Shown here: in pieces, positions 1-64,000 of the stretch | How the letters are laid out: each line of letters opens with the position of its first letter | Position numbering within the stretch: position 1 is the first letter of the stretch | DNA from: Aliidiomarina haloalkalitolerans | GTDB lineage: Bacteria > Pseudomonadota > Gammaproteobacteria > Enterobacterales > Alteromonadaceae | DNA: 64,000 nt | Direction of reading: 5' to 3' | Assembly: GCF_003987315.1 (NCBI RefSeq) | Contig: NZ_PIPI01000005.1 | Coordinates: 62,001-126,000, forward strand | Translations under genes and position numbers: made by a program | Notes under the pieces: generated by a model | Database searches by the model: none | Told to the model about the DNA's origin: nothing | Seen by the model: only the letters and a program-made list of their open reading frames with translations

Positions 1-701
1 TGGCGAAGAATATTCAATACAAACATGACGGCACCGGTTTTACCCTCGTCTGGTCAGGGCATGAAGCCGATGCGTCGCAAGTTGAAGAAATTGACGTTAA
101 AACCAGTTTACTCGGTGACTTTAATGTCGCTAACGTGCTGGCCGCGAGCTTAACCGTGCTTGGTGCTGGGTATGCGTTAGCTGACGTGGCGGGACTGATT
201 GCAAGTTTGCAGGCTGTGCCAGGACGCATGGAAACCTTTGGCTCGGCAAAACAGCCGTTAGTGTTAGTCGACTATGCGCATACGCCAGACGCGTTAGAAC
301 AAGTTCTGGTGGCTGCTCGTCGCCATTGCACCGGCAAGCTTTGGTGCGTATTTGGCTGCGGCGGTGACCGTGACCGAGGTAAGCGTCCGCAAATGGGTGC
401 TGTGGCTGCGCGATTAGCCGATGTAGTGGTGGTTACCGATGACAACCCACGTACCGAGGAACCGGAGCAAATTATTGCCGATATCGTTTCGGGTATGAGT
501 AGTGACGGCCATTCACCTGCAAACTATCACGCCCATCCGGGACGTGCCGATGCTGTGAAATGGGCAATTCGCCAAGCTCAGGTCGGTGATGTGGTTGTTT
601 GCGCTGGTAAAGGTCACGAAGACTATCAAATTATTGGGCGTAAAACCGTTGCTTATGACGAGCGCCAATGGGTGCAAGATGTTCTAGGAGGCCGCGTATG
701 A
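1..701 (+). CDS. murE: UDP-MurNAc-tripeptide synthetase MurE, 3' part (partial)
   Basis: This is the C-terminal part of the cytoplasmic Mur ligase that adds the third stem-peptide residue (normally meso-diaminopimelate in Gram-negatives) to UDP-MurNAc-L-Ala-D-Glu. The reading frame is open from the left edge (first full codon at base 3), so the N-terminal and Walker A parts lie outside the window. Visible are the LGDFNVAN segment, the VPGRME signature, DYAHTPDALE and the DNPRTEEP motif that in MurE reads diaminopimelate, which supports DAP as substrate. The stop codon overlaps the murF start (ATGA), so the two are probably translationally coupled. Identity is secure from the motifs and from being first in a standard murE-murF-mraY-murD order. 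Confidence 0.97.
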   Translation, partial: AKNIQYKHDGTGFTLVWSGHEADASQVEEIDVKTSLLGDFNVANVLAASLTVLGAGYALADVAGLIASLQAVPGRMETFGSAKQPLVLVDYAHTPDALEQVLVAARRHCTGKLWCVFGCGGDRDRGKRPQMGAVAARLADVVVVTDDNPRTEEPEQIIADIVSGMSSDGHSPANYHAHPGRADAVKWAIRQAQVGDVVVCAGKGHEDYQIIGRKTVAYDERQWVQDVLGGRV

Positions 702-2131
702 TTCCGGTGACTCTTGAATGGATTTGTCAGCAAACTCAAGGACAGCTTCTCGCAAATTCGGACCAGAGTGCTGGCGAGCTTATGTTAACTGGCGATGTGG
801 TTATCGACAGCCGCAATGTGCAGCCGGGTGACTTATTTATCGCCATTATCGGCCCGAATTTTGACGGTCATGATTTTTGTGCCCAAGTCGCTGAACAAGG
901 TGCGCTTGCTTGTGTGGTTGAACGTGATCTCGGCCTTGATATTCCACAAATCATTGTGCCTGATACGCGTTTGGCGCTTGGTGCGCTTGGCGCTGCAGTG
1001 AAAGCCGAAGTCCAACCCAAGTCCGTGGCAATTACCGGCAGTAGCGGCAAAACCACGGTAAAAGAAATGGTCGCGGCAATTCTACGCCATGCGCCTTCGG
1101 TTGACGGTGATGTTCTGGCAACACTAGGTAATTTTAATAATGACATCGGTGTGCCGCTGACGCTCCTGCGATTAACCCATGCGCACCGTTATGGCGTGTT
1201 TGAGTTAGGCGCGAATCATCGTGGTGAAATTGCATACACAACCAGCTTGGTAAAACCTGACGTGGCGATGATCAACAATGTCGCACCGGCGCATGTTGAA
1301 GGTTTTGGCGACATTTGTGGCGTCGCCAAAGCGAAAACCGAAATCTTCCGGGGACTTGGTGAGCAAGGTATCGCGCTGACAAACGCGGACTCTGAGTTCC
1401 ATGACTATTGGCAGCGTGAATTAGCCAACAAGCATTGGCAGACCTTTGGCTTGGGTAGCGAACGCAACGCAGATTATCAAGCTCATGACATTCAGCTCAA
1501 TGAAGATGGCTGTGCCGAGTGTCGTATTACGACGCCAGAGGGTGAGTACTCACTTACGTTGCCAGTTCCAGGTCGTCACAATGTTGCTAATGCCTTGGCA
1601 GCAATTGCCTTGTGTCGGGGTTTAGGTGTACCGATGGCGGAAATCCTCACGGGTTTCCAGCATATGCAATCGGTGCCGGGGCGGATGTTGCAACATTCAC
1701 CATGGCCGCATGTGCGCTTAATTGATGACACTTACAACGCCAATGTCGGCTCGGCAAAAGCCGCCATTGATGTGTTGGCGAGCTTGCCGGGACGTCGGAT
1801 TTTTGTCCTCGGTGATATGGGGGAGCTCGGTACCCAAGCACGTGCTTATCACGAAGAAGTCGGTGCTCATGGGATTGAGGCAGGGATCGACGGTTTTTAT
1901 ACGCTCGGAGTACTGAGCCAAAGTGCCAGTGAAATTTTTAATGGCCACGGTGGACGTCATTTTGACTCGGTGGATTCACTGGTGACTGGTTTACAAGAAG
2001 AAGTAGCAGCAGGCCAAACGCTGACTATTTTGGTGAAGGGATCGCGCAGTGCACGCATGGAACGCATTGTTAACGCCCTGCTCACAGCGGCAAAAGAAGA
2101 ACAACAAAAATGGGGGAATGCCGCATGCTAG
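698..2131 (+). CDS. murF: UDP-MurNAc-tripeptide-D-Ala-D-Ala ligase MurF
   Basis: MurF adds D-Ala-D-Ala to the UDP-MurNAc tripeptide, the last cytoplasmic step of the pentapeptide precursor. The start is taken at the ATG at 698 (MIPVTLEW), which overlaps the murE stop as ATGA and has GGAGG just upstream; an earlier in-frame start at 668 would lie well inside murE. This gives 477 residues, near the usual MurF length. Seen in order are the N-terminal substrate domain ([11 protein letters not shown]), the ATP loop GSSGKTT, the NNDIGVPLT motif, the [13 protein letters not shown] segment and the C-terminal DDTYNAN motif. The 3' end overlaps mraY by 7 bases. Confidence 0.97.
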
Positions 2132-3210
2132 TTTGGTTGGCGGAATACTTACAACTACACGTGGCCTCAGGCTTTAACGTTTTTTCATACTTAACCATGC
2201 GCTCGATCTTGGGAATTTTGACCGCCTTAATTCTCTCGTTATGGATTGGACCACGCTTAATTAAAGCCTTGCAGCGCATGCAAATTGGTCAAACGGTGCG
2301 TGACGACGGCCCGCAAAGTCATTTGAGCAAGTCGGGCACCCCCACCATGGGCGGGGTATTAATCCTGCTCAGTATTTTAATTTCCGGTTTGTTGTGGGCG
2401 GACTTAAGTAATCGTTACGTGGTCGTGACACTCATTACCCTTGCCGCGTTCGGGATTATCGGATTTGTTGACGACTACCGCAAAGTTATTCGCAAAGACC
2501 CAGCGGGTCTTGTCGCGCGCTGGAAATATTTCTGGCAGTCGGTGGTGGCTTTAACGATAGCCACGTATTTGTACTGGACGGCAACGCAACCGGCAGAAAC
2601 GGCATTATTGATTCCGTTCTTTAAAGACGTCATGCCGCAGCTTGGTGCTTTATATATTCTCTTAGCGTACTTCGTCATTGTCGGTACCAGTAACGCAGTG
2701 AACCTCACCGATGGTCTCGATGGCTTGGCGATTATGCCAACGGTCATGGTTGCTGGTGCACTGGGTGTATTTGCGTATGTGACAGGTCACGTCAATTTTG
2801 CCAACTACCTGCAAATTCCTTATATCCCGGAAGCCGCAGAGTTGACCGTGGTGTGCGCCGCTATTGCCGGTGCTGGTTTAGGGTTTTTATGGTTTAACAC
2901 CTATCCAGCGCAAGTCTTTATGGGTGACGTTGGGTCGCTTGCACTTGGTGCAGTGCTGGGCATTATCGCCATTTTGGTGCGCCAAGAATTAGTGCTGTTC
3001 ATTATGGGTGGTGTGTTTGTTATCGAGACCTTGTCGGTCATGTTACAAGTGGGCTCCTACAAAATGCGCGGCAAGCGAATTTTCCGCATGGCGCCGATTC
3101 ACCACCATTACGAATTAAAAGGCTGGCCAGAGCCGCGGGTGATTGTCCGCTTCTGGATTATTTCATTGATTTTGGTGCTAGTCGGACTAGCAACTTTGAA
3201 GCTTCGTTAA
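2125..3210 (+). CDS. mraY: Phospho-MurNAc-pentapeptide transferase MraY
   Basis: This integral membrane enzyme moves phospho-MurNAc-pentapeptide onto undecaprenyl phosphate to make lipid I. The start is set at the ATG at 2125 (MLVWLAEY) rather than 2110: it follows a GGGGGA Shine-Dalgarno at the right distance and the N-terminus then matches the family. The product has 361 residues with about ten hydrophobic segments. Diagnostic motifs are GTPTMGG near residue 72, DDYRK, the [10 protein letters not shown] motif, FMGDVGSL and the HHHYE histidine motif near residue 324. It overlaps the end of murF, consistent with coupled translation inside the dcw operon. Confidence 0.97.
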
Positions 3211-3234
3211 TTGGCATAGGATTAGGGAAAGACT

Positions 3235-4596
3235 ATGGGCGCGAAACGTTTACAACAGTATGAGACAGTATCGGTATTAGGTTTTGGCCTAACCGGTGTT
3301 TCGTGTGCGCGTTTCCTTCTCAGCCAAGGCATCCGCCCAGTCTTGCTCGACACACGCCAGAAGCCGCCGGGCTTAGAGCAAGCCCCGGAGTTAGTCGACT
3401 ACTGCGAGAGTCATTTCGGGCCGTTACAGCTTGAGCATTTACTGCAAAGCGACATTGTGATTGTCAGCCCAGGCATTGATTGCCGCGACGGCGTAATTGC
3501 GATGGCTGCTGACGCCGGTGTCGAAATGATATCCGATGTCGAACTGTTTGCTTGGTTTGCGACCAAACCAATGATTGGCATTACCGGTTCAAACGGCAAA
3601 TCAACGGTCACTGAACTCTGTGGTCACATTTTACGCAACGCTGGCATGCAGCCAATGCTAGTTGGCAATATCGGTACCCCAGTATTGGACGCCTTGTTAC
3701 CAACAGCGCCTGAGCACGACTGCTATGTGATTGAATTGTCTAGCTTCCAACTCGAATTAATCGAAAACCTTGAATTGGCGGCCGCGACGATTCTGAATGT
3801 CAGCTCCGATCATCTTGACCGCTACGATGACGAACGCGCTTATGCGCGGGCGAAACAACGGATTTATGCGCACGCGTCGACCTGCGTTTGGAATCGCGAC
3901 GACGAAGCAACGCGGCCACTGCATGCACCACGTAACAAACATTTAGTCAGTTTTGGTCAAAGCGACGTCACCAAAGGCTTTGGTTTAACCCGTGTCGGCC
4001 AAGAGTTTTGGTTGACTTATGACAACCAAAAAATGGTGGCTTGCAACGACTTACCACTCGCTGGCGTGCACAATTGGTTGAATATTCAAGCCGCTCTCGC
4101 TTTAGTACAAGCACTGGGTATTGCGACCGTTGAAGCCTTGAGTGCTTTGGCAGGTTACCGCGCGTTGCCCCATCGTTGCGAGTATGTTGGTGACTATAAC
4201 GGCGTGCAATGGATTGACGACTCGAAAGCGACTAATCCCGGGGCAGCAATTGCGGCCATTGCGGGTTTCCGTCCGGCTACTCAGGGTCAGCTTATTTTGA
4301 TTATGGGCGGCGACGCCAAAGGTGCCGACCTAGAAGTATTAGCACCGGTATTAGCAGAACAAGTTGATGTATTGATTACGCTTGGTCGCGATGGTGACAA
4401 AATTGCGGCATTGAAGGCAGGTGCGCGGCCTGTGCAAAGCCTCAATGAAGCAGTTGCTTATGCGGCGCAGCAGGCGAGTGAAGGCAGCGTGGTGTTATTG
4501 TCGCCAGCTTGTGCAAGTCTCGACATGTTTAGTAACTACAAAGAGCGTGGCGCGAAGTTCCGAGCCGCGGTGGAGGAGTGGTATGCGAGCCACTGA
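3235..4596 (+). CDS. murD: UDP-MurNAc-L-alanine:D-glutamate ligase MurD
   Basis: MurD adds D-glutamate to UDP-MurNAc-L-Ala in the cytoplasm. The ATG at 3235 follows an AGGGA site and gives 453 residues, close to the usual length. Visible are the N-terminal Rossmann-type motif (GFGLTGVS), the ATP loop GITGSNGKSTV, the Mur ligase motifs NVSSDHLDR and GVHNWLN, and the C-terminal DDSKATNPGA and SPACASLDMFSNYKERG motifs. The last 14 bases overlap the ftsW start. It is an ordinary family member in its expected place. Confidence 0.97.
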   Translation: MGAKRLQQYETVSVLGFGLTGVSCARFLLSQGIRPVLLDTRQKPPGLEQAPELVDYCESHFGPLQLEHLLQSDIVIVSPGIDCRDGVIAMAADAGVEMISDVELFAWFATKPMIGITGSNGKSTVTELCGHILRNAGMQPMLVGNIGTPVLDALLPTAPEHDCYVIELSSFQLELIENLELAAATILNVSSDHLDRYDDERAYARAKQRIYAHASTCVWNRDDEATRPLHAPRNKHLVSFGQSDVTKGFGLTRVGQEFWLTYDNQKMVACNDLPLAGVHNWLNIQAALALVQALGIATVEALSALAGYRALPHRCEYVGDYNGVQWIDDSKATNPGAAIAAIAGFRPATQGQLILIMGGDAKGADLEVLAPVLAEQVDVLITLGRDGDKIAALKAGARPVQSLNEAVAYAAQQASEGSVVLLSPACASLDMFSNYKERGAKFRAAVEEWYASH

Positions 4597-5839
4597 ACCA
4601 CAACTCGAACTCGAGATTAGCCCACAACAACCGTGGCGACAACGGTTGAGCACATTCTTGAATGGCTCAACCATGCAGTTTTACGACCGTCACCTATTGT
4701 GGATTGCTCTGCTGTTGATGGGGCTTGGCTTCATTATGGTGGCGTCTGCTTCGATCCCGGTGGGCGAACGTTTAACCGGAAATCCATTTTATTTTGTCGC
4801 CCGCCATGCGGTTTACTTGTTTATCGGTTCGGCTGCGGCAGTGATCGTGATGATGATTCCGGTGGCTAAATGGCAAGCTTACAGCGGCATGTTGTGTGTG
4901 CTGGCCATTGGTATGTTGTTGTTAGTTTTGGTGATTGGCACCACGGTCAACGGTGCTACACGGTGGATTCGCATCGGCCCGATGACCTTGCAGGTGGCTG
5001 AATTTGCCAAACTGTTCTTTGTCATTTTCATGGCGAGCTACTTAGACCGGCGCTACGACGAACTGCGTCGCAACTGGAAAGGTTTTATTAAAGCTTTGAT
5101 TGTCATGGGGGTCATGGCGATTTTACTGTTGAAGCAGCCCGACATGGGTTCGGTGATTGTTCTGGGCGTCACGGCGTTAGGGATGCTCTGGGTTGCAGGT
5201 GCACGCTTGGTGCAGTTTTTCTCGGTAGCGCTGACCTTGGTCACCGTGTTTATTTTGCTGATTATTTTTGAGCCGTATCGGATGGCGCGGGTGACCTCGT
5301 TTATGAACCCGTGGGAAGACCCGTTTAATACCGGTTATCAGTTGACCCAGTCACTGATGGCCTTTGGCCGCGGCGATTGGTTAGGGCAAGGACTTGGCAA
5401 CAGCTTGCAGAAGCTGCAGTACTTACCTGAAGCGCATACCGACTTTATTTTGTCAGTCATCGGCGAAGAGCTTGGTTTCTTAGGTGTGGCGGTCACCATT
5501 GTGTTGGTATTCTTGCTGGTGCTGAAAGCGGTATTTTTAGGCCAGCGAGCGTTGCGCCAAAAACGTCCGTTCTCCGGTTACTTGGCGCAAGGAATTGGCA
5601 TTTGGTTTGCCTTTCAAGCAGCCGTTAACATCGGCGCTGCGTCAGGCATGCTGCCAACGAAGGGCTTGACCTTGCCACTGGTCAGCTACGGTGGCAGTAG
5701 TTTACTGATTAGCTTGGTCGCCATGGCTTTGTTGCTGCGGATTGATTACGAAGTGCGTACGGGCTATCGCCTCCTGCGTTCAGAAGGCGAGAAGCGGGTG
5801 CATAAAGGTCACCGTGCTGGTGCCGGGGAGGCTGCATGA
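4583..5839 (+). CDS. ftsW: SEDS-family peptidoglycan glycosyltransferase / division protein FtsW
   Basis: FtsW is the septal SEDS glycosyltransferase that works with FtsI at the divisome. The frame is open upstream to 4421, but the ATG at 4583 (MRATEPQ) is the likely start: it follows GGAGG and overlaps murD by only 14 bases, giving 418 residues. After a cytoplasmic N-terminal tail of about 45 residues come roughly ten transmembrane segments. SEDS features include NGATRWI, the catalytic-loop region with KQPDMGS, the FIL(S/F)VIGEE(L/F)G motif and the C-terminal NIGAASGMLPTKGLTLP motif. It overlaps murG by 4 bases. Confidence 0.96.
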   Translation: MRATEPQLELEISPQQPWRQRLSTFLNGSTMQFYDRHLLWIALLLMGLGFIMVASASIPVGERLTGNPFYFVARHAVYLFIGSAAAVIVMMIPVAKWQAYSGMLCVLAIGMLLLVLVIGTTVNGATRWIRIGPMTLQVAEFAKLFFVIFMASYLDRRYDELRRNWKGFIKALIVMGVMAILLLKQPDMGSVIVLGVTALGMLWVAGARLVQFFSVALTLVTVFILLIIFEPYRMARVTSFMNPWEDPFNTGYQLTQSLMAFGRGDWLGQGLGNSLQKLQYLPEAHTDFILSVIGEELGFLGVAVTIVLVFLLVLKAVFLGQRALRQKRPFSGYLAQGIGIWFAFQAAVNIGAASGMLPTKGLTLPLVSYGGSSLLISLVAMALLLRIDYEVRTGYRLLRSEGEKRVHKGHRAGAGEAA

Positions 5840-6951
5840 GTCGTGTACTGATAGCAGCAGGTGGAACTGGTGGGCACGTTTTTCCAGCGTTGGCAGTGGC
5901 TGAACGATTACGCGCGGACGGTCACGAAGTGCTTTGGTTGGGTACCGAAACGCGCATTGAATCGCGCGTGGTGCCGCAAGCTGGTTTCGAGTTTATTGGC
6001 ATGGCGCAAGCGGGATTGCGCGGTGGTCGTTTATTAACGAAATTAGCGGCGCCGGTGCGTTTAACGCGGTCGGTACTGCAAGCACGGAAAATTATTCGGC
6101 AACGGAACATTGATTTAGTACTTGGCTTTGGCGGTTATACCGCAGGTCCAGCGGGTGTTGCCGCATGGAGTAATGGCACGCCTTTGGTGATTCACGAGCA
6201 AAATGCGGTTCCGGGTCTCACCAATAAACTGTTACATAAGATTGCCCGGCGAACCTTACTCGGTTTTGCCGAGGCAGAAAGTGAGCTTAGGGGAGCTCTT
6301 GTGGTTGGAAATCCGGTGCGGGCTGAAATTCAGGCGTTAGCGGAAACTCGCAAAGAACCTCATGAAGGACTACGGGTGTTGGTGGTTGGTGGCAGCTTGG
6401 GGGCAGCCCACCTCAACCAAACCGTGCCGGCGGCAATTACCGACTGGCAAGGTGGGGGCCTTGCTCTGCGTCATCAAGTCGGTAAAGGCCGTGTTGCCGA
6501 GGTTCAAAGCCTTTATAACAATAAGCCAGCAAACGTGCAGGTGGACGTGAGTGAATTTATTGAAGACATGGCAGCTGCGTACGCATGGGCCGACGTGGTC
6601 ATCGGTCGTGCCGGCGCACTCACAATTGCTGAATTAGCCTGCGCCGGAGTTCCATCAATTTTAGTGCCGTACCCGCATGCGGTCGACGACCATCAAGCGA
6701 AAAATGCGCAAGTTTTGGTCGCTGTTGGTGCGGCAGTGATGGTACGTCAGAATGAATTTTCACCAGCTTGGTTAAGTGCGGAATTAAAACTGTTGAGTAA
6801 TCAAGCAGACAGACTATCAGGTATGGCGAGCGCAGCCCGAAATAGCGCACAATTGCACGCAACCGATAACATCGTGGCGGTGTGTAATGAGTTTTTAGAG
6901 GTTACACCAAAGAGCCCGAAAGCAGTAAAAGCGGAGCAAAAAAATGACTAA
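5836..6951 (+). CDS. murG: Lipid II synthase (UDP-GlcNAc transferase) MurG
   Basis: MurG transfers GlcNAc from UDP-GlcNAc to lipid I on the inner face of the cytoplasmic membrane, making lipid II. The ATG at 5836 overlaps the ftsW stop (ATGA), and the product has 371 residues. The N-terminal [10 protein letters not shown] loop, [22 protein letters not shown] and, in the C-terminal domain, GGSLGA and the donor-binding [11 protein letters not shown] motif all mark the GT28 family. The reading frame ends with a charged tail and overlaps murC by 8 bases. Confidence 0.97.
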
Positions 6952-8413
6952 AGCCATAAGCCAACCATTCACCATCGTGAACGTGCCGGAAATGCGTCGG
7001 GTACGCCGCATTCATTTTGTCGGTATTGGTGGTGCGGGTATGGCGGGTATTGCCGAAGTTTTGTTGAACCAAGGCTACCAAATTTCCGGTTCGGACATTG
7101 CCGAGAACCCAAATACCCAGCGTTTGCGTCAGCTCGGTGCGAAAATTGCGATTGGCCATAATGCGGCACACGTCGCTACGGCCAGCGTGATCGTCGTGTC
7201 GAGTGCGATTAAGCGCGACAACCCAGAATTATTAGCGGCGCAAGAATTACTTATTCCGATTGTGCGCCGAGCGGAAATGTTGGCTGAACTTATGCGTTTC
7301 CGCCATGGTATCGCGATTGCTGGTACCCACGGAAAAACTACAACAACGAGCTTAATTGCCAGTATTTTTGCCGAAGCAGAGCTCGACCCGACGTTTGTGA
7401 TTGGTGGCTTGTTAACCAGTGCCGGCAGCAATGCCCGCTTGGGTAATAGTAAGTTCTTGATTGCTGAAGCTGACGAAAGTGATGCTTCTTTCTTGCACTT
7501 ACAGCCGATGGTGGCAGTGGTCACGAACGTGGAAGCGGACCACATGGACACCTATGAAGGTGACTTTAACCGCTTGCTCGACACGTATATTGAGTTTTTA
7601 CACAACTTACCGTTTTACGGTTTAGCGGTGATGTGTACGGACGACCCAGTGAACCGCGATTTGTTGCCGCGGGTTGGTCGTCAGATTATTAGTTATGGCT
7701 TTAACGAAGACGCCGATGTACGGGCGATTCATTACAGCCAAACCGGTCACCAAAGTAATTTTACTGTGCTGCGCAAAGGCAAAGAGCCGCTCGATATCGA
7801 GCTTAACTTGCCAGGCCAACACAATGTTTTGAATGCGCTAGCGGCGATTGCCGTGGCCAGTGACGAAGGCATCGACGACGGCGCCATTGTTGCGGCACTC
7901 GCTAAGTTTGCTGGTATTGGTCGTCGCTTCCAGCAATATGGCTCGTTTGCCTGTGATGATGGCGATGTGTTGCTAGTGGACGACTATGGTCACCATCCGT
8001 CAGAAGTGCTGGCGACCATTCGAGCTGCGAAAAGTGGCTGGCCAGAGCGCCGTTTGGTGATGTGCTTCCAACCGCACCGTTACAGTCGGACTCGCGATTT
8101 GTATGAAGATTTTGTCGACGTCTTGAGTGAAGTCGACACCTTGATCATGCTGGAAGTTTACAGTGCTGGTGAAGACCCAGTTCCAGGCGCAGATAGTCGT
8201 TCATTGTGTCGGTCGCTGCGCCAACGTGGCAAGCTCGACCCCATGTATGTGAAAGACGTACCGCAAGTGCCTGCGCGTTTAGCTGAAGTGATTCAACCAG
8301 GGGACATCGTGTTAACCCAAGGCGCCGGTAATGTGGGTAGTTTGGCTCGCTTGTTAAATGACTTGCAGTTAGATCGTCAACGCATGACGGCAAGTTCTGA
8401 GGAGCGCTCATGA
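6944..8413 (+). CDS. murC: UDP-MurNAc:L-alanine ligase MurC
   Basis: MurC adds L-alanine to UDP-MurNAc, the first amino acid of the stem peptide. The product has 489 residues from the ATG at 6944, which overlaps the end of murG by 8 bases. The N-terminal [17 protein letters not shown] nucleotide-binding motif, the ATP loop [43 protein letters not shown] and the [10 protein letters not shown] motif are all present. The 3' end overlaps ddlB by 4 bases. The murG-murC-ddlB-ftsQ order is the usual one. Confidence 0.97.
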
Positions 8414-9360
8414 AGTTTGGCAAAGTAGCTGTGCTAGCGGGTGGTGATTCAGCCGAGCGGGAAGTGTCTCAGCGCTCAGGAGCGGCAGTGCACAAAGCAT
8501 TGGTCGAGCAAGGGGTGGATGCATTTTTGTACGACCCCGCTGAACGCGGTTGGCAGAACTTATTAGCGACTGGTGTGGAGCGCGTGTTTATCGCCCTGCA
8601 TGGTCGTGGTGGTGAAGACGGTCAAACACAAGCCATTCTAGAGATGCTTGGGTTGCCGTATACCGGCAGTGGTGTGCTTGCGAGTGCCCTTGCGATGGAT
8701 AAAGGACGTACGAAAGCATTGTGGCGTGGAGTAGGTTTGCCAACGGCGCAAGCCGTCACGGTGAAACGTGGCGAGCACGTTAATTTCGCGCAGTTACTGG
8801 CCGACTTAGGTGGCCAGGTCATGGTTAAACCAGCCCACGAAGGCAGCAGCATTGGCATGGCCATGGCTGATAGTGCTGACGCTTTAGCAGCAGCATTGGC
8901 AGCAGCAGCGGATTTTGACCATGAAATGCTGGTCGAGACGTGGTTGAGTGGCCCTGAGTACACGGTGGGTATTGTTGCTGGCGAAGCGTTGCCAGCGATT
9001 CGGGTGAAAACCCCGCATGCCTTTTACGACTACGCGGCAAAGTACCAGGACAACACCACGGAATATTTATGTCCGGCTGGTTTGAGTGTCGACCGGGAAG
9101 CAGCAGTCCGAGCTTTGGCGCTGGAAGCATTTGCAGCAGTTGGCGCAGAAGGCTGGGGTCGTGTCGACTTGATGGAAAATAGTCGTGGCGAATTACAGCT
9201 ATTAGAACTGAATACCGTGCCAGGAATGACGGAAAAGAGCTTAGTTCCAAAAGCGGCAGCGCAGCTTGGCATGAGTTTTGGTGAGCTGGTCGTGAAGATT
9301 CTAAGCACGACGTTACCAGCGGCAGAGTTATTGGCGAACACTGAGGCAGCGGAGCGCTAA
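8410..9360 (+). CDS. ddlB: D-alanine:D-alanine ligase DdlB
   Basis: This cytoplasmic ATP-grasp ligase makes D-Ala-D-Ala, the substrate of MurF. It has 316 residues from an ATG coupled to the murC stop (ATGA). Seen are the N-terminal [14 protein letters not shown] motif, LHGRGGEDG, the [15 protein letters not shown] segment, the ATP-grasp lysine region ([13 protein letters not shown]) and the magnesium-binding [12 protein letters not shown] segment near the C-terminus. The dcw position marks it as the DdlB type. Confidence 0.97.
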
Positions 9361-9363
9361 GGT

Positions 9364-10137
9364 GTGACGGACAACACAAAGAAGCAGGACGAGCAAACGG
9401 CGGCAGATGCCGACCGGCAAGCACAATGGCAGTCCATGATTGGGTTTGTGTTGTTCTTGGTGATTGTAAGCGGATTGCTGGTTGGTGGTTATGCATTGGT
9501 GGAAAAGTTGACCGATGCAGAAGAAACCCCACTCACCGGCGTAATTATTCAAGGCGAGCGGCAGTTCATTACCGAGGATGACGTTCGCACAGCGATTTTG
9601 GCTGGTGAAGTGGGTAGTTTTTTCACCGCTGATGTCGATGATATTCGGTTGCGTTTAGAAGCGATACCTTGGGTGTATTCAGCTTCGGTACGCAAAGAGT
9701 GGCCACAGCGGCTGCGGATTTACTTGGTTGAACAGCAAGCGTTCGCGATTTGGAATCAGCAGCAGTTAATGAACCACCAAGGGCAGTTGTTTGCGGCTGA
9801 GATCACCGAAGAGGTGGCCGATTTGCCCAAGTTAGCCGGGCCGGAAGACGCTGAACAGGAAGTATTAAATCAGTTTCGGCGCATTAGCGAAGTTCTGCGG
9901 GTGTACGACAGCCGGTTAGTGAAGTTAGAACTTAGTGAGCGGTTTGCCGTCAGCGCATGGCTTGAGAACGGCATTGAATTAAGGCTCGGACGCGAAGCGC
10001 GGCTGGAGCGAGTACAACGATTTATGGATTTATATCCGCTAATTGCAGCGGAAGAACCGGACAAAACGATTGCTTATGCAGATTTACGTTACGACACCGG
10101 TATCGCAATAGGCTGGAAAGACAACCAAAACAATTAA
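9364..10137 (+). CDS. ftsQ: Cell division protein FtsQ
   Basis: FtsQ is a bitopic inner-membrane divisome protein that links FtsB/FtsL to the rest of the machine. The start is a GTG at 9364, three bases after the ddlB stop, giving 257 residues. A cytoplasmic tail of about 25 residues is followed by one transmembrane helix (about residues 26-46), a POTRA domain beginning at VIIQGERQFITEDDV, and the FtsQ beta domain (for example IPWVYSASVRKEWPQRL). Family sequence conservation is modest, but topology, length and position between ddlB and ftsA make the call secure. Confidence 0.94.
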   Translation: MTDNTKKQDEQTAADADRQAQWQSMIGFVLFLVIVSGLLVGGYALVEKLTDAEETPLTGVIIQGERQFITEDDVRTAILAGEVGSFFTADVDDIRLRLEAIPWVYSASVRKEWPQRLRIYLVEQQAFAIWNQQQLMNHQGQLFAAEITEEVADLPKLAGPEDAEQEVLNQFRRISEVLRVYDSRLVKLELSERFAVSAWLENGIELRLGREARLERVQRFMDLYPLIAAEEPDKTIAYADLRYDTGIAIGWKDNQNN

Positions 10138-10155
10138 CTAGAAAGTGAGACAGCA

Positions 10156-11391
10156 GTGATTGCAAAGAGTGAAACAGACAACATGATCGTCAGCCTGGAT
10201 GTCGGCACTAGTCAGGTGACTGCGCTGATTGGCGAAATTTTGCCAGACGGTGACATAAACGTTATTGGTGTTGGTGTCACCGCTGCTCGCGGCATGGATA
10301 AAGGTGGTGTCAACGACCTCAACCTCGTGGTGCAGTCGATTCAACGGGCGGTTAACGAAGCTGAATTGATGGCGGACTGCCGTGTGTCAGCGGTGTACTT
10401 AAACATTAGTGGTCGCCACATTAGCTGTCAGAACGAGAATGGCATGGTGCCAATTAACGACGCCGAAGTGACTCAGGACGACGTTGATAGCGTGATTCAC
10501 GCCGCTAAGTCAGTGCCGGTTGCGCAAGAGCGCCGTATTTTGCACGTGCTACCTCAAGAGTTTGTGATTGATTCACAAGAAAGCATTAAAAGCCCAGTCG
10601 GCATGTCGGGCGTGCGGATGGAAGCGCGGGTGCACATGATCACCTGTGCCAATGACATGGCACGCAATATTGTCAAAGCGGTGGAGCGCTGCGACTTGAA
10701 AGTTGAGCGCTTGGTGTTCTCGGCGCTGGCTTCAAGCCTTGCGGTACTGACCGAAGATGAGAAAGAGCTTGGCGTTGCACTCGTCGATATGGGCGCAGGC
10801 ACCATCGACATTAGTATTTTTGCTGGCGGTGTCTTGCGTCATACCGCGGTTATTCCAGTGGCGGGTAATCAGGTAACGAATGACATCGCGAAGATTTTCC
10901 GCACGCCATTAAGCCATGCGGAAGAGATTAAAGTGCAATATGCCTGCGCTTTGCGACAAATGGTTAGCATGGAAGACAACATCGAAGTGCCTTCGGTCGG
11001 TGGTCGTCCGGCGCGTTCGATGTCGCGCCATACCTTGGCGGAAGTTGTTGAACCGCGTTATCAGGAACTTTTTGAGCTGGTACGGGATCAGATCTACGGC
11101 AGCGGTTTAGAAGAACAAATTGCAGCGGGTGTCGTCTTAACCGGTGGAACAGCAAAAATGGAAGGCGCTATTGAATTCGCCGAAGAGATTTTTCAAATGC
11201 CAGTGCGGTTGGGAACACCGATTGGCATTCAAGGGTTGAGTGACTATGTCAGCGACCCGACCTATGCCACGAGCATTGGCTTGTTGCGTTTCGGTCAGTT
11301 AGACCTGAACGAGCAGCAAGAAGAACGACAACGAAGTCAAAAACCACACTGGATTCAGCGCATTCAAAGCTGGTTCCGGGGTGAATTTTAG
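10156..11391 (+). CDS. ftsA: Cell division protein FtsA
   Basis: FtsA is the actin-like membrane tether of FtsZ. A GTG at 10156 gives 411 residues; an ATG at 10183 (MIVSLDVGT) is possible, but the GTG keeps the short N-terminal segment usual before the first phosphate loop. Actin-type motifs are VSLDVGTSQVTALIGE, the SHS2 (1C) domain around residues 85-165, LVDMGAGTIDISIF, and GVVLTGGTAKMEG. The C-terminus ends in a basic, aromatic amphipathic helix (HWIQRIQSWFRGEF), which fits the membrane-targeting sequence of FtsA. Confidence 0.96.
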   Translation: MIAKSETDNMIVSLDVGTSQVTALIGEILPDGDINVIGVGVTAARGMDKGGVNDLNLVVQSIQRAVNEAELMADCRVSAVYLNISGRHISCQNENGMVPINDAEVTQDDVDSVIHAAKSVPVAQERRILHVLPQEFVIDSQESIKSPVGMSGVRMEARVHMITCANDMARNIVKAVERCDLKVERLVFSALASSLAVLTEDEKELGVALVDMGAGTIDISIFAGGVLRHTAVIPVAGNQVTNDIAKIFRTPLSHAEEIKVQYACALRQMVSMEDNIEVPSVGGRPARSMSRHTLAEVVEPRYQELFELVRDQIYGSGLEEQIAAGVVLTGGTAKMEGAIEFAEEIFQMPVRLGTPIGIQGLSDYVSDPTYATSIGLLRFGQLDLNEQQEERQRSQKPHWIQRIQSWFRGEF

Positions 11392-11462
11392 AAAAAAGTA
11401 ATAAGATTTTGATTTTTATGGGGTAACAACGGAAAATACGGGTAAGTGGAGAGGTAACTATT

Positions 11463-12635
11463 ATGCAAACGTTTGAAGTTATGGATAATTTTGAAGCAGA
11501 CGCAGTGATCAAGGTCATTGGCGTAGGCGGAGGCGGCGGCAACGCCGTTCAACACATGGTTGCGCAGTCAATTGAAGGGGTTAAATTCCTTGCTGCCAAC
11601 ACCGATGCACAAGCATTACGTAAGCATGATGCCGACGTGCTCATTCAACTGGGCAACGAAATCACCAAAGGTTTAGGTGCTGGCGCTAACCCAGAAGTGG
11701 GTCGCATTGCAGCGGAAGAAAATCGTGAAGAAATCGCTCGGCAGTTAGAAGGCGCAGACATGATTTTCATTGCCGCCGGTATGGGTGGTGGTACCGGTAC
11801 CGGTGCCGCACCAGTTGTTGCTGAAATTGCCAAAGAACTTGGCATTTTGACCATTGCGGTGGTGACCAAGCCATTCCCATTCGAAGGCAAAAAGCGTATG
11901 GCTGCCGCCGAAGAAGGGATTGCACAGCTGGCACAACACGTTGACTCATTGATTACCATTCCCAATGAAAAACTGTTGAAAGTACTGGGTAAAGGCACAT
12001 CACTGTTGGACGCGTTTGGCGCGGCAAACAATGTGTTACTTGGCGCAGTGCAAGGTATTGCTGAGCTAATCACTCGTCAGGGTCTGATTAACGTCGACTT
12101 TGCTGACGTGCAAGCGGTTATGCGTGAAATGGGTACCGCCATGATGGGTACCGGTGTCGCAAGTGGCCCAGATCGCGCGCAAGAAGCAGCGCAAATGGCG
12201 ATTAATAGCCCATTGTTAGAAGACATCGACTTGTCAGGTGCACGTGGCGTGTTGGTTAACGTTACCGCGGGCATGGACATGGGTATCGATGAATTCGAAA
12301 CGGTTGGTAGCGTGATTCGCTCGTTCGCTTCAGAGAATGCAACGGTGATTGTGGGTACGGTTATCGATATGGAAATGTCGGACGAAATGCGGGTGACCGT
12401 CGTTGCAACGGGTATTGGTGCCGAGCGAAAGCCGGATATCTCGTTAGTGGACAAGAAGCCTGACTTAGTCGCGCCGAGCCGTCCAACAACGAGCCCAAGC
12501 TATGGTCGTCAAGCCACAGCGCCAAAATTCGAAGAAGAAGTCGATTTCGAGTTAGAAGAGCGGCCAGTGACGCGCAAGCAAGCGGAACCAGATATTCTGG
12601 ATATTCCTGCATTCTTGCGACGCCAAGCTGACTAA
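11463..12635 (+). CDS. ftsZ: Tubulin-like cell division GTPase FtsZ
   Basis: FtsZ polymerises at mid-cell as the scaffold of the division ring. It has 390 residues from an ATG behind GGAGAGG. The tubulin signature GGGTGTG lies near residue 106, with [10 protein letters not shown] at the N-terminus and the T7-loop region NVDFADV and GTAMMGTG further on. A linker of about 60 residues leads to the conserved C-terminal peptide [12 protein letters not shown], which binds FtsA and ZipA. A 71-base gap separates it from ftsA. It is the last gene of the continuous dcw run; lpxC has its own promoter. Confidence 0.98.
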
Positions 12636-12687
12636 GGCGCTGACGCTCAAGTTTGGCTAGCGGCAGCCGAGTTGTAGCTCGGCGCCT

Positions 12688-12783
12688 GCGGCTGACTTGA
12701 CTGAGACGCTTTTGGCTGACTTAACTGAGGCGTCTGTGACTGACTTAACTGAGGCGTCTGTGACTGACTGAACTGATCAGTCC
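12688..12783. repeat. Four degenerate 24-base tandem repeats in the ftsZ-lpxC gap
   Basis: The 318-base ftsZ-lpxC gap (12636-12953) holds four consecutive 24-base units starting at 12688, 12712, 12736 and 12760, each built on the core CTGACTTAACTGAGGCGTCT. Units two and three differ at two positions at their 5' end; units one and four are more diverged. Just before them, 12666-12683 can form a six-pair hairpin (GCCGAG/CTCGGC) without a T-run. The rest of the gap is the lpxC promoter and leader. No open reading frame with a recognisable product was seen here. Confidence 0.85.
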
Positions 12784-12788
12784 AGTTA

Positions 12789-12817
12789 TTGACGATAGTA
12801 TTAGCAATTGCTATAAT
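12789..12817 (+). promoter_or_regulatory. Strong sigma-70 type promoter for lpxC
   Basis: TTGACG (12789-12794) and TATAAT (12812-12817) are separated by exactly 17 bases, which is close to the sigma-70 consensus. Transcription would begin near 12824 and leave a leader of about 130 bases before the lpxC start. Confidence 0.85.
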
Positions 12818-12838
12818 TCGCCCCCATTTACCCGTGGG

Positions 12839-12874
12839 CTAGTGGCAACGAAAACGGAATGGTTTTCGTACTAG
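12839..12874 (+). promoter_or_regulatory. Stem-loop in the lpxC 5' leader
   Basis: ACGAAAAC (12848-12855) pairs perfectly with GTTTTCGT (12862-12869) around a six-base loop, and CTAGT (12839-12843) can pair with ACTAG (12870-12874) outside it, leaving a four-base bulge on the left. There is no T-run after it, so it is not a terminator. It sits in the first 50 bases of the predicted leader and may affect RNA stability or translation; that role is inference. Confidence 0.6.
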
Positions 12875-12953
12875 TCGGGGGCAAATAAAGAATTTATGGG
12901 CCTGACAGAAGGAATCTGCGGGCGAAAGTAAATACGCTGAGGGAGGATTCAGT

Positions 12954-13868
12954 ATGGTTAAGCAACGTACAATCAAGCAGATGATAGCAACCACTGGTGT
13001 GGGCTTGCACAAAGGCAACAAGGTAAACTTGGTGCTGCGTCCTGCTGCGCCGGATACCGGTATTGTATTTCGTCGCACCGATTTGAATCCAATGGTTGAA
13101 ATCAAAGCTTCTCCTGAGCTAGTGAAAGACACGCGCATGTGTACTTGTCTGATTAACGACGACAATATTCGCATTTCGACGGTCGAACACTTGCTTGCAG
13201 CGGTGGCAGGTATGGGTATCGACAACTTGTATGTCGAAGTGGACTCGCACGAAATCCCAATTATGGATGGCAGTTCGCACCCGTTTATTTACTTGCTGCA
13301 GTCAGCTGGCATTCAAGAGCAGGGGAAAGCCAAGCGCTTCATTAAAGTGAAGCAGCCTATTCGTGTCGAAGAAGGTGATAAATGGGCCGAACTGTTACCC
13401 CACGACGGCTTTAAAATCGACTTCGCCATCGATTTCGACCACCCAGCAATTGCTGATACCAATCAAGTGGTGTCAATGGACTTCAGCAGCCAATCGTTTA
13501 TTCGCGACATTAGTCGCGCCCGGACGTTTGGTTTTATGAAAGACATTGAATACTTGCGCGCCAATAATTTAGCGCTCGGTGGTGGTTTCGACAACGCCGT
13601 GGTGCTTGACGAATTCCGCGTCTTAAATAGCGACGGTTTACGTTACGACGACGAGTTTGTGAAACACAAAATCCTCGACGCAGTCGGCGATTTGTATATG
13701 GCTGGGCATAGTATTCTTGGCCATTTACGCGCATTCAAGTCAGGACATGCGCTGAACAACAAGCTTTTGGTTGCGCTGATGCAACACCAAGAGGCTTGGG
13801 AGTTCGCCACGTTCGAAGAGCAAAGTGCAGAGGCACCCATTAGTTACCTCAGCCCTGTACTGGCTTAA
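12954..13868 (+). CDS. lpxC: UDP-3-O-acyl-GlcNAc deacetylase LpxC
   Basis: LpxC is the zinc-dependent deacetylase that commits UDP-3-O-acyl-GlcNAc to lipid A synthesis. It has 304 residues from an ATG behind GGGAGGA. Zinc and active-site motifs are present: [27 protein letters not shown] with the first zinc histidine, the IMDGSSHPF segment, and [14 protein letters not shown] with the other zinc ligands, followed by [14 protein letters not shown]. Gene order after ftsZ is standard. It is followed by a clear intrinsic terminator. Confidence 0.98.
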
Positions 13869-13875
13869 GACCAGC

Positions 13876-13905
13876 AAAGGCCGCTAATTGACTAGCGGCC
13901 TTTTT
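13876..13905 (+). terminator. Intrinsic terminator after lpxC
   Basis: AAAGGCCGCTA (13876-13886) pairs with TAGCGGCCTTT (13893-13903) around a six-base loop, and the right arm runs into TTTTT. The stem starts about eight bases after the lpxC stop codon. Confidence 0.92.
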
Positions 13906-13973
13906 GCGTTAAATCGGACAGAAAAGTTGCGCATTCTGTCGAACAGGCTTATTTTAGACGTTGAGATTCGGTG

Positions 13974-14279
13974 CTACTGCAAGGACGGCTTAACTTTTAT
14001 CTCTAAACTACGCAGCGTAGTTTTAGTAGCCGCTTGAAAAATTTGAATAATTTTAGGTTGTAGTAACCGAACACGAGTGGCCCAAGCGCCGCTCCGAACA
14101 TAGACAATTAGGGTTTGCCCTTGAATGGCTAAGCAGCGCGAGTTGACAGCTAGATCAGCAGGCACTGCTTCGCACCACAAATTTTGTAAGTTAACTTGGC
14201 GATGATGTTGCTCATTGAGTTGGGCCAGCGGTCCTTTTTGTAGCAGGACTTGGACACTCTTGGGTGGTCGCTTTAGCAT
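13974..14279 (-). CDS. dciA: DUF721 / DciA-like protein
   Basis: This 101-residue basic protein has the DUF721 pattern: a helical start (LLQKGPLAQLNEQ), a conserved LWCEAVPADLAVNSRC segment, and beta strands ending in SGAWATRVRLLQPKIIQIFQ. DUF721 includes DciA, the ancestral loader of the replicative helicase DnaB. The protein is short, so it may hold only the core domain. The gene is divergent from the M23 peptidase gene with just 27 bases between start codons, and it sits between lpxC and secA, where enterics carry secM. The family call is fairly sure; a helicase-loader role is inferred from the family. Confidence 0.8.
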   Translation of the reverse strand: MLKRPPKSVQVLLQKGPLAQLNEQHHRQVNLQNLWCEAVPADLAVNSRCLAIQGQTLIVYVRSGAWATRVRLLQPKIIQIFQAATKTTLRSLEIKVKPSLQ

Positions 14280-14306
14280 AATTTAATTTAGTTACTCGGA
14301 ACGTAC

Positions 14307-15236
14307 ATGAGTTTAGCAATCGAATATCAAGGTAAAAAAGTACGCTTTAAACTGCAGATAAGCAAGCGGCGCATGCTTTCTTTTGCTGGGATTGCGGCGT
14401 TTTTATCGCTGGCCATTGTACAGCCATGGCAGGGACTGTCATTTGATGCGTTAGTGAATCAAGAACGTGTGCAGCAAGAGCAGCGCAACCTAGCCATGCA
14501 GTCGGAGTTAGTGCAAGACGTGCGGGAACGGACGCAGCGCGAGCTTACCGCAATGGCAATGAAAGTGGGTGAACTGCAAGCGCAAATCATGCGTTTAGAA
14601 GCCCTCGGTCAGCGACTCGTTGCCGAAGCGCAACTCGAGCACAGCGACTTCGATTTTAGTTCACCGTTACCGATTGGTGGTCCCGACCAACCATTGCCGG
14701 AATGGCCATTGTTAAGTGATCATCCATTGCTGTCGGAACTTGATGGCATTTTGGAAAAATTAGAAATTCGCCAAAAACAGCTTCGCCTCCTTGAAAGTGT
14801 CATGCTTCATCACCATATCGAAGAAGAGCGGTTCGTTGCCGGTCGTCCGATCAATGAAGGCTGGTTGTCTTCTCAGTTTGGTGTCCGTCGTGACCCATTT
14901 AATGGCAACCCAACCATGCATCGCGGTATTGACTTTGCCGCACCGGAAGGCACGCCAATCCATGCCACGGGTGCTGGTATTGTGACGTTTGCAGGCGCCC
15001 GCTCAGGCTATGGTAATTTAATTGAAATTGACCACGGTGCAGGTTTACGCACTCGTTATGGTCACATGAAATCGATCGACGTGCGGGTTGGAGATGTCGT
15101 GACACGAGGGCAAGTAATTGCTAGTGTCGGTAACCTCGGACGCTCAACTGGCCCGCACGTGCATTATGAAGTGCTTGAAAACGGTCGCCAAGTGAATCCG
15201 TCTAAGTATGTGTTTCGCGAAGCACCTGGCGAATAA
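14307..15236 (+). CDS. M23-family metallopeptidase, membrane anchored
   Basis: A LytM-type peptidoglycan hydrolase or divisome regulator of 309 residues. The N-terminus has a short basic cytoplasmic part, one hydrophobic segment (about residues 24-43) and a coiled coil of about 60 residues (QERVQQEQRN onward). The C-terminal LytM domain has the zinc motifs HRGIDFA and HVHYE, with the intervening YGHM segment, so it looks catalytically complete. It lies between dciA and secA, followed by a terminator. Related gammaproteobacteria carry an M23 gene upstream of secA; its exact peptidoglycan target cannot be read from the sequence. Confidence 0.88.
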   Translation: MSLAIEYQGKKVRFKLQISKRRMLSFAGIAAFLSLAIVQPWQGLSFDALVNQERVQQEQRNLAMQSELVQDVRERTQRELTAMAMKVGELQAQIMRLEALGQRLVAEAQLEHSDFDFSSPLPIGGPDQPLPEWPLLSDHPLLSELDGILEKLEIRQKQLRLLESVMLHHHIEEERFVAGRPINEGWLSSQFGVRRDPFNGNPTMHRGIDFAAPEGTPIHATGAGIVTFAGARSGYGNLIEIDHGAGLRTRYGHMKSIDVRVGDVVTRGQVIASVGNLGRSTGPHVHYEVLENGRQVNPSKYVFREAPGE

Positions 15237-15256
15237 TCACGGTGAGTCGTAAATAC

Positions 15257-15285
15257 CGGCACCGTAGCGGTGCCGTTTATTTTTC
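15257..15285 (+). terminator. Probable terminator between the M23 gene and secA
   Basis: CGGCACCG (15257-15264) and CGGTGCCG (15268-15275) form a perfect eight-pair stem around a three-base loop, followed by TTTATTTTT. It lies 20 bases after the M23 stop and 38 bases before the secA start. It may be a full terminator, with secA served by a promoter in the short remaining gap, or a partial attenuator. Confidence 0.8.
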
Positions 15286-15323
15286 CGTCAGCAGAATTTT
15301 TTGGTACAGGAATTAGTAAAAAC

Positions 15324-18056
15324 ATGTTTGGTAGTCTCTTTAAACGAATGTTTGGTAGTCGGAACGATCGTATTATTCGTGCAGCCCGGAAGCGTGTTGA
15401 TCAAATTAACGCCCTAGAAGCCGAATACGAGCAGTTAAGTGATGAACAATTACAAGCGAAAACAGCTGAGTTTAAAGAGCGTTTAGCGAACGGGGAGACT
15501 ATTGACGACCTCCTTGTTGAAGCGTTTGCAGTTGCGCGTGAAGCGAGTAAGCGAATTTTTGAAATGCGCCCGTTCGACGTGCAGTTGATTGGTGGCATGA
15601 TCCTCAATGAACACCGTATCTCGGAAATGCGTACGGGTGAAGGTAAAACCTTAACGGCAACCCTGCCGGCTTACCTGAACGCCTTAACTGGCCGTGGCGT
15701 GCACATTATTACCGTGAACGACTACCTAGCTCGTCGTGATGCCGACTGGAGCCGTCCGTTCTTTGAGTTCTTAGGCATGAAAGTCGGCATTAACGTTGCT
15801 GGCATGCACCCGAAAGAAAAGAAAGAAAACTACGCCTGTGACATCCTGTACGGTACAAACAATGAGTTTGGTTTCGACTACTTGCGCGACAACATGGCGT
15901 TTACGCCTGAAGATCGCGTTCAACGTGACCTGCACTATGCAATTGTGGACGAGGTCGACTCGATCCTAATTGACGAAGCACGGACACCATTGATTATTTC
16001 AGGTCCAGCGGAAGACTCGTCAGAGCTGTACATGCGTATCAACACGCTGGTGCCGCAACTGATTCGCCAAGCCCATGAAGATGGTAAAGGTGAAGAAGGC
16101 GCTGAACTAGGCGATTACACCATTGATGAGAAAGCGCGTCAGTTGTATTTAACTGAACATGGTCAAGAGCATATTGAAGCAATTCTGAAAGAGAATGGCT
16201 TGCTTGACGAAGACGCCTCGCTGTACTCGCCGGCGAATATTTCTTTGCTGCACCATGTGAACGCGGCCTTGCGCGCGCATCATTTATTCCATCGGGACGT
16301 TGACTACATTGTCAAAGATGATCAGATCGTCATTGTTGACGAACATACGGGTCGGACAATGGAAGGCCGCCGTTGGTCAGAAGGCTTGCACCAAGCGGTA
16401 GAAGCCAAAGAAGGCGTGCCAATTCAAAACGAAAACCAAACGTTAGCGTCAATTACCTTCCAGAACTACTTCCGTTTATACGAGAAGCTAGCAGGTATGA
16501 CCGGTACGGCCGACACTGAAGCATTCGAGTTCCAATCAATTTACGGTCTTGAAACGGTCGTGGTTCCAACCAACAAGCCAATGGTTCGGGACGATATGCC
16601 AGACTTAATCTTCTTAACCGCTGCAGAAAAATACAAAGCGATTATTGAAGATATTCGTGAGCAGCGTGACGCTGGCCGACCGGTGTTGGTCGGTACCAGC
16701 TCAATCGAGAGCTCAGAACTTGTGTCTAAGTTGCTGAAGAAAGAGAAAATTAAGCACCAAGTTTTGAACGCTAAATTCCATGCTCAAGAAGCACAGATTA
16801 TTGCCCAAGCAGGTCAAGCTGGCTCGGTCACCATTGCCACCAACATGGCCGGTCGTGGTACCGATATTATGCTCGGTGGTAACTGGCAAACTGAAATCGC
16901 CGATTTAGAAAACCCAACGGAAGAGCAAATTAAGAAGATTCGCGAAGACTGGAAGAAACGTCACGCCGAAGTAATCGCCGCTGGTGGTTTGCATATCGTC
17001 GGTACCGAGCGTCATGAGTCACGCCGAATCGACAACCAGTTACGTGGTCGTGCGGGTCGTCAGGGTGACCCGGGTTCGTCACGTTTCTATTTGTCACTCG
17101 AAGACTCACTCATGCGTATTTTCGCCTCGGACCGCATGGCGGCAATGATGAAGCGCCTTGGTATGAAAGAAGGCGAAGCGATTGAGCATCCTTGGGTTAC
17201 CAAAGCAATTGAGAACGCGCAACGTAAGGTTGAAGGTCGTAACTTCGATATTCGTAAGCAATTACTTGAGTATGATGATGTTGCCAACGACCAACGGAAA
17301 GTGGTTTACGAGCAGCGGAATGACCTGCTTGACGGCAAAGACATTAAAGACACCATTGCGGTAATTCGTGAAGACGTGATTAATCGCGTAATCGACGAGT
17401 ACATTCCACCTCAGTCACTGGAAGAAATGTGGAACATCGAAGGGCTTGAAGATCGTCTGCGCGCTGACTTCGACTTACATTTGCCAATCCAGCAATGGTT
17501 AGACTCAGACGACAAACTGTTTGAAGAAATTCTCCGTGAACGCATTGTTGAAGAAGCGGTGAAAGCGTACGGCGAGAAAGAACAACAAGTGGGCGAGCAA
17601 GTTCTGCGTCATTTTGAAAAAGCAGTCATGCTGCAAAGCCTTGACCAACATTGGAAAGAGCACTTAGCGGCGATGGATCATCTGCGTCAAGGGATTCACT
17701 TGCGCGGTTATGCCAACAAAAACCCGAAACAAGAATATAAGCGTGAAGCCTATGACTTGTTTATGGATATGCTGGAAGCGCTGAAGGTCGATGTCATTAG
17801 CATTCTAAGTAAAGTGCGGGTGCGGGCCGAAGAAGATGTTGAGGAAATGGAAGCTCAGCGTCGTCAGAAAGACTCAGCTCCGAAGCAGTATCAGCACGAG
17901 AGTGCGCCTTCAGCCACAGGCGCGGCACCAGCCGGTGTTGGCGCTGGTGCAAGTGGACAGCCGTTGGTGCGTGATGGCGAAAAAGTCGGTCGAAACGACC
18001 CATGCCCATGCGGTTCGGGCAAAAAGTACAAGCACTGCCACGGTAAGCTCGCTTAA
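15324..18056 (+). CDS. secA: Preprotein translocase ATPase SecA
   Basis: SecA is the cytoplasmic motor that pushes unfolded preproteins through SecYEG. The start is set at the ATG at 15324 ([15 protein letters not shown]), which matches the family; an in-frame codon at 15270 would add 18 residues overlapping the upstream terminator. This gives 910 residues. Seen are Walker A (MRTGEGKTL), the [11 protein letters not shown] helicase motif, [10 protein letters not shown] and [10 protein letters not shown] of the second nucleotide domain, and the C-terminal zinc finger [12 protein letters not shown]. There is no secM; an M23 gene and a terminator precede it instead. Confidence 0.98.
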
Positions 18057-18058
18057 GT

Positions 18059-18463
18059 ATGTCGGCAGTTAATCCAGTACATGTCGCCGTGGGTGTTATC
18101 ACCCGCGGCGATTGCGTTTTAGTGAGTCGCCGTGCTGACCATCAGCACCAAGGTGGTTTGTGGGAATTTCCCGGTGGTAAGGTTGAAGCGCACGAAGATG
18201 TGCGCACAGCGTTGGCACGTGAGCTGAAAGAAGAGCTGAACGTCACAGTTGAAAGCGCAGAACCCATGTTGGAAGTTGTGCATGACTACGGTGATAAAGC
18301 TGTGCGCCTCGATATCTGGCATGTCGCTATGCACACGGGTGAGATTCGCGCCAACGAGGGACAACCTTGGCAATGGGTCGATGCCGAACAACTGCAAACC
18401 TTAGAGTTCCCAGCGGCCAACGAACCGATTGTGGCCGCTACGGTGGCGCTTTTAGTTGGTTAA
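18059..18463 (+). CDS. mutT: 8-oxo-dGTP diphosphatase MutT
   Basis: This 134-residue Nudix hydrolase removes oxidised guanine nucleotides from the pool. The Nudix box is complete: GGKVEAHEDVRTALARELKEEL near residues 38-59, with the preceding GLWEFPGG. The ATG lies two bases after the secA stop, so co-transcription with secA is likely, as in other gammaproteobacteria. It converges with yacG; the short gap holds no obvious terminator. Confidence 0.95.
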   Translation: MSAVNPVHVAVGVITRGDCVLVSRRADHQHQGGLWEFPGGKVEAHEDVRTALARELKEELNVTVESAEPMLEVVHDYGDKAVRLDIWHVAMHTGEIRANEGQPWQWVDAEQLQTLEFPAANEPIVAATVALLVG

Positions 18464-18494
18464 CGATTCGCTCGTTAAACGGCATAGCCAAAAA

Positions 18495-18695
18495 TCAATA
18501 ATTCTCTTCATGTTCATTGGCGGTGGGTGGTAATGGCTCACCGGCAATACGTTTCTCTTCAGCTGCCCACTCACCGAGATCGATCAGCTTACAGCGCTCA
18601 CTACAAAAAGGTTTAAACTTCGCTTCAGGTGTCCACGCGACAGGCTTGTCGCAGGTTGGACATTGGACGGTCATGGGGGACTGACGACTAGACAC
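18495..18695 (-). CDS. yacG: Zinc-binding DNA gyrase inhibitor YacG
   Basis: This 66-residue protein carries the YacG zinc site CPTC near the N-terminus and CSERC about 15 residues later, followed by the invariant [14 protein letters not shown]. YacG binds GyrB and inhibits gyrase. The start is a GTG at 18695 with AGAGG five bases upstream; an internal ATG at 18674 is possible. It is the last gene of the coaE-zapD-yacG run, its usual company. Confidence 0.94.
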
Positions 18696-18725
18696 ACAAA
18701 CCTCTACTCGGGTAAAACGGGTGAA

Positions 18726-19475
18726 TTAATTAGTGCAGCGGGCGAGGGCAAAGACCACAGTGTCTTGATACGGCACGCGTTCCTGACTGTCCGCTTGCAT
18801 AAAACGAATATTATAGCGCTGACGATGGCCGCTAATCAGTGGATACACCGCATACTCATTCGGCACGCGTAAGCGCAGCAGTGCAAGTTTATCAGCATTC
18901 GCTTGCCAACTGCCATTTTCCGCCTCAAGTTGTTCAAAACTACCTTGTTCGCGTAACATTTTCAGTTCCATCGCTAAAGCGTCGTGTAAAACCGTAAGTT
19001 GTTCAAGCCAGGCATTGGCGTCGGCTTGGCGCTGTGCGGTGTCTTGCTGCAACCAGAACTGCAAGTCAGGCAATTCGTGGTGGCATTGACCGCCCATCAG
19101 ACCCATGCGTTGGCGAACGTTGGCTAACATGCGATGTTCACGCAATGCGTAGCCAAATTTGTGGCCTTCGCAAAGCGCTTGTAATAGCTTGCGTAACTCT
19201 TGATGCACTTCTTGTAAGCGATGCTGATTCACCGCAGGGTGATTAAAGTAGGCCATTAGACGCCCTTCACGGCGTTCTAGATCTTTGATCAGATCGGCAC
19301 GCGTGTCGGTGCGGTCGAGTAAGTCGAGTAGGTTAAACAGACCACCAAAAAATAACGGGTAGGAGGTTGCGTCAATAGCTGTCGCAGCGCTTTTAATTTG
19401 CCGCAACAAAGCTTCTATACGCAGATAGACGCGAATTTTTTCTTCAAGCGGGTGCTCGTAGGTTTTAAAGTCCAT
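18726..19475 (-). CDS. zapD: Cell division protein ZapD
   Basis: ZapD (YacF) is a cytoplasmic protein that crosslinks FtsZ filaments. The product has 249 residues starting MDFKTYEHPLEEKIRVYLRIE, the family's characteristic N-terminus, and is helical in its first half with a strand-rich C-terminal half (VYPLISGHRQRYNIRFM). It sits between coaE and yacG, exactly as in other gammaproteobacteria. Confidence 0.95.
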   Translation of the reverse strand: MDFKTYEHPLEEKIRVYLRIEALLRQIKSAATAIDATSYPLFFGGLFNLLDLLDRTDTRADLIKDLERREGRLMAYFNHPAVNQHRLQEVHQELRKLLQALCEGHKFGYALREHRMLANVRQRMGLMGGQCHHELPDLQFWLQQDTAQRQADANAWLEQLTVLHDALAMELKMLREQGSFEQLEAENGSWQANADKLALLRLRVPNEYAVYPLISGHRQRYNIRFMQADSQERVPYQDTVVFALARCTN

Positions 19476-19517
19476 GATCCGTTGTTCTTAATGTGCACTC
19501 AGCGTCATGATACCGAC

Positions 19518-20153
19518 TCACGCAGATAAGGCAATCCTTAAGTAATATTCGTGCAAGCGATCGATTTTTTCTTGGAGGTCGCGAACACTGCCACTGTTAT
19601 CAACGATATCGTCAGCTTTCGCAACGCGCTGTTCGCGATTGAGTTGTGAGGCCAAAATAGCATTGACTTGCTCACTGCTGACTTGGTCGCGCGCTTGCGT
19701 ACGCTCGCGCTGCACCGATTCGGCAACATCAATGACTAATACACGCTGGCAATATTGCTCGAGTCCATTCTCAAGCAGCAAGGGGGCTGACAGAATGACA
19801 TACGGTGACGTGGCGGCTTGCAGCTGTTGCAGCATTTCGCTGCGAATTGCCGGATGCATGAGTTGGTTGAGCCAAGCTTTGGCCTCAGGATCCGCAAAAA
19901 TGATCTGACGGAGCTCGGCGCGATTGAGACTGCCATCCTGCGTCAACACGCGTGGACCAAACTGTTTAGCGATTTTGGCAAGCACATCCGAGCCCGGTGC
20001 AACGACTTGGCGAGCTACTTCATCGGCGTCAACGACCACAATGCCATGCGCGGCAAATCGCTCTGTTGCGGTACTTTTGCCTGACCCGATACCGCCGGTG
20101 ACGCCCAGTATCCAAGGTTCTTTCTTTGTTTGCGATTGAGTGGGTGTGCTCAT
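19518..20153 (-). CDS. coaE: Dephospho-CoA kinase CoaE
   Basis: CoaE phosphorylates dephospho-CoA in the last step of coenzyme A synthesis. The start is set at the ATG at 20153 (MSTPTQS), which overlaps the pilD stop as ATGA; an upstream in-frame codon at 20177 would add eight residues inside pilD. This gives 211 residues. Walker A is GVTGGIGSGKS, followed by DADEVARQVV, HPAIR, and the APLLLENGL lid region. Coupling with pilD puts it downstream of the pilus genes. Confidence 0.96.
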   Translation of the reverse strand: MSTPTQSQTKKEPWILGVTGGIGSGKSTATERFAAHGIVVVDADEVARQVVAPGSDVLAKIAKQFGPRVLTQDGSLNRAELRQIIFADPEAKAWLNQLMHPAIRSEMLQQLQAATSPYVILSAPLLLENGLEQYCQRVLVIDVAESVQRERTQARDQVSSEQVNAILASQLNREQRVAKADDIVDNSGSVRDLQEKIDRLHEYYLRIALSA

Positions 20154-21091
20154 CCGAGGGCGATGCTCCAGTACCAACGATAAATGGGTTCACTGAAATA
20201 CAGGCTGATGCCTCCGGCAATGGCTAAAAATGGCCCGAATGGCATGGGTTGGCTGCTGCTACTGTTGCGCTGTAGTATTTGGCCAATGCCATACACCGCA
20301 CCGACAACCGACGAGAGTAAAATAATCAGCGGTAGATGTTGCCAACCGAGCCAAGCACCCAGTGCGGCAAGCAATTTAAAATCGCCGTAGCCCATACCCT
20401 CTTTACCGGTAAATATCTTGAACAACCAAAAGACCGACCATAAGAATAAGTAGCCGGCGGTGGCACCGATAATTGCGTCTTGTGGGCTAACCGGTAACCA
20501 GAAAATACTACCGATTAATCCGAACCAGAGCAGCGGTAAGGTGAGTTGATCGGGTAGCAACATATGGTCGCGGTCGATCAAGGTTAGAATGAGCAACACG
20601 TAAATAAATAGCGCGTAACTCCAACCGAGTGCGTTGAACCCGAATGTATAAATGGTGACTGCGGTGAGAGCTGCCGTGAATAGCTCGACTAACGGATAAC
20701 GAATTGAGATTGAGGTGTTGCAGCTACGACAGCGCCCACGCAGCAGCGCATAACTGAGCAACGGCACATTATCGTACCAACGAATTGGTGTTTGGCATGT
20801 GGGGCATTGTGAAGCGGGCTGGGCAAGGTTGAAGGTTTGTGGTTCGCTTTTTGCCGATGCGTCCTTGTTTGCCTTGGCGCTCTTGGTTTCAGCGCCGGTT
20901 GACTCTGATCCCGCCAGCTCAGCCCCAGTTAGCTCAGCCCCAGTTAGCTCAGCGCAGTCGCGCCGCCATTGGGCTTGCATCATCACCGGCAAGCGCGCGA
21001 TGACAACGTTAGCAAAACTACCAAAACACAAGCCAATCAACAGCGCGAATACCCAACCGAACCAGGGCCAGACTTGGAGAATTTCTGTCAC
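20150..21091 (-). CDS. pilD: Type IV prepilin peptidase / N-methyltransferase PilD
   Basis: PilD is the inner-membrane aspartyl protease that cleaves prepilin leaders and methylates the new N-terminus. It has 313 residues and about eight hydrophobic segments. The cytoplasmic zinc pair of motifs (CPTC ... CRSC) and the two catalytic aspartates (LTLIDRDHMLLPD and KEGMGYGDFKLLAALGAW) are present. The first cytoplasmic loop has an unusual insert of about 45 residues, rich in Ala, Glu, Gly, Thr and Lys, coded by 15-base repeats, placed before the zinc motif. Function should be intact because all key residues are outside the insert. Confidence 0.95.
   Translation of the reverse strand: MTEILQVWPWFGWVFALLIGLCFGSFANVVIARLPVMMQAQWRRDCAELTGAELTGAELAGSESTGAETKSAKANKDASAKSEPQTFNLAQPASQCPTCQTPIRWYDNVPLLSYALLRGRCRSCNTSISIRYPLVELFTAALTAVTIYTFGFNALGWSYALFIYVLLILTLIDRDHMLLPDQLTLPLLWFGLIGSIFWLPVSPQDAIIGATAGYLFLWSVFWLFKIFTGKEGMGYGDFKLLAALGAWLGWQHLPLIILLSSVVGAVYGIGQILQRNSSSSQPMPFGPFLAIAGGISLYFSEPIYRWYWSIALG
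20891..20950. repeat. 15-base tandem repeats inside pilD
   Basis: Four 15-base units run head to tail (20891, 20906, 20921, 20936), the last two identical on the plus strand (AGCCCCAGTTAGCTC) and the first two diverged; a partial fifth follows. On the coding strand they give a repeating Thr-Gly-Ala-Glu-Leu-type pentapeptide in the first cytoplasmic loop of PilD. Because the unit is a multiple of three, copy changes would alter loop length without a frameshift. Confidence 0.85.
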
Positions 21092-21121
21092 ACGAGAATC
21101 CTTTTTATAAGTTATGCGCCA

Positions 21122-22318
21122 TTATACTGCGACAGCACCAGCAAGTTGAAATAAGGGTAGATAAATTGCCAATAAAATCAACATGACGATTAAACTTACC
21201 ACAGATAATGCACAAGCGGGAATGACGGTATGCAGGCGTTGGGCAAATTGTTCGACACTGTAGCCAAGCTCTTGGGTGGCAATTCGCAATTGTTCAAGTA
21301 ACTGACCACTTTCTTCGCCAATCGCAATGGCAGCAAGCAGAAGTTCCGGCGCCAGGGTCGACTGCCAGCTGAGAGACCATGGTCGGCCTTGTTGTAATTG
21401 CTGACGTGCATGTTGCCATTGTTGGCGCCAATAGCTACTTGCGCTGTACTGCGCTTGTAAGTCACACAATTGCACGAGGTTCATTTGGCTCTGCAAGCCC
21501 AATTGCACCATGACCAAGTCATCATAGAGATGGCGTTCACACCACCAACGGCCAAGACCAGGAAGACGATAGCAGACCTCTTGCCATCGGGAGCGTTGCC
21601 GCAGTAGGCGTTTTAAGACGTGTGCCCCTATCGCTAAACTACCTAATATAAGCAAAGGCACTCCAACCATCAGCGACCACGGCATGGCGCTCCATTGGAT
21701 AACCAGCGCTGTCAGCGGGGGTAAAGCACGGTCCATATCGGCGTAGATAGTGGCAAAGCGCGGTACCAGTAGCTGCAACATCAGCACTAACATAAGAAAA
21801 GCTAAACCCAGCACCATCAGCGGATAGCGCATGGCTTGTTGTAATTGGCGTTGGCGTGCAAGTTGAACACTGAGGGTTGCGGCTAAGTGCCCGAGAACCG
21901 AACCGAGCTGCCCACTTTGTTCACCACTTTCTATCCAAGGGATCAGCCAACTTGGAAAGACTCGGGGTAATTGTCGCATGGCTGCACTAATGCTTTGCCC
22001 TTGTTGGATACCGCTAATAATGTGCTGACAACCGCTAGCGAGGCGCTGATTTCTGCTGCGGTCACGGAGCAATTGCCAACATTTTTGTTGATCAAAACCG
22101 ACTGTGGTTAATGTTCGCCATTGCTGAATGAGTTGAATCCAATCGGCGGTGCGCAACTGCCAACGGTTGGGTAAACGTTGGCACGACTGTAACAAGGTTT
22201 GATGCTGCAATAGCTCGATTTTTAGATGTTTGGGGTTGAGTGCTGCGCAGACACCGTGCATGTGGTGGCGCTCGGGATGTAACCCCCGCCACTTATACCA
22301 CACGAGTCTGCTAGCCAT
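21122..22318 (-). CDS. pilC: Type IV pilus inner-membrane platform protein PilC
   Basis: PilC (GspF family) is the polytopic inner-membrane platform of the type IV pilus motor. It has 398 residues with two T2SSF domains: the first around residues 65-190 (LIQQWRTLTTVGFD, IESGEQSGQLGSVL), the second around 260-385 (AIAIGEESGQLLEQL), and hydrophobic segments near 160, 210 and the C-terminus. The ATG at 22318 overlaps the pilB stop by 8 bases. The paired GEESGQL-type motifs confirm the family. Confidence 0.93.
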   Translation of the reverse strand: MASRLVWYKWRGLHPERHHMHGVCAALNPKHLKIELLQHQTLLQSCQRLPNRWQLRTADWIQLIQQWRTLTTVGFDQQKCWQLLRDRSRNQRLASGCQHIISGIQQGQSISAAMRQLPRVFPSWLIPWIESGEQSGQLGSVLGHLAATLSVQLARQRQLQQAMRYPLMVLGLAFLMLVLMLQLLVPRFATIYADMDRALPPLTALVIQWSAMPWSLMVGVPLLILGSLAIGAHVLKRLLRQRSRWQEVCYRLPGLGRWWCERHLYDDLVMVQLGLQSQMNLVQLCDLQAQYSASSYWRQQWQHARQQLQQGRPWSLSWQSTLAPELLLAAIAIGEESGQLLEQLRIATQELGYSVEQFAQRLHTVIPACALSVVSLIVMLILLAIYLPLFQLAGAVAV

Positions 22319-23324
22319 GCTTGCGCACCATCACATGCTCACGTACAAGACTGGGTTGCGTACTCACTTCTTTATTGCGACACAAAGCAGCTAAGTTAGG
22401 CCAAAAGTCGTCTTGCTGATGTGCGAGCAAGGTATTAATCAGCTGCGTTTGCCGCGGCAGTAATTGAAAGCGTGCTTGTCGTCGTTCGCCATGGGTTTCG
22501 AGTTGTTGGCAACTGAGCATCAGCAAACAGGCGGCTAACTGATAGTAGTCGACACCGAGCTGTTGTAAACGCACAAATGCACTGAGTGCATTGCTGGCGT
22601 GCAAAGTCGCTAATACCAAGTGTCCGGTTTGCGCGGCTTGGCAGGCGATTTGGGCAGTTTCGGCATCACGGATTTCGCCAATCATGATGACATCGGGATC
22701 TTGGCGTAGTAAAGCTCTGAGAATCTTCGCAAAATCGAGTGACTGAGCATGATTGACGGGCACTTGGTTGATGCCAGTCAGTGCCATTTCAACCGGATCC
22801 TCAACGGTGACGATATTCTTTTGCTCGCCGGTAATGGCTTGCAACAATGCATACAGCGTGCGGGTTTTACCACTGCCGGTGGCGCCAGTAACCAGAATCA
22901 AGCCATGTTCGGCTTGGCTGGCTGCGCGCATGGCGGCAAGTTGGGATGGCAGTAAGCCGAGCTCGTCGAGTGGTAAATTGCCCGCGGCTAACACTTGCAC
23001 GCGAATCACCAGCTTTTCCCCATGCAGTGTGGCAACTGTATTCAAGCGGCAATCAACCTGCACCGCTTCGTCAAACACAGCAAAATCAAAACGACCATCT
23101 TGCGGGCGCACGCGCTCGGTGGTGTCGAGTCCAGCAGCTGATTTCATTGCAGCGATGAGTCGTCGGCCTTCATCGACACTGATGCTGTCGAGTTGGTGCA
23201 TCTGACCGAGTCTTCGTGCTCGCCAACGGTAACCATCTTGCTGCGCTTCGAGATGTAAGTCCGAACACTGATTCAGGGCGTGTTGCGCTATAAACTGCCC
23301 GAGGGTTTCAGGTAACTGGTGCAT
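22311..23324 (-). CDS. pilB: Short PilB/GspE-type pilus ATPase
   Basis: This is the pilus assembly ATPase by family and position, but it has only 337 residues against roughly 550-580 for classic PilB. Walker A GATGSGKT (147-154), the Asp box VEDPVE (174-179), Walker B DVIMIGEIRD (211-220) and the His box around TGHLVLATLHA (233-243) are intact, so ATP hydrolysis should be retained. The N-terminal regulatory domains are missing, and the four-cysteine zinc motif usual after the His box is absent. The gene is complete with a normal start 14 bases after pilA, so this is a compact form rather than a break. Confidence 0.88.
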   Translation of the reverse strand: MHQLPETLGQFIAQHALNQCSDLHLEAQQDGYRWRARRLGQMHQLDSISVDEGRRLIAAMKSAAGLDTTERVRPQDGRFDFAVFDEAVQVDCRLNTVATLHGEKLVIRVQVLAAGNLPLDELGLLPSQLAAMRAASQAEHGLILVTGATGSGKTRTLYALLQAITGEQKNIVTVEDPVEMALTGINQVPVNHAQSLDFAKILRALLRQDPDVIMIGEIRDAETAQIACQAAQTGHLVLATLHASNALSAFVRLQQLGVDYYQLAACLLMLSCQQLETHGERRQARFQLLPRQTQLINTLLAHQQDDFWPNLAALCRNKEVSTQPSLVREHVMVRKHG

Positions 23325-23338
23325 GGTTGTACTCCTGT

Positions 23339-23821
23339 TTATAACGCACTACTGCAATGCGGAATCCGCATTGTGCCGCTGTCGCTATAGTCGGAGCAGG
23401 CGAGTTGCCAATGTAATTGGGTGGCTGTGGTACTTGGCCGTAATTCAATCCGCACCGGCGTTCCCGCTTGGCTGACGACTTCTAGTTCTGCGGCAATGGA
23501 ACCGGCTTGGGTACCGGCAGCGAGGCTAGCAATACCGCTTGGCAACGGCGTCGTCACCGCCGGAATACCGCGCTGACCAAACTGACTACAGGGCGACAAG
23601 GTCCCCTGCATTTGCCAACACAAATTAATCGCGGTTTGCCATGGTTGCAGGCCCATGAGTGCGGCACCGGCTTTGGCACGCTGGTTGTAGTCAGAATAAG
23701 CGGGAACTGCAAACGAGGTGAGAATAGCGAGTATGGCAACCACGACCATTAATTCGATGAGGTTAAAACCACGAATGAAACCGCTAAATTGCGGTGCGTT
23801 GAGTAAGGGTAAACGAGGCAT
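23339..23821 (-). CDS. pilA: Type IV major-pilin-like protein PilA
   Basis: A type IV prepilin of 160 residues. The cleavage site is [18 protein letters not shown], with Gly at -1, Phe at +1 and Glu at +5 of the mature protein; about 142 residues remain after PilD processing. The leader is 18 residues, longer than the 5-8 usual for type IVa pilins. The C-terminal domain has four cysteines in two pairs, the last enclosing a DSGTMRIPH loop that resembles the disulfide D-region of pilins. It is the first gene of the pilABCD run and probably its main product. Confidence 0.9.
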
Positions 23822-23891
23822 GTGCCGATTCCTTTTGGCGATGAAATTAAGGCCTTCATCAATAGCAAAGGAACCGACAGGTGAAAAGCAA

Positions 23892-23926
23892 ACGACCGCG
23901 AATTCAGCGATCGTCTAGCGTTTTTT
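23892..23926. terminator. Possible hairpin between nadC and pilA
   Basis: ACGACCGC and GCGATCGT (23892-23899 and 23907-23914) form an eight-position stem with one mismatch. On the plus strand a short spacer and TTTTTT follow (23921-23926), but the flanking genes are on the minus strand, where the trailing bases are less T-rich. It could weakly end nadC transcription; the call is tentative. The rest of this 157-base gap would carry the pilA promoter, which was not resolved. Confidence 0.35.
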
Positions 23927-23978
23927 CAGCACGTGTTTCTTCGTACGTGTTTAAAGCAATGTGTATCGAGTAACGTGT

Positions 23979-25411
<1,433 letters not shown>

Positions 25412-25488
25412 GAGAAACGCCTCTTGCTTTACTTTTGTCGCTAAACTCGGATACTTAAGTGCATGATAAGTTACGAAACAGGCCAGCA

Positions 25489-26109
25489 ATGCATATGCCG
25501 AAGTCTACCTTAACTGCCAAGTCAGCAGCCGCTTTTGCGATTAAACAGCACCGTTTACAGGGTGTTCGGTATTGCCCGTCGCCACACGTTGACGCGCGTC
25601 CAGACCCAAACGATATCAGTTTACTGGTGGTTCACGGTATCAGTTTGCCAGCTGGGCAGTTTGGTGGAGAGTTTATCACGGATTTATTTTTGGGCGAATT
25701 AGACTGTACTGCACATTCTGAGTTTGCACCGCTGGAAGGCTTGCGCGTATCTGCTCATTGCTTGATCCGGCGCGACGGCGAAATTATTCAGTATGTGGAT
25801 TTTGATCAGCGGGCTTGGCATGCTGGGGTCTCGAGTTGGCAAGGGCGCGAGCGTTGTAATGATTTTGCGATTGGAATTGAACTTGAGGGAACCGATAACA
25901 CGCCCTACACTGAATCACAGTATCAGGTTTTAGCGCAGGTGGCTGGCGCGTTAACAAAGCACTATCCGCGTCTTTCTGCTGACCGAATTGTTGGCCATGA
26001 AGATATTGCACCGGGACGCAAAACCGACCCTGGCCCAGCGTTTAATTGGGATTATTTTCGCAGTTTATTGCAACAGGAAACGCAACAAGAAGCGCAACAA
26101 GAAGATTGA
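25489..26109 (+). CDS. ampD: 1,6-anhydro-N-acetylmuramyl-L-alanine amidase AmpD
   Basis: AmpD is the cytoplasmic zinc amidase that cuts the peptide from anhydromuropeptides during wall recycling and so keeps ampC-type induction low. The ATG at 25489 (MHMPKST) gives 206 residues; a second ATG at 25495 and an upstream GTG at 25459 are alternatives. The zinc site is visible: His in LLVVHGIS, His in RIVGHEDIAPGRK and Asp in KTDPGPAFNW. SPHVDARPD and IGIELEGTDN are typical. The C-terminus ends in a Gln/Glu-rich tail. It is followed by ampE, its usual partner. Confidence 0.95.
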   Translation: MHMPKSTLTAKSAAAFAIKQHRLQGVRYCPSPHVDARPDPNDISLLVVHGISLPAGQFGGEFITDLFLGELDCTAHSEFAPLEGLRVSAHCLIRRDGEIIQYVDFDQRAWHAGVSSWQGRERCNDFAIGIELEGTDNTPYTESQYQVLAQVAGALTKHYPRLSADRIVGHEDIAPGRKTDPGPAFNWDYFRSLLQQETQQEAQQED

Positions 26110-26199
26110 CGTAACGAATTGCAGTAAAGGACAGTGCATTGCGCACAAAATCGCAAGCTTGCTGGCTTGCGTCACGATTACATCGAGGATGACAGCAAC

Positions 26200-26994
26200 A
26201 TGCTAGTTTTTTCATTGTTTATTGCCTTAATTATTGAGCGTTTACGAGTAACTCCCGACGCTTGGCAGATCGACCCGCTCGCGCAGCGCTGGGACACGTG
26301 GTTACGAGAGCACGAGCAAATGCGTGACTGGCATGAACACGAATTGTTCGGACCACTCTTACTCATCGCACCGGCCATTCTATTGGCATTGTTATTGTGG
26401 TTAGCCGGTGGTGGAGTCGGTAGTGTCTTGGTAAGCGTGCTCATTCTCACCCTCGTGATTGGCTGCCGACCACAACGCAAAGCGCTGCGTGACTATTTTC
26501 TGGCCGCCGAACGTGGCGACGAAGAAGCCCTTGCTGAAGCGGCTAAAATTCTAAAATATTCGCCGCACGAAGACATGACCATTGGCCGCCAAGTGATATG
26601 GCTTAACTTCCGTTATTATTTCGCCGTGTCATTCTGGTTTGTTTTATTTGGTGCTGCTGGCGCGCTCGCTTATGGTATTTTGCGCAGTCGTGCCGAAGAC
26701 TATCCGCGTCTGATGGCTTGGGTTGAGTGGTTGCCATTGCGTGTAGCTGGTTTTGCCTATTTGTTGGTTGGCCATTTCTCGCGGGCGATGCCTGCATGGC
26801 TACGGGTTCTTGGACGGGCACCAGAGCAAGCGGAATTGCAGTTAACGGAAATTGCAGTTGCTGCTGAAGACGTCAATATCAACGCCGATGACAACAAATC
26901 GGAAGCCGAGTTATTAGTGAATTTAGCTCGACGCAGCATGATTCTATTGCTTGTTGTGGTAGCGATAGCAACCTTGTTAGGTTGGGTGCGTTAA
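26200..26994 (+). CDS. ampE: Membrane protein AmpE
   Basis: AmpE is an inner-membrane protein of unclear biochemical role, encoded with ampD and implicated in beta-lactamase control. The start is set at the ATG at 26200 (MLVFSLF), which has GAGG upstream and gives a hydrophobic N-terminus; the frame extends back to 26134 without a good site. There are 264 residues and about four hydrophobic segments, with family patterns IERLRVTPDAW, LRDYFLAAERGD and FAVSFWFVLFGAAGAL. Its final bases form the first unit of a 13-base triple repeat. Confidence 0.92.
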   Translation: MLVFSLFIALIIERLRVTPDAWQIDPLAQRWDTWLREHEQMRDWHEHELFGPLLLIAPAILLALLLWLAGGGVGSVLVSVLILTLVIGCRPQRKALRDYFLAAERGDEEALAEAAKILKYSPHEDMTIGRQVIWLNFRYYFAVSFWFVLFGAAGALAYGILRSRAEDYPRLMAWVEWLPLRVAGFAYLLVGHFSRAMPAWLRVLGRAPEQAELQLTEIAVAAEDVNINADDNKSEAELLVNLARRSMILLLVVVAIATLLGWVR

Positions 26995-27020
26995 TTGGGT
27001 GCGTTAATTGGGTGCGTTAA
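26982..27020. repeat. Three perfect 13-base tandem repeats at the end of ampE
   Basis: TTGGGTGCGTTAA occurs three times head to tail (26982, 26995, 27008). The first unit contains the last codons and stop of ampE, and the next two are noncoding copies. It looks like a recent replication-slippage duplication. Confidence 0.95.
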
Positions 27021-27075
27021 ACCATGGTTGCTGCAGTAAGCAAGGAGGTATGACCAATTGGGTAGCTTAGGGTGA

Positions 27076-27104
27076 TTGGTTTTTCATGCATTCAGCGTTA
27101 TAAT
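27076..27104 (+). promoter_or_regulatory. Promoter of the pdhR-aceEF operon
   Basis: TTGGTT (27076-27081) and TATAAT (27099-27104) are spaced by 17 bases. Transcription would begin about 27111, immediately ahead of the PdhR operator, giving an untranslated leader of about 75 bases before pdhR. Confidence 0.8.
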
Positions 27105-27116
27105 GTCGGCCTCTGG

Positions 27117-27137
27117 TAAATTGGTAAGACCAATTTA
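27117..27137. promoter_or_regulatory. PdhR operator
   Basis: TAAATTGGT-AAG-ACCAATTTA is a perfect nine-base inverted repeat around AAG. Its centre equals the E. coli PdhR consensus AATTGGTnnnACCAATT. It lies a few bases downstream of the predicted transcription start, where bound repressor would block early elongation or initiation. A weaker half-like site, GGTATGACCAATT (27047-27059), lies upstream of the promoter. In E. coli, pyruvate releases PdhR, so the operon would be induced by pyruvate. Confidence 0.92.
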
Positions 27138-27186
27138 ATCTACTGATTCAAGCCGGATTTAACGCACCTTAAGCTACGAAGGCATT

Positions 27187-27957
27187 ATGATTCAACGAGT
27201 TGCACAAACAAAGTTGTCCGACGTCATTGTTGCTCAAATCGAGTCAATGATCGTTGCTGGAACTTGGAGCGCGGGGCAAAAGCTGCCCTCCGAGCGCGAT
27301 CTTGCTGCTCAGTTTCAGGTGTCGCGGCCGTCGTTACGCGAAGCCATTCAAAAACTCGAAGTGAAAGGGCTGGTTAATCGTCGCCAAGGCGGCGGTACAT
27401 ATGTGTCCGGAGCACTCGACCAACACGTCAGCGAGCCATTGTTTGAATTGCTTGCTCGGCATCCAGAGTCTCAGTTTGATTTGCTTGAATTCCGCCATGC
27501 GCTTGAAGGCGTATCGGCTTTTTATGCGGCAATGCGGGGGACCGACAGCGACCTTGAACACATTGCGCAGAGCTTCCAACATATAGCAAACGTGGCGGCA
27601 GCCCCACTCGAGCAGCAAGCGGAAGCATTAATGCAGTTTTACACCAGTATTGCCGAAGCATCACACAACGTGGTGTTGTTGCACTTAGTGCGCGGCATGC
27701 GTGATTTATTGAAAGAAAACATGCGGCGTAACCTTGCAGTCTTGTCCGAACGGAGCGACGTGCGGGAACAGCTACAAGTACACCGTCAGGCTATTGTCGA
27801 TGCCATTATTGCACGCGAACCTGAAGCAGCGCGTGACGCTTGTCATCAGCATTTAGCCTATATTGAGAAAACTTTGTTACACCTGAATCGGGAACACACC
27901 CGGCTGCAGCGAGCGTTGCGGCGGAGTGAACCTTTATCGACTCCAATGGAGAAGTAA
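27187..27957 (+). CDS. pdhR: Pyruvate dehydrogenase complex repressor PdhR
   Basis: A GntR-family regulator of the FadR subfamily, 256 residues. The N-terminal winged helix carries GQKLPSERDLAAQFQVSRPSLREAIQKLEVKGLV, and RQGGGTYV forms the wing; the C-terminal helical FCD domain (from about residue 95) binds the effector, with the LLEFRHALEG start and HRQAIVDAI motif. It sits ten bases before aceE and behind a PdhR box, so autoregulation together with aceE-aceF is very likely. Effector (pyruvate) is inferred from the E. coli protein. Confidence 0.95.
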   Translation: MIQRVAQTKLSDVIVAQIESMIVAGTWSAGQKLPSERDLAAQFQVSRPSLREAIQKLEVKGLVNRRQGGGTYVSGALDQHVSEPLFELLARHPESQFDLLEFRHALEGVSAFYAAMRGTDSDLEHIAQSFQHIANVAAAPLEQQAEALMQFYTSIAEASHNVVLLHLVRGMRDLLKENMRRNLAVLSERSDVREQLQVHRQAIVDAIIAREPEAARDACHQHLAYIEKTLLHLNREHTRLQRALRRSEPLSTPMEK

Positions 27958-27966
27958 GGAATCATT

Positions 27967-30636
27967 ATGGCAGATTTAGATCAACACGATATTGACCAAC
28001 AGGAAACGCAGGAGTGGCTGGACGCCCTAGAAGCAGTGCTTGACGCTGAAGGTCCAGAACGCGCGCACTTCCTGTTAGAGCAACTGATTGATAAAGCCCG
28101 TCGCAGTGGTGCGTACCTGCCTTATCAGCCAACGACCGCGTATTTAAATACGATTCCAGTGAGCCAAGAGCCCGTCATGCCAGGCGACCATACGTTAGAA
28201 GCGCGTATTCGTGCGGCGATTCGGTGGAATGCGTTGGCCATGGTTTTACGCGCCTCGAAAAAAGAGCTTGAGCTGGGAGGTCACATTTCTAGTTTTGCTT
28301 CTTCGGCAATGTTGTACGATGTTGGTTTCAACCATTTCTTCCGAGCGCCAAGCAATGGCGACGGTGGTGACTTCCTGTTTATTCAAGGTCACGTTTCTCC
28401 GGGTATTTATGCCCGTGCTTTCCTTGAAGGCCGGATTACCGAAGAGCAACTTGACGGTTTCCGTCAAGAAGTCGACGGCAATGGTATTTCGTCATATCCT
28501 CACCCGAAATTGATGCCAGATTTTTGGCAGTTCCCGACGGTATCGATGGGTCTTGGTCCAATGCAGGCGATTTATACTGCACGCTTCCTCAAGTACTTGA
28601 CCGACCGTGGCATTAAAGATTGCTCGAACCAGCGGGTTTACTGTTTCCTCGGTGACGGTGAGGTGGACGAGCCAGAAAGCTTAGGTGCTATTGGCCTCGC
28701 CACACGTGAAGGTCTCGATAATCTAACGTTCGTGGTGAACTGTAACTTACAGCGCTTAGACGGCCCGGTTCGTGGTAACGGCAAAATTATTCAAGAATTG
28801 GAAGGTACCTTCCGCGGCGCTGGCTGGGAAGTGATTAAAGTCATTTGGGGCCGCTACTGGGATCCATTGTTGTATCGCGACACCGAAGGCAAGCTGGCTG
28901 AAATTATGCAAACTAGCGTCGATGGTGAGTATCAGAATTACAAAGCCAAAGGCGGCGCTTACACGCGTGAGCATTTCTTTGGTAAGACCGAAGAAACCAA
29001 AGCCATGGTTGCCAACCTGTCTGACGAAGACATCTGGCGTTTAAACCGTGGTGGCCACGATCCAGTTAAAGTTTACGCGGCTTACCATAAAGCGGTGAAC
29101 ACCAAAGGTCGCCCTCAGGTCATTCTTGCGAAGACCGTAAAAGGTTATGGCATGGGTGCCGCTGGTGAAGGTAAAAACGTTGCTCACCAAGTGAAGAAAA
29201 TGGATATGGATGCCATTAAACACTTCCGTGACCGTTTCAATATTCCAATTCCAGACGACAAACTCGAAGATATTCCATTCTATAAGTTTGACGAAGACAG
29301 CGATGAAATGAAGTACTTGCGCGAACGTCGCGAGAAACTCGGTGGCTTTATGCCAGTTCGTCGCGCAGAGACTAGCGTTGAACTTGAAGTGCCTTCATTG
29401 AAAGCCTTTGACGCCGTTCTGAAAGGTTCAGGTGATCGTGAGATTTCAACCACGATGGCTTTTGTGCGGGTATTAACCGCCATGCTGAAAGACAAAAAGA
29501 TCGGTCAGCGCGTGGTACCAATTATTCCTGATGAAGCACGTACATTTGGTATGGAAGGCTTGTTCCGTCAGGTTGGGATTTACTCGAGCCAAGGCCAAAA
29601 GTATACCCCGCAAGACGCTGACCAAGTCGCTTACTATCGTGAAGATAAGAAAGGTCAGGTACTGCAAGAAGGGATTAACGAACTGGGTGCAATGGCGTCT
29701 TGGGTGGCAGCAGCAACGAGCTACTCGACCAATGACGAGCCAATGATCCCGGTGTATATCTACTACTCGATGTTTGGTTTCCAACGTGTCGGCGATTTAG
29801 TTTGGGCGGCAGGCGATAGCCAAGCACGTGGTTTCTTGGTTGGCGGTACAGCCGGTCGGACGACACTGAACGGCGAAGGTTTGCAGCACCAAGACGGCCA
29901 TAGCCATGTTCATTTTGGTACGGTTCCAAACTGTATTACTTATGACCCAACTTATGGTTATGAAGTCGCGGTGATCGTGCAAGACGGTATGCGTCGCATG
30001 TTCGCGGAACAAGAAAACGTGTTCTACTACCTGACCGTGATGAACGAAAACTATAAACAGCCAGAAATGCCAGAAGGCGTTGAAGAAGGCATTTTGCGCG
30101 GTATCTATAAGCTTGACCAAGTCAAAGCGAAGAAAGCCAAAGGCAAAGTGCGGTTGTTAGGTTCAGGTACCATTTTGCAAGAAGTTCGCAAAGCCGCCGA
30201 TATGTTGGCGAACGACTTTGATATTGAAGCGACGGTGTTTAGTGCAACGTCATTCAATGAACTCGCTCGCGATGGTTTAGACGTTGAACGTTACAACATG
30301 CTGAACCCAACTAAGAAAGAAAAGCAGGCGTACATTACCAAAGCGCTTGAGCAAGGCTCTGGCCCAGTTATCGCTGCCACTGACTATGTGAAGCTGTATG
30401 CGGATCAAGTTCGGGCATGGGTACCAGCACCTTATCGCGTCCTTGGCACGGACGGTTTTGGTCGCTCAGACAGCCGCGAAAACTTGCGTCGTCACTTTGA
30501 AGTGAATGCTCACTACATTGTGGTAGCTGCGTTGGCGGAACTAGCAAAAGCGGGTGATATCGACAAGAAAGTAGTCGCTAAAGCGATTAAAGACTTCGGT
30601 ATCGATGTTGAAAAAATGAACCCACTAAACGCATAA
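27967..30636 (+). CDS. aceE: Pyruvate dehydrogenase E1 component AceE
   Basis: The homodimeric thiamine-diphosphate E1 of pyruvate dehydrogenase, 889 residues, close to the 887 of E. coli. It decarboxylates pyruvate and reductively acetylates the lipoyl groups of AceF. Motifs include [23 protein letters not shown], the thiamine-binding [10 protein letters not shown] ... [20 protein letters not shown] segment, [27 protein letters not shown] and [12 protein letters not shown]. It is ten bases behind pdhR and is followed by aceF after a GGAG site. Confidence 0.98.
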
Positions 30637-30646
30637 GGAGCAAACA

Positions 30647-32374
30647 ATGGCCGCTGAAAAAGAAGTCTTAGTTCCCGACGTTGGTGGGGATGGTGTTGAA
30701 GTCATTGAGATTTTGGTCAGTGAAGGCGACAGCGTTAATGCTGAAGACTCACTCGTGACTGTTGAAAGCGATAAGGCGTCGATGGATATTCCAGCGCCAT
30801 TCGCGGGCAAAGTGACCAGTTTGAAAGTCAAAGTGGGCGACAAAATCAGTGAAGGCGATTTGCTGGCGATGATCGAAGCGGGTGACGACAGCGCTGAGGA
30901 AAAAGCGCAAGACGCACCTAAAGAAGAAGCCAAAGAAGAGCCGAAAAAAGAAGCCAAGGAAGAACCAAAAGACGAGCCAAAAGCAGAAGAAAAGCCTGCA
31001 GCAAGCAAGTCGAAGAAGTCTTCTGGTGGTTCGCAAGTAATTGAAGTCACAGTGCCGGACATTGGTGATTCAGGCGAAGTAGACGTTATTGAAGTGCTTG
31101 TGAGTGAAGGCGATGAAGTAGCCGCAGAAGACGGTTTAATTACGCTGGAAACTGACAAAGCCACGATGGACGTACCAAGCCCACAAGCGGGTAAGGTGAA
31201 GAGCCTGAAAGTGAAAGTTGGTGATAAAGTGAGCGAAGGCTCGCTGGTTCTCGAGTTGGAAATTGCGGGTGAAGACGCTGACGACAGCGATGCTGAGGAA
31301 GAGTCAGCAAGCGCAGCTGCAACGAGCGAGAGCAAAGCAGCAAGCGACGACAGTAGCGCGAGTGAGAAGCCTGCCGACAGCAGTCGCAGCGAACGCCGCG
31401 ACCCACCAGTACCGGATCATCCGCTTGCCCGCAAAGGCAAAGAGGAAGGGTTAGTTCATGCGTCACCTGCGGTGCGCCGTGTGGCACGTGAGTTTGGTGT
31501 CGACTTGTCGAAAGTGAAGGGTTCAGGTCCGAAGAATCGTGTGCTGAAAGAAGACGTGCAAGATTATGTGAAGTATGAATTGTCGCGTCCGAAAGCATCG
31601 TCAGCGCCAAGTACCGGTGGTGAAGGTGGCTTGCAAGTGATTGCTCAACCGAAAGTCGACTTCAGTAAGTTTGGTGAGATTGAAAAAGTGGAAATGACGC
31701 GGATTCAGCGGATTTCCGGGCCGAACTTGCACCGCAATTGGGTCACGATTCCACATGTGACGCAGTTCGACGAAGCCGATATTACCGAGCTCGAAGCGTT
31801 CCGCAAAGCAGAGAATGAGCAACTGGCGAAGCGCAAGTCGGACGTGAAATTCACGCCGCTCGTTTTCATTATGAAAGCGTTAGCGAAAGCCTTGGCTGAG
31901 TTCCCGGTGTTTAATTCGTCGTTACATGAAGACGGTGAGCACTTGGTTATGAAGAAGTATATTCACATCGGTATTGCGGTCGACACGCCTAATGGTCTGG
32001 TTGTTCCGGTCATTCGCGACGTCGACAAAAAAGGCATTATTGAGCTGTCGAAAGAGCTTGCGGATGTCAGCATTCGTGCTCGTGATGGCAAGCTCAAAGC
32101 CGCTGATATGCAAGGTGGCTGTATGTCGATTTCGAGCCTAGGTGGTATTGGTGGTACAGCGTTTACGCCAATTGTGAACGCACCAGAAGTCGCTATTCTT
32201 GGTGTCTCGAAGAGCGATATGAAACCGGTTTGGAATGGTAAGGAATTTGAACCGCGGTTAATGCTGCCATTGAGCTTGTCATACGACCATCGTGTGATTG
32301 ACGGCGCGTTAGCAGCACGGTTCACTGTGTACTTAAGCCAAGTCTTGGCAGATTTGCGCAAAATCATTCTCTAA
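30647..32374 (+). CDS. aceF: Pyruvate dehydrogenase E2 (dihydrolipoyl acetyltransferase) AceF, two lipoyl domains
   Basis: The E2 core protein, 575 residues. Two lipoyl domains are seen, with lipoylation lysines in ESDKASM (about residue 44) and ETDKATM (about residue 172); the E. coli protein has three. They are joined by charged or Ala-rich linkers (Lys/Glu/Pro repeats at about 86-118, Ser/Ala/Glu-rich at about 205-250). The E3-binding domain is [32 protein letters not shown] (about 270-302), and the catalytic domain ends with the [10 protein letters not shown] active-site motif. It transfers acetyl groups to CoA. Confidence 0.97.
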
Positions 32375-32393
32375 TCGGGGCATGAAACAAGAC

Positions 32394-32414
32394 GTACCGA
32401 GATTTTCTCGGTAC
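32394..32414 (+). promoter_or_regulatory. Stem-loop between aceF and lpdA
   Basis: GTACCGAG (32394-32401) pairs perfectly with CTCGGTAC (32407-32414) around ATTTT, and the next inner pair can also form. No T-run follows, so it is not a classic terminator. It lies 20 bases after aceF and 66 bases before lpdA and could set the 3' end or stability of the aceEF message, or lower readthrough into lpdA. Confidence 0.65.
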
Positions 32415-32479
32415 AATATTGCGCGAAAATTGAATTGTATGGCTGGCGCAGCAGCTGGCGGTAAACAATAGGGGTCAAC

Positions 32480-33904
32480 ATGAGCAACGAAATTAAAACA
32501 CAGGTCGTCGTTTTAGGTGGCGGACCAGGTGGTTATTCAGCAGCATTCCGTGCAGCTGATTTAGGTCTAGAAGTCGTTCTGGTCGAACGCTACAAATCTC
32601 TTGGCGGTGTTTGTTTGAACGTCGGCTGTATTCCTTCAAAAGCGCTGCTGCACTTAGCGAAGCACATTGAAGATGCCAAGCATTTAGGCGACGCTGGCGT
32701 TACTTTTGCCGAGCCAAAAATCGACTTGGACAAAATCCGTGCGCACAAAGAAAAAGTTATCGGTCAGTTGACTGGCGGCTTAGGCCAAATGTCGAAAATG
32801 CGTAAAGTGAAAGTTGTCACCGGTAAAGGTGAGTTCACAGGCGCAAATGAACTGAAAGTTTCTGGCGACGAAGAAACCGTGATCAAGTTTGAAAATGCAA
32901 TTATCGCTGCGGGTTCTCAGCCAGTTGAATTGCCGTTTATTCCGCATGACGACGAGCGTATTTGGGACTCAACTGACGCCCTCGAATTACCATTCGTACC
33001 GAAGAAAATGTTGATTTTGGGCGGTGGTATTATCGGTTTAGAAATGGGTTGTGTATACAGCGCATTGGGTTCAAAACTCGATGTCGTCGAGTTCATGGAC
33101 CAATTAATCCCAGCGGCCGACAAAGACTTGATCAAAGTTTTCACCAAATCGATGAAGTCGAAGTTCGACAACATCATGCTGGAAACCAAGGTCACGAAAG
33201 TTGAAGCGAAGAAAGACGGCATCGAAGTCACTTTCGAAGGCAAAAACGCACCAGAGAAACCGGTTAAATATGACGCGGTACTCGTTGCGGTTGGCCGTAC
33301 GCCGAATGGCAAGAAAATTGGTGCCGAAAAAGCGGGTGTTAAGGTCACTGACCGTGGCTTCATCGAAGTCGATAAGCAATTACGCACGAACGTTGACCAC
33401 ATTTTCGCGATTGGCGATATTGTTGGTCAGCCAATGTTGGCACACAAAGCAGTCCACGAAGGTCACGTCGCTGCGGAAGTTATTTCCGGTAAGAAGCATT
33501 ACTTCGACCCGAAAGTTATTCCTTCAATTGCTTACACTGACCCAGAAGTTGCATGGGCTGGCTTAACTGAGAAAGAAGCAAAAGAGCAGGGTATCGCGAT
33601 TGAAACCGCAGTGTTCCCATGGTCTGCTTCTGGTCGCGCGATTGCGTCAGGCGCAACCGACGGCTTTACCAAGCTGATCTTCGACAAAGAAACTCATCGT
33701 ATTCTTGGTGGCGCCATGGTTGGTGCTCACGCCGGTGAATTGCTTGGTGAAATCTGCCTTGCAGTTGAAATGGGCGCTGATGCGGAAGATATCGCACTCA
33801 CCGTGCATGCTCACCCAACGCTGCACGAATCCGTTGGTTTAGCGGCGGAAGTGATGGAAGGTTCAATTACGGATCTGCCAAACAAAAAAGCCAAGAAAAA
33901 GTAA
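32480..33904 (+). CDS. lpdA: Dihydrolipoamide dehydrogenase LpdA (E3)
   Basis: The FAD-dependent E3 of pyruvate dehydrogenase and, in related bacteria, of 2-oxoglutarate dehydrogenase and glycine cleavage. It has 474 residues. The FAD motif VLGGGPGGYSAA, the redox disulfide GGVCLNVGCIPSK, the NAD motif ILGGGIIGLEMG, the second FAD motif IFAIGDIVGQPMLAHKA and the C-terminal catalytic HPTLHES are all present. It is the last gene of the operon, behind AGGGG and followed by a strong terminator. Confidence 0.98.
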   Translation: MSNEIKTQVVVLGGGPGGYSAAFRAADLGLEVVLVERYKSLGGVCLNVGCIPSKALLHLAKHIEDAKHLGDAGVTFAEPKIDLDKIRAHKEKVIGQLTGGLGQMSKMRKVKVVTGKGEFTGANELKVSGDEETVIKFENAIIAAGSQPVELPFIPHDDERIWDSTDALELPFVPKKMLILGGGIIGLEMGCVYSALGSKLDVVEFMDQLIPAADKDLIKVFTKSMKSKFDNIMLETKVTKVEAKKDGIEVTFEGKNAPEKPVKYDAVLVAVGRTPNGKKIGAEKAGVKVTDRGFIEVDKQLRTNVDHIFAIGDIVGQPMLAHKAVHEGHVAAEVISGKKHYFDPKVIPSIAYTDPEVAWAGLTEKEAKEQGIAIETAVFPWSASGRAIASGATDGFTKLIFDKETHRILGGAMVGAHAGELLGEICLAVEMGADAEDIALTVHAHPTLHESVGLAAEVMEGSITDLPNKKAKKK

Positions 33905-33943
33905 GCAACAACTTGGTTCGCTAAGAACCTAACCGTTGTACTA

Positions 33944-33980
33944 AAACCCACCGACTCTTTGTCAGAGCGGTGGGTTTTTT
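33944..33980 (+). terminator. Intrinsic terminator after lpdA
   Basis: AAACCCACCG (33944-33953) pairs with CGGTGGGTTT (33968-33977), and an inner CTCT/AGAG helix extends the structure; TTTTTT follows. It closes the pdhR-aceE-aceF-lpdA unit. The remaining 160 bases before the next gene were not resolved into a clear promoter. Confidence 0.95.
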
Positions 33981-34143
33981 GTTGTCTTTGACAGGCCTAT
34001 TCTTTTGGTAAATGCCTGAGAGCAGCGGTTGTTGAGCTGAAAATTTAGCCTATTCAGCGGTTAATTTGTAACAAAATGTCACTAGCCGTTGTAGCCTTGT
34101 TAATGGGTTGTTAAGGTGTCGACCTCACAAGGGGGATGTAACC

Positions 34144-34650
34144 ATGAAATTAATCAAACTATTGGCAACAGCGGCGGTTTGCGTCGCTTTTATGAGTGGC
34201 TGCGCAAGCTCCGGTTCTGGAACTACGGCAAATAGCACAGTCACGGCACAACCGCAGCAAGTGTCTATTCCAGAATACGTTGCGTTTCTTGACAACCTGC
34301 ACAACTCCATTCAAGACGGCGAGCCGCGTCAACTGACGCAGCGTGAGTTAAACCAGTTCAATAATATTCAGGACAACCTACGCGCATTAATCGGTAACCG
34401 CACCGATGTTGAGCAAATGAACTCGGACGAGAAGCAGCGTTTGTTCAATTTGCATGAGCGCTTACAAGCTTTAGTGATGGGTGATGACTCGCAACAGGTT
34501 GTTTGTCGCTCTGAACGCCAGACCGGTTCGCACATGCGGACAACTCGGTGTGTGACGCGCGCGCAACTTGAAGAAGAGCGCCGCCGTAACGGTGAGTTTT
34601 TCGACCAGGTTTTAGGTTCCGGTATGGCGCCTCTGCCACGCAGCAACTAA
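34144..34650 (+). CDS. Small predicted lipoprotein, function unknown
   Basis: A 168-residue protein, not recognised. The start at the ATG at 34144 follows AGGGGGA. The N-terminus is a lipoprotein signal (LIKLLATAAVCVAFMSGC, lipobox MSGC near residue 19), then a Ser/Gly/Thr-rich spacer. The mature part is hydrophilic and helical, with Gln/Asn/Arg-rich stretches and a QLTQRELNQFNNIQDNLRALIG segment, and has a Cys pair near residues 120-140 (VVCRSER ... TRCVTRAQLEEERRR). It has its own terminator and so is probably monocistronic. Confidence 0.8.
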   Translation: MKLIKLLATAAVCVAFMSGCASSGSGTTANSTVTAQPQQVSIPEYVAFLDNLHNSIQDGEPRQLTQRELNQFNNIQDNLRALIGNRTDVEQMNSDEKQRLFNLHERLQALVMGDDSQQVVCRSERQTGSHMRTTRCVTRAQLEEERRRNGEFFDQVLGSGMAPLPRSN

Positions 34651-34685
34651 AAGCACGCAGTAACTAAAAGCACCAGAAAACTTCG

Positions 34686-34712
34686 AAAACGCACTCATTT
34701 GAGTGCGTTTTT
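34686..34712 (+). terminator. Intrinsic terminator after the small lipoprotein gene
   Basis: AAAACGCACTC (34686-34696) pairs with GAGTGCGTTTT (34701-34711) around a four-base ATTT loop, with T residues continuing to 34712. The stem is perfect. Confidence 0.95.
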
Positions 34713-34809
34713 GTTATTAGCGATTAGAATTTGAGTGCTTAAAATTCTTTTCACGAATACAGCTATCGATTTTTCCCCGCCCAGGCATGCGGCAATTTGG
34801 TCCTAACAC

Positions 34810-34818
34810 TGGTATAAT
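34810..34818 (+). promoter_or_regulatory. Extended -10 promoter element for ribA
   Basis: TGGTATAAT (34810-34818) is a consensus extended -10 (TGn plus TATAAT). No good -35 lies 17 bases upstream, which fits an extended -10 promoter. Transcription would start near 34825, about 30 bases before ribA. There is no room for an FMN riboswitch. Confidence 0.7.
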
Positions 34819-34855
34819 TCGCGCTCACCCAGGTTGATTAAGAGTGGTAGTCAGC

Positions 34856-35449
34856 ATGACCAACATTGCCGAAATGAAAATTGCCGCGGAAACGCGATTA
34901 CCAACTAAGTTTGCTGAGTTCAAATTGGTTGGCTTTGAAGACCCAAAAGGGAAAGAGCATGTCGCTCTGGTCCTTGGTGATGTTACGACAGCAGAGCCCG
35001 TGTTAGCGCGCGTTCATTCTGAATGTCTAACCGGTGATGCACTGTACAGCCAACGCTGTGACTGTGGTCCGCAACTTGAGGCAGCGATGGCGAAAATTGC
35101 TGACGCTGGACGCGGCGTGATTATCTATTTGCGCCAAGAAGGGCGGGGCATTGGTCTGATCAACAAAATTCGTGCCTATGCTGAACAAGACAAAGGCCTC
35201 GACACCGTCGAAGCCAATGAAATTCTGGGTTTTGCGCCGGATGCTCGCGAATACGATATCGCCGCAGGGATGTTAGAAAAACTGGGCGTGAAGTCGCTAA
35301 GACTGATGACCAACAACCCGAAAAAACTCGAGAAGCTTGCCGAATGTGGCGTTAACGTCGTTGAACGTTTGCCACATATCACCGAAGGCACACCGCATAA
35401 CGAGTATTATTTAGCGACCAAGAGCAAGAAATTCGGCCACATGCTGTAA
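34856..35449 (+). CDS. ribA: GTP cyclohydrolase II RibA
   Basis: RibA opens GTP in the first committed step of riboflavin synthesis. The ATG at 34856 (MTNIAEMKI) gives 197 residues, close to the 196 of E. coli; an upstream GTG at 34844 would add four. The zinc site is [18 protein letters not shown] (Cys at SECLTGD, CDC), and the catalytic and GTP-binding region is [18 protein letters not shown], followed by TNNPKKLE near the C-terminus. It is a stand-alone RibA, not a RibBA fusion. Confidence 0.97.
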
Positions 35450-35575
35450 TTTGCGGTAAAGCTCGGGTCAGAGGCGGCTGCGAGCTTTGCTAAATCGCTA
35501 ACAAAGTCTTACACTAGTTCCCGTTTGTACAATCTTTTAACAACTACCTAAACGTTAAAATCAGGCGGGACCCCT

Positions 35576-37651
35576 ATGAAAAAGGTAACACTAGTTGCCG
35601 CGAGTATTGCATTGGCTTTAGGCCTTGCAGCTTGCTCACCAGCGCAACAATCAGCAGATCAAAATAACAACCAACAGCAATCTGCCCAACCAGCACAGCA
35701 ACTGACTTCTGGCCTCATGCTGGAAGATTTCGACATGAGCGTACGTCCACAAGACGACCTCTTCATGTTCGTCAACGGCACCTGGTATAACAACACCGAA
35801 ATTCCATCTGACCGCTCAACCTACGGTGCATTCAACATTCTAGCCGAGCAAAACGAAATTCGCTTACGCGGTATTATCGAAGAAGCTGCAGAGAAAAATG
35901 CAGCGCACGGTAGCAACGAGCAGAAAATTGGTGACTTCTTCGCTTCTTTCATGAACGAAGACCTCATCGAAGAATTAGGGATTACACCTATTCTGCCGAT
36001 GCTTGACCGTATCGCGGCAATTTCCAGCCACGAAGAACTGACCACGACCATGGCGTCAATGCGCCGTGACGGCCTCGGTGGTCCATTCAGCATGTACGTG
36101 TCAACCGACGCCAAAAACCCAGAAATCTACGCATTGCATATGAGTCAGTCAGGTTTAGGTTTACCAGACCGTGACTACTATTTCCGTGACAGTGAAGATT
36201 TCGAAAACATCCGTACTAAGTATGTCGAGTACTTAGAAGCCATGTTGACCGAAGCCGGTCATGACAATGCCGCAGACGCTGCTCAGCGTATTTACGACCT
36301 CGAGAAGCAGCTTGCCGAGCATCATTGGACGCGCTTAGAAATTCGTGACGCAGAAGCGCGTTACAACAAAATGACCATCGACGAAGTTCGCGCATTAATG
36401 GGCGGCATCGATTATGACGCAGTGGCCACCCTGTCAGGTGTTGACCACGCCGAGTACATCATCGTTAACACACCAAGCTACATTGAAGCGCTCGGCCAAA
36501 TGTACAACGACGTCGACCTGCAAACTTGGAAAGACTACCTGCAAGTTCGTTTGCTCGGTAACTTTGCGTCGCGCCTACACAGCCGCATCGCCGATATCCA
36601 GTTTGACTTCTACTCAACCACCTTAAGTGGTACACCAGAGCAACAAGAACGCTGGAAACGCGGCGTCCAAGCCACGAATGGCGCTTTAGGTGAAGTCCTC
36701 GGCCAAGAATACGTCGCTCGTTACTTTCCACCAGAAGCCAAAGCACGCATGGGCGAGTTGATCGACAACCTGTTAGTCGCCATGGAAGAGTCAATCGAAG
36801 AACTTGAGTGGATGACCCCAGACACCAAAGTTATGGCCCTCGACAAGTTAGCCAAGTTCACCCCGAAAATTGGCTACCCAGACGTCTGGCGTGATTACTC
36901 AGACCTCGATATTCAGCCAAATGACTTAATCGGTAACACGATCCGCGTTGCAAACTTTGGTTACGACCGTAATATCGAAGATCTCGGCCAGCCAGTCGAT
37001 CGCACTCGTTGGGGCATGTCACCACAAACAGTGAACGCTTACTACAGCCCAACCGCGAACGAAATCGTCTTCCCAGCCGGTATCCTGCAACCGCCATTCT
37101 TTGATATGAATGCCGACGACGCAGTCAACTACGGCGGCATCGGTGCCGTCATCGGCCACGAAATCGGTCACGGTTTTGACGACCAAGGCTCACGCTACGA
37201 CGGCGACGGCAACCTCCGCAACTGGTGGACCGACCAAGATCGCGAACAGTTCGAAGCCCTAACCGGCAAACTGGTTGACCAATACTCACAGTTTGAACCA
37301 CTGCCAGGCATGAACGTCGACGGCCGTGTATCACTCGGTGAAAACATCGGCGACCACGTCGGTTTGTTAAGCGCATTCCGCGCCTACCAGAAGTCACTCG
37401 ACGGTCAGCCATCACCAGTCATGGACGGCTTCACCGGCGAACAGCGCTTCTTTATTAGCTGGGCGCAAATCTGGAAAATTAAGTTCCGCGACGACGCCAT
37501 GCGCGCACAACTAGCCCGCGGCCCACACGCCCCAGGCAAATATCGCGCACTAGGCGCCCCACGCAACATCCCAGGTTTCTACGAAGCTTTTGATGTGCAG
37601 GAGGGGGATGGGATGTACTTACCAGAAGAGCAACGCGTCATCCTCTGGTAG
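35576..37651 (+). CDS. M13-family (neprilysin-like) lipoprotein metallopeptidase
   Basis: A 691-residue M13 peptidase with a lipoprotein signal (lipobox LAAC near residue 20), so it is probably anchored to a membrane facing the periplasm. The zinc site is HEIGH (528-532) with the third ligand in the downstream ENIGD motif; NAYYSPTANEIVFPAGI and a C-terminal motif ending LPEEQRVILW are family signatures (a C-terminal Trp is common). M13 enzymes cut short peptides. A Gln/Asn-rich spacer follows the lipid anchor. The gene stands alone, followed by a long palindrome and a terminator. Confidence 0.95.
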   Translation: MKKVTLVAASIALALGLAACSPAQQSADQNNNQQQSAQPAQQLTSGLMLEDFDMSVRPQDDLFMFVNGTWYNNTEIPSDRSTYGAFNILAEQNEIRLRGIIEEAAEKNAAHGSNEQKIGDFFASFMNEDLIEELGITPILPMLDRIAAISSHEELTTTMASMRRDGLGGPFSMYVSTDAKNPEIYALHMSQSGLGLPDRDYYFRDSEDFENIRTKYVEYLEAMLTEAGHDNAADAAQRIYDLEKQLAEHHWTRLEIRDAEARYNKMTIDEVRALMGGIDYDAVATLSGVDHAEYIIVNTPSYIEALGQMYNDVDLQTWKDYLQVRLLGNFASRLHSRIADIQFDFYSTTLSGTPEQQERWKRGVQATNGALGEVLGQEYVARYFPPEAKARMGELIDNLLVAMEESIEELEWMTPDTKVMALDKLAKFTPKIGYPDVWRDYSDLDIQPNDLIGNTIRVANFGYDRNIEDLGQPVDRTRWGMSPQTVNAYYSPTANEIVFPAGILQPPFFDMNADDAVNYGGIGAVIGHEIGHGFDDQGSRYDGDGNLRNWWTDQDREQFEALTGKLVDQYSQFEPLPGMNVDGRVSLGENIGDHVGLLSAFRAYQKSLDGQPSPVMDGFTGEQRFFISWAQIWKIKFRDDAMRAQLARGPHAPGKYRALGAPRNIPGFYEAFDVQEGDGMYLPEEQRVILW

Positions 37652-37658
37652 GTCGCTT

Positions 37659-37766
37659 GTCAGAACTCCTCGCTAACGGCGTTGGAATCGGTGCGCAATC
37701 AGTCACGTACTTATATGTACGCTCCTTCAATTGCCCCGACTCCGCCTTGTTATCGAGGTTTCTGAC
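37659..37766. repeat. 108-base imperfect palindrome after the M13 peptidase gene
   Basis: The left arm from 37659 (GTCAGAACTCCTCGCTAACG) matches, with mismatches, the reverse complement of the right arm ending at 37766 (GTCAGAAACCTCGATAACAA). The match continues inward through GGC, GGA, TCGG and GCAAT blocks to a perfect core CGTAC-TTATAT-GTACG (37706-37721). The symmetry centre falls inside TTATAT. It begins eight bases after the M13 stop codon. It has the form of an interspersed intergenic palindrome that could fold as one long RNA hairpin or a DNA cruciform. Confidence 0.8.
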
Positions 37767-37783
37767 TGCGCTCCGATAGACTA

Positions 37784-37813
37784 GCCGGTGCCTTTATAGG
37801 TGCCGGCTTTTTT
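37784..37813. terminator. Terminator between the M13 gene and the Nramp-family gene
   Basis: GCCGGTGCCT (37784-37793) pairs with AGGTGCCGGC (37798-37807) with two G-T pairs, followed by TTTTTT. It would end plus-strand transcription from the M13 gene. The gene on the other side is transcribed toward it, but there is no matching T-run for that direction. Confidence 0.88.
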
Positions 37814-37858
37814 GATCCGTGCCAGCGAAGCTAGGCCCAGCCTCACAACCTAAGCCCA

Positions 37859-39061
37859 TCAGTTGAACGCGAACCAGAGGGTGCGGGCGCAGAGTAGGCA
37901 GGCGAACAGGAAAACGATGAAGCCAAGGAGGTTTTGTTGGCGGTTGTTGCGATACTGTCCCATGGCGCGATGATTGACCGCAAGCAGCAGGAAAAGCGCA
38001 ATAAGGGGTAGTAACAGCCCATTGGTGACTTGGGCGAAAAGAATCAGTGTTAACGGACGAATTTCTAGTGACGATAGCGTCACGCCAATCAAAATAATCC
38101 CCAACCAAACCGCACGAAACCCTTTGCCATTGAGTTCGCGTGACCAGCCTAAAATGCCGGTTAAGGCATAAGCCGAGGCTAACGGTGCTGTAATGGCGGA
38201 AGAAATCCCGGCGGCAAATAGGCCCGCACCCATGAGCATTCCGGCGAAACGACCAAACACAGGTTCAATCGAGTTGGCTAAATCAGCAGGCCCCTGAATG
38301 GTGAGTTGGTGGGCAAAAAAAGCCGAGGCAGAGGTAGAAAGAATCGCTAAGGTAATTAAGCCGCCAATTGGTATGGAGGTGGCGATATCAGCGCGTGCTT
38401 CGCGCAGCGCTTGTTTGGTTTCCGTGTCTTGCCAGCGTTCGCGGGCACTATCGGCGTGTAAGAACAACGCATAGGGCACAATCGTGGTGCCAATCAGCGC
38501 CATCATGGTGAATGCACCCCCATCGGGAATACGCGGGACAAATCCGCGAACCAGCGATAACCAGTCTGGACGCGTCAGAAAAAAGGTAATTAAGAACGCC
38601 ACACTCATGAGCATGACTAAACCAATAAGCGTACGCTCGACGGTTTTGTATTTTCCTTGCCAGAGGACAATAACGGCAATAGCACCGATGACGACGGCCC
38701 ACAAATTAAAGGCAAACGGATGCGTACCGAGGAGCCCCTCGGCGCCAATACTAGCCCCGGTGAGGTTGCCACCTTGGTAAGCTGCGTTGCCAATGACGAC
38801 AGCAGCAATGACGAGAATATAAAAGGGGAGACGCAAAGAAGGGCGCTCTATCACAGTTCGCAAGTTTTCGCCCAAGCCGCGTTGCGTCACAACACCAACC
38901 CGAGCGGACATTTCTTGCAGAATCATGGTGGCTACTATTGCAAAGGCGAGCGCCCAAACCAATGCATAACCGAAACTTGCCCCTGCCACTGAGGCGGTAA
39001 CCACAGTGCCGGGGCCGATAAAGGCCGCGGCGACTAACGTGGCAGGTCCAAGTTTCAGCAT
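37859..39061 (-). CDS. Atypical Nramp-family divalent metal transporter homologue
   Basis: A 400-residue protein with about eleven hydrophobic segments and Nramp-like sequence (LGPATLVAAAFIGPGT at the N-terminus, the NAAYQGGNLTGA segment and PYALFLHA in the sixth helix). Classic Nramps coordinate Mn/Fe through Asp and Asn of a DPGN motif in helix 1 and Met of MPH in helix 6. Here these positions read GPGT and VPY, so Asp, Asn and Met are replaced by Gly, Thr and Val. The fold is probably shared, but the substrate may differ; Nramp-related Mg transporters also deviate at these sites. Membership is fairly sure, substrate not. Confidence 0.82.
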   Translation of the reverse strand: MLKLGPATLVAAAFIGPGTVVTASVAGASFGYALVWALAFAIVATMILQEMSARVGVVTQRGLGENLRTVIERPSLRLPFYILVIAAVVIGNAAYQGGNLTGASIGAEGLLGTHPFAFNLWAVVIGAIAVIVLWQGKYKTVERTLIGLVMLMSVAFLITFFLTRPDWLSLVRGFVPRIPDGGAFTMMALIGTTIVPYALFLHADSARERWQDTETKQALREARADIATSIPIGGLITLAILSTSASAFFAHQLTIQGPADLANSIEPVFGRFAGMLMGAGLFAAGISSAITAPLASAYALTGILGWSRELNGKGFRAVWLGIILIGVTLSSLEIRPLTLILFAQVTNGLLLPLIALFLLLAVNHRAMGQYRNNRQQNLLGFIVFLFACLLCARTLWFAFN

Positions 39062-39099
39062 TAAGCCATCCTTATGCTGCGACTGTCACTTGGACAATC

Positions 39100-41628
39100 T
39101 TAGCTATTAAACGCGTTGTCGATAATACGTTTAATATAGTCGTAGTGCGACGTTGCTTCAAAGTCTGAACGACGTGGCGCACGCATGGCACGAATACGAT
39201 TAAGTTGAGCGGTGGCAGCCACTTTGCTCAAGTTGTCGTAACTACCACTGCCTTCGAAACCAGCAACGTTAAGTAGGCGTTGGACGTACTCAATTTGCAG
39301 GTTCTTGCTGGTGGTGGTTAACGGCTTGTTGGCTTGGAACACCGCATCAGTCAGGTCGCCCATCATTTCATGCAATGGATATTCATTACCATACCGCGTG
39401 CTGTCAGTAATCCGTTGTAATACCCAAGGGTGTAATACGTGATTAAAGACGTTACGTTGCATGTTCAAGACCATGCTGTGGAACTTCGGATCTTCGTTTT
39501 GACCAGAGTGGTTGAAGAAACGACGCTCGTTCTGCATGTAGGCAAGAACTGGCTCCATACGATGCAAGACGTCAGGTGCAAAGACATGGTCTTTCAATGC
39601 TTGCATAGCTGCTTTCTGGCGCTCGCGTGGTACTGGAGTAAATGGTTTGGCATCTGCGCCTTGACCAACCACCGCACGCTCAACGTAAACACCGCCGATT
39701 TGACGTGAGATTACGCCCGCTTGGCTTGAATATTGACCAAACAAACGGCCGGCAGTGGTCGCGGTGCGCTGATGCGAACGACCGTCTACACGGGTGCGCT
39801 CAAGCAAGTTATCAAGAGTGTGATTGACGACTTGGAAGCGACCAAGTGCATACGCCACTGGGTTTGATGACATATCGCCGATCATGACTTGCGGGTCGAT
39901 GTGACGGCCCGGTGCGCGCATGTCGTCAGCGTCGTTACCGAACGCCAGACCATGTTCGTGTGAGCGGCTGAGGATAGCTTCTAAGCGCGCTTCTTCGGCG
40001 TCAGCGTCGTCAAGTGCAGGGCTGTAACCGTATTCGATAGCCCAAACGTCGTAAGGACCAACGACGTACTGATAGAAGTCACCTTGCTGCATTCCCGGCG
40101 GTGCGATATTCACTGGTGCGTAGTCCATGACTGAGCCAGTGAGTACACCTTGCGTTAAAGACGCGTCGTGTACTTCTTTCTCATCCCACAAAATCGATGC
40201 TTTCATGTTGTGGTTGAGACCTAAAGTATGACCGACTTCGTGCAGGATGACGTGAATCATACCTTGACGCAGCAGCTCATTGTCTTCAATTGATTCGTTA
40301 CCAAGCAGATCCGCCATAGCGCGACCGGCAATTAGGTTTGAGTGAATCAGGTGACCTTGGCTGCAGTACAGGCCATTTTCGTCATGTTGATGCGCTAAAC
40401 CATAAGCGTCGTCGGCGAAGATCTCGTGCTCCATCCAACGGTTACTCATGTAGACGTATTCCATCATGATGTCAGCAGCGATCAGCTCACCGGTCAGCGG
40501 GTTTGCTAACGATGGACCATAGCCACCGAACGGCGGACGTGGTGACGAAGTCCAACGAATGACGTTGTAATTAATGTCGCCGGCATCCCATTCTGCGTCG
40601 TCTGGCTGCACGCGAACTTCAATCGCGTTTTTGAAGCCAGCAGCTTCGAACGCTTTATTCCATGCCAACACACCTTCAGCAACGGTGTCACGCCACTCCA
40701 CTGGGGTGGTGTTTTCAATCCACCAAACAATCGGCTGAACTGGCTCAGACAGCTCAGCGTCTGGGTCTTTTTTCACAAGGTTCCAACGGTTGATGACGTC
40801 GTTAAACGGCGTCCAGTCTGCGGTTGTCATGTTGGTGACTTGCTGACCGAAGTAACCGACGCGGGCATCGGCACGACGTGGTTGGAAGTCGTTTTCTGGA
40901 AGCGCGATAAACGAGTGCTGCAGCTTAATTGAAATTGAGCGCGGGTCAGTCACTGCGTTCGAGCCACGGACGGTTGGATTGGCGTTGTTGAATACATAAT
41001 CAACCACCACGTCCATATTGTTCGGGTAAGCACGCTTGTTGATGACGCGTGACTGGTTACGGTTCAAATTACCCAGTGAAAATGCTGGGCCTTGGTTTCC
41101 GCCTGGGCGTGCCCAAGGCGATACGCGGTGCAGTGCTTCACTCAAGAACAACTCATCGGCGTCGAGGAGAATGCGACCGTCAGCTTCCTTCTTGATTTTC
41201 AAAGAGGCAACAGTGGCTTCACTGATGTTAGCATCGCGGGCGCGATGAAGTGCGCTGTCTTCGTCAAAGTGGAAGTTATTGTTGAGCACAACGATGTCAA
41301 TGCGATCGAAGTAACGACGGAACTCAACGACTTTCGTTTCCCGGTAGTTACCACGGAAATGACCGGCTTCAACGACACCGTCTACTGTGGTTGCAAAATA
41401 AAGGAAGGGTTTGTCGAGTTGCTCATCAGCAATTGAAAACTGCATTTTTCCAGTTTTCGGATCTTGATAAAGGTTAAATAGTCCTTCGTGGGCATCAAGA
41501 TCTTTAATCAGATCCGAATAACTTTTCTCTTCTTCTTTCTTCTCGCCATTTTCTTTGGCTTCTTCGGCGTAAACCAAAGGAGTCACAAGTAGTGCGGCAA
41601 GGGCTGTCGCAATCAATGTTTTCTTCAT
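39100..41628 (-). CDS. Secreted zinc-dependent metalloprotease (DUF5117/DUF4953 type)
   Basis: An 842-residue protein with a Sec signal peptide (MKKTLIATALAALLVTPLVYA) followed by a Lys/Glu-rich stretch. The metzincin zinc site HEVGHTLGLNH lies at residues 463-473 and a Met-turn (GSVMDYAP) near residue 500. The N-terminal half (FRGNYRETKVVEFRRYFDRIDI ... VDYVFNN) and the long C-terminal part fit the DUF5117 and DUF4953 pattern, a family found mainly in Bacteroidetes and marine gammaproteobacteria. There is no lipobox, so it is periplasmic or exported further. The substrate is unknown. It starts divergently from the copper block. Confidence 0.88.
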   Translation of the reverse strand: MKKTLIATALAALLVTPLVYAEEAKENGEKKEEEKSYSDLIKDLDAHEGLFNLYQDPKTGKMQFSIADEQLDKPFLYFATTVDGVVEAGHFRGNYRETKVVEFRRYFDRIDIVVLNNNFHFDEDSALHRARDANISEATVASLKIKKEADGRILLDADELFLSEALHRVSPWARPGGNQGPAFSLGNLNRNQSRVINKRAYPNNMDVVVDYVFNNANPTVRGSNAVTDPRSISIKLQHSFIALPENDFQPRRADARVGYFGQQVTNMTTADWTPFNDVINRWNLVKKDPDAELSEPVQPIVWWIENTTPVEWRDTVAEGVLAWNKAFEAAGFKNAIEVRVQPDDAEWDAGDINYNVIRWTSSPRPPFGGYGPSLANPLTGELIAADIMMEYVYMSNRWMEHEIFADDAYGLAHQHDENGLYCSQGHLIHSNLIAGRAMADLLGNESIEDNELLRQGMIHVILHEVGHTLGLNHNMKASILWDEKEVHDASLTQGVLTGSVMDYAPVNIAPPGMQQGDFYQYVVGPYDVWAIEYGYSPALDDADAEEARLEAILSRSHEHGLAFGNDADDMRAPGRHIDPQVMIGDMSSNPVAYALGRFQVVNHTLDNLLERTRVDGRSHQRTATTAGRLFGQYSSQAGVISRQIGGVYVERAVVGQGADAKPFTPVPRERQKAAMQALKDHVFAPDVLHRMEPVLAYMQNERRFFNHSGQNEDPKFHSMVLNMQRNVFNHVLHPWVLQRITDSTRYGNEYPLHEMMGDLTDAVFQANKPLTTTSKNLQIEYVQRLLNVAGFEGSGSYDNLSKVAATAQLNRIRAMRAPRRSDFEATSHYDYIKRIIDNAFNS

Positions 41629-41835
41629 CTTTGAGTTCCCTGCATGTGGCCGTTCAATGCAGCCTTGTTGTGTGTGTTTAGGATTTAACCGTTCGATTCT
41701 AACGATAACTTAACCGAATAAACAAAAATAAGGGGTAAACAAATCTGAATTTGCGGTAAATGAATGAATATGGCGACCAAGTGCGGTGAATAGCCTATAC
41801 GAGGCTCGTTCAAAGGTATCGGAGGCGGAAAGTTC

Positions 41836-41864
41836 TTTACTTTTTTACGCTCGGCGACTATTCT
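41836..41864 (+). promoter_or_regulatory. Possible promoter of the copper/silver efflux operon
   Basis: TTTACT (41836-41841) and TATTCT (41859-41864) are spaced by 17 bases and lie about 26 bases before the first gene. The match to sigma-70 is moderate. No CueR-like operator or other obvious metal-regulator palindrome was seen in the 261-base divergent gap (41629-41889). Confidence 0.4.
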
Positions 41865-41889
41865 GTGTTGGTTATTTTAGGAGCAGCAC

Positions 41890-42378
41890 ATGCGCACAAA
41901 TGGCCGGCTTTGGCTGGTGATTTTTATTCTGAGTACCTTGGTCACACTACCATTTGCTGGTGGTGCGACGGCGTATGGTAATACGCACACCACAGGTATT
42001 CAGCATTTAGCGCATGGGATGACGACCAGTGACACTGTTCATTCAGCGCTCGCTCCCTCCGAAAAAGCCGACGCACACTGCGAACTGATGGCAAAAATGC
42101 AGGAGCAAGTCGCGCATACCGCTGTTGCTCATGCCGCGCCTGATCACACCAGTCATAGCGCCGACAGCAATCACGATTGCTGTGACCAAGGTAGCGATTG
42201 CTACTTAAACTGCCCAGCAGACTGCGGCCATTGTGTCTCAGCAGGCCACGGTTGTATGGCTGCGTTAGTGACCCTTGAATGTCACCTCCCAAGCCCAGCA
42301 CACAATGTGGCTTGGGTTGTCGAGTCTTTCTACTCGTTATTGCCTGCGCAAAACTCTCGCCCACCGATTATTGCTTAA
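41890..42378 (+). CDS. Small secreted Cys/His-rich protein heading the copper operon
   Basis: A 162-residue protein with an N-terminal signal or anchor (residues 7-25) and a mature part rich in His (over a dozen) and Cys (nine, mostly in HDCCDQGSDCYLNCPADCGHC and the next 25 residues). These look like metal ligands. Position at the head of a cusC-B-A-like operon suggests periplasmic copper or silver binding, or a CopL-like leader role; small Cys-rich proteins of that kind occur in other copper operons. Family membership was not recognised and function is inference. The start follows AGGAG. Confidence 0.7.
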   Translation: MRTNGRLWLVIFILSTLVTLPFAGGATAYGNTHTTGIQHLAHGMTTSDTVHSALAPSEKADAHCELMAKMQEQVAHTAVAHAAPDHTSHSADSNHDCCDQGSDCYLNCPADCGHCVSAGHGCMAALVTLECHLPSPAHNVAWVVESFYSLLPAQNSRPPIIA

Positions 42379-42446
42379 TCCAATCACTGTCATGCCAGCA
42401 ACCGGAATGGTGTGCTGGAAACTTTGTTTCTGGATAGGCAAATTGT

Positions 42447-43778
42447 ATGTTTTCATTCAAATTTATTCGACTTGCTGTGGCGCTATTCGTGATTAGCGGC
42501 CTTGCTGCTTGCGCAAGTTACCAACCAAGTTATTTGGCCGCAGCGGATTTGCAGGCCGCCCAAGTTCACACCCAACAAGCACCTGCTATGGTTCGTGATG
42601 CAGATATTGCGGCCATGATTCGCTATGCCTATGAACATCACCCGCGCATTCAAGCCGCAAAAGCTGAGCTGCGAAGTGCCGAAGCACAAGTCACGGCTGC
42701 CGGTGCACTCATGGATCCCGAACTGAGTCTGAGCCAAGGCTTGAACAATACTGACTCGCGAACAATCGCTGTAAGCCAAGATATTCCGATTTTCAAACGT
42801 CGAGCCATGGCTATCGAGCAAGCCCAAGCCGGATTGCGCGCCGCGCAAGCACGCTACCTGGAAGAAACAGCGGCGGTGACGACTGCAGTCATGCGGGCAC
42901 TGATCGAATATTTATATGTGTTAGAGAATATTCGTGTGCAACAGGATTTGGCCGACTTACGCGCGCAGCTGGTATTGGTGGCGGAACAACAATACGCCAC
43001 GGGGAATATTAGCTTAAGTGAGTTTTTACGCGCGCAGAATGCAGCTGCAGAAAGCACGAGTGACTTAGCCAATTTACAAGCCTTAAAAAGCTCACAACTG
43101 GCGCGGGTAAATAGCGCCTTAAGCCGAGGGGTGACGGAGCCATTCGAGTCGGATCTGCGTTTGGCCGGTTTCCATGCGCAAGCGAGTCAATTACCCCGTG
43201 AACAAAGCGAATTGTATGCGGAATTAACGCAAGCGAGCCCATTACTTCGAGTCGCTGAATATGAGTTACAAGCATTGCAAGTGGCGCAAGATATAGCCAG
43301 TACGGCGGGACTGCCGCGGCTAATGGTCGGTTTGGAGTATATGAACACGGCTATGGAGTCGGGCACAGTGGGCGGTATGGTTGGCGTGTCATTACCCATT
43401 TGGCGAGGCCGTTATCAAGCACAACGTGACGTCGCCGCGGCCAACGTGGACAGCGCCATTGCACGGTGGCAAAGCACGCAGTTAGAACTCCAAGCTGAAT
43501 TAAGCATGGCGCTGTATCAATGGCAAGAAGCCGACCGTAATCGCCAGCTTTACGGCGACGTTTTATTGCCGCGATCGGAGCAAGCGGTGGCTTCGCTCCT
43601 CACACAGTATGCCAATAGCGCGACGACCTTTGCCGACGTCCTTGCCAGTCAGCAGGAATGGCTGACCTTTGCGTTAGCTTATCAACGCGCATTGGCGAAT
43701 CAGCTCGACGCGGTCACGACCATTCATTCTTTTTTTGCCTATCAGTTAGATACCGAGGCTCACCATGAAAACGATTAA
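42447..43778 (+). CDS. cusC: CusC-like outer membrane efflux lipoprotein (TolC family)
   Basis: A 443-residue outer-membrane channel protein of the TolC/CusC family with a lipoprotein signal (lipobox LAAC near residue 21). Two helical repeats are visible: the first with PRIQAAKAELRSAEAQVTAAG, ILVSQDIP-like (AVSQDIPIFKRR) and a long helix to about 200; the second with SPLLRVAEYELQALQVAQDIA and GVSLPIWRGRYQ. It forms the outer duct of the tripartite pump with the next two genes. The last 14 bases overlap the adaptor gene. Confidence 0.88.
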   Translation: MFSFKFIRLAVALFVISGLAACASYQPSYLAAADLQAAQVHTQQAPAMVRDADIAAMIRYAYEHHPRIQAAKAELRSAEAQVTAAGALMDPELSLSQGLNNTDSRTIAVSQDIPIFKRRAMAIEQAQAGLRAAQARYLEETAAVTTAVMRALIEYLYVLENIRVQQDLADLRAQLVLVAEQQYATGNISLSEFLRAQNAAAESTSDLANLQALKSSQLARVNSALSRGVTEPFESDLRLAGFHAQASQLPREQSELYAELTQASPLLRVAEYELQALQVAQDIASTAGLPRLMVGLEYMNTAMESGTVGGMVGVSLPIWRGRYQAQRDVAAANVDSAIARWQSTQLELQAELSMALYQWQEADRNRQLYGDVLLPRSEQAVASLLTQYANSATTFADVLASQQEWLTFALAYQRALANQLDAVTTIHSFFAYQLDTEAHHEND

Positions 43779-45624
43779 AACCACGGCCGCCATTACGGCG
43801 CTATTTGCTGTCTTGATTACGACTACGTTGAGTTTGAGTGTTGGTTTGCAAGCCCCTGTGCATGCGCATGACCACGGCGAGCATCATGATCATAGTGGCC
43901 ACGCACACTCTAGCAATGGACAACAAAGCGCTGCAGATGGTGGGCTATTCACCCAAACGCAAGAGCAAGAGTATACCTGCTCAATGCATCCAAATTTCCG
44001 TTCGACGGACCCGAATGATCGCTGCCCGATTTGTGGAATGGAGCTTATTCCGGTCGCTGCCGGAGGTTCTGATGACGACGGCGATGTCACTCGTATTGAG
44101 TTCAGTGGCCGCAGCTTGGCGCTGCTTGGTTTACAAACCGAGCCGGTGCGCGATGGCTTGGCCCAGTACGAACTGCGACTAACTGGCCAGCTTGATTATG
44201 ACGAGCGCGGCTTAACCTCGATTAGTGCATGGACAAGTGGCCGCATTGAACGTTTGTTAGTGAATTATGAGGGCGCGCGGGTGACGCAAGGTGAACCGCT
44301 CATCGAGCTCTATAGCCCTGAGCTTTTAGTGGCTCAGCAGGAGCTTTTGCAGGCAATCCGGTTGTCTAACCGTCAAGGCCCAGCATTTGTGCAAGAAGGG
44401 CATCAGCAAACCCTACGCGCAGCACGCGAGCGGCTGCGTTTACTTGGCATGACCACCGAACAAATCGACGCCTTGATTGAACGCGGTGAAGCACAAGAGC
44501 GAGTGGTGATTCATGCACCAAGTTCTGGGTTGGTGACAACGCGGGCGGTTAGTCAGGGTGATTATGTGAACACTGGCGACATGCTACTTGCGATTGCTGA
44601 TAGCAACAAACTCTGGCTGGTTTTAGATGTGTTTGAGCGCGATGTAAACCATTTTGTTGTCGGTGACAGCGTGCAACTGCAGCTGTCGCTGGGTCATCGT
44701 TCGGCGCGCGAAGTAAGTGGCACGATTGTATCGATGGCGCCACGCATTGACGATGAGCGGCGGACGCGTGGTGTGCGCATTGCGCTAGATGCCGATGATC
44801 TTGTGGCGGCCGCCGGTGGTTTTGTTCGGGCAACATTACAACTGCAACGTGAGGGCGTGTTGACGATTCCAGCTTCGGCGCCATTAATTACCGGCAAACG
44901 TGCAGTTGTCTATGTTCAAGAGGAGGCTAGCTCTGGCGCTTTTGCTGCGCGCGAGGTTGAGCTGGGTGGTCGCTATGGTGACCGTTACGAAGTGCTGAGC
45001 GGGTTGAGTGCGGATGAACTCGTGGTGAGCCGCGGTGCGTTCCGCATTGACAGCGAACTGCAGTTGCGCGGTCGGCCAAGCATGATGGCTCCTCAAGGTG
45101 GCGGAGCCACTGGGCACGAGCATCATGGCGGGAGCGCAGGTACCACGGATGAGCATGCGGAACATGCGGCTGCTAGCTCTGCTGCGGTTGAGTTTGACTC
45201 AACTGTTGATGCCAGTGCGGTATTTGCGGCGTATCACCAAATGTGGGCAGCACTGCATAGCGACGATTTAGCAGCTTGGCAACAGGCGGCCACTGAGTTT
45301 CATGATGCGGTGGCGGCGGTGACTTGGCCAAGTGCGTTGGCGACACAACACGAGCAATTAACGACTGGTGCTGGCCATGCCCATCATGTCGACCGCATCA
45401 GTGTTGCACGTGACCAGTTTTATGCCCATTCGCAAGCCATGATTACACTTGCGGAAGCTGGCTATCATCATGGTGATTTGCATTTGATGTTTTGCCCGAT
45501 GGCCCGTCGCGGTGAAGGCGCATACTGGTTACAAGAACAAGATGAGCTGTTAAATCCTTATTTTGGTTCGCGGATGTTGCGCTGTGGTGATCACATGGGT
45601 GTGTTGTCAGGAGGAAACCACTAA
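43765..45624 (+). CDS. cusB: CusB-like periplasmic adaptor with heavy-metal-binding and DUF3347 domains
   Basis: A 619-residue membrane fusion protein, longer than E. coli CusB (about 407). In order: signal segment (residues 8-32), a His-rich stretch, a YHS-like heavy-metal-binding domain (YTCSMHPNFRSTDPNDRCPICGMELI, about 72-97), the adaptor core (barrel-sandwich hybrid, helical hairpin near 190-235, beta barrel), and from about residue 480 a DUF3347 domain whose LMFCPMARRGEGAYWLQ and MLRCGDH motifs hold more Cys/Met. The metal-binding ends fit capture of periplasmic Cu(I)/Ag(I) for the pump. It overlaps both neighbours. Confidence 0.9.
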   Translation: MKTIKTTAAITALFAVLITTTLSLSVGLQAPVHAHDHGEHHDHSGHAHSSNGQQSAADGGLFTQTQEQEYTCSMHPNFRSTDPNDRCPICGMELIPVAAGGSDDDGDVTRIEFSGRSLALLGLQTEPVRDGLAQYELRLTGQLDYDERGLTSISAWTSGRIERLLVNYEGARVTQGEPLIELYSPELLVAQQELLQAIRLSNRQGPAFVQEGHQQTLRAARERLRLLGMTTEQIDALIERGEAQERVVIHAPSSGLVTTRAVSQGDYVNTGDMLLAIADSNKLWLVLDVFERDVNHFVVGDSVQLQLSLGHRSAREVSGTIVSMAPRIDDERRTRGVRIALDADDLVAAAGGFVRATLQLQREGVLTIPASAPLITGKRAVVYVQEEASSGAFAAREVELGGRYGDRYEVLSGLSADELVVSRGAFRIDSELQLRGRPSMMAPQGGGATGHEHHGGSAGTTDEHAEHAAASSAAVEFDSTVDASAVFAAYHQMWAALHSDDLAAWQQAATEFHDAVAAVTWPSALATQHEQLTTGAGHAHHVDRISVARDQFYAHSQAMITLAEAGYHHGDLHLMFCPMARRGEGAYWLQEQDELLNPYFGSRMLRCGDHMGVLSGGNH

Positions 45625-48600
45625 TGGTGCACTGGTTATTGCAAAACAAGCTGGTCGTTGCCCTTCTAACGGTGGGCGTCATTGTTGCTGGTGTCGCCGT
45701 CGCGCCTTTTCGCTGGGATACTGGCTTACCGTCTTCACCGGTGGCAGTTGATGCGATTCCAAACCTTGGTGAAAATCAGCAAATTGTCTTCACTGAATGG
45801 CCCGGCCGCTCACCACAAGATGTCGACGACCAAGTGAGCTACCCCTTATCGGTGGCATTAATGGGCGTTCCAGGTGTAAAAGATGTGCGCACCTTGTCGA
45901 TGTTCGGCTTCTCAAGTATCTCAGTTATTTTTAATGAGGATATTGAGTTTTACTGGTCGCGCGCGCGACTCTTGGAAAAGCTCAGCAGCTTACCACCGGG
46001 CACTTTGCCAGCAGGCGTACAGCCCGCTTTAGGGCCTGATGCTACGGGACTTGGTCAAGTCTATTTATACACACTGGAAGGCCGTGACCCCGATGGTGAG
46101 CCGCTTGGTGGTTGGGACTTGGACGAGCTACGCTCCATTCAAGATTGGTATGTCCGCTATGGTCTGCTCGCTGCCGAAGGGATCAGCGAAGTCGCTTCAA
46201 TCGGTGGTTACGTTCGCGAATATCAAATCGATGTGGATCCAGACGCGCTGCGTTACTACAACGTCAGCCTCGAGCAGGTGATGCAAGCGGTGGCTGAGTC
46301 GAATCTCGATATTGGTGCGCGCACTACCGAGATTAACCGGGTTGAGTATATCGTCCGTGGCGTCGGTTTTATTCGCTCCCTCGCGGATATTGAAGCCGCG
46401 GTGGTGCGGGTGGCGACGAATGGCACGCCGATTCGCGTTGCGGACGTTGCGACCGTTGGGCTTGGGCCGGCCGAGCGCCGGGGAGCGCTAGATGTGGCTG
46501 GCGCCGAGGCCGTTGGTGGTGTCGTGACCGTGCGCGAAGGCTTTAATCCACTAGCAGCGATTGAGAACGCTAAGGCGCAAATCGACGTGCTCGCCCCCAG
46601 CTTACCCGCTCGCGCTGTCATTGATTGGCAACAGGTGAGTCAGACCACGGTGGCTGATTTTGCGCGCGCACAAGGGCTACCGGACTATCGTGCTGCAACC
46701 CTGAATTTTGACGATGCCGAACAACGGCAATGGACCCAGTGGTTGCAGAATCATCCGCGTGAACGCTGGCCGCAGTGGTTGAACTTGAGCCAAGTGACTG
46801 TGGTGCCGTTTTACGACCGTTCCACGCTGATTACTGAAACCTTGGGCACGTTAAGTGACGCGCTCATGCAACAGTTGCTCGTGACCGCGGCCGTGGTCTT
46901 GTTGATGCTGCTGCATTTACGTTCAGCGCTGACGGTTGCAGCCATGTTGCCCTTAGCGGTGCTGATGACCTTCATTGGCATGCGTTTATTCGGGGTGGAA
47001 GCGAATATTGTCGCCTTAGCGGGGATCGCGATTGCCATTGGGACCATCGTCGATATGGGGATTATCGTTACCGATAATATCCTGCGACTGCGCAAGCAGC
47101 GTCCGGAGCTGTCGACCCATGACGCGATTGTGCAGGGGAGTCAAGAAGTAGGGCCGGCGGTGATGACTGCGATTGCCACGACTGTCATTAGCTTCTTGCC
47201 GGTGTTCACCATGACTGGCGCGGAAGGAAAGCTCTTCACGCCGTTGGCTTACACCAAAACCTTGGTGCTGATTGCGGCAATTATTTTAGCATTGGTCGTT
47301 GTTCCCATTCTCCTGCGCATCTTGTTGAGCGATCGCTTAAGTCGTTTCGACGCCTGGCTAGCTCGTCATCAAGGTGCCTATCGGTTGGCTTATGGCGGCT
47401 TAGTTGCGGTGGTGATTGTCGGTTTGGCTGGGCTTTGGGAACCACTGGGGCCAAGCGCTGGTAGCTTGCGCAATGTTGTGTTTGTCGCGCTCTTGTTTGC
47501 TGTGGTCGTTGGTGGTTTCAGCCTACTTTTGAAATTTTATGAAACGCTTCTGCGCTGGTGTTTACGCTTCAAAGCACTGTTTCTGGCGCTGCCGACCTTG
47601 GTCATTATCGCGGGTTTAGCGATTGTACCTGGCCTAGGCCGTGAGTTTATGCCTGCGTTAGACGAAGGCTCGTTCCTGCTCATGCCAACGACCATGCCAC
47701 ATGCCTCAATTGGTGAAGCACTTGATGTGCTCAGTCAACAGGACCGCGCGATCGCGGCGATTCCTGAAGTTGAAACTGTGGTTGGGAAAATCGGCCGGGC
47801 GGAAACACCGTTAGACCCAGCGCCAGTATCAATGATTGAAACGGTCATTAATTACAAAAGCGAGTTTAAAACCGACGCCAATGGCCGGCGTTTAAACTTT
47901 CGAGTCGATGGCAACGGTGAGTTTGTGCGCGACGGGCGCGGTCAGTTGATTGAAGATCGCCGCGGTCGACCGTATCGCCAATGGCGTGACCATATCCAAA
48001 GTCCACGCGACATTTGGGATGAAATTGTGCGCGCCGCACAAGTTCCTGGTGTGACCTCGGCTCCGCGTTTGCAGCCGATTGAAACCCGGCAATTGATGTT
48101 GCAAACCGGCATGCGTGCGGCGATGGGTGTGAAGGTGCAAGCACCGGATTTAGCCACGCTCGAAACCGCAGCGTTGGCAATTGAAGCCGCATTGCGAGAA
48201 TCAGACGGCGTCAACCGCGCTTCGGTGAGTGCGGAGCGTGTGGTTGGAAGCCCTTATTTGGAAGTTCATTTGCAACGCGACGAAATTGCGCGCTACGGCC
48301 TGTCGATTGAGGCAGTACAGAATACTGTAGCAGCAGCGATTGGAGGGGTTGAAGTGACGCGGACGGTAGAAGGCCGCGAGCGTTATCCAGTGCGAGTGCG
48401 TTATCAACGGGAGCGTCGAGACGACATTGAGAGCATGCTCAATGTGTTGGTCAGCACGCCGACGGGCGCGCAAATACCACTAGCGGATTTGGCCACAATC
48501 GAATTTCAACGGGGCCCGCAGATGATCCGTTCGGAAAACACCTTCTTAACCGCCTACGTAACCTTTGGTGCGGCGAATGGTTTTGCTGAAGTGGAAGCAG

Positions 48601-49337
48601 TTGAAGCGGCGCAAGCGCATTTGTCACAAGCGCGCCAGAACGGTTCACTGCAACTTGCCTCTGGGGTGAGTTATAGCTTTGCCGGAAGTTACCAGCAGCA
48701 ACAAAGTGCCATGGCGACGTTGAACGTGGTGATTCCACTCTCGCTCACACTGATTTTTATTCTGTTGTATTTGCAGTTTAAACAAGTCAGTACCGCCATG
48801 ATGGTGTTTAGCGGTATCGCGGTTGCTTGGGGTGGCGGTTTCATCATGCTGTATTTGTACGGCCAAAGTTGGTTTGCCAATTTTAGCCTGCCATTGATCA
48901 CGCAAGGTGTGACGTTACGAGAGATCTTCCAATTCGATGTGACCCATTTAAGTGTTGCCGTGTGGGTAGGTTTCTTGGCGTTATTCGGCATTGCCGTCGA
49001 CGACGGTGTGGTGATGGCCACTTACCTGAAACAACGTTTCGCGGAAGGGGCAAGTCATACCATCGAGGAAATTCGTGAGCGAACTGTCGAAGCGGGCTTG
49101 CAGCGTGTTCGTCCGTGCTTAATGACTAGCGCTACGACCATTCTCGCATTGTTCCCTGTTTTAACCGCCACCGGACGCGGTGCCGACTTGATGATCCCCA
49201 TGGCAATTCCGACCGTGGGCGGTTTGACCTTTGTGGTTCTGAGTATGTTTGTGGTGCCGGTGCTTTATTGCTGGCGAGAAGAGCTGAGCTTGCGCTGGCA
49301 GATGCGGCGCTCGGCACAGATAGAAAGTTCATCTTAA
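45624..49337 (+). CDS. cusA: CusA-type Cu(I)/Ag(I) RND efflux pump, long form
   Basis: An inner-membrane RND proton antiporter of 1237 residues, about 190 more than E. coli CusA. The CusA methionine triad is conserved (M687 in LLMPTT, M737 in SMIET, M825 in QLMLQT) together with the nearby Asp in LDPAP and Glu in MIETV, which supports Cu(I)/Ag(I). The proton-relay Asp in helix 4 is D477 (TIVDMGI). Extra sequence lies at about 335-390, at about 590-640 (two more hydrophobic segments between helices 6 and 7), and at about 745-785. It starts in the stop of the adaptor gene and is the last of the tripartite set. Confidence 0.93.
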   Translation: MVHWLLQNKLVVALLTVGVIVAGVAVAPFRWDTGLPSSPVAVDAIPNLGENQQIVFTEWPGRSPQDVDDQVSYPLSVALMGVPGVKDVRTLSMFGFSSISVIFNEDIEFYWSRARLLEKLSSLPPGTLPAGVQPALGPDATGLGQVYLYTLEGRDPDGEPLGGWDLDELRSIQDWYVRYGLLAAEGISEVASIGGYVREYQIDVDPDALRYYNVSLEQVMQAVAESNLDIGARTTEINRVEYIVRGVGFIRSLADIEAAVVRVATNGTPIRVADVATVGLGPAERRGALDVAGAEAVGGVVTVREGFNPLAAIENAKAQIDVLAPSLPARAVIDWQQVSQTTVADFARAQGLPDYRAATLNFDDAEQRQWTQWLQNHPRERWPQWLNLSQVTVVPFYDRSTLITETLGTLSDALMQQLLVTAAVVLLMLLHLRSALTVAAMLPLAVLMTFIGMRLFGVEANIVALAGIAIAIGTIVDMGIIVTDNILRLRKQRPELSTHDAIVQGSQEVGPAVMTAIATTVISFLPVFTMTGAEGKLFTPLAYTKTLVLIAAIILALVVVPILLRILLSDRLSRFDAWLARHQGAYRLAYGGLVAVVIVGLAGLWEPLGPSAGSLRNVVFVALLFAVVVGGFSLLLKFYETLLRWCLRFKALFLALPTLVIIAGLAIVPGLGREFMPALDEGSFLLMPTTMPHASIGEALDVLSQQDRAIAAIPEVETVVGKIGRAETPLDPAPVSMIETVINYKSEFKTDANGRRLNFRVDGNGEFVRDGRGQLIEDRRGRPYRQWRDHIQSPRDIWDEIVRAAQVPGVTSAPRLQPIETRQLMLQTGMRAAMGVKVQAPDLATLETAALAIEAALRESDGVNRASVSAERVVGSPYLEVHLQRDEIARYGLSIEAVQNTVAAAIGGVEVTRTVEGRERYPVRVRYQRERRDDIESMLNVLVSTPTGAQIPLADLATIEFQRGPQMIRSENTFLTAYVTFGAANGFAEVEAVEAAQAHLSQARQNGSLQLASGVSYSFAGSYQQQQSAMATLNVVIPLSLTLIFILLYLQFKQVSTAMMVFSGIAVAWGGGFIMLYLYGQSWFANFSLPLITQGVTLREIFQFDVTHLSVAVWVGFLALFGIAVDDGVVMATYLKQRFAEGASHTIEEIRERTVEAGLQRVRPCLMTSATTILALFPVLTATGRGADLMIPMAIPTVGGLTFVVLSMFVVPVLYCWREELSLRWQMRRSAQIESSS

Positions 49338-49353
49338 AAAAATGGAGTAAAAT

Positions 49354-49719
49354 ATGAAAAAGTTACTGACATTTGGTCTTTTATGGCTGCTTTTAGCGAC
49401 TGTGCAGACGGTAAGCGCGCATACTCAATTGGTGTTCTCAACGCCTGCACATCAAGCGCAGTTAAGCACGCCACCACCAGTTGTGCACCTTGAGTTCAAT
49501 GAGGATGTTCGCTTACTTAGCCTCGAGCTCGTGGGTGACAACAGCGGTACAGTTGATTTTGGCTTTCAGCGCAATCGTGCCGCCACCGACGTTTTTCATT
49601 TTGAATTACCGACATTGGCGGATGACGTGTATCACTTAACTTGGACGCTGATTGGTGCTGATGGCCATCGTGTTTCTGGTGTTGTGAACTTCACCGTTGC
49701 GAGTGAGTCTGGACAGTGA
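49354..49719 (+). CDS. copC: Periplasmic copper-binding protein CopC
   Basis: A 121-residue CopC: signal peptide residues 1-22 (ending VSA), then a mature N-terminus starting with His (HTQLVFSTPAHQ), which is the Cu(II)-binding amino-terminal His of the family, and a small beta-barrel with LEFNEDVRLLSLEL and GADGHRVSGVVNF. A Met-rich Cu(I) loop was not seen. It lies 16 bases after cusA and overlaps copD (GTGA), so it should be expressed with both. Confidence 0.93.
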   Translation: MKKLLTFGLLWLLLATVQTVSAHTQLVFSTPAHQAQLSTPPPVVHLEFNEDVRLLSLELVGDNSGTVDFGFQRNRAATDVFHFELPTLADDVYHLTWTLIGADGHRVSGVVNFTVASESGQ

Positions 49720-50579
49720 ATTGGGACGCCTTGCTTGCGATTAGCCAAGGTCTGGTTTACGTCGCGACAGCAACGTTAATTGGAGGCAGCTTTAGTCATT
49801 GGCTCTGCCTCCGAGTATTCCCTGCGGCGTCGCCGCAGGTGAATGCTTGGCATCGACGCATGATCACCGCTGGAGCTTTGCTTGGCCTAGTATTCGCGGT
49901 TATTGGTTACTTAAGTTTCATCGCTGGAATTAATGACTCCGGTTGGCGCGGTGCGTTCGACTTCGAACTCATGAGCTTTCTTATTTTCGATCCGCCCAGC
50001 CTAGTCGTAATGGCGCAAATCCTATTGTTCCCTGTGATTGCGCTCGTATGGCGTTGGTCAAATAAGCCGGTCGGTCAAGCTATCTTGATCCTGAGCTTGG
50101 TGCTTATTGCGTGGAGTTTTACGCTACGCGGTCATTTAGCCCAGGCCCCTGTCAGTGTACAGTTATTGCTAACTCTTCACGTCATTGCAATGGCGCTGTG
50201 GGGTGGTGCTCTGTTGCCACTTTGGTTAGCAGTGCAGCAGCCCGTTAGTGCGGCCACGACGAAATTACTCGAGAGTTTCGGTCGAATCGCCCAAATTTTC
50301 GTGGCAATTTTGCTGGGCTCAGGGCTAGTGATGGCATTCTATTTGCTGCAAAACCTAGCGGAATTCTGGCAGTCGCGCTATGGTCTGACATTAACCGCAA
50401 AATTGGTGGTGGTGAGTCTGTTATTGCTGCTTGCTGCTATCAATAAATTTGTTCTCGTGCCGCGCTTGCCGACAGCCCACGCACAGCGATGGTTAACCCG
50501 GACTATCTACGCAGAGATGCTTTTAGTGATGGTGGTGTTTGCGCTGACGGCGGTATTTACCGTAGTGATTGGTTATTAA
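49716..50579 (+). CDS. copD: Copper resistance membrane protein CopD
   Basis: A 287-residue polytopic inner-membrane protein with eight hydrophobic segments, CopD/YcnJ type. Typical segments are LLTLHVIAMALWGGALLPLWLAV, RFGRIAQI-like FGRIAQIFVAILLGSG and YGLTLTAKLVVVSLLLLLAAINKFVLVPRL. The start is a GTG overlapping the copC stop. CopC hands copper to CopD for transport across the inner membrane; direction in vivo is debated. It is followed after three bases by the glycerophosphodiesterase gene. Confidence 0.93.
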   Translation: MNWDALLAISQGLVYVATATLIGGSFSHWLCLRVFPAASPQVNAWHRRMITAGALLGLVFAVIGYLSFIAGINDSGWRGAFDFELMSFLIFDPPSLVVMAQILLFPVIALVWRWSNKPVGQAILILSLVLIAWSFTLRGHLAQAPVSVQLLLTLHVIAMALWGGALLPLWLAVQQPVSAATTKLLESFGRIAQIFVAILLGSGLVMAFYLLQNLAEFWQSRYGLTLTAKLVVVSLLLLLAAINKFVLVPRLPTAHAQRWLTRTIYAEMLLVMVVFALTAVFTVVIGY

Positions 50580-50582
50580 TCC

Positions 50583-52403
50583 ATGCTTTCAATTGCCCGA
50601 CTAAAACTTGAGGTTCTGGCGAACATCCGCTATCACCGGCGTTCATTGTTAGCCTTTCATGTGTATTTTGCCATTCTCATGGTGACCGTGTTGGTGCCAG
50701 CCAGTGCGTGGCTATTAACCGCTTTGGTCAAGTCAAGTGGCGCAAGTTTGGTTGGCAATGAAGACTTGTTGCGTTTCTTATTGCAGCCTAGCGGTTTAGT
50801 GTGGGCGTTGCTGTCGTTAACTTTGGTTTCGGTGGCGGTGTTTTTCCAGCATGCGGGCATGATGTTGATTACGACGCGCGATCGCAATGGCCAATTTCAT
50901 ACAGCGGCGCGGGCATTGTGGTACTTGTTGCTACACAGTAAAGCCATTCTCACTTTAGCCTTGATTCAAGTCGCGATTCATTTAGCCCTGCTGCTTCCTG
51001 TGATTCTGGCAGTGGGTTGGGCGTTCCAGTATTTCCTTGGTGGCTACGATATCTATTATGTGATTAACGCACTGCCACCTGAGCTTTGGTCGTTCCTCGC
51101 CTGTTGCTTGCTTGCCAGTGTCTGGGTGTTGGTTATCCATGGCAACCTGTATCTCCGTTGGTCCATGGCCTTGCCAGCCATGTTGTTAGAAAACCGCGGG
51201 CCGGTTTCAGCACTGAATCGTAGTGCTGAACTCACACTGGGCACCCGGCGCAGGATTGCGGCGACCTTGTTGTCAGTTGCAGCCATTTTGGCGTCACTGC
51301 CGCTATTCATTTCCTGGTTATTTGATGGGCTGGGGTGGACATTATTTAACATCTTGCCCGCTAATGATCGCGTGGTTGCCGCGACCGTCTTGGTGTTGTT
51401 GGTCAGTTATGCGTTGTCGAACTTAGTGGCGGCATTTATTGCCGTGAGTGGGAATAGTTTAGCTTTGCTGCGTTTGTATCATCAATATTGCTTGAACGAG
51501 GGTAGCCAAGAAAAAGTCTGCTTGAGTCAAACCAATGAGCCGCGTAATACCGGGTTGTTCGCGGTCGGTATTGAAGTAGTTTTAGTGCTTTTTGCGCTGG
51601 TGCAAGTGACCTACGCGGTTCAGCAATTTCGCCCGAGCGAAGAAGTCTTGAATATTGCTCATCGCGGTAACTCTTGGGACGCTCCCGAAAATACCTTAGC
51701 TGCAATAGAACGCGCGATTGTCGATGGCGCTGATTATGTTGAGCTTGATGCCCGCCATACCGCCGATGGTCAGTTAGTGCTCATTCATGACCGTGATATG
51801 TTACGGATAGCCGGTGAGCCAAGACCAATTTGGACGGTGGACTTCAGCGAAGTGCAGGATCTCGATATCGGCAGTTGGTTCGCGCCGGAGTTTAGCAATG
51901 AGCGTTTGCCCACATTAGCGCAGGCAGTCGAGCTCTTGCGCGGGCGAGCGGGACTCTATTTAGAAGTGAAGGGCGCGCCACAGATGCCCGATTTAGTGCC
52001 GATGGTATTGGCTGAACTGCGGCGGCTTGAATTCATCGATGAGACGATTTTAGCGTCACTAGCTCCAGTGGACTTGGCTGCAGCGCGCGCCATTGAACCG
52101 CAATTGCGAACCAGTTTGCTGGTGCATACGTCGGTCGGCAGGTTAGCAGGGCAAGACGTTGACATGTATGGTATTCGAGCGGCTTTAGCGACCCCAAGAA
52201 ACTTAAATCGCCTGCGCGCACAGGAGCAGGGCGTACATGTTTGGACCGTCAACGACGTCGCTGGCATGGAACGAATGATCGATATCGGTGTCGATGGCAT
52301 TATAACCGATCGCCCCGATTTACTGACTGAAGTATTGCAGCAGCGGGCGGAATTGAATCCTGTCGAACGGTGGTTGTTACGTTTTCGCTATCGACTCTGG
52401 TAA
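50583..52403 (+). CDS. Membrane-anchored glycerophosphodiester phosphodiesterase
   Basis: A 606-residue two-part protein. Residues 1-345 form a membrane domain of about eight helices of the GDPD membrane-domain type. From about residue 355 there is a GDPD TIM barrel: NIAHRGNSWDAPENTLAA with the catalytic His-Arg-Gly, EldaRHTADGQLVLIHDRDMLR with the metal-binding Glu/Asp and second His, YLEVKG, and VWTVND and IDGIITDRPD at the end. It would cleave glycerophosphodiesters or a glycerophosphate polymer at the membrane. It starts three bases after copD, so it is probably in the same transcript, though a copper link is not obvious. Confidence 0.9.
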   Translation: MLSIARLKLEVLANIRYHRRSLLAFHVYFAILMVTVLVPASAWLLTALVKSSGASLVGNEDLLRFLLQPSGLVWALLSLTLVSVAVFFQHAGMMLITTRDRNGQFHTAARALWYLLLHSKAILTLALIQVAIHLALLLPVILAVGWAFQYFLGGYDIYYVINALPPELWSFLACCLLASVWVLVIHGNLYLRWSMALPAMLLENRGPVSALNRSAELTLGTRRRIAATLLSVAAILASLPLFISWLFDGLGWTLFNILPANDRVVAATVLVLLVSYALSNLVAAFIAVSGNSLALLRLYHQYCLNEGSQEKVCLSQTNEPRNTGLFAVGIEVVLVLFALVQVTYAVQQFRPSEEVLNIAHRGNSWDAPENTLAAIERAIVDGADYVELDARHTADGQLVLIHDRDMLRIAGEPRPIWTVDFSEVQDLDIGSWFAPEFSNERLPTLAQAVELLRGRAGLYLEVKGAPQMPDLVPMVLAELRRLEFIDETILASLAPVDLAAARAIEPQLRTSLLVHTSVGRLAGQDVDMYGIRAALATPRNLNRLRAQEQGVHVWTVNDVAGMERMIDIGVDGIITDRPDLLTEVLQQRAELNPVERWLLRFRYRLW

Positions 52404-52419
52404 ACCGAGGAGAATCATC

Positions 52420-52947
52420 ATGATCGCATCGCGTGTGGTCGATAGCCCACTTGGGCCAATCACGATTACAGCAACGGCTACGGGAATTTGTGGCTTAGAT
52501 TTTGGGGCTTATGTTCAGGACAAATCTAGGGTTCAGGACAAATCTCGCGTCCAGACAAATACGCAATCCCAGCCCCAGCCGGCTGAACAAGCGCAGGCCG
52601 AAGGATGGTTGTCGCAGCTCAGTACAGAATTAGCCGAATATTTTGACGGGCAGCGACAGCAGTTTACGGTGCCGTTGGTGCCGCAAGGCACCGAGTTTCA
52701 ACAGCAGGTTTGGCAAGCACTGACCACGATTCCTTATGGGGCAACGGAAAGCTATCGTTGGTTAGCTGAACAAGTGTTTCGTCCGCGGGGCTTTCAAGCC
52801 GTCGGCCAGGCCAATGGGCGCAACCCGATTGCGATTTTAATTCCCTGTCACCGAGTCATTAACCTCGACGGTGGGCTTGGCGGTTACAGTGGTGGACTCG
52901 ACAAAAAGGAGTGGTTACTTGTTCATGAAGCACGTTTATGCGGTTAA
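52420..52947 (+). CDS. ogt: Methylated-DNA-protein cysteine methyltransferase (Ogt type)
   Basis: A 175-residue repair protein that takes O6-methyl groups from guanine onto its own cysteine. The active-site motif is IPCHRVI with Cys143; the DNA-binding helix region is TEFQQQVWQALTTIPYGATESYRWLAE and the NPIAIL segment precedes the active site. A short variable stretch after residue 30 contains a six-residue tandem repeat (VQDKSR twice), coded by 18-base repeats. The 3' end overlaps the next gene by 23 bases. Confidence 0.94.
   Translation: MIASRVVDSPLGPITITATATGICGLDFGAYVQDKSRVQDKSRVQTNTQSQPQPAEQAQAEGWLSQLSTELAEYFDGQRQQFTVPLVPQGTEFQQQVWQALTTIPYGATESYRWLAEQVFRPRGFQAVGQANGRNPIAILIPCHRVINLDGGLGGYSGGLDKKEWLLVHEARLCG
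52513..52548. repeat. 18-base tandem repeat inside ogt
   Basis: GTTCAGGACAAATCT followed by AGG or CGC occurs twice in a row (52513 and 52531), with a partial third copy after it. It encodes VQDKSR-VQDKSR in the loop between the N-terminal and catalytic parts of Ogt and keeps the frame. Confidence 0.92.
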
Positions 52948-53602
52948 AGTTGTCGTCGCTTCGATTGGTTTAGTTGGTATTTTGGCACTGAGTGGTTGTG
53001 GTCGCTCGGAGCCTGTACGCACGACTTTACCACCGGGAGAATTACCCAGTGTGCAGCGGCAGATGCAAGTATTGAATGATTTTACCTTGTCGCAATGGCG
53101 CGGCTGCAACACCGACTTTGAGCGCGGCCAAATTCTTGGTCGCGATGGTTATCAAAATTACTGGGTATGCTGGGGAACAACCTCGAGCGAGCACCGTTAT
53201 GCATTCACTTTGTTAGCGGCACCGGGTAACGAGCAAGGTGCGCAGGTCAAACTTGAGTTCCGCCGTGGCCATGAGCTCGGCACCAACGCCTTGTTACGAA
53301 CTTTCTTTTTGCTCGCCGGGGTCGACGATGAAGATGAGCGCCTACGCATGCGCTCGGACGTGAGCCGATATTTAATTACGCCGCCGGACGTACGTCGGAT
53401 GATGGTGCAGGCGAGTCAAACGCCCAATGGCTTGATCATGGAAATGGGTTATAACATGCCGCGTTCGGGCTATACGACGTTGCAGATCAACGCGCGTTTG
53501 CCAACGACCACCAATGAAGAAGAGAGCCCTACAGCGCCAATGTCACCGATTGAAACTGACGCTGAGGACGATGAGGAAACGCAAGGTTCGCAGTCGTATT
53601 AG
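52925..53602 (+). CDS. Predicted lipoprotein, function unknown
   Basis: A 225-residue protein, not recognised. The start at the ATG at 52925 (MKHVYAVK) gives a lipoprotein signal with lipobox LSGC near residue 23. The mature part begins with a Pro-rich spacer, has an aromatic YQNYWVCWGTTSSEHRYAF segment and a second Cys near residue 55 (WRGCNTDF), and ends in an acidic tail. It overlaps ogt by 23 bases. It converges on the RND pump gene with just three bases between the stop codons and no visible terminator. Confidence 0.75.
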   Translation: MKHVYAVKVVVASIGLVGILALSGCGRSEPVRTTLPPGELPSVQRQMQVLNDFTLSQWRGCNTDFERGQILGRDGYQNYWVCWGTTSSEHRYAFTLLAAPGNEQGAQVKLEFRRGHELGTNALLRTFFLLAGVDDEDERLRMRSDVSRYLITPPDVRRMMVQASQTPNGLIMEMGYNMPRSGYTTLQINARLPTTTNEEESPTAPMSPIETDAEDDEETQGSQSY

Positions 53603-53605
53603 GCC

Positions 53606-56600
53606 TTACTCGGACTCCCTCGGTGGCCGCTGGCGTAAGATCAGGCTGTACATGACAGGCACCACAATCAGCGTGAGTAGGGTGGCAAAACCAAGACCGA
53701 ACATAATGGTCACGGCCATGCTGGCAAAAAACTCATCGAACAACAGCGGAATCATACCGACGATCGTCGTGACCGCTGCCATCATCACTGGGCGAACCCG
53801 GCTAACAGCTGCGTCGACCAGCGCTTGATAACCGGACTTGCCGCTACGCTCTTCAGTGTTAACCTGCTCGAGCAAGACTATCCCGTTCTTAATTAACATA
53901 CCGGTGAGCGACAGAATACCGAGCAGCGCCATGAAACTAAAGGCCTGATTGGTCAAGAGCAAGCCCAAGGTCACGCCAATAATCGACAATGGAACTGTGG
54001 TCCAAATCACCACGGCTTTGCGCACAGAACTAAACAGCAGCACGGTAATAATGAACATGGCTAAATAGCCGAGCGGTAAGGACGCAAATAGCGCGTTTTT
54101 GGCTTTGCTTGAGGCTTCGTACTCACCTCCCCACTGCATTTCATAGCCCGGTGGTAACGCAATGGCTTCGATGTCGGCACGCACGCGTGCGAACATCTGT
54201 GCGGGCGTTTCCTCATGCATGGGATACGCATCGGCCATGACCGCAAGCGTGCGTTTGCGATCACGGCGGTGAATAATTTGCTCTTCCCAGGCGAGCGGCA
54301 TGCTGTCGATTACTTGGGCCATCGGGATGTAGCGGTTCAACGCAGGGCTATAGACTTGAATGTCCTGCCATTGCTCAAGATAAACGCGCTCTTCTTCTGG
54401 GGCGCGCACGACAATCGGTAATAAATTGGTGCCATCACGATAGACGCCCACGCGCTTGCCTTGGAAATTAGCCAGAATAAGGTCATCAATATCCTGCTTG
54501 GTAATGCCGACTCGTCGCGCATGGGACTCGTTAAACTGCGGCCGTAAGACTTTACTGCGCTCACGCCAGTTGTCACGAATCAGATTCAGTCCCGGATCAG
54601 CACGGAAGATGGCTTGCGCTTGCAATGACAGCTGGCGCAAAACGTCTGGATCAGAGCCGCTAAAACGAACTTCCACGGCGGCTTTGACCGGTGGACCAAT
54701 TTCCATCCGCCGCAGTTGCATGCGGGCATCGGGATGATGAGCCGTGAGTTGTTGTTGGGTTCTTGCAATTAAATTCGGCAAGACGTCCGGTGTAGTGGTA
54801 CGGACAATGAGCTGGGCATAGTTTTCATGCTGCATTTCAACGATATAGGGCAGGGTAAAGCGCGGTGCTCCTTGACCCACAGTGCTGGCTACTTGAGTGA
54901 CCTCGGGTTGTTGCAATAGCCATTGTTCCGCCTTGGCGCTGTCGCGGGCAGTTGCACGAATATCGGTCCCTTGTGGATACCAAAGATCCACATAAAATGC
55001 CGGTGTATTGGAACTTGGGAAGAAGCTTTGCTTCACTTGCGTGAAGCCTAGCAGGGCAAATACCAGCAGTCCGGTCATCAGCACCATGGTGCCAACCCGG
55101 AAACGCAACGCGAAAGCAAGTAAACTGCGGTAGCCGCGATAAATCCGATTACCGTACAACTCGGCATCGCTTGCTGCTGTTTTGATGCCTTTGCGGAACA
55201 GGCGGTCACCCAAAAACGGGATCAGCATTAAGGCGGTAAACCAACTGAGTCCGAGTGACAATAGCAACACCCAAAACAGTGACCCAGCAAATTCACCGGT
55301 CGCGTCTTTCGACAGCCCAATCGGGGCAAAAGCGAGAATCGCGATAACCGTTGCGCCCAGTAATGGCCACGCATTTTGCCGCAGTACGTGCTGTGCCGCG
55401 CGCAAACGGCTTTGTCCACGTTGAACGCCAACGAGCATGCCTTCGGTAATCACTATGGCATTATCGACCAGCATTCCGAGGGCAATAATTAAAGCACCGA
55501 GGGAAACCCGGTGGAGGTTAATCCCCAACAGGTACATGAAAATAAAGGTGCCAAGAACGGTCAGAAGCAGCACGAAACCAATCAAGAAGCCACTGCGCAA
55601 ACCCATGGTAAGCAAGAGCGCGACAATGACAATCACCACCGCTTGCGCCAAGTTAAGCAAGAAGCCAGAGACGGAGCGGTCTACTTCTTCCGGTTGGTTG
55701 TAAATAATATTCAGCTGCATACCGACCGGTGTGTTGGCTTCAAGTTCGGCAAGTCGCTGATTCAGCGATGCACCCACCTCGACCACGTTGACATTGCGAG
55801 CAAATGAGACACCAACCCATAGCGACGGCTGTTCATTAAAGCGCAATACGTGTGTTGGAATCGGTTGCAGCTGCCGATAAATGGTTGCCACGTCGCCTAA
55901 GTAGATTTGCTCGCGAGCGCCTGGGTTACTGATAATAAGAGTGCTTAGTTGCTCTACCGACGTGAATTCACCGCTGGTCTCAAAGCGAACGGCATGATCA
56001 CCTAGGCGCACGCGCCCCGCATTGGATACGGTGTTTTGGGTCGCCAAGAGCTCGTAAATGCGTTGCGGTGGAATCCCGAGGTTGGCTAAGCGAGAACGTG
56101 AGACTTCGGCAACGACTTGCTCTTGTTGCATACCACTAATAATGACTTTGGCGACGCCAGGAACCAGCGCGAGCTCGCGGCGGAGGTATTTGGCGTGGTC
56201 CTTGAGCGCCGGTAAATCATAGCCGTCGCCAGTGAGTGCGAGCAGTACGCCAAAGACGTCGGAGAAATCGTCTTTGACCATGACCGGGCCTGCTCCGGGA
56301 GGCAGGTTGCGGGCTTGGTCGTTGACTTTACGGCGCAGTTCGTCCCAAATTTGTGGAATTTGATGAGAACGATAGGTGTCTTTCACTTCCACCATGATTT
56401 GCGACTGACCGGGCATCGACGTTGAGGTGATATGGTCGATGTATTCCAATTCTTGCAAGGCGTTCTCTAACGGAACGGTGACTTCTTCCTCGACTTGTTG
56501 CGCGGAAGCACCCGGGTAGGGGGTAATGACTAACGCCTGTTTAATAGTGAACTCAGGATCTTCGAGACGCCCCAAGCTTTGCAGGGCAATGAATCCACCA

Positions 56601-56668
56601 ATGAGGAGAATAAACAGCAAAATCCACGAGGTCGTAGGCCGTTCGATACTATAGCGCGCAAGATTCAT
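53606..56668 (-). CDS. RND-family multidrug-type efflux permease
   Basis: An inner-membrane RND pump of 1020 residues, the normal length for the drug/hydrophobe group. Features are the N-terminal ERPTTSWILLF helix, the PN/PC porter domains, the helix 4 motif GMLVDNAIVITEG with one proton-relay Asp, and the duplicated second half (LSLTGMLIKNGIVLLEQ). It does not carry the CusA Met triad. The adaptor gene lies two bases upstream on the same strand; no outer membrane gene is present here, so it may borrow a TolC-type channel. A divergent LysR gene is the probable regulator. Substrate unknown. Confidence 0.92.
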   Translation of the reverse strand: MNLARYSIERPTTSWILLFILLIGGFIALQSLGRLEDPEFTIKQALVITPYPGASAQQVEEEVTVPLENALQELEYIDHITSTSMPGQSQIMVEVKDTYRSHQIPQIWDELRRKVNDQARNLPPGAGPVMVKDDFSDVFGVLLALTGDGYDLPALKDHAKYLRRELALVPGVAKVIISGMQQEQVVAEVSRSRLANLGIPPQRIYELLATQNTVSNAGRVRLGDHAVRFETSGEFTSVEQLSTLIISNPGAREQIYLGDVATIYRQLQPIPTHVLRFNEQPSLWVGVSFARNVNVVEVGASLNQRLAELEANTPVGMQLNIIYNQPEEVDRSVSGFLLNLAQAVVIVIVALLLTMGLRSGFLIGFVLLLTVLGTFIFMYLLGINLHRVSLGALIIALGMLVDNAIVITEGMLVGVQRGQSRLRAAQHVLRQNAWPLLGATVIAILAFAPIGLSKDATGEFAGSLFWVLLLSLGLSWFTALMLIPFLGDRLFRKGIKTAASDAELYGNRIYRGYRSLLAFALRFRVGTMVLMTGLLVFALLGFTQVKQSFFPSSNTPAFYVDLWYPQGTDIRATARDSAKAEQWLLQQPEVTQVASTVGQGAPRFTLPYIVEMQHENYAQLIVRTTTPDVLPNLIARTQQQLTAHHPDARMQLRRMEIGPPVKAAVEVRFSGSDPDVLRQLSLQAQAIFRADPGLNLIRDNWRERSKVLRPQFNESHARRVGITKQDIDDLILANFQGKRVGVYRDGTNLLPIVVRAPEEERVYLEQWQDIQVYSPALNRYIPMAQVIDSMPLAWEEQIIHRRDRKRTLAVMADAYPMHEETPAQMFARVRADIEAIALPPGYEMQWGGEYEASSKAKNALFASLPLGYLAMFIITVLLFSSVRKAVVIWTTVPLSIIGVTLGLLLTNQAFSFMALLGILSLTGMLIKNGIVLLEQVNTEERSGKSGYQALVDAAVSRVRPVMMAAVTTIVGMIPLLFDEFFASMAVTIMFGLGFATLLTLIVVPVMYSLILRQRPPRESE

Positions 56669-56670
56669 GC

Positions 56671-57783
56671 TTACAGTCCTCGCTCACGAATCCATGGTCG
56701 CACCGTTTGTCCTTCGTGTAGTTGATGAACACCAGCGATCACCACATGTTCTCCCGATTCGAGACCTTGGACGATCATCACGTCACTGCTCGTCGCCGCA
56801 CCAATGGTGACCCGGCGAGCGCTCAAACGGCCACGGTTTTGCTGGGCATCCGGCGTATAAACCCAAACCATCCGTACCTGTTCGTCAAGCGCGGAGCCCG
56901 GTGGCGAGAATAACGCAGCAATGGGGACACTAATGCGCTGTTGCTCTTGTGGTAATACTTGGGCGGCGTCGATCACGACGGTCGCGGTCATACCCGGCAA
57001 AATATTTCCTTCCGCAGGCTTGGGCAGGGTAAACACCACGCGATAGGTATTGGTTGCGGGGTCGGCAATGCGATCCCACTCGCGAATCTGGCCTTGATAG
57101 ACATGGTTAGGCAATGAATCGAAGATGATCTCGGGCTGGTAATCGGTATCGCGGCGGACTTGTGAAAACAGGCGCTCTGGTACTTGAATACTAACATCGA
57201 TCATGTCGTCGACGTGGAGGGTGACAATCGGTTGCTGCGGGCCGACGTTCTCGAATAACTCCACGTGCAAATTGGCGATGACGCCATTAAATGGTGCGCG
57301 CAGGCGGGTATAGCCAACGTTCGCGTTGGCAGTATTGAGGTTAGCTCGAGCCACCGCTAATTCAGCACTTGCTTCGTCGAATTGGGCTTGGGAAATAACA
57401 TTTTGGGTGATGAGCTGTGCTAGCCGATCATATTGGGCTTGTGCAAGTTCTGCCCGCGCTCGAGCCTGTGCTGCAGCGAGTTCATAGTCAGTTGGGTCGA
57501 GTGCTGCAATGAGGTCACCTTGTTGCACTTCATGGCCTGGACGCCAAGGCAGTTCGGTGATTTCGCCACCCACCCGAAAGGTCAGGTCGGCCGTTTGCGT
57601 GGCCGCAACTACAGCCGGGAATCGGCGGATTTCACTATCGGCACTGGCGCCAACGGTGAGGAGTTGCACCGGACGAGGCAGTTCGGCTAGCTCGGTCTGA
57701 GGAGCCGGTGAACAGGCACTCAAGAAAAGGGCGGTGAGAACCCAACCATAGTGACGAGTTAAACGTGGGCGAGCTTGCGACAC
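56671..57783 (-). CDS. RND pump periplasmic adaptor lipoprotein
   Basis: A 370-residue membrane fusion protein. The likely start is the GTG at 57783, preceded by GGAG; the frame is open to 57846 but without a good site, and the GTG places the lipobox (LSAC near residue 24) correctly. It carries the barrel-sandwich (LPWRPGHEVQQGDLIAALDPTDYELA), a short helical hairpin (about residues 95-155), the LRAPFNGVIANL second half, and a beta barrel ending in GLESGEHVVIAGVHQLHEGQ. It partners the downstream permease. Confidence 0.9.
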   Translation of the reverse strand: MSQARPRLTRHYGWVLTALFLSACSPAPQTELAELPRPVQLLTVGASADSEIRRFPAVVAATQTADLTFRVGGEITELPWRPGHEVQQGDLIAALDPTDYELAAAQARARAELAQAQYDRLAQLITQNVISQAQFDEASAELAVARANLNTANANVGYTRLRAPFNGVIANLHVELFENVGPQQPIVTLHVDDMIDVSIQVPERLFSQVRRDTDYQPEIIFDSLPNHVYQGQIREWDRIADPATNTYRVVFTLPKPAEGNILPGMTATVVIDAAQVLPQEQQRISVPIAALFSPPGSALDEQVRMVWVYTPDAQQNRGRLSARRVTIGAATSSDVMIVQGLESGEHVVIAGVHQLHEGQTVRPWIRERGL

Positions 57784-57929
57784 ATGGCACTCCTTAAAAT
57801 AAAGACGGTGTAGGTAACATCCGTGCGTGAACGTTAGCGAAAGCAAGAGACGTAAGTATAGGGTGCAAAAATATAAAGTTATATTAAAATAAATTAGTTA
57901 TTTCATTAAATTTAACTTAACGAGTTGCT

Positions 57930-58823
57930 ATGAAAATTTGGCCTTTACGGGTGCTCACCCAGGTTGTCGAAAGTGGCAGTTTACAAGCGGCGGCGAATGC
58001 GCTGCATCGCACGGCACCGGCTTTGAGCTTAACTTTAAGTAAGCTTGAAGACGATGTCGGTTTTGCCATACTTGATCGCAGCGGCTATCGTTTGCAGCTG
58101 ACGGCGGAGGGCCAACAGTTTTTGCGCCATGCTTATGAACTCTTGCGTCAACATGATCGGTTGAATTCTGTGGTGGCGCAATTGCGTGATGGCGCTGAAC
58201 CGCAACTTCACGTCGGTTACGACTATTCGTGTAATCCCGATTTGTTATTACCGGCCGTGCACCAAATTCAACAAGCCTTTCCGGTCACGGAAGTGCTGAT
58301 AGCTGGGCATTCACAGTTGCAAGCATTGCAGCATGTGCGTGAAGGCCGAGTGGAACTGGCGCTGACACCTTGGCTGCCGACCTTCCAACAAATGGCCGAC
58401 TTTGAAAGCTTGCGCCTCGGTGAATTTCAATTGGTTGTGGTGATGGCGCGGCGACTAGTAGAGCAACACGGCATGCCGACTAGCCGCAACGCACTCAGTG
58501 AAATTCCGCACTTGCTACCTAAAGAGCTCAATATGGGCATCAGCCCGGAGCAAATTTACCGTTTATCGGGAAGTTCGCGACTGCGGGTGAACGACGCTCA
58601 CACCATGGTGCAGTTTTTGCGAGCGGGCGTTGGTTGGGGAGTGATCCCACGCGATCTAGTCCGTCAGTCGTTGGTTAAAGGCGAGCTCGTCGAGGTTGAT
58701 ATCCCCGGTTTTCTTGATCATATTCACGCCGAAATTCACTTGGTGAAATTGGCGAGCACGCAATTGGGCCCAGCCGGCACCTTGCTGTGGGAAAGCTTTG
58801 TTGCCCAAGAGCATCACTGCTAA
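57930..58823 (+). CDS. LysR-family transcriptional regulator
   Basis: A 297-residue LysR regulator with an N-terminal winged helix-turn-helix (LTQVVESGSLQAAANALHRTAPALSLTLSKLEDDVGFAILDRSG) and a C-terminal periplasmic-binding-like effector domain. It is divergent from the RND adaptor gene across 146 bases of AT-rich DNA, the classic layout for a regulator of the neighbouring pump. The effector is unknown. Confidence 0.92.
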   Translation: MKIWPLRVLTQVVESGSLQAAANALHRTAPALSLTLSKLEDDVGFAILDRSGYRLQLTAEGQQFLRHAYELLRQHDRLNSVVAQLRDGAEPQLHVGYDYSCNPDLLLPAVHQIQQAFPVTEVLIAGHSQLQALQHVREGRVELALTPWLPTFQQMADFESLRLGEFQLVVVMARRLVEQHGMPTSRNALSEIPHLLPKELNMGISPEQIYRLSGSSRLRVNDAHTMVQFLRAGVGWGVIPRDLVRQSLVKGELVEVDIPGFLDHIHAEIHLVKLASTQLGPAGTLLWESFVAQEHHC

Positions 58824-58902
58824 ACACACGTTTACCGAACTGTCACGGCAATGACATAAAATTGCCATATAATAAGAGAAACTAAAAAATACGGAGCGAC
58901 TT

Positions 58903-60228
58903 ATGTCTGAACCTCAGACTACTCAGACCACAGCAGCCACCGAAAACACCATCCCGTTTCGCGATGCATTGCGAATTTGGTGGAAAATCGGGCTATTGAG
59001 CTTTGGCGGACCGGCCGGGCAAATCGCCCTCATGCATCGGCTGATTGTCGAAGAAAAGCAGTGGTTGAGTGAAGCGCGCTTTCTGCATGCTTTGAATTAC
59101 TGCATGCTTTTGCCGGGGCCAGAGGCGCAGCAATTGGCAACCTACGTCGGTTGGCTACTGCATGGTGTGAAAGGCGGCCTTGTCGCTGGTTTACTGTTTA
59201 TCTTGCCCGGTGCAGTCATGATCTTGGGCCTGTCGTGGGCGTATGTCTTGCTTGGCGACGTTGGTGCGGTTGAAGGTCTCTTGTTCGGCTTAAAAGCAGC
59301 GGTACTTGCCATTGTCGCCCAAGCCATGCTGAGGCTGTCGCAAAAGGCGCTTAAACATGGCGTTGCGGTTGCGCTTGCCGTTGCGGGCTTTCTTGCGTTG
59401 TTTGTTTTCTCTTTGCCCTTCCCACTCGTGGTTATCGGCGCCGGTGTGATTGGCTGGTTTCTGGCACGGCACTGGGACTCGCAAGCACCCGCCGCAGCGG
59501 ATATTGATGTGGTTGTGCGTCCCGGAACAAAACGGGCAGCAATTGTTGCTGCAGCGTTATGGCTAGGCACACTGGTTGCTTTGTTACTACTGTTTGGTGA
59601 CGATTCGGTCTGGACGCAAGTCGCGTTATTCTTTTCGAAACTTGCGGTGGTGACCTTCGGCGGTGCTTATGCCGTGCTCGCGTATGTTGCTCAGCAGGCG
59701 GTAGAAAACTACGGCTGGTTGAATCCGGGGGAAATGCTCGACGGTTTAGGCTTGGCGGAAACCACGCCAGGCCCATTGATTTTGATCACCCAATTTGTCG
59801 GCTTTCTCGCAGGTTTTCGCGACGCCACGGGCATGCACCCCTTACTTGGGGCAACACTGGCGGCATTGCTGACCACGTGGGTGACATTTTTGCCCTGCTT
59901 TGTGTGGATCTTTGCGGGCGCGCCTTATGTTGAAAAACTTCGTGGGCAACCACGCTTAAGTGCTGCACTTGGTGCGATTACCGCAGCCGTGGTCGGGGTG
60001 ATTGCCAACCTCGCATTATGGTTTGCATTAAACTATTTATTCGCCGAACAACTGACCTTTAGCGGCTTCGGTATGCAGGTCTTGTTACCCGATCTGCGCA
60101 GTTTTGACATGTATGCCATGATCTTAACAGCCGCCGCATTATTGTTAATGTTTGGTCGGAAAGTCGGGCTGTTCCCGTTATTGGGCATGATGTCGGTAGC
60201 GGGGATTGGCGTTCAGTATTTCTTTTAA
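58903..60228 (+). CDS. chrA: ChrA-type chromate transporter, two-domain
   Basis: A 441-residue inner-membrane protein of the CHR family, long-chain form with two homologous halves. The first has WWKIGLLSFGGPAGQIALM and LPGPEAQQLATYVGW; the second FFSKLAVVTFGGAYAVLAYV and TTPGPLILITQFVGF, the paired FGG and PGP motifs of the family. It is predicted to export chromate, though some homologues carry other anions. A TATAAT lies at 58868-58873, but no good -35 was seen. It may share a transcript with the following genes, though a 96-base gap intervenes. Confidence 0.9.
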   Translation: MSEPQTTQTTAATENTIPFRDALRIWWKIGLLSFGGPAGQIALMHRLIVEEKQWLSEARFLHALNYCMLLPGPEAQQLATYVGWLLHGVKGGLVAGLLFILPGAVMILGLSWAYVLLGDVGAVEGLLFGLKAAVLAIVAQAMLRLSQKALKHGVAVALAVAGFLALFVFSLPFPLVVIGAGVIGWFLARHWDSQAPAAADIDVVVRPGTKRAAIVAAALWLGTLVALLLLFGDDSVWTQVALFFSKLAVVTFGGAYAVLAYVAQQAVENYGWLNPGEMLDGLGLAETTPGPLILITQFVGFLAGFRDATGMHPLLGATLAALLTTWVTFLPCFVWIFAGAPYVEKLRGQPRLSAALGAITAAVVGVIANLALWFALNYLFAEQLTFSGFGMQVLLPDLRSFDMYAMILTAAALLLMFGRKVGLFPLLGMMSVAGIGVQYFF

Positions 60229-60324
60229 CACCAAGATTTGGCAAAACTTTGCGTTAGGTCATTGCACCGGCGGCCAGCTCCCGCTACTATTTTTTAATCG
60301 CAGTGAACACAGTGAAGTTATCGT

Positions 60325-61833
60325 TTGGCACATTTAAAGGACTTTTATCACGCACTCATTCACGCTCTGAAAAACCTGATTCCGATTATTGCGGTCGTTT
60401 TGGTTTTTCAGGCGTTCGTCTTACGTACTGTTCCTGACAACAGCGTCAGCATGGCCATTGGTATTGGCATTGTGGCCATTGGTGTGGCGCTTTTCTTACA
60501 AGGCCTCGAACTAAGTATTTTTCCGGTCGGCAAAAGCTTATCTAATCAGTTTGCTCGTAAAGGCTCGGTGCCCATTCTTCTTGCGTTTGGTTTTGCGCTT
60601 GGATTCTCAGCGGTTGTCGCAGAGCCAGCTCTCATTGCCGTGGCGCAACAAGCACAAGACATTAGCGGTGGTCGCATTGACGCACTGATTTTGCGTTTAA
60701 TTGTCGCCACGTCGGTTGGCTTAGTGGTTGCGCTTGGGGTCTTTCGAACCATTTTTGGTTATCCGTTACAGTGGTTCATGATTATTGGCTACATTTTGGT
60801 TGTAATTGTGACCTATTTTGCGCCAGAAGAAATTGTTGGTTTAGCCTATGATTCTGGTGGCGTAACAACCAATATTGTTACCGTGCCATTAATTGCCGCG
60901 CTCGGGATTGGTCTTGCGTCGTCGATTCGGGGGCGCAATCCCCTCATTGACGGCTTTGGCTTAGTTGCGTTAGCCGTTATGGTGCCGATGATCTCCGTGC
61001 AAGTTTACGGCATTATTGTGTTCAGTGGCGCCGAGCCAGATACCACAGCGGACATGGTGATGAGCGCAGACACCCAAGTTGCAACGGGGTTCCTTGCTGC
61101 GCTCATGGACCTGCTCGAAATGTTCCGTGATGTGTTGCCCATTATTATCACCATTGTGTTCTTCCAATATCTAATTCTGAAACGCCCACTGGCGAACCCA
61201 CGACGCGTGTTGTTAGGCTTTTTGTTGGTGATTTTTGGTTTATATGCCTTTGTTGTTGGTTTGAAACTTGGCCTGTTTCCGATTGGCACGGCCATGGCTG
61301 AGCAATTGATCGAGCGCGATAGCTTTGTCTTTATCTATTTATTCGCCTTTGCTATTGGCTTCGCAACCACCATGGCGGAGCCCGCTTTGATTGCAGTTGG
61401 CCAGCAAGCGGAAGAAGCTGCGGACGGTAAATTAAACGGCAACGTGATTCGAATTTTGGTGGCGATAGGTGTTGCGATAGGCATTACCATTGGTGTCCAT
61501 CGAATTATTAGCGGTGGCTCGATGCACTACTATGTCATGGGTGGCTATGTCATTGTGATTGCGCTGACGGTTTTTGCACCGAAATACATTATTGCTTTGG
61601 CGTACGATTTAGGTGGTGTCACCACCTCGGAAGTCACAGTGCCGCTAGTTACCGCTCTCGGCATTGGTTTAGCCACCCACATTGAAGGTCGTAATGTTCT
61701 GATTGACGGTTTTGGTTTAATAGCATTTGCATCGATTTTCCCCATTGTTACGGTAATGGGCTATGCAATTATTGCGCAAGCAGTCACGGCTTGGCGAGAG
61801 CGAGCTGAGGCAGCAGAAACAGAGGGGTCTTAG
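60325..61833 (+). CDS. DUF1538 membrane protein, tandem-duplicated putative transporter
   Basis: A 502-residue polytopic protein of the DUF1538 family, function not established. It is a two-fold repeat of about 250 residues: AEPALIAV occurs at about residues 98 and 351, and the block AYDxGGVTTxxVTVPL ... GRNxLIDGFGL occurs once in each half. Each half has about six hydrophobic segments. The start is a TTG at 60325, because the frame has a stop at 60313-60315 and no ATG or GTG lies between. Two small soluble proteins (P-II-like and CBS-pair) follow closely and look like its sensors. A transport role is inferred. Confidence 0.82.
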   Translation: MAHLKDFYHALIHALKNLIPIIAVVLVFQAFVLRTVPDNSVSMAIGIGIVAIGVALFLQGLELSIFPVGKSLSNQFARKGSVPILLAFGFALGFSAVVAEPALIAVAQQAQDISGGRIDALILRLIVATSVGLVVALGVFRTIFGYPLQWFMIIGYILVVIVTYFAPEEIVGLAYDSGGVTTNIVTVPLIAALGIGLASSIRGRNPLIDGFGLVALAVMVPMISVQVYGIIVFSGAEPDTTADMVMSADTQVATGFLAALMDLLEMFRDVLPIIITIVFFQYLILKRPLANPRRVLLGFLLVIFGLYAFVVGLKLGLFPIGTAMAEQLIERDSFVFIYLFAFAIGFATTMAEPALIAVGQQAEEAADGKLNGNVIRILVAIGVAIGITIGVHRIISGGSMHYYVMGGYVIVIALTVFAPKYIIALAYDLGGVTTSEVTVPLVTALGIGLATHIEGRNVLIDGFGLIAFASIFPIVTVMGYAIIAQAVTAWRERAEAAETEGS

Positions 61834-61834
61834 C

Positions 61835-62200
61835 ATGAAGTTTGCAGCATTGGTGGCAATTGTGCCAGAAGAACTTGAGCAGGAATCGATTGATGCCGCG
61901 CGTGAACAAGGCGCTGGCGGTATGACGGTGATGTCGGGGCGTGGAATTAGTAACACAGCGAAGAAATCGTTTTTTGGCATGAGTTATGATGGTAGCCAGA
62001 AAGTCTTACTGATGGTGCTTGAAAAAGGTCTGTCGCTGCACGTTATGAAAGCGATTCAAAAAGTGATTATGCCAGACGAGCACGATTCTCAAGGCATGGT
62101 ATTTACCGTGCCGTTAGAGCACCTTGGCGGCATTGATATGTCACAGTTGGAGAAGTTTGAACAACATTTAGCTGAACAGTCAGTGAAAGAAACTTTGTAA
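61835..62200 (+). CDS. P-II-like signalling protein, atypical
   Basis: A 121-residue protein with P-II-type features: N-terminal MKFAALVAIV strand, GMTVMSGRG before the T-loop region, and YDGSQKVLLMVLEKG after it, with a Tyr at residue 51. However the B-loop (TGxxGDGK in GlnB/GlnK) is replaced by a PDEHDSQGM segment at 80-88, so ordinary ATP/ADP binding is doubtful. The C-terminal strand FTVPLEHLGGID follows. The ATG at 61835 follows AGAGGGG, one base after the DUF1538 stop. It probably senses an unknown ligand and controls the transporter; that is inference. Confidence 0.82.
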   Translation: MKFAALVAIVPEELEQESIDAAREQGAGGMTVMSGRGISNTAKKSFFGMSYDGSQKVLLMVLEKGLSLHVMKAIQKVIMPDEHDSQGMVFTVPLEHLGGIDMSQLEKFEQHLAEQSVKETL

Positions 62201-62229
62201 CCGGTTCAAGGTAAAGCAGGAGCACAGTC

Positions 62230-62616
62230 ATGCAAGTCAAAGACGTGATGATTAAAGACGTAGTAACCATTTCGCCGTTTGCGAAGCTTCGCGAGGCGTT
62301 GAGTTTATTAAAAAGTAAAAACATCAAGTCATTGGTGGTTGAGAAACAAACCGATAGCGATGCCTATGGCTTGATTACATACACCAATATTTTGAAAACG
62401 GTGATTGCTGAAGACGGCGACATCGATTTACTCAATGTTTACGACATTTGCGCAAAACCGGCGTTAGCCGTGGGTGCGAGCTTGTCCTTAAAGCAGTGTG
62501 CTGCGATGATGGTGCAACAGCACGTGAAGCGCTTAGTGGTGCTAAAGGATAATGAACTTGAAGGCTTTGTGACCATGGATGACATCATGGGCGAGCTATT
62601 GAAAAAGGTAGACTAA
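62230..62616 (+). CDS. Stand-alone CBS-pair protein
   Basis: A 128-residue protein made of two CBS motifs (VKDVMIKDVVTISPFAKLREALSLL ... LITYTNIL and VYDICAKPALAVGASLSLKQCAAMM ... GFVTMDDIM), which together bind adenine nucleotides in many proteins. It lies 29 bases after the P-II-like gene and its stop overlaps the next start (TAATG). Soluble and without a catalytic domain, it probably acts as a second regulatory subunit of the DUF1538 transporter or of its expression. Confidence 0.9.
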   Translation: MQVKDVMIKDVVTISPFAKLREALSLLKSKNIKSLVVEKQTDSDAYGLITYTNILKTVIAEDGDIDLLNVYDICAKPALAVGASLSLKQCAAMMVQQHVKRLVVLKDNELEGFVTMDDIMGELLKKVD

Positions 62617-63107
62617 TGAGTCGTTTGTATTTTTTCCATGGACTGGAAAGTGGCCCCCATGGGCAGAAATATCATTTACTGAAAAATGAGTTTCCGGAAT
62701 TAGAATCGCCAGATTTTCAAGGCATGGATTTGGCGCAACGCCTTGCCAAAGCCGAAGAGTTAACACGTGATCAACGCGGCTTAGTGCTGGTCGGCTCATC
62801 CTTTGGTGGTTTGTTAGCGGCGCGTTTGTATTGCCTTTACCCGGAACGTATTAAAGCGCTGGTGTTGCTAGCGCCAGCGGTGCATACCGAAGAGGGTGAC
62901 CGCGTGACAGAATTACCGTCGCAGCAGCGCGTACGGGTGATTCACGGTATGGCCGACGAAGTGGTGCCGTACACCAAAGTTGTCGCCTTTTGTAAGCGCT
63001 TTGGCGTCCCACTGATTACGGTTGACGACGAGCATCGATTAGCCAGTGAAACAGCTCAACAAACCATCCTTTCAGCTGTTCAAGAAGTGTACAATGCGCG
63101 CTTTTAG
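62616..63107 (+). CDS. yqiA: YqiA-like alpha/beta hydrolase esterase
   Basis: A 163-residue short alpha/beta hydrolase. The nucleophile elbow is GSSFGG (Ser of VLVGSSFGGLLA), the oxyanion motif is FFHGLESGPHGQK, the Asp lies in IHGMADEVVPY and the His in DDEHRLASE. It resembles E. coli YqiA, a carboxylesterase of uncertain substrate. It overlaps the CBS gene by one base (TAATG), so it is cotranslated with the DUF1538 set, perhaps by chance. Confidence 0.85.
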   Translation: MSRLYFFHGLESGPHGQKYHLLKNEFPELESPDFQGMDLAQRLAKAEELTRDQRGLVLVGSSFGGLLAARLYCLYPERIKALVLLAPAVHTEEGDRVTELPSQQRVRVIHGMADEVVPYTKVVAFCKRFGVPLITVDDEHRLASETAQQTILSAVQEVYNARF

Positions 63108-63185
63108 TCGTCTTGGCTGACGTTTGTGAATACATGCTATAAACACGGTGAATGACTGAAATAGGCGTTGTCAGACCTGCTTAAA

Positions 63186-63214
63186 TTCAAAACAGTCACA
63201 ATTTCACGTATAAT
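63186..63214 (+). promoter_or_regulatory. Promoter of acnB
   Basis: TTCAAA (63186-63191) and TATAAT (63209-63214) are spaced by 17 bases. Transcription would start near 63221, giving a leader of about 60 bases with a GCCGC/GCGGC stem (63238-63256). Confidence 0.8.
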
Positions 63215-63281
63215 CCCCCCGTTTTCTAAATTGCTGGCCGCTTTCTTTGAGCGGCGGGCATCCACCTGAGAGGAATCATTT

Positions 63282-64000
63282 GTGTTAGAACAATATCGCG
63301 CACATGTGGCCGAGCGTGCCGCAGAAGGAATTCCACCCAAGCCTCTGAACCCAGAGCAAGTTGCAGACTTGGTTGAGTTGTTAAAGAACCCACCAGCCGG
63401 TGAAGAAGCGTTTTTGCTAGAACTGATCAGTGACCGCGTACCACCAGGCGTTGACGAAGCAGCCTACGTAAAAGCGGGCTTTTTAGCTGCAATCACCAAA
63501 GGTGAAGTCACTTCACCCATTATCGACAAGAAATTAGCGGTGAAACTACTGGGCAACATGCACGGTGGTTACAACATCGAAACCCTTGTTGCATTGCTTG
63601 ATAACCCTGAACTGGCCGAAGCCGCTGGTGAAGAACTGAAGCACACAATTTTGATGTTCGACGCTTTCCATGACGTTGAAGAGCGTATGAAAGCAGGCAA
63701 CGCTGTAGCGAAAGCTGTGGTGGAGTCGTGGGCCAATGCAGAGTGGTTCACTAGCCGCCCAGCCATGCCAGAAAAAATTACTGCGACTGTATTCAAAGTC
63801 ACAGGTGAAACGAATACGGATGACTTGTCACCAGCACCCGATGCTTGGTCACGTCCGGATATTCCTTTGCATGCAAAAGCCATGTACAAAATGCCACGCG
63901 AAGGAATTACCAATGCAGCTGAGCAAATTGCTGAGCTGAAAAAGAAAGGTAACCCTGTTGCGTTCGTCGGTGACGTTGTCGGTACCGGTTCTTCGCGGAA
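63282..64000 (+). CDS. acnB: Aconitate hydratase B AcnB, 5' part (partial)
   Basis: AcnB is the main aerobic aconitase of the citric acid cycle. The start is a GTG at 63282 (MLEQYRAHVAERAAEGIPPKP), with GAGAGGA upstream. The first 239 residues are in the window: the N-terminal HEAT-like domain (VELLKNPPAGEEAFLLELISDRVPPGVDEAAYVKAGFL) and the start of the swivel domain (VTGETNTDDLSPAPDAWSRPDIPLHA ... GDVVGTGSSRK). The iron-sulfur ligands lie beyond the right edge. Identity is secure. Confidence 0.96.
   Translation, partial: MLEQYRAHVAERAAEGIPPKPLNPEQVADLVELLKNPPAGEEAFLLELISDRVPPGVDEAAYVKAGFLAAITKGEVTSPIIDKKLAVKLLGNMHGGYNIETLVALLDNPELAEAAGEELKHTILMFDAFHDVEERMKAGNAVAKAVVESWANAEWFTSRPAMPEKITATVFKVTGETNTDDLSPAPDAWSRPDIPLHAKAMYKMPREGITNAAEQIAELKKKGNPVAFVGDVVGTGSSR

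Follow-up and report, generated by a model that had tools for sequence, protein, structure and literature searches.

A double-DUF1538 transporter with P-II-like and CBS-pair partners in Aliidiomarina haloalkalitolerans: a candidate regulated cation/proton antiporter

Organization of the locus

The window analyzed here is a 64,000-nucleotide stretch of the Aliidiomarina haloalkalitolerans genome (contig NZ_PIPI01000005.1, positions 62,001 to 126,000), and all coordinates are positions within it. The unit under study consists of three genes on the forward strand, preceded by a weak terminator-like site:

60269-60295, + strand: weak terminator-like hairpin with a T-run, in the interval separating the chromate-transporter gene from the unit (by pattern match only)
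60325-61833, + strand: DUF1538-DUF1538 membrane protein, 502 amino acids, TTG start (Pfam)
61835-62200, + strand: P-II-like gene, 121 amino acids, ATG start (Pfam)
62230-62616, + strand: CBS-pair gene, 128 amino acids, two CBS stretches (Pfam)

A single base lies between the end of the DUF1538 stop codon at 61833 and the P-II ATG at 61835, and 29 bases separate the P-II-like gene from the CBS-pair gene. The coordinates and the Pfam assignments agree with the original prediction of a tandem membrane protein followed closely by a P-II-like and a CBS gene, and the AEPALIAV block that it noted is present in both halves of the DUF1538 protein, with VTTNIVTVPL / VTTSEVTVPL as the other repeated block. 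For the P-II-like gene, homologues favored the start at 61835 over the upstream ATG at 61763, which was the choice of the mechanical open-reading-frame list. The scan for promoters and terminators returned fewer terminator-like sites than shuffled sequences did, and nothing stood above the shuffles. A chromate-transporter gene (58903-60228) precedes the unit, and an alpha/beta hydrolase gene (62616-63107) overlaps the CBS stop codon by one base. Both were rejected as members, as neither had a phmmer match (E up to 1e-5) in the best 80 of at least 589 confirmed DUF1538 loci, indicating that they are merely local neighbors outside the conserved unit. A PHROG search of the unit gave no match to phage families.

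A transporter of the DUF1538/UmpAB family

The membrane protein scored 445 bits over two stretches against the Pfam DUF1538 model (cut-off 22.6), and its halves matched the NCBIfam UmpA and UmpB models (NF041627 and NF041628) at 445.8 and 410.1 bits, short of the equivalog cut-offs of 490 and 500. On these scores, it is placed as a relative within the DUF1538/UmpAB family, below the level of a certified UmpAB equivalog. UmpAB of Halomonas zhaodongensis, a DUF1538 pair described in 2017, is a Na+(Li+,K+)/H+ antiporter (PMC5484666). Together, umpA and umpB allowed an E. coli strain lacking three Na+/H+ antiporters to tolerate 0.4 M NaCl, everted vesicles showed Na+, Li+, and K+/H+ exchange with an optimum at pH 9, and the active subclone carried umpA and umpB with their own promoters (PMC5484666). 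The description of the window protein as a transporter of unknown substrate in the original prediction is, on this evidence, out of date (PMC5484666). The two systems share a Pfam family; the Halomonas proteins are a split pair, whereas the window protein is one fused chain. The measured antiport is that of the split Halomonas pair only; for the window protein, antiport is predicted by homology. Activity of umpAB alone in E. coli also implies that the P-II-like and CBS proteins are dispensable for transport and are, therefore, probably regulators. The terms 'P-II', 'PII', and 'CBS' do not occur in the text of the UmpAB paper (PMC5484666).

The structure of the window transporter was predicted with a pLDDT of 90.8 and a pTM of 0.90, and a common helix pattern was present in both halves. 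In this model, E100 and E352 mark helix breaks, while D176 and D428 lie a few residues before the second breaks; none of the four residues varied in either of two alignments, of 18 and 51 sequences. The positive-inside rule links basic loops to the cytoplasmic side. The loop-charge pattern was clear in half 1 and weak in half 2, the linker joining the halves was acidic (mean 0.8 K+R, 4.7 D+E), and the C-terminus was basic (mean 3.1 K+R). The two halves are probably oriented oppositely (antiparallel), and the C-terminus is probably cytoplasmic, a placement that fits the acidic linker and basic C-terminus and that would put a P-II domain fused to this end in the cytoplasm as well. A PDB sequence search with the transporter gave no match up to E 10. 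With the full-length model, the best Foldseek hit had an E value of 0.016 with TM scores below 0.23, and the best VIA hit had a Z of 5.1 (163 residues, rmsd 9.4), with 1 of 998 chains at Z ≥ 5. The best fold matches, all insignificant, included dicarboxylate and glutamate transporters. As modeled, the full-length transporter has no clear relative among solved structures, from which a new fold does not follow.

Conservation of the unit

Loci were surveyed by scanning the genomes of GTDB species, with aligned fused DUF1538 proteins as the query, and the best 80 of at least 589 confirmed stretches were taken, a list that leans towards relatives of the query; 20 other stretches, chosen partly by P-II place, were excluded from the adjacency counts. 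The original prediction held that the unit would be accidental if DUF1538 genes rarely sat beside P-II or CBS genes. A P-II gene adjoined DUF1538 in 76 of these best 80 of at least 589 loci, and in the remaining four (L066, L090, L114, and L131) the contig stops 2-84 bases past DUF1538. A CBS gene was present in 64 of the 75 loci of this set with enough sequence. It was missing from 11 of the 75, namely nine loci with fused genes, L102, and L108, which rules out a CBS gene that always follows P-II. The surroundings of five divergent DUF1538 proteins (L045, L046, L047, L049, and L050) likewise yielded no CBS gene. The CBS protein is a frequent but dispensable third partner.

By genome title, the P-II-bearing loci of the best 80 of at least 589 span about seven phyla, with hosts among the Gamma-, Alpha-, and Betaproteobacteria, Campylobacterota, Actinomycetota (Arthrobacter, Nesterenkonia), Planctomycetota (Scalindua), Desulfobacterota, Bacteroidota, and Nitrospinota. 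Many of the host names in this set are those of halophiles, alkaliphiles, or marine organisms, but not all; the Arthrobacter, Accumulibacter, and Dechloromonas hosts are by name not salt specialists, which counts against a salt-pump reading. Divergence of the transporter tracked that of the P-II protein (r = 0.86 over the 40 loci common to A5 and to the P-II alignment, A4, against a highest value of 0.28 in 2000 permutations), a correlation to which shared genome ancestry also contributes.

The link between transporter and P-II is covalent in nine of the best 80 of at least 589 loci, where a single open-reading frame of 638-677 codons encodes DUF1538-DUF1538-P-II. All nine (L078, L080, L082, L086, L088, L089, L094, L095, and L096) belong to Campylobacterota by title, and for none of them was a CBS gene located within 1.5 kb. 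The fusion given to Pfam, that of L088, scored 448 bits for DUF1538 and 29.2 bits for P-II, both over cut-off. The claim that the three genes form one unit is, thus, strongly borne out for the transporter and P-II by adjacency in 76 of the best 80 of at least 589 loci, the nine fusions, and the correlated divergence, and it extends to CBS as a common addition (64 of 75) but not as an obligate member.

Whole-genome samples at class level (274 genomes) and phylum level (299 genomes) provided a co-occurrence test free of the lean towards query relatives, although the P-II profile used (A1) was built from P-II proteins beside DUF1538, so that part of its specificity arises by construction. In the class sample, DUF1538 was present in 90 genomes and the P-II subfamily in 89, with 87 genomes carrying both, 3 DUF1538 only, 2 P-II only, and 182 neither; the subfamily was found in 87 of 90 genomes with DUF1538 and in 2 of 184 without it (Fisher p = 4e-65). 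Among the 80 of these 90 genomes with places listed, 76 pairs lay within 2.5 kb and four were on different contigs, with the genes of those four near contig ends in the fetched stretches. The three class genomes with DUF1538 only have a divergent P-II beside it (L150, L151, and L152). The family profile gave no support to the first repeat of the multi-P-II protein in L150 or to the third repeat in L152. Both genomes with P-II only carry a P-II-CBS pair, which lies at a contig edge in L153. In L154 there was no scored DUF1538 match, and a frame upstream ends in ...AFAGLFPMMTVMG, resembling the C-terminal region of the transporter.

The phylum sample held 112 genomes with both, 4 with DUF1538 only, 14 with P-II only, and 169 with neither; the P-II subfamily was present in 112 of 116 genomes with DUF1538 and in 14 of 183 without. 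Together with the locus adjacency, these two samples rule out a chance neighborhood. The 14 genomes with P-II only, out of 126 positive for the subfamily, include at least one (L186) whose P-II looks like an ordinary GlnB. Twenty phylum-sample P-II places with no DUF1538 beside them among the matches listed were inspected, of which one (L187) has a DUF1538 piece adjoining after all. Eleven of these places had genes listed; apart from the GlnB-like L186, they showed a P-II paralogue with varied neighbors, which by eye were SH3-like and/or argB genes (e.g., L170, L184, and L185) or mutS (L179 and L180). P-II variants also adjoin genes for CPA2-type cation/H+ antiporters in L164 (by Pfam) and L153 (by similarity). 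An association of the P-II subfamily exclusively with DUF1538 was ruled out by these copies elsewhere in genomes.

The P-II-like and CBS-pair proteins

The window P-II-like protein scored 28.3 bits against Pfam P-II (cut-off 25), and a profile of 12 relatives, the window protein included, recovered it at E 1e-43. The fused P-II domain of L082 superposed on AMP-bound SbtB with a Z of 12.3 and an rmsd of 1.9 over 83 residues, with GlnK, GlnZ, and CPII within 1 Z unit of SbtB; Foldseek also ranked SbtB first for this domain (E 0.0055), with no match below 0.001. As modeled, the L082 domain has the P-II fold, with SbtB, GlnK, and CPII tied as its nearest branch, while the window P-II is known from its sequence. 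The window gene adjoins DUF1538 and not an sbtA bicarbonate transporter gene, the neighbor by which it would be assigned to SbtB.

Tyr51 in the T-loop, Lys90, Arg101, and Arg103 are what we take to be the GlnB marker residues, with positions drawn from the GlnB of the window's own genome. None of the four was kept in any of the 63 rows of the P-II alignment (62 of 73 listed P-II references plus the window protein), in which about five residues following the T-loop are also absent relative to that GlnB. The lack of these residues and the presence of a separate GlnB in the same genome rule out an ordinary GlnB/GlnK duplicate. With the GlnB marker residues not kept, a nucleotide ligand for the window-type P-II is a guess; by analogy, an adenine nucleotide is the likeliest candidate, and we propose it tentatively. 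Cyclic di-AMP, the ligand of receptors such as PstA and CbpB/DarB, was rejected as a ligand in this host, as no diadenylate cyclase (DAC, PF02457) match was found in its 99% complete genome, with control matches in 11 of 14.

The CBS-pair protein scored 77.4 bits over two stretches against Pfam CBS, over cut-off, and its best PDB sequence match was CBS-CP12 (5nmu, E 6.8e-18). At the CBS1 site, the window protein has Asn, as do 26 of the 67 rows of an alignment restricted to matches with E below 1e-20 and including the window, where 27 of 67 have Asp.

A model for regulated antiport

Given the antiport activity of UmpAB and the conserved neighborhood, we consider it fairly probable that this three-gene unit specifies a regulated Na+(K+)/H+ antiporter in which P-II is docked as a ligand-set switch and CBS serves as a second reader. 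In this model, the double-DUF1538 protein, which combines UmpA and UmpB in a single chain, would exchange cytoplasmic Na+ or K+ for external H+, with the invariant Glu and Asp near the helix breaks in each of two halves that are probably antiparallel. The P-II-like protein, presumably a trimer, would dock on the cytoplasmic side, beside the transporter C-terminus, and lower or raise transport in response to a small ligand that it binds, as proposed for SbtB on SbtA. The CBS-pair protein would add a second nucleotide reading in many, but not all, systems. Docking on the transporter, inhibition, and a nucleotide ligand are points that we infer. Inhibition as the sign of control is a guess by analogy, made because the P-II-transporter cases listed in passages of a review are inhibitory or likely so (PMC10710835). 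Gating by two nucleotide- or anion-sensing subunits, as the original prediction had it, is a plausible proposal. The presence of P-II, usually with CBS, beside or fused to the pump suggests a pump switched by metabolic state.

By analogy, the unit is best read as a counterpart of SbtA-SbtB built on a cation/proton antiporter. In the SbtA-SbtB system, a PII-like protein shares one operon with a secondary transporter, and SbtB, as a trimer carrying AMP, binds to trimeric SbtA, its T-loop entering an inter-domain cleft (PMC8352866). The likeness to SbtB extends to the fused homologue, whose P-II domain has SbtB as its first-ranked fold match, level with GlnK and CPII. SbtA, however, is of another Pfam family and is a Na+/bicarbonate symporter, whereas the window protein is by homology a cation/proton antiporter; the window unit also has an added CBS protein. 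As in AmtB-GlnK, a P-II is linked here to a membrane transporter on which it presumably acts, but the GlnB/GlnK residues are absent in 63 of 63 window-type rows and the T-loop region is shorter. The transporter partners of P-II listed in those passages of the review, namely AmtB, Amt1, NrtABCD, UrtABCDE, and SbtA, are blocked, inhibited, or likely so, and none of them is an antiporter; uptake of ammonium, nitrate, urea, and bicarbonate is under such control (PMC10710835). Transporters controlled by CBS pairs include MpfA/CorB, MgtE, and an osmolyte ABC transporter (PMC10710835). The CBS pair acts in these as a cytoplasmic nucleotide reader, a role that the window CBS may share, but in the window it is a separate small protein paired with a P-II. 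Of these transporters, the osmolyte ABC transporter under CBS control is presumably OpuA.

P-II-controlled transporters are, thus, already known, and what we propose as new is a cation/proton antiporter target together with a CBS protein. The term 'UmpA' does not occur in the text of the P-II review (PMC10710835). Within the open literature searched, papers naming 'DUF1538' make no mention of P-II or CBS (one 'PIi' belongs to a motif string), both are likewise absent from the cable-bacteria literature naming UmpAB, and none of the titles and abstract openings among the matches listed from the open literature describes a P-II/CBS-DUF1538 pairing. The original prediction of an undescribed system, therefore, stands for the P-II/CBS partnership, within the open literature searched, but not for the transporter, which UmpAB anticipates (PMC5484666). 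If the model is true, P-II acting with CBS on an antiporter would couple salt and pH homeostasis directly to the energy or metabolic state, and a function would emerge for the small P-II and CBS proteins, which form a widespread group. The natural fusions make the model directly testable in a single protein. In a wider reading, which we advance with some doubt, DUF1538 antiporters would be a distinct transporter architecture with a standard P-II-like partner, covalent in one lineage and possibly a single-chain multi-P-II in another, by which Na+/K+ and pH homeostasis would be gated directly by energy state in many phyla, with CBS as a second input.

Alternative explanations

The physiological substrate may be another solute coupled to cations or protons, in which case antiport in E. 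coli would be a side activity and P-II would inform a nutrient transporter about the supply of carbon, nitrogen, or energy. This is consistent with the nutrient cargo of the P-II partners described there, which are ammonium, nitrate, urea, and bicarbonate (PMC8352866, PMC10710835), and with the dicarboxylate and glutamate transporters among the insignificant fold matches. We consider it unlikely, given that exchange of Na+, Li+, and K+ for H+ with an optimum at pH 9 and salt tolerance are on record for UmpAB (PMC5484666), that P-II variants lie beside CPA2-type cation/H+ antiporter genes (L164, L153), and that many hosts, though not all, are halophile, alkaliphile, or marine by name.

The P-II and CBS proteins could instead be structural or assembly subunits required for a full-size antiporter rather than ligand-dependent switches, as the near-obligate P-II linkage and the natural fusions would allow. 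Characterized P-II proteins are ligand sensors. The CBS gene is missing in 11 of the 75 testable loci and was not found beside the five divergent DUF1538 proteins, and antiport in E. coli vesicles needed no gene of the unit beyond umpA and umpB (PMC5484666). We regard such a structural role as improbable.

The regulated antiporter is also preferred over the very improbable case in which P-II and CBS act elsewhere, for instance on gene expression or metabolism, and share no more than a transcript with the transporter. A P-II protein may serve several targets (PMC10710835), and copies of the subfamily exist away from DUF1538, but nine covalent fusions and a linkage over about seven phyla by title argue against it, as do three loci (L051, L099, and L130) in which the order is P-II-CBS-transporter and the partners are kept together despite the rearrangement.

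P-II proteins beside other cation antiporters

Genes for P-II-like proteins related to that of the window were found with CPA2-type or CPA2-like cation antiporter genes in loci from other genomes, two of them arranged as follows.

L164, 4033-4377: P-II variant
L164, 4439-6412: CPA2-type cation/H+ antiporter gene (assigned by Pfam)
L153, 2527-5311: P-II, then CBS, then a CPA2-like gene (assigned by similarity)

In L164, the P-II variant immediately precedes the antiporter gene, which encodes Na_H_Exchanger and TrkA_N domains (Pfam), and a gene or gene piece similar to this antiporter lies near a P-II variant, on the opposite strand, in L129, L097, and L054. The P-II partnership may thus reach cation antiporters other than DUF1538. 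Two of these loci, both from Nitrincola, also carry tandem arrays.

L097, 3496-8390: tandem array
L129, 3254-8234: tandem array

The order in both is P-II, umpA, umpB, P-II, CBS, fused umpAB, P-II, CBS, with the fused umpAB broken into pieces in L097.

P-II copies apart from DUF1538

A paralogue of this P-II subfamily occurs in L170-L185 at sites apart from DUF1538, where its neighbors, inspected by eye among the loci listed, were SH3-like, argB, or mutS genes, with no transporter partner among them. No DUF1538 match was found in the L048 stretch, which carries a different arrangement.

L048, 3451-5786: two tandem P-II-like genes convergent with a BCCT osmolyte transporter gene

Distribution and variant forms

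Of the eight genomes listed for the family to which the window (unit at 60325-62616) belongs, two carry DUF1538, a patchy distribution that may reflect horizontal transfer or loss. The top PDB sequence match of the window P-II-like protein (61835-62197), the P-II chain 9p1x_H of entry 9p1x, was not significant (E 0.51). A divergent DUF1538 type is followed by P-II in L045, L046, L047, L049, and L050, and no CBS gene was found in these five stretches. Downstream of divergent DUF1538 genes in two class-sample genomes lie longer proteins.

L150, 6159-7310: ~390-residue protein with P-II-like repeats
L152, 6087-7262: ~390-residue protein with P-II-like repeats

Each contains two to three such repeats, with support for the middle repeat in both, for the third in L150, and, by Pfam, for the first in L152, and each is possibly a single-chain P-II trimer.
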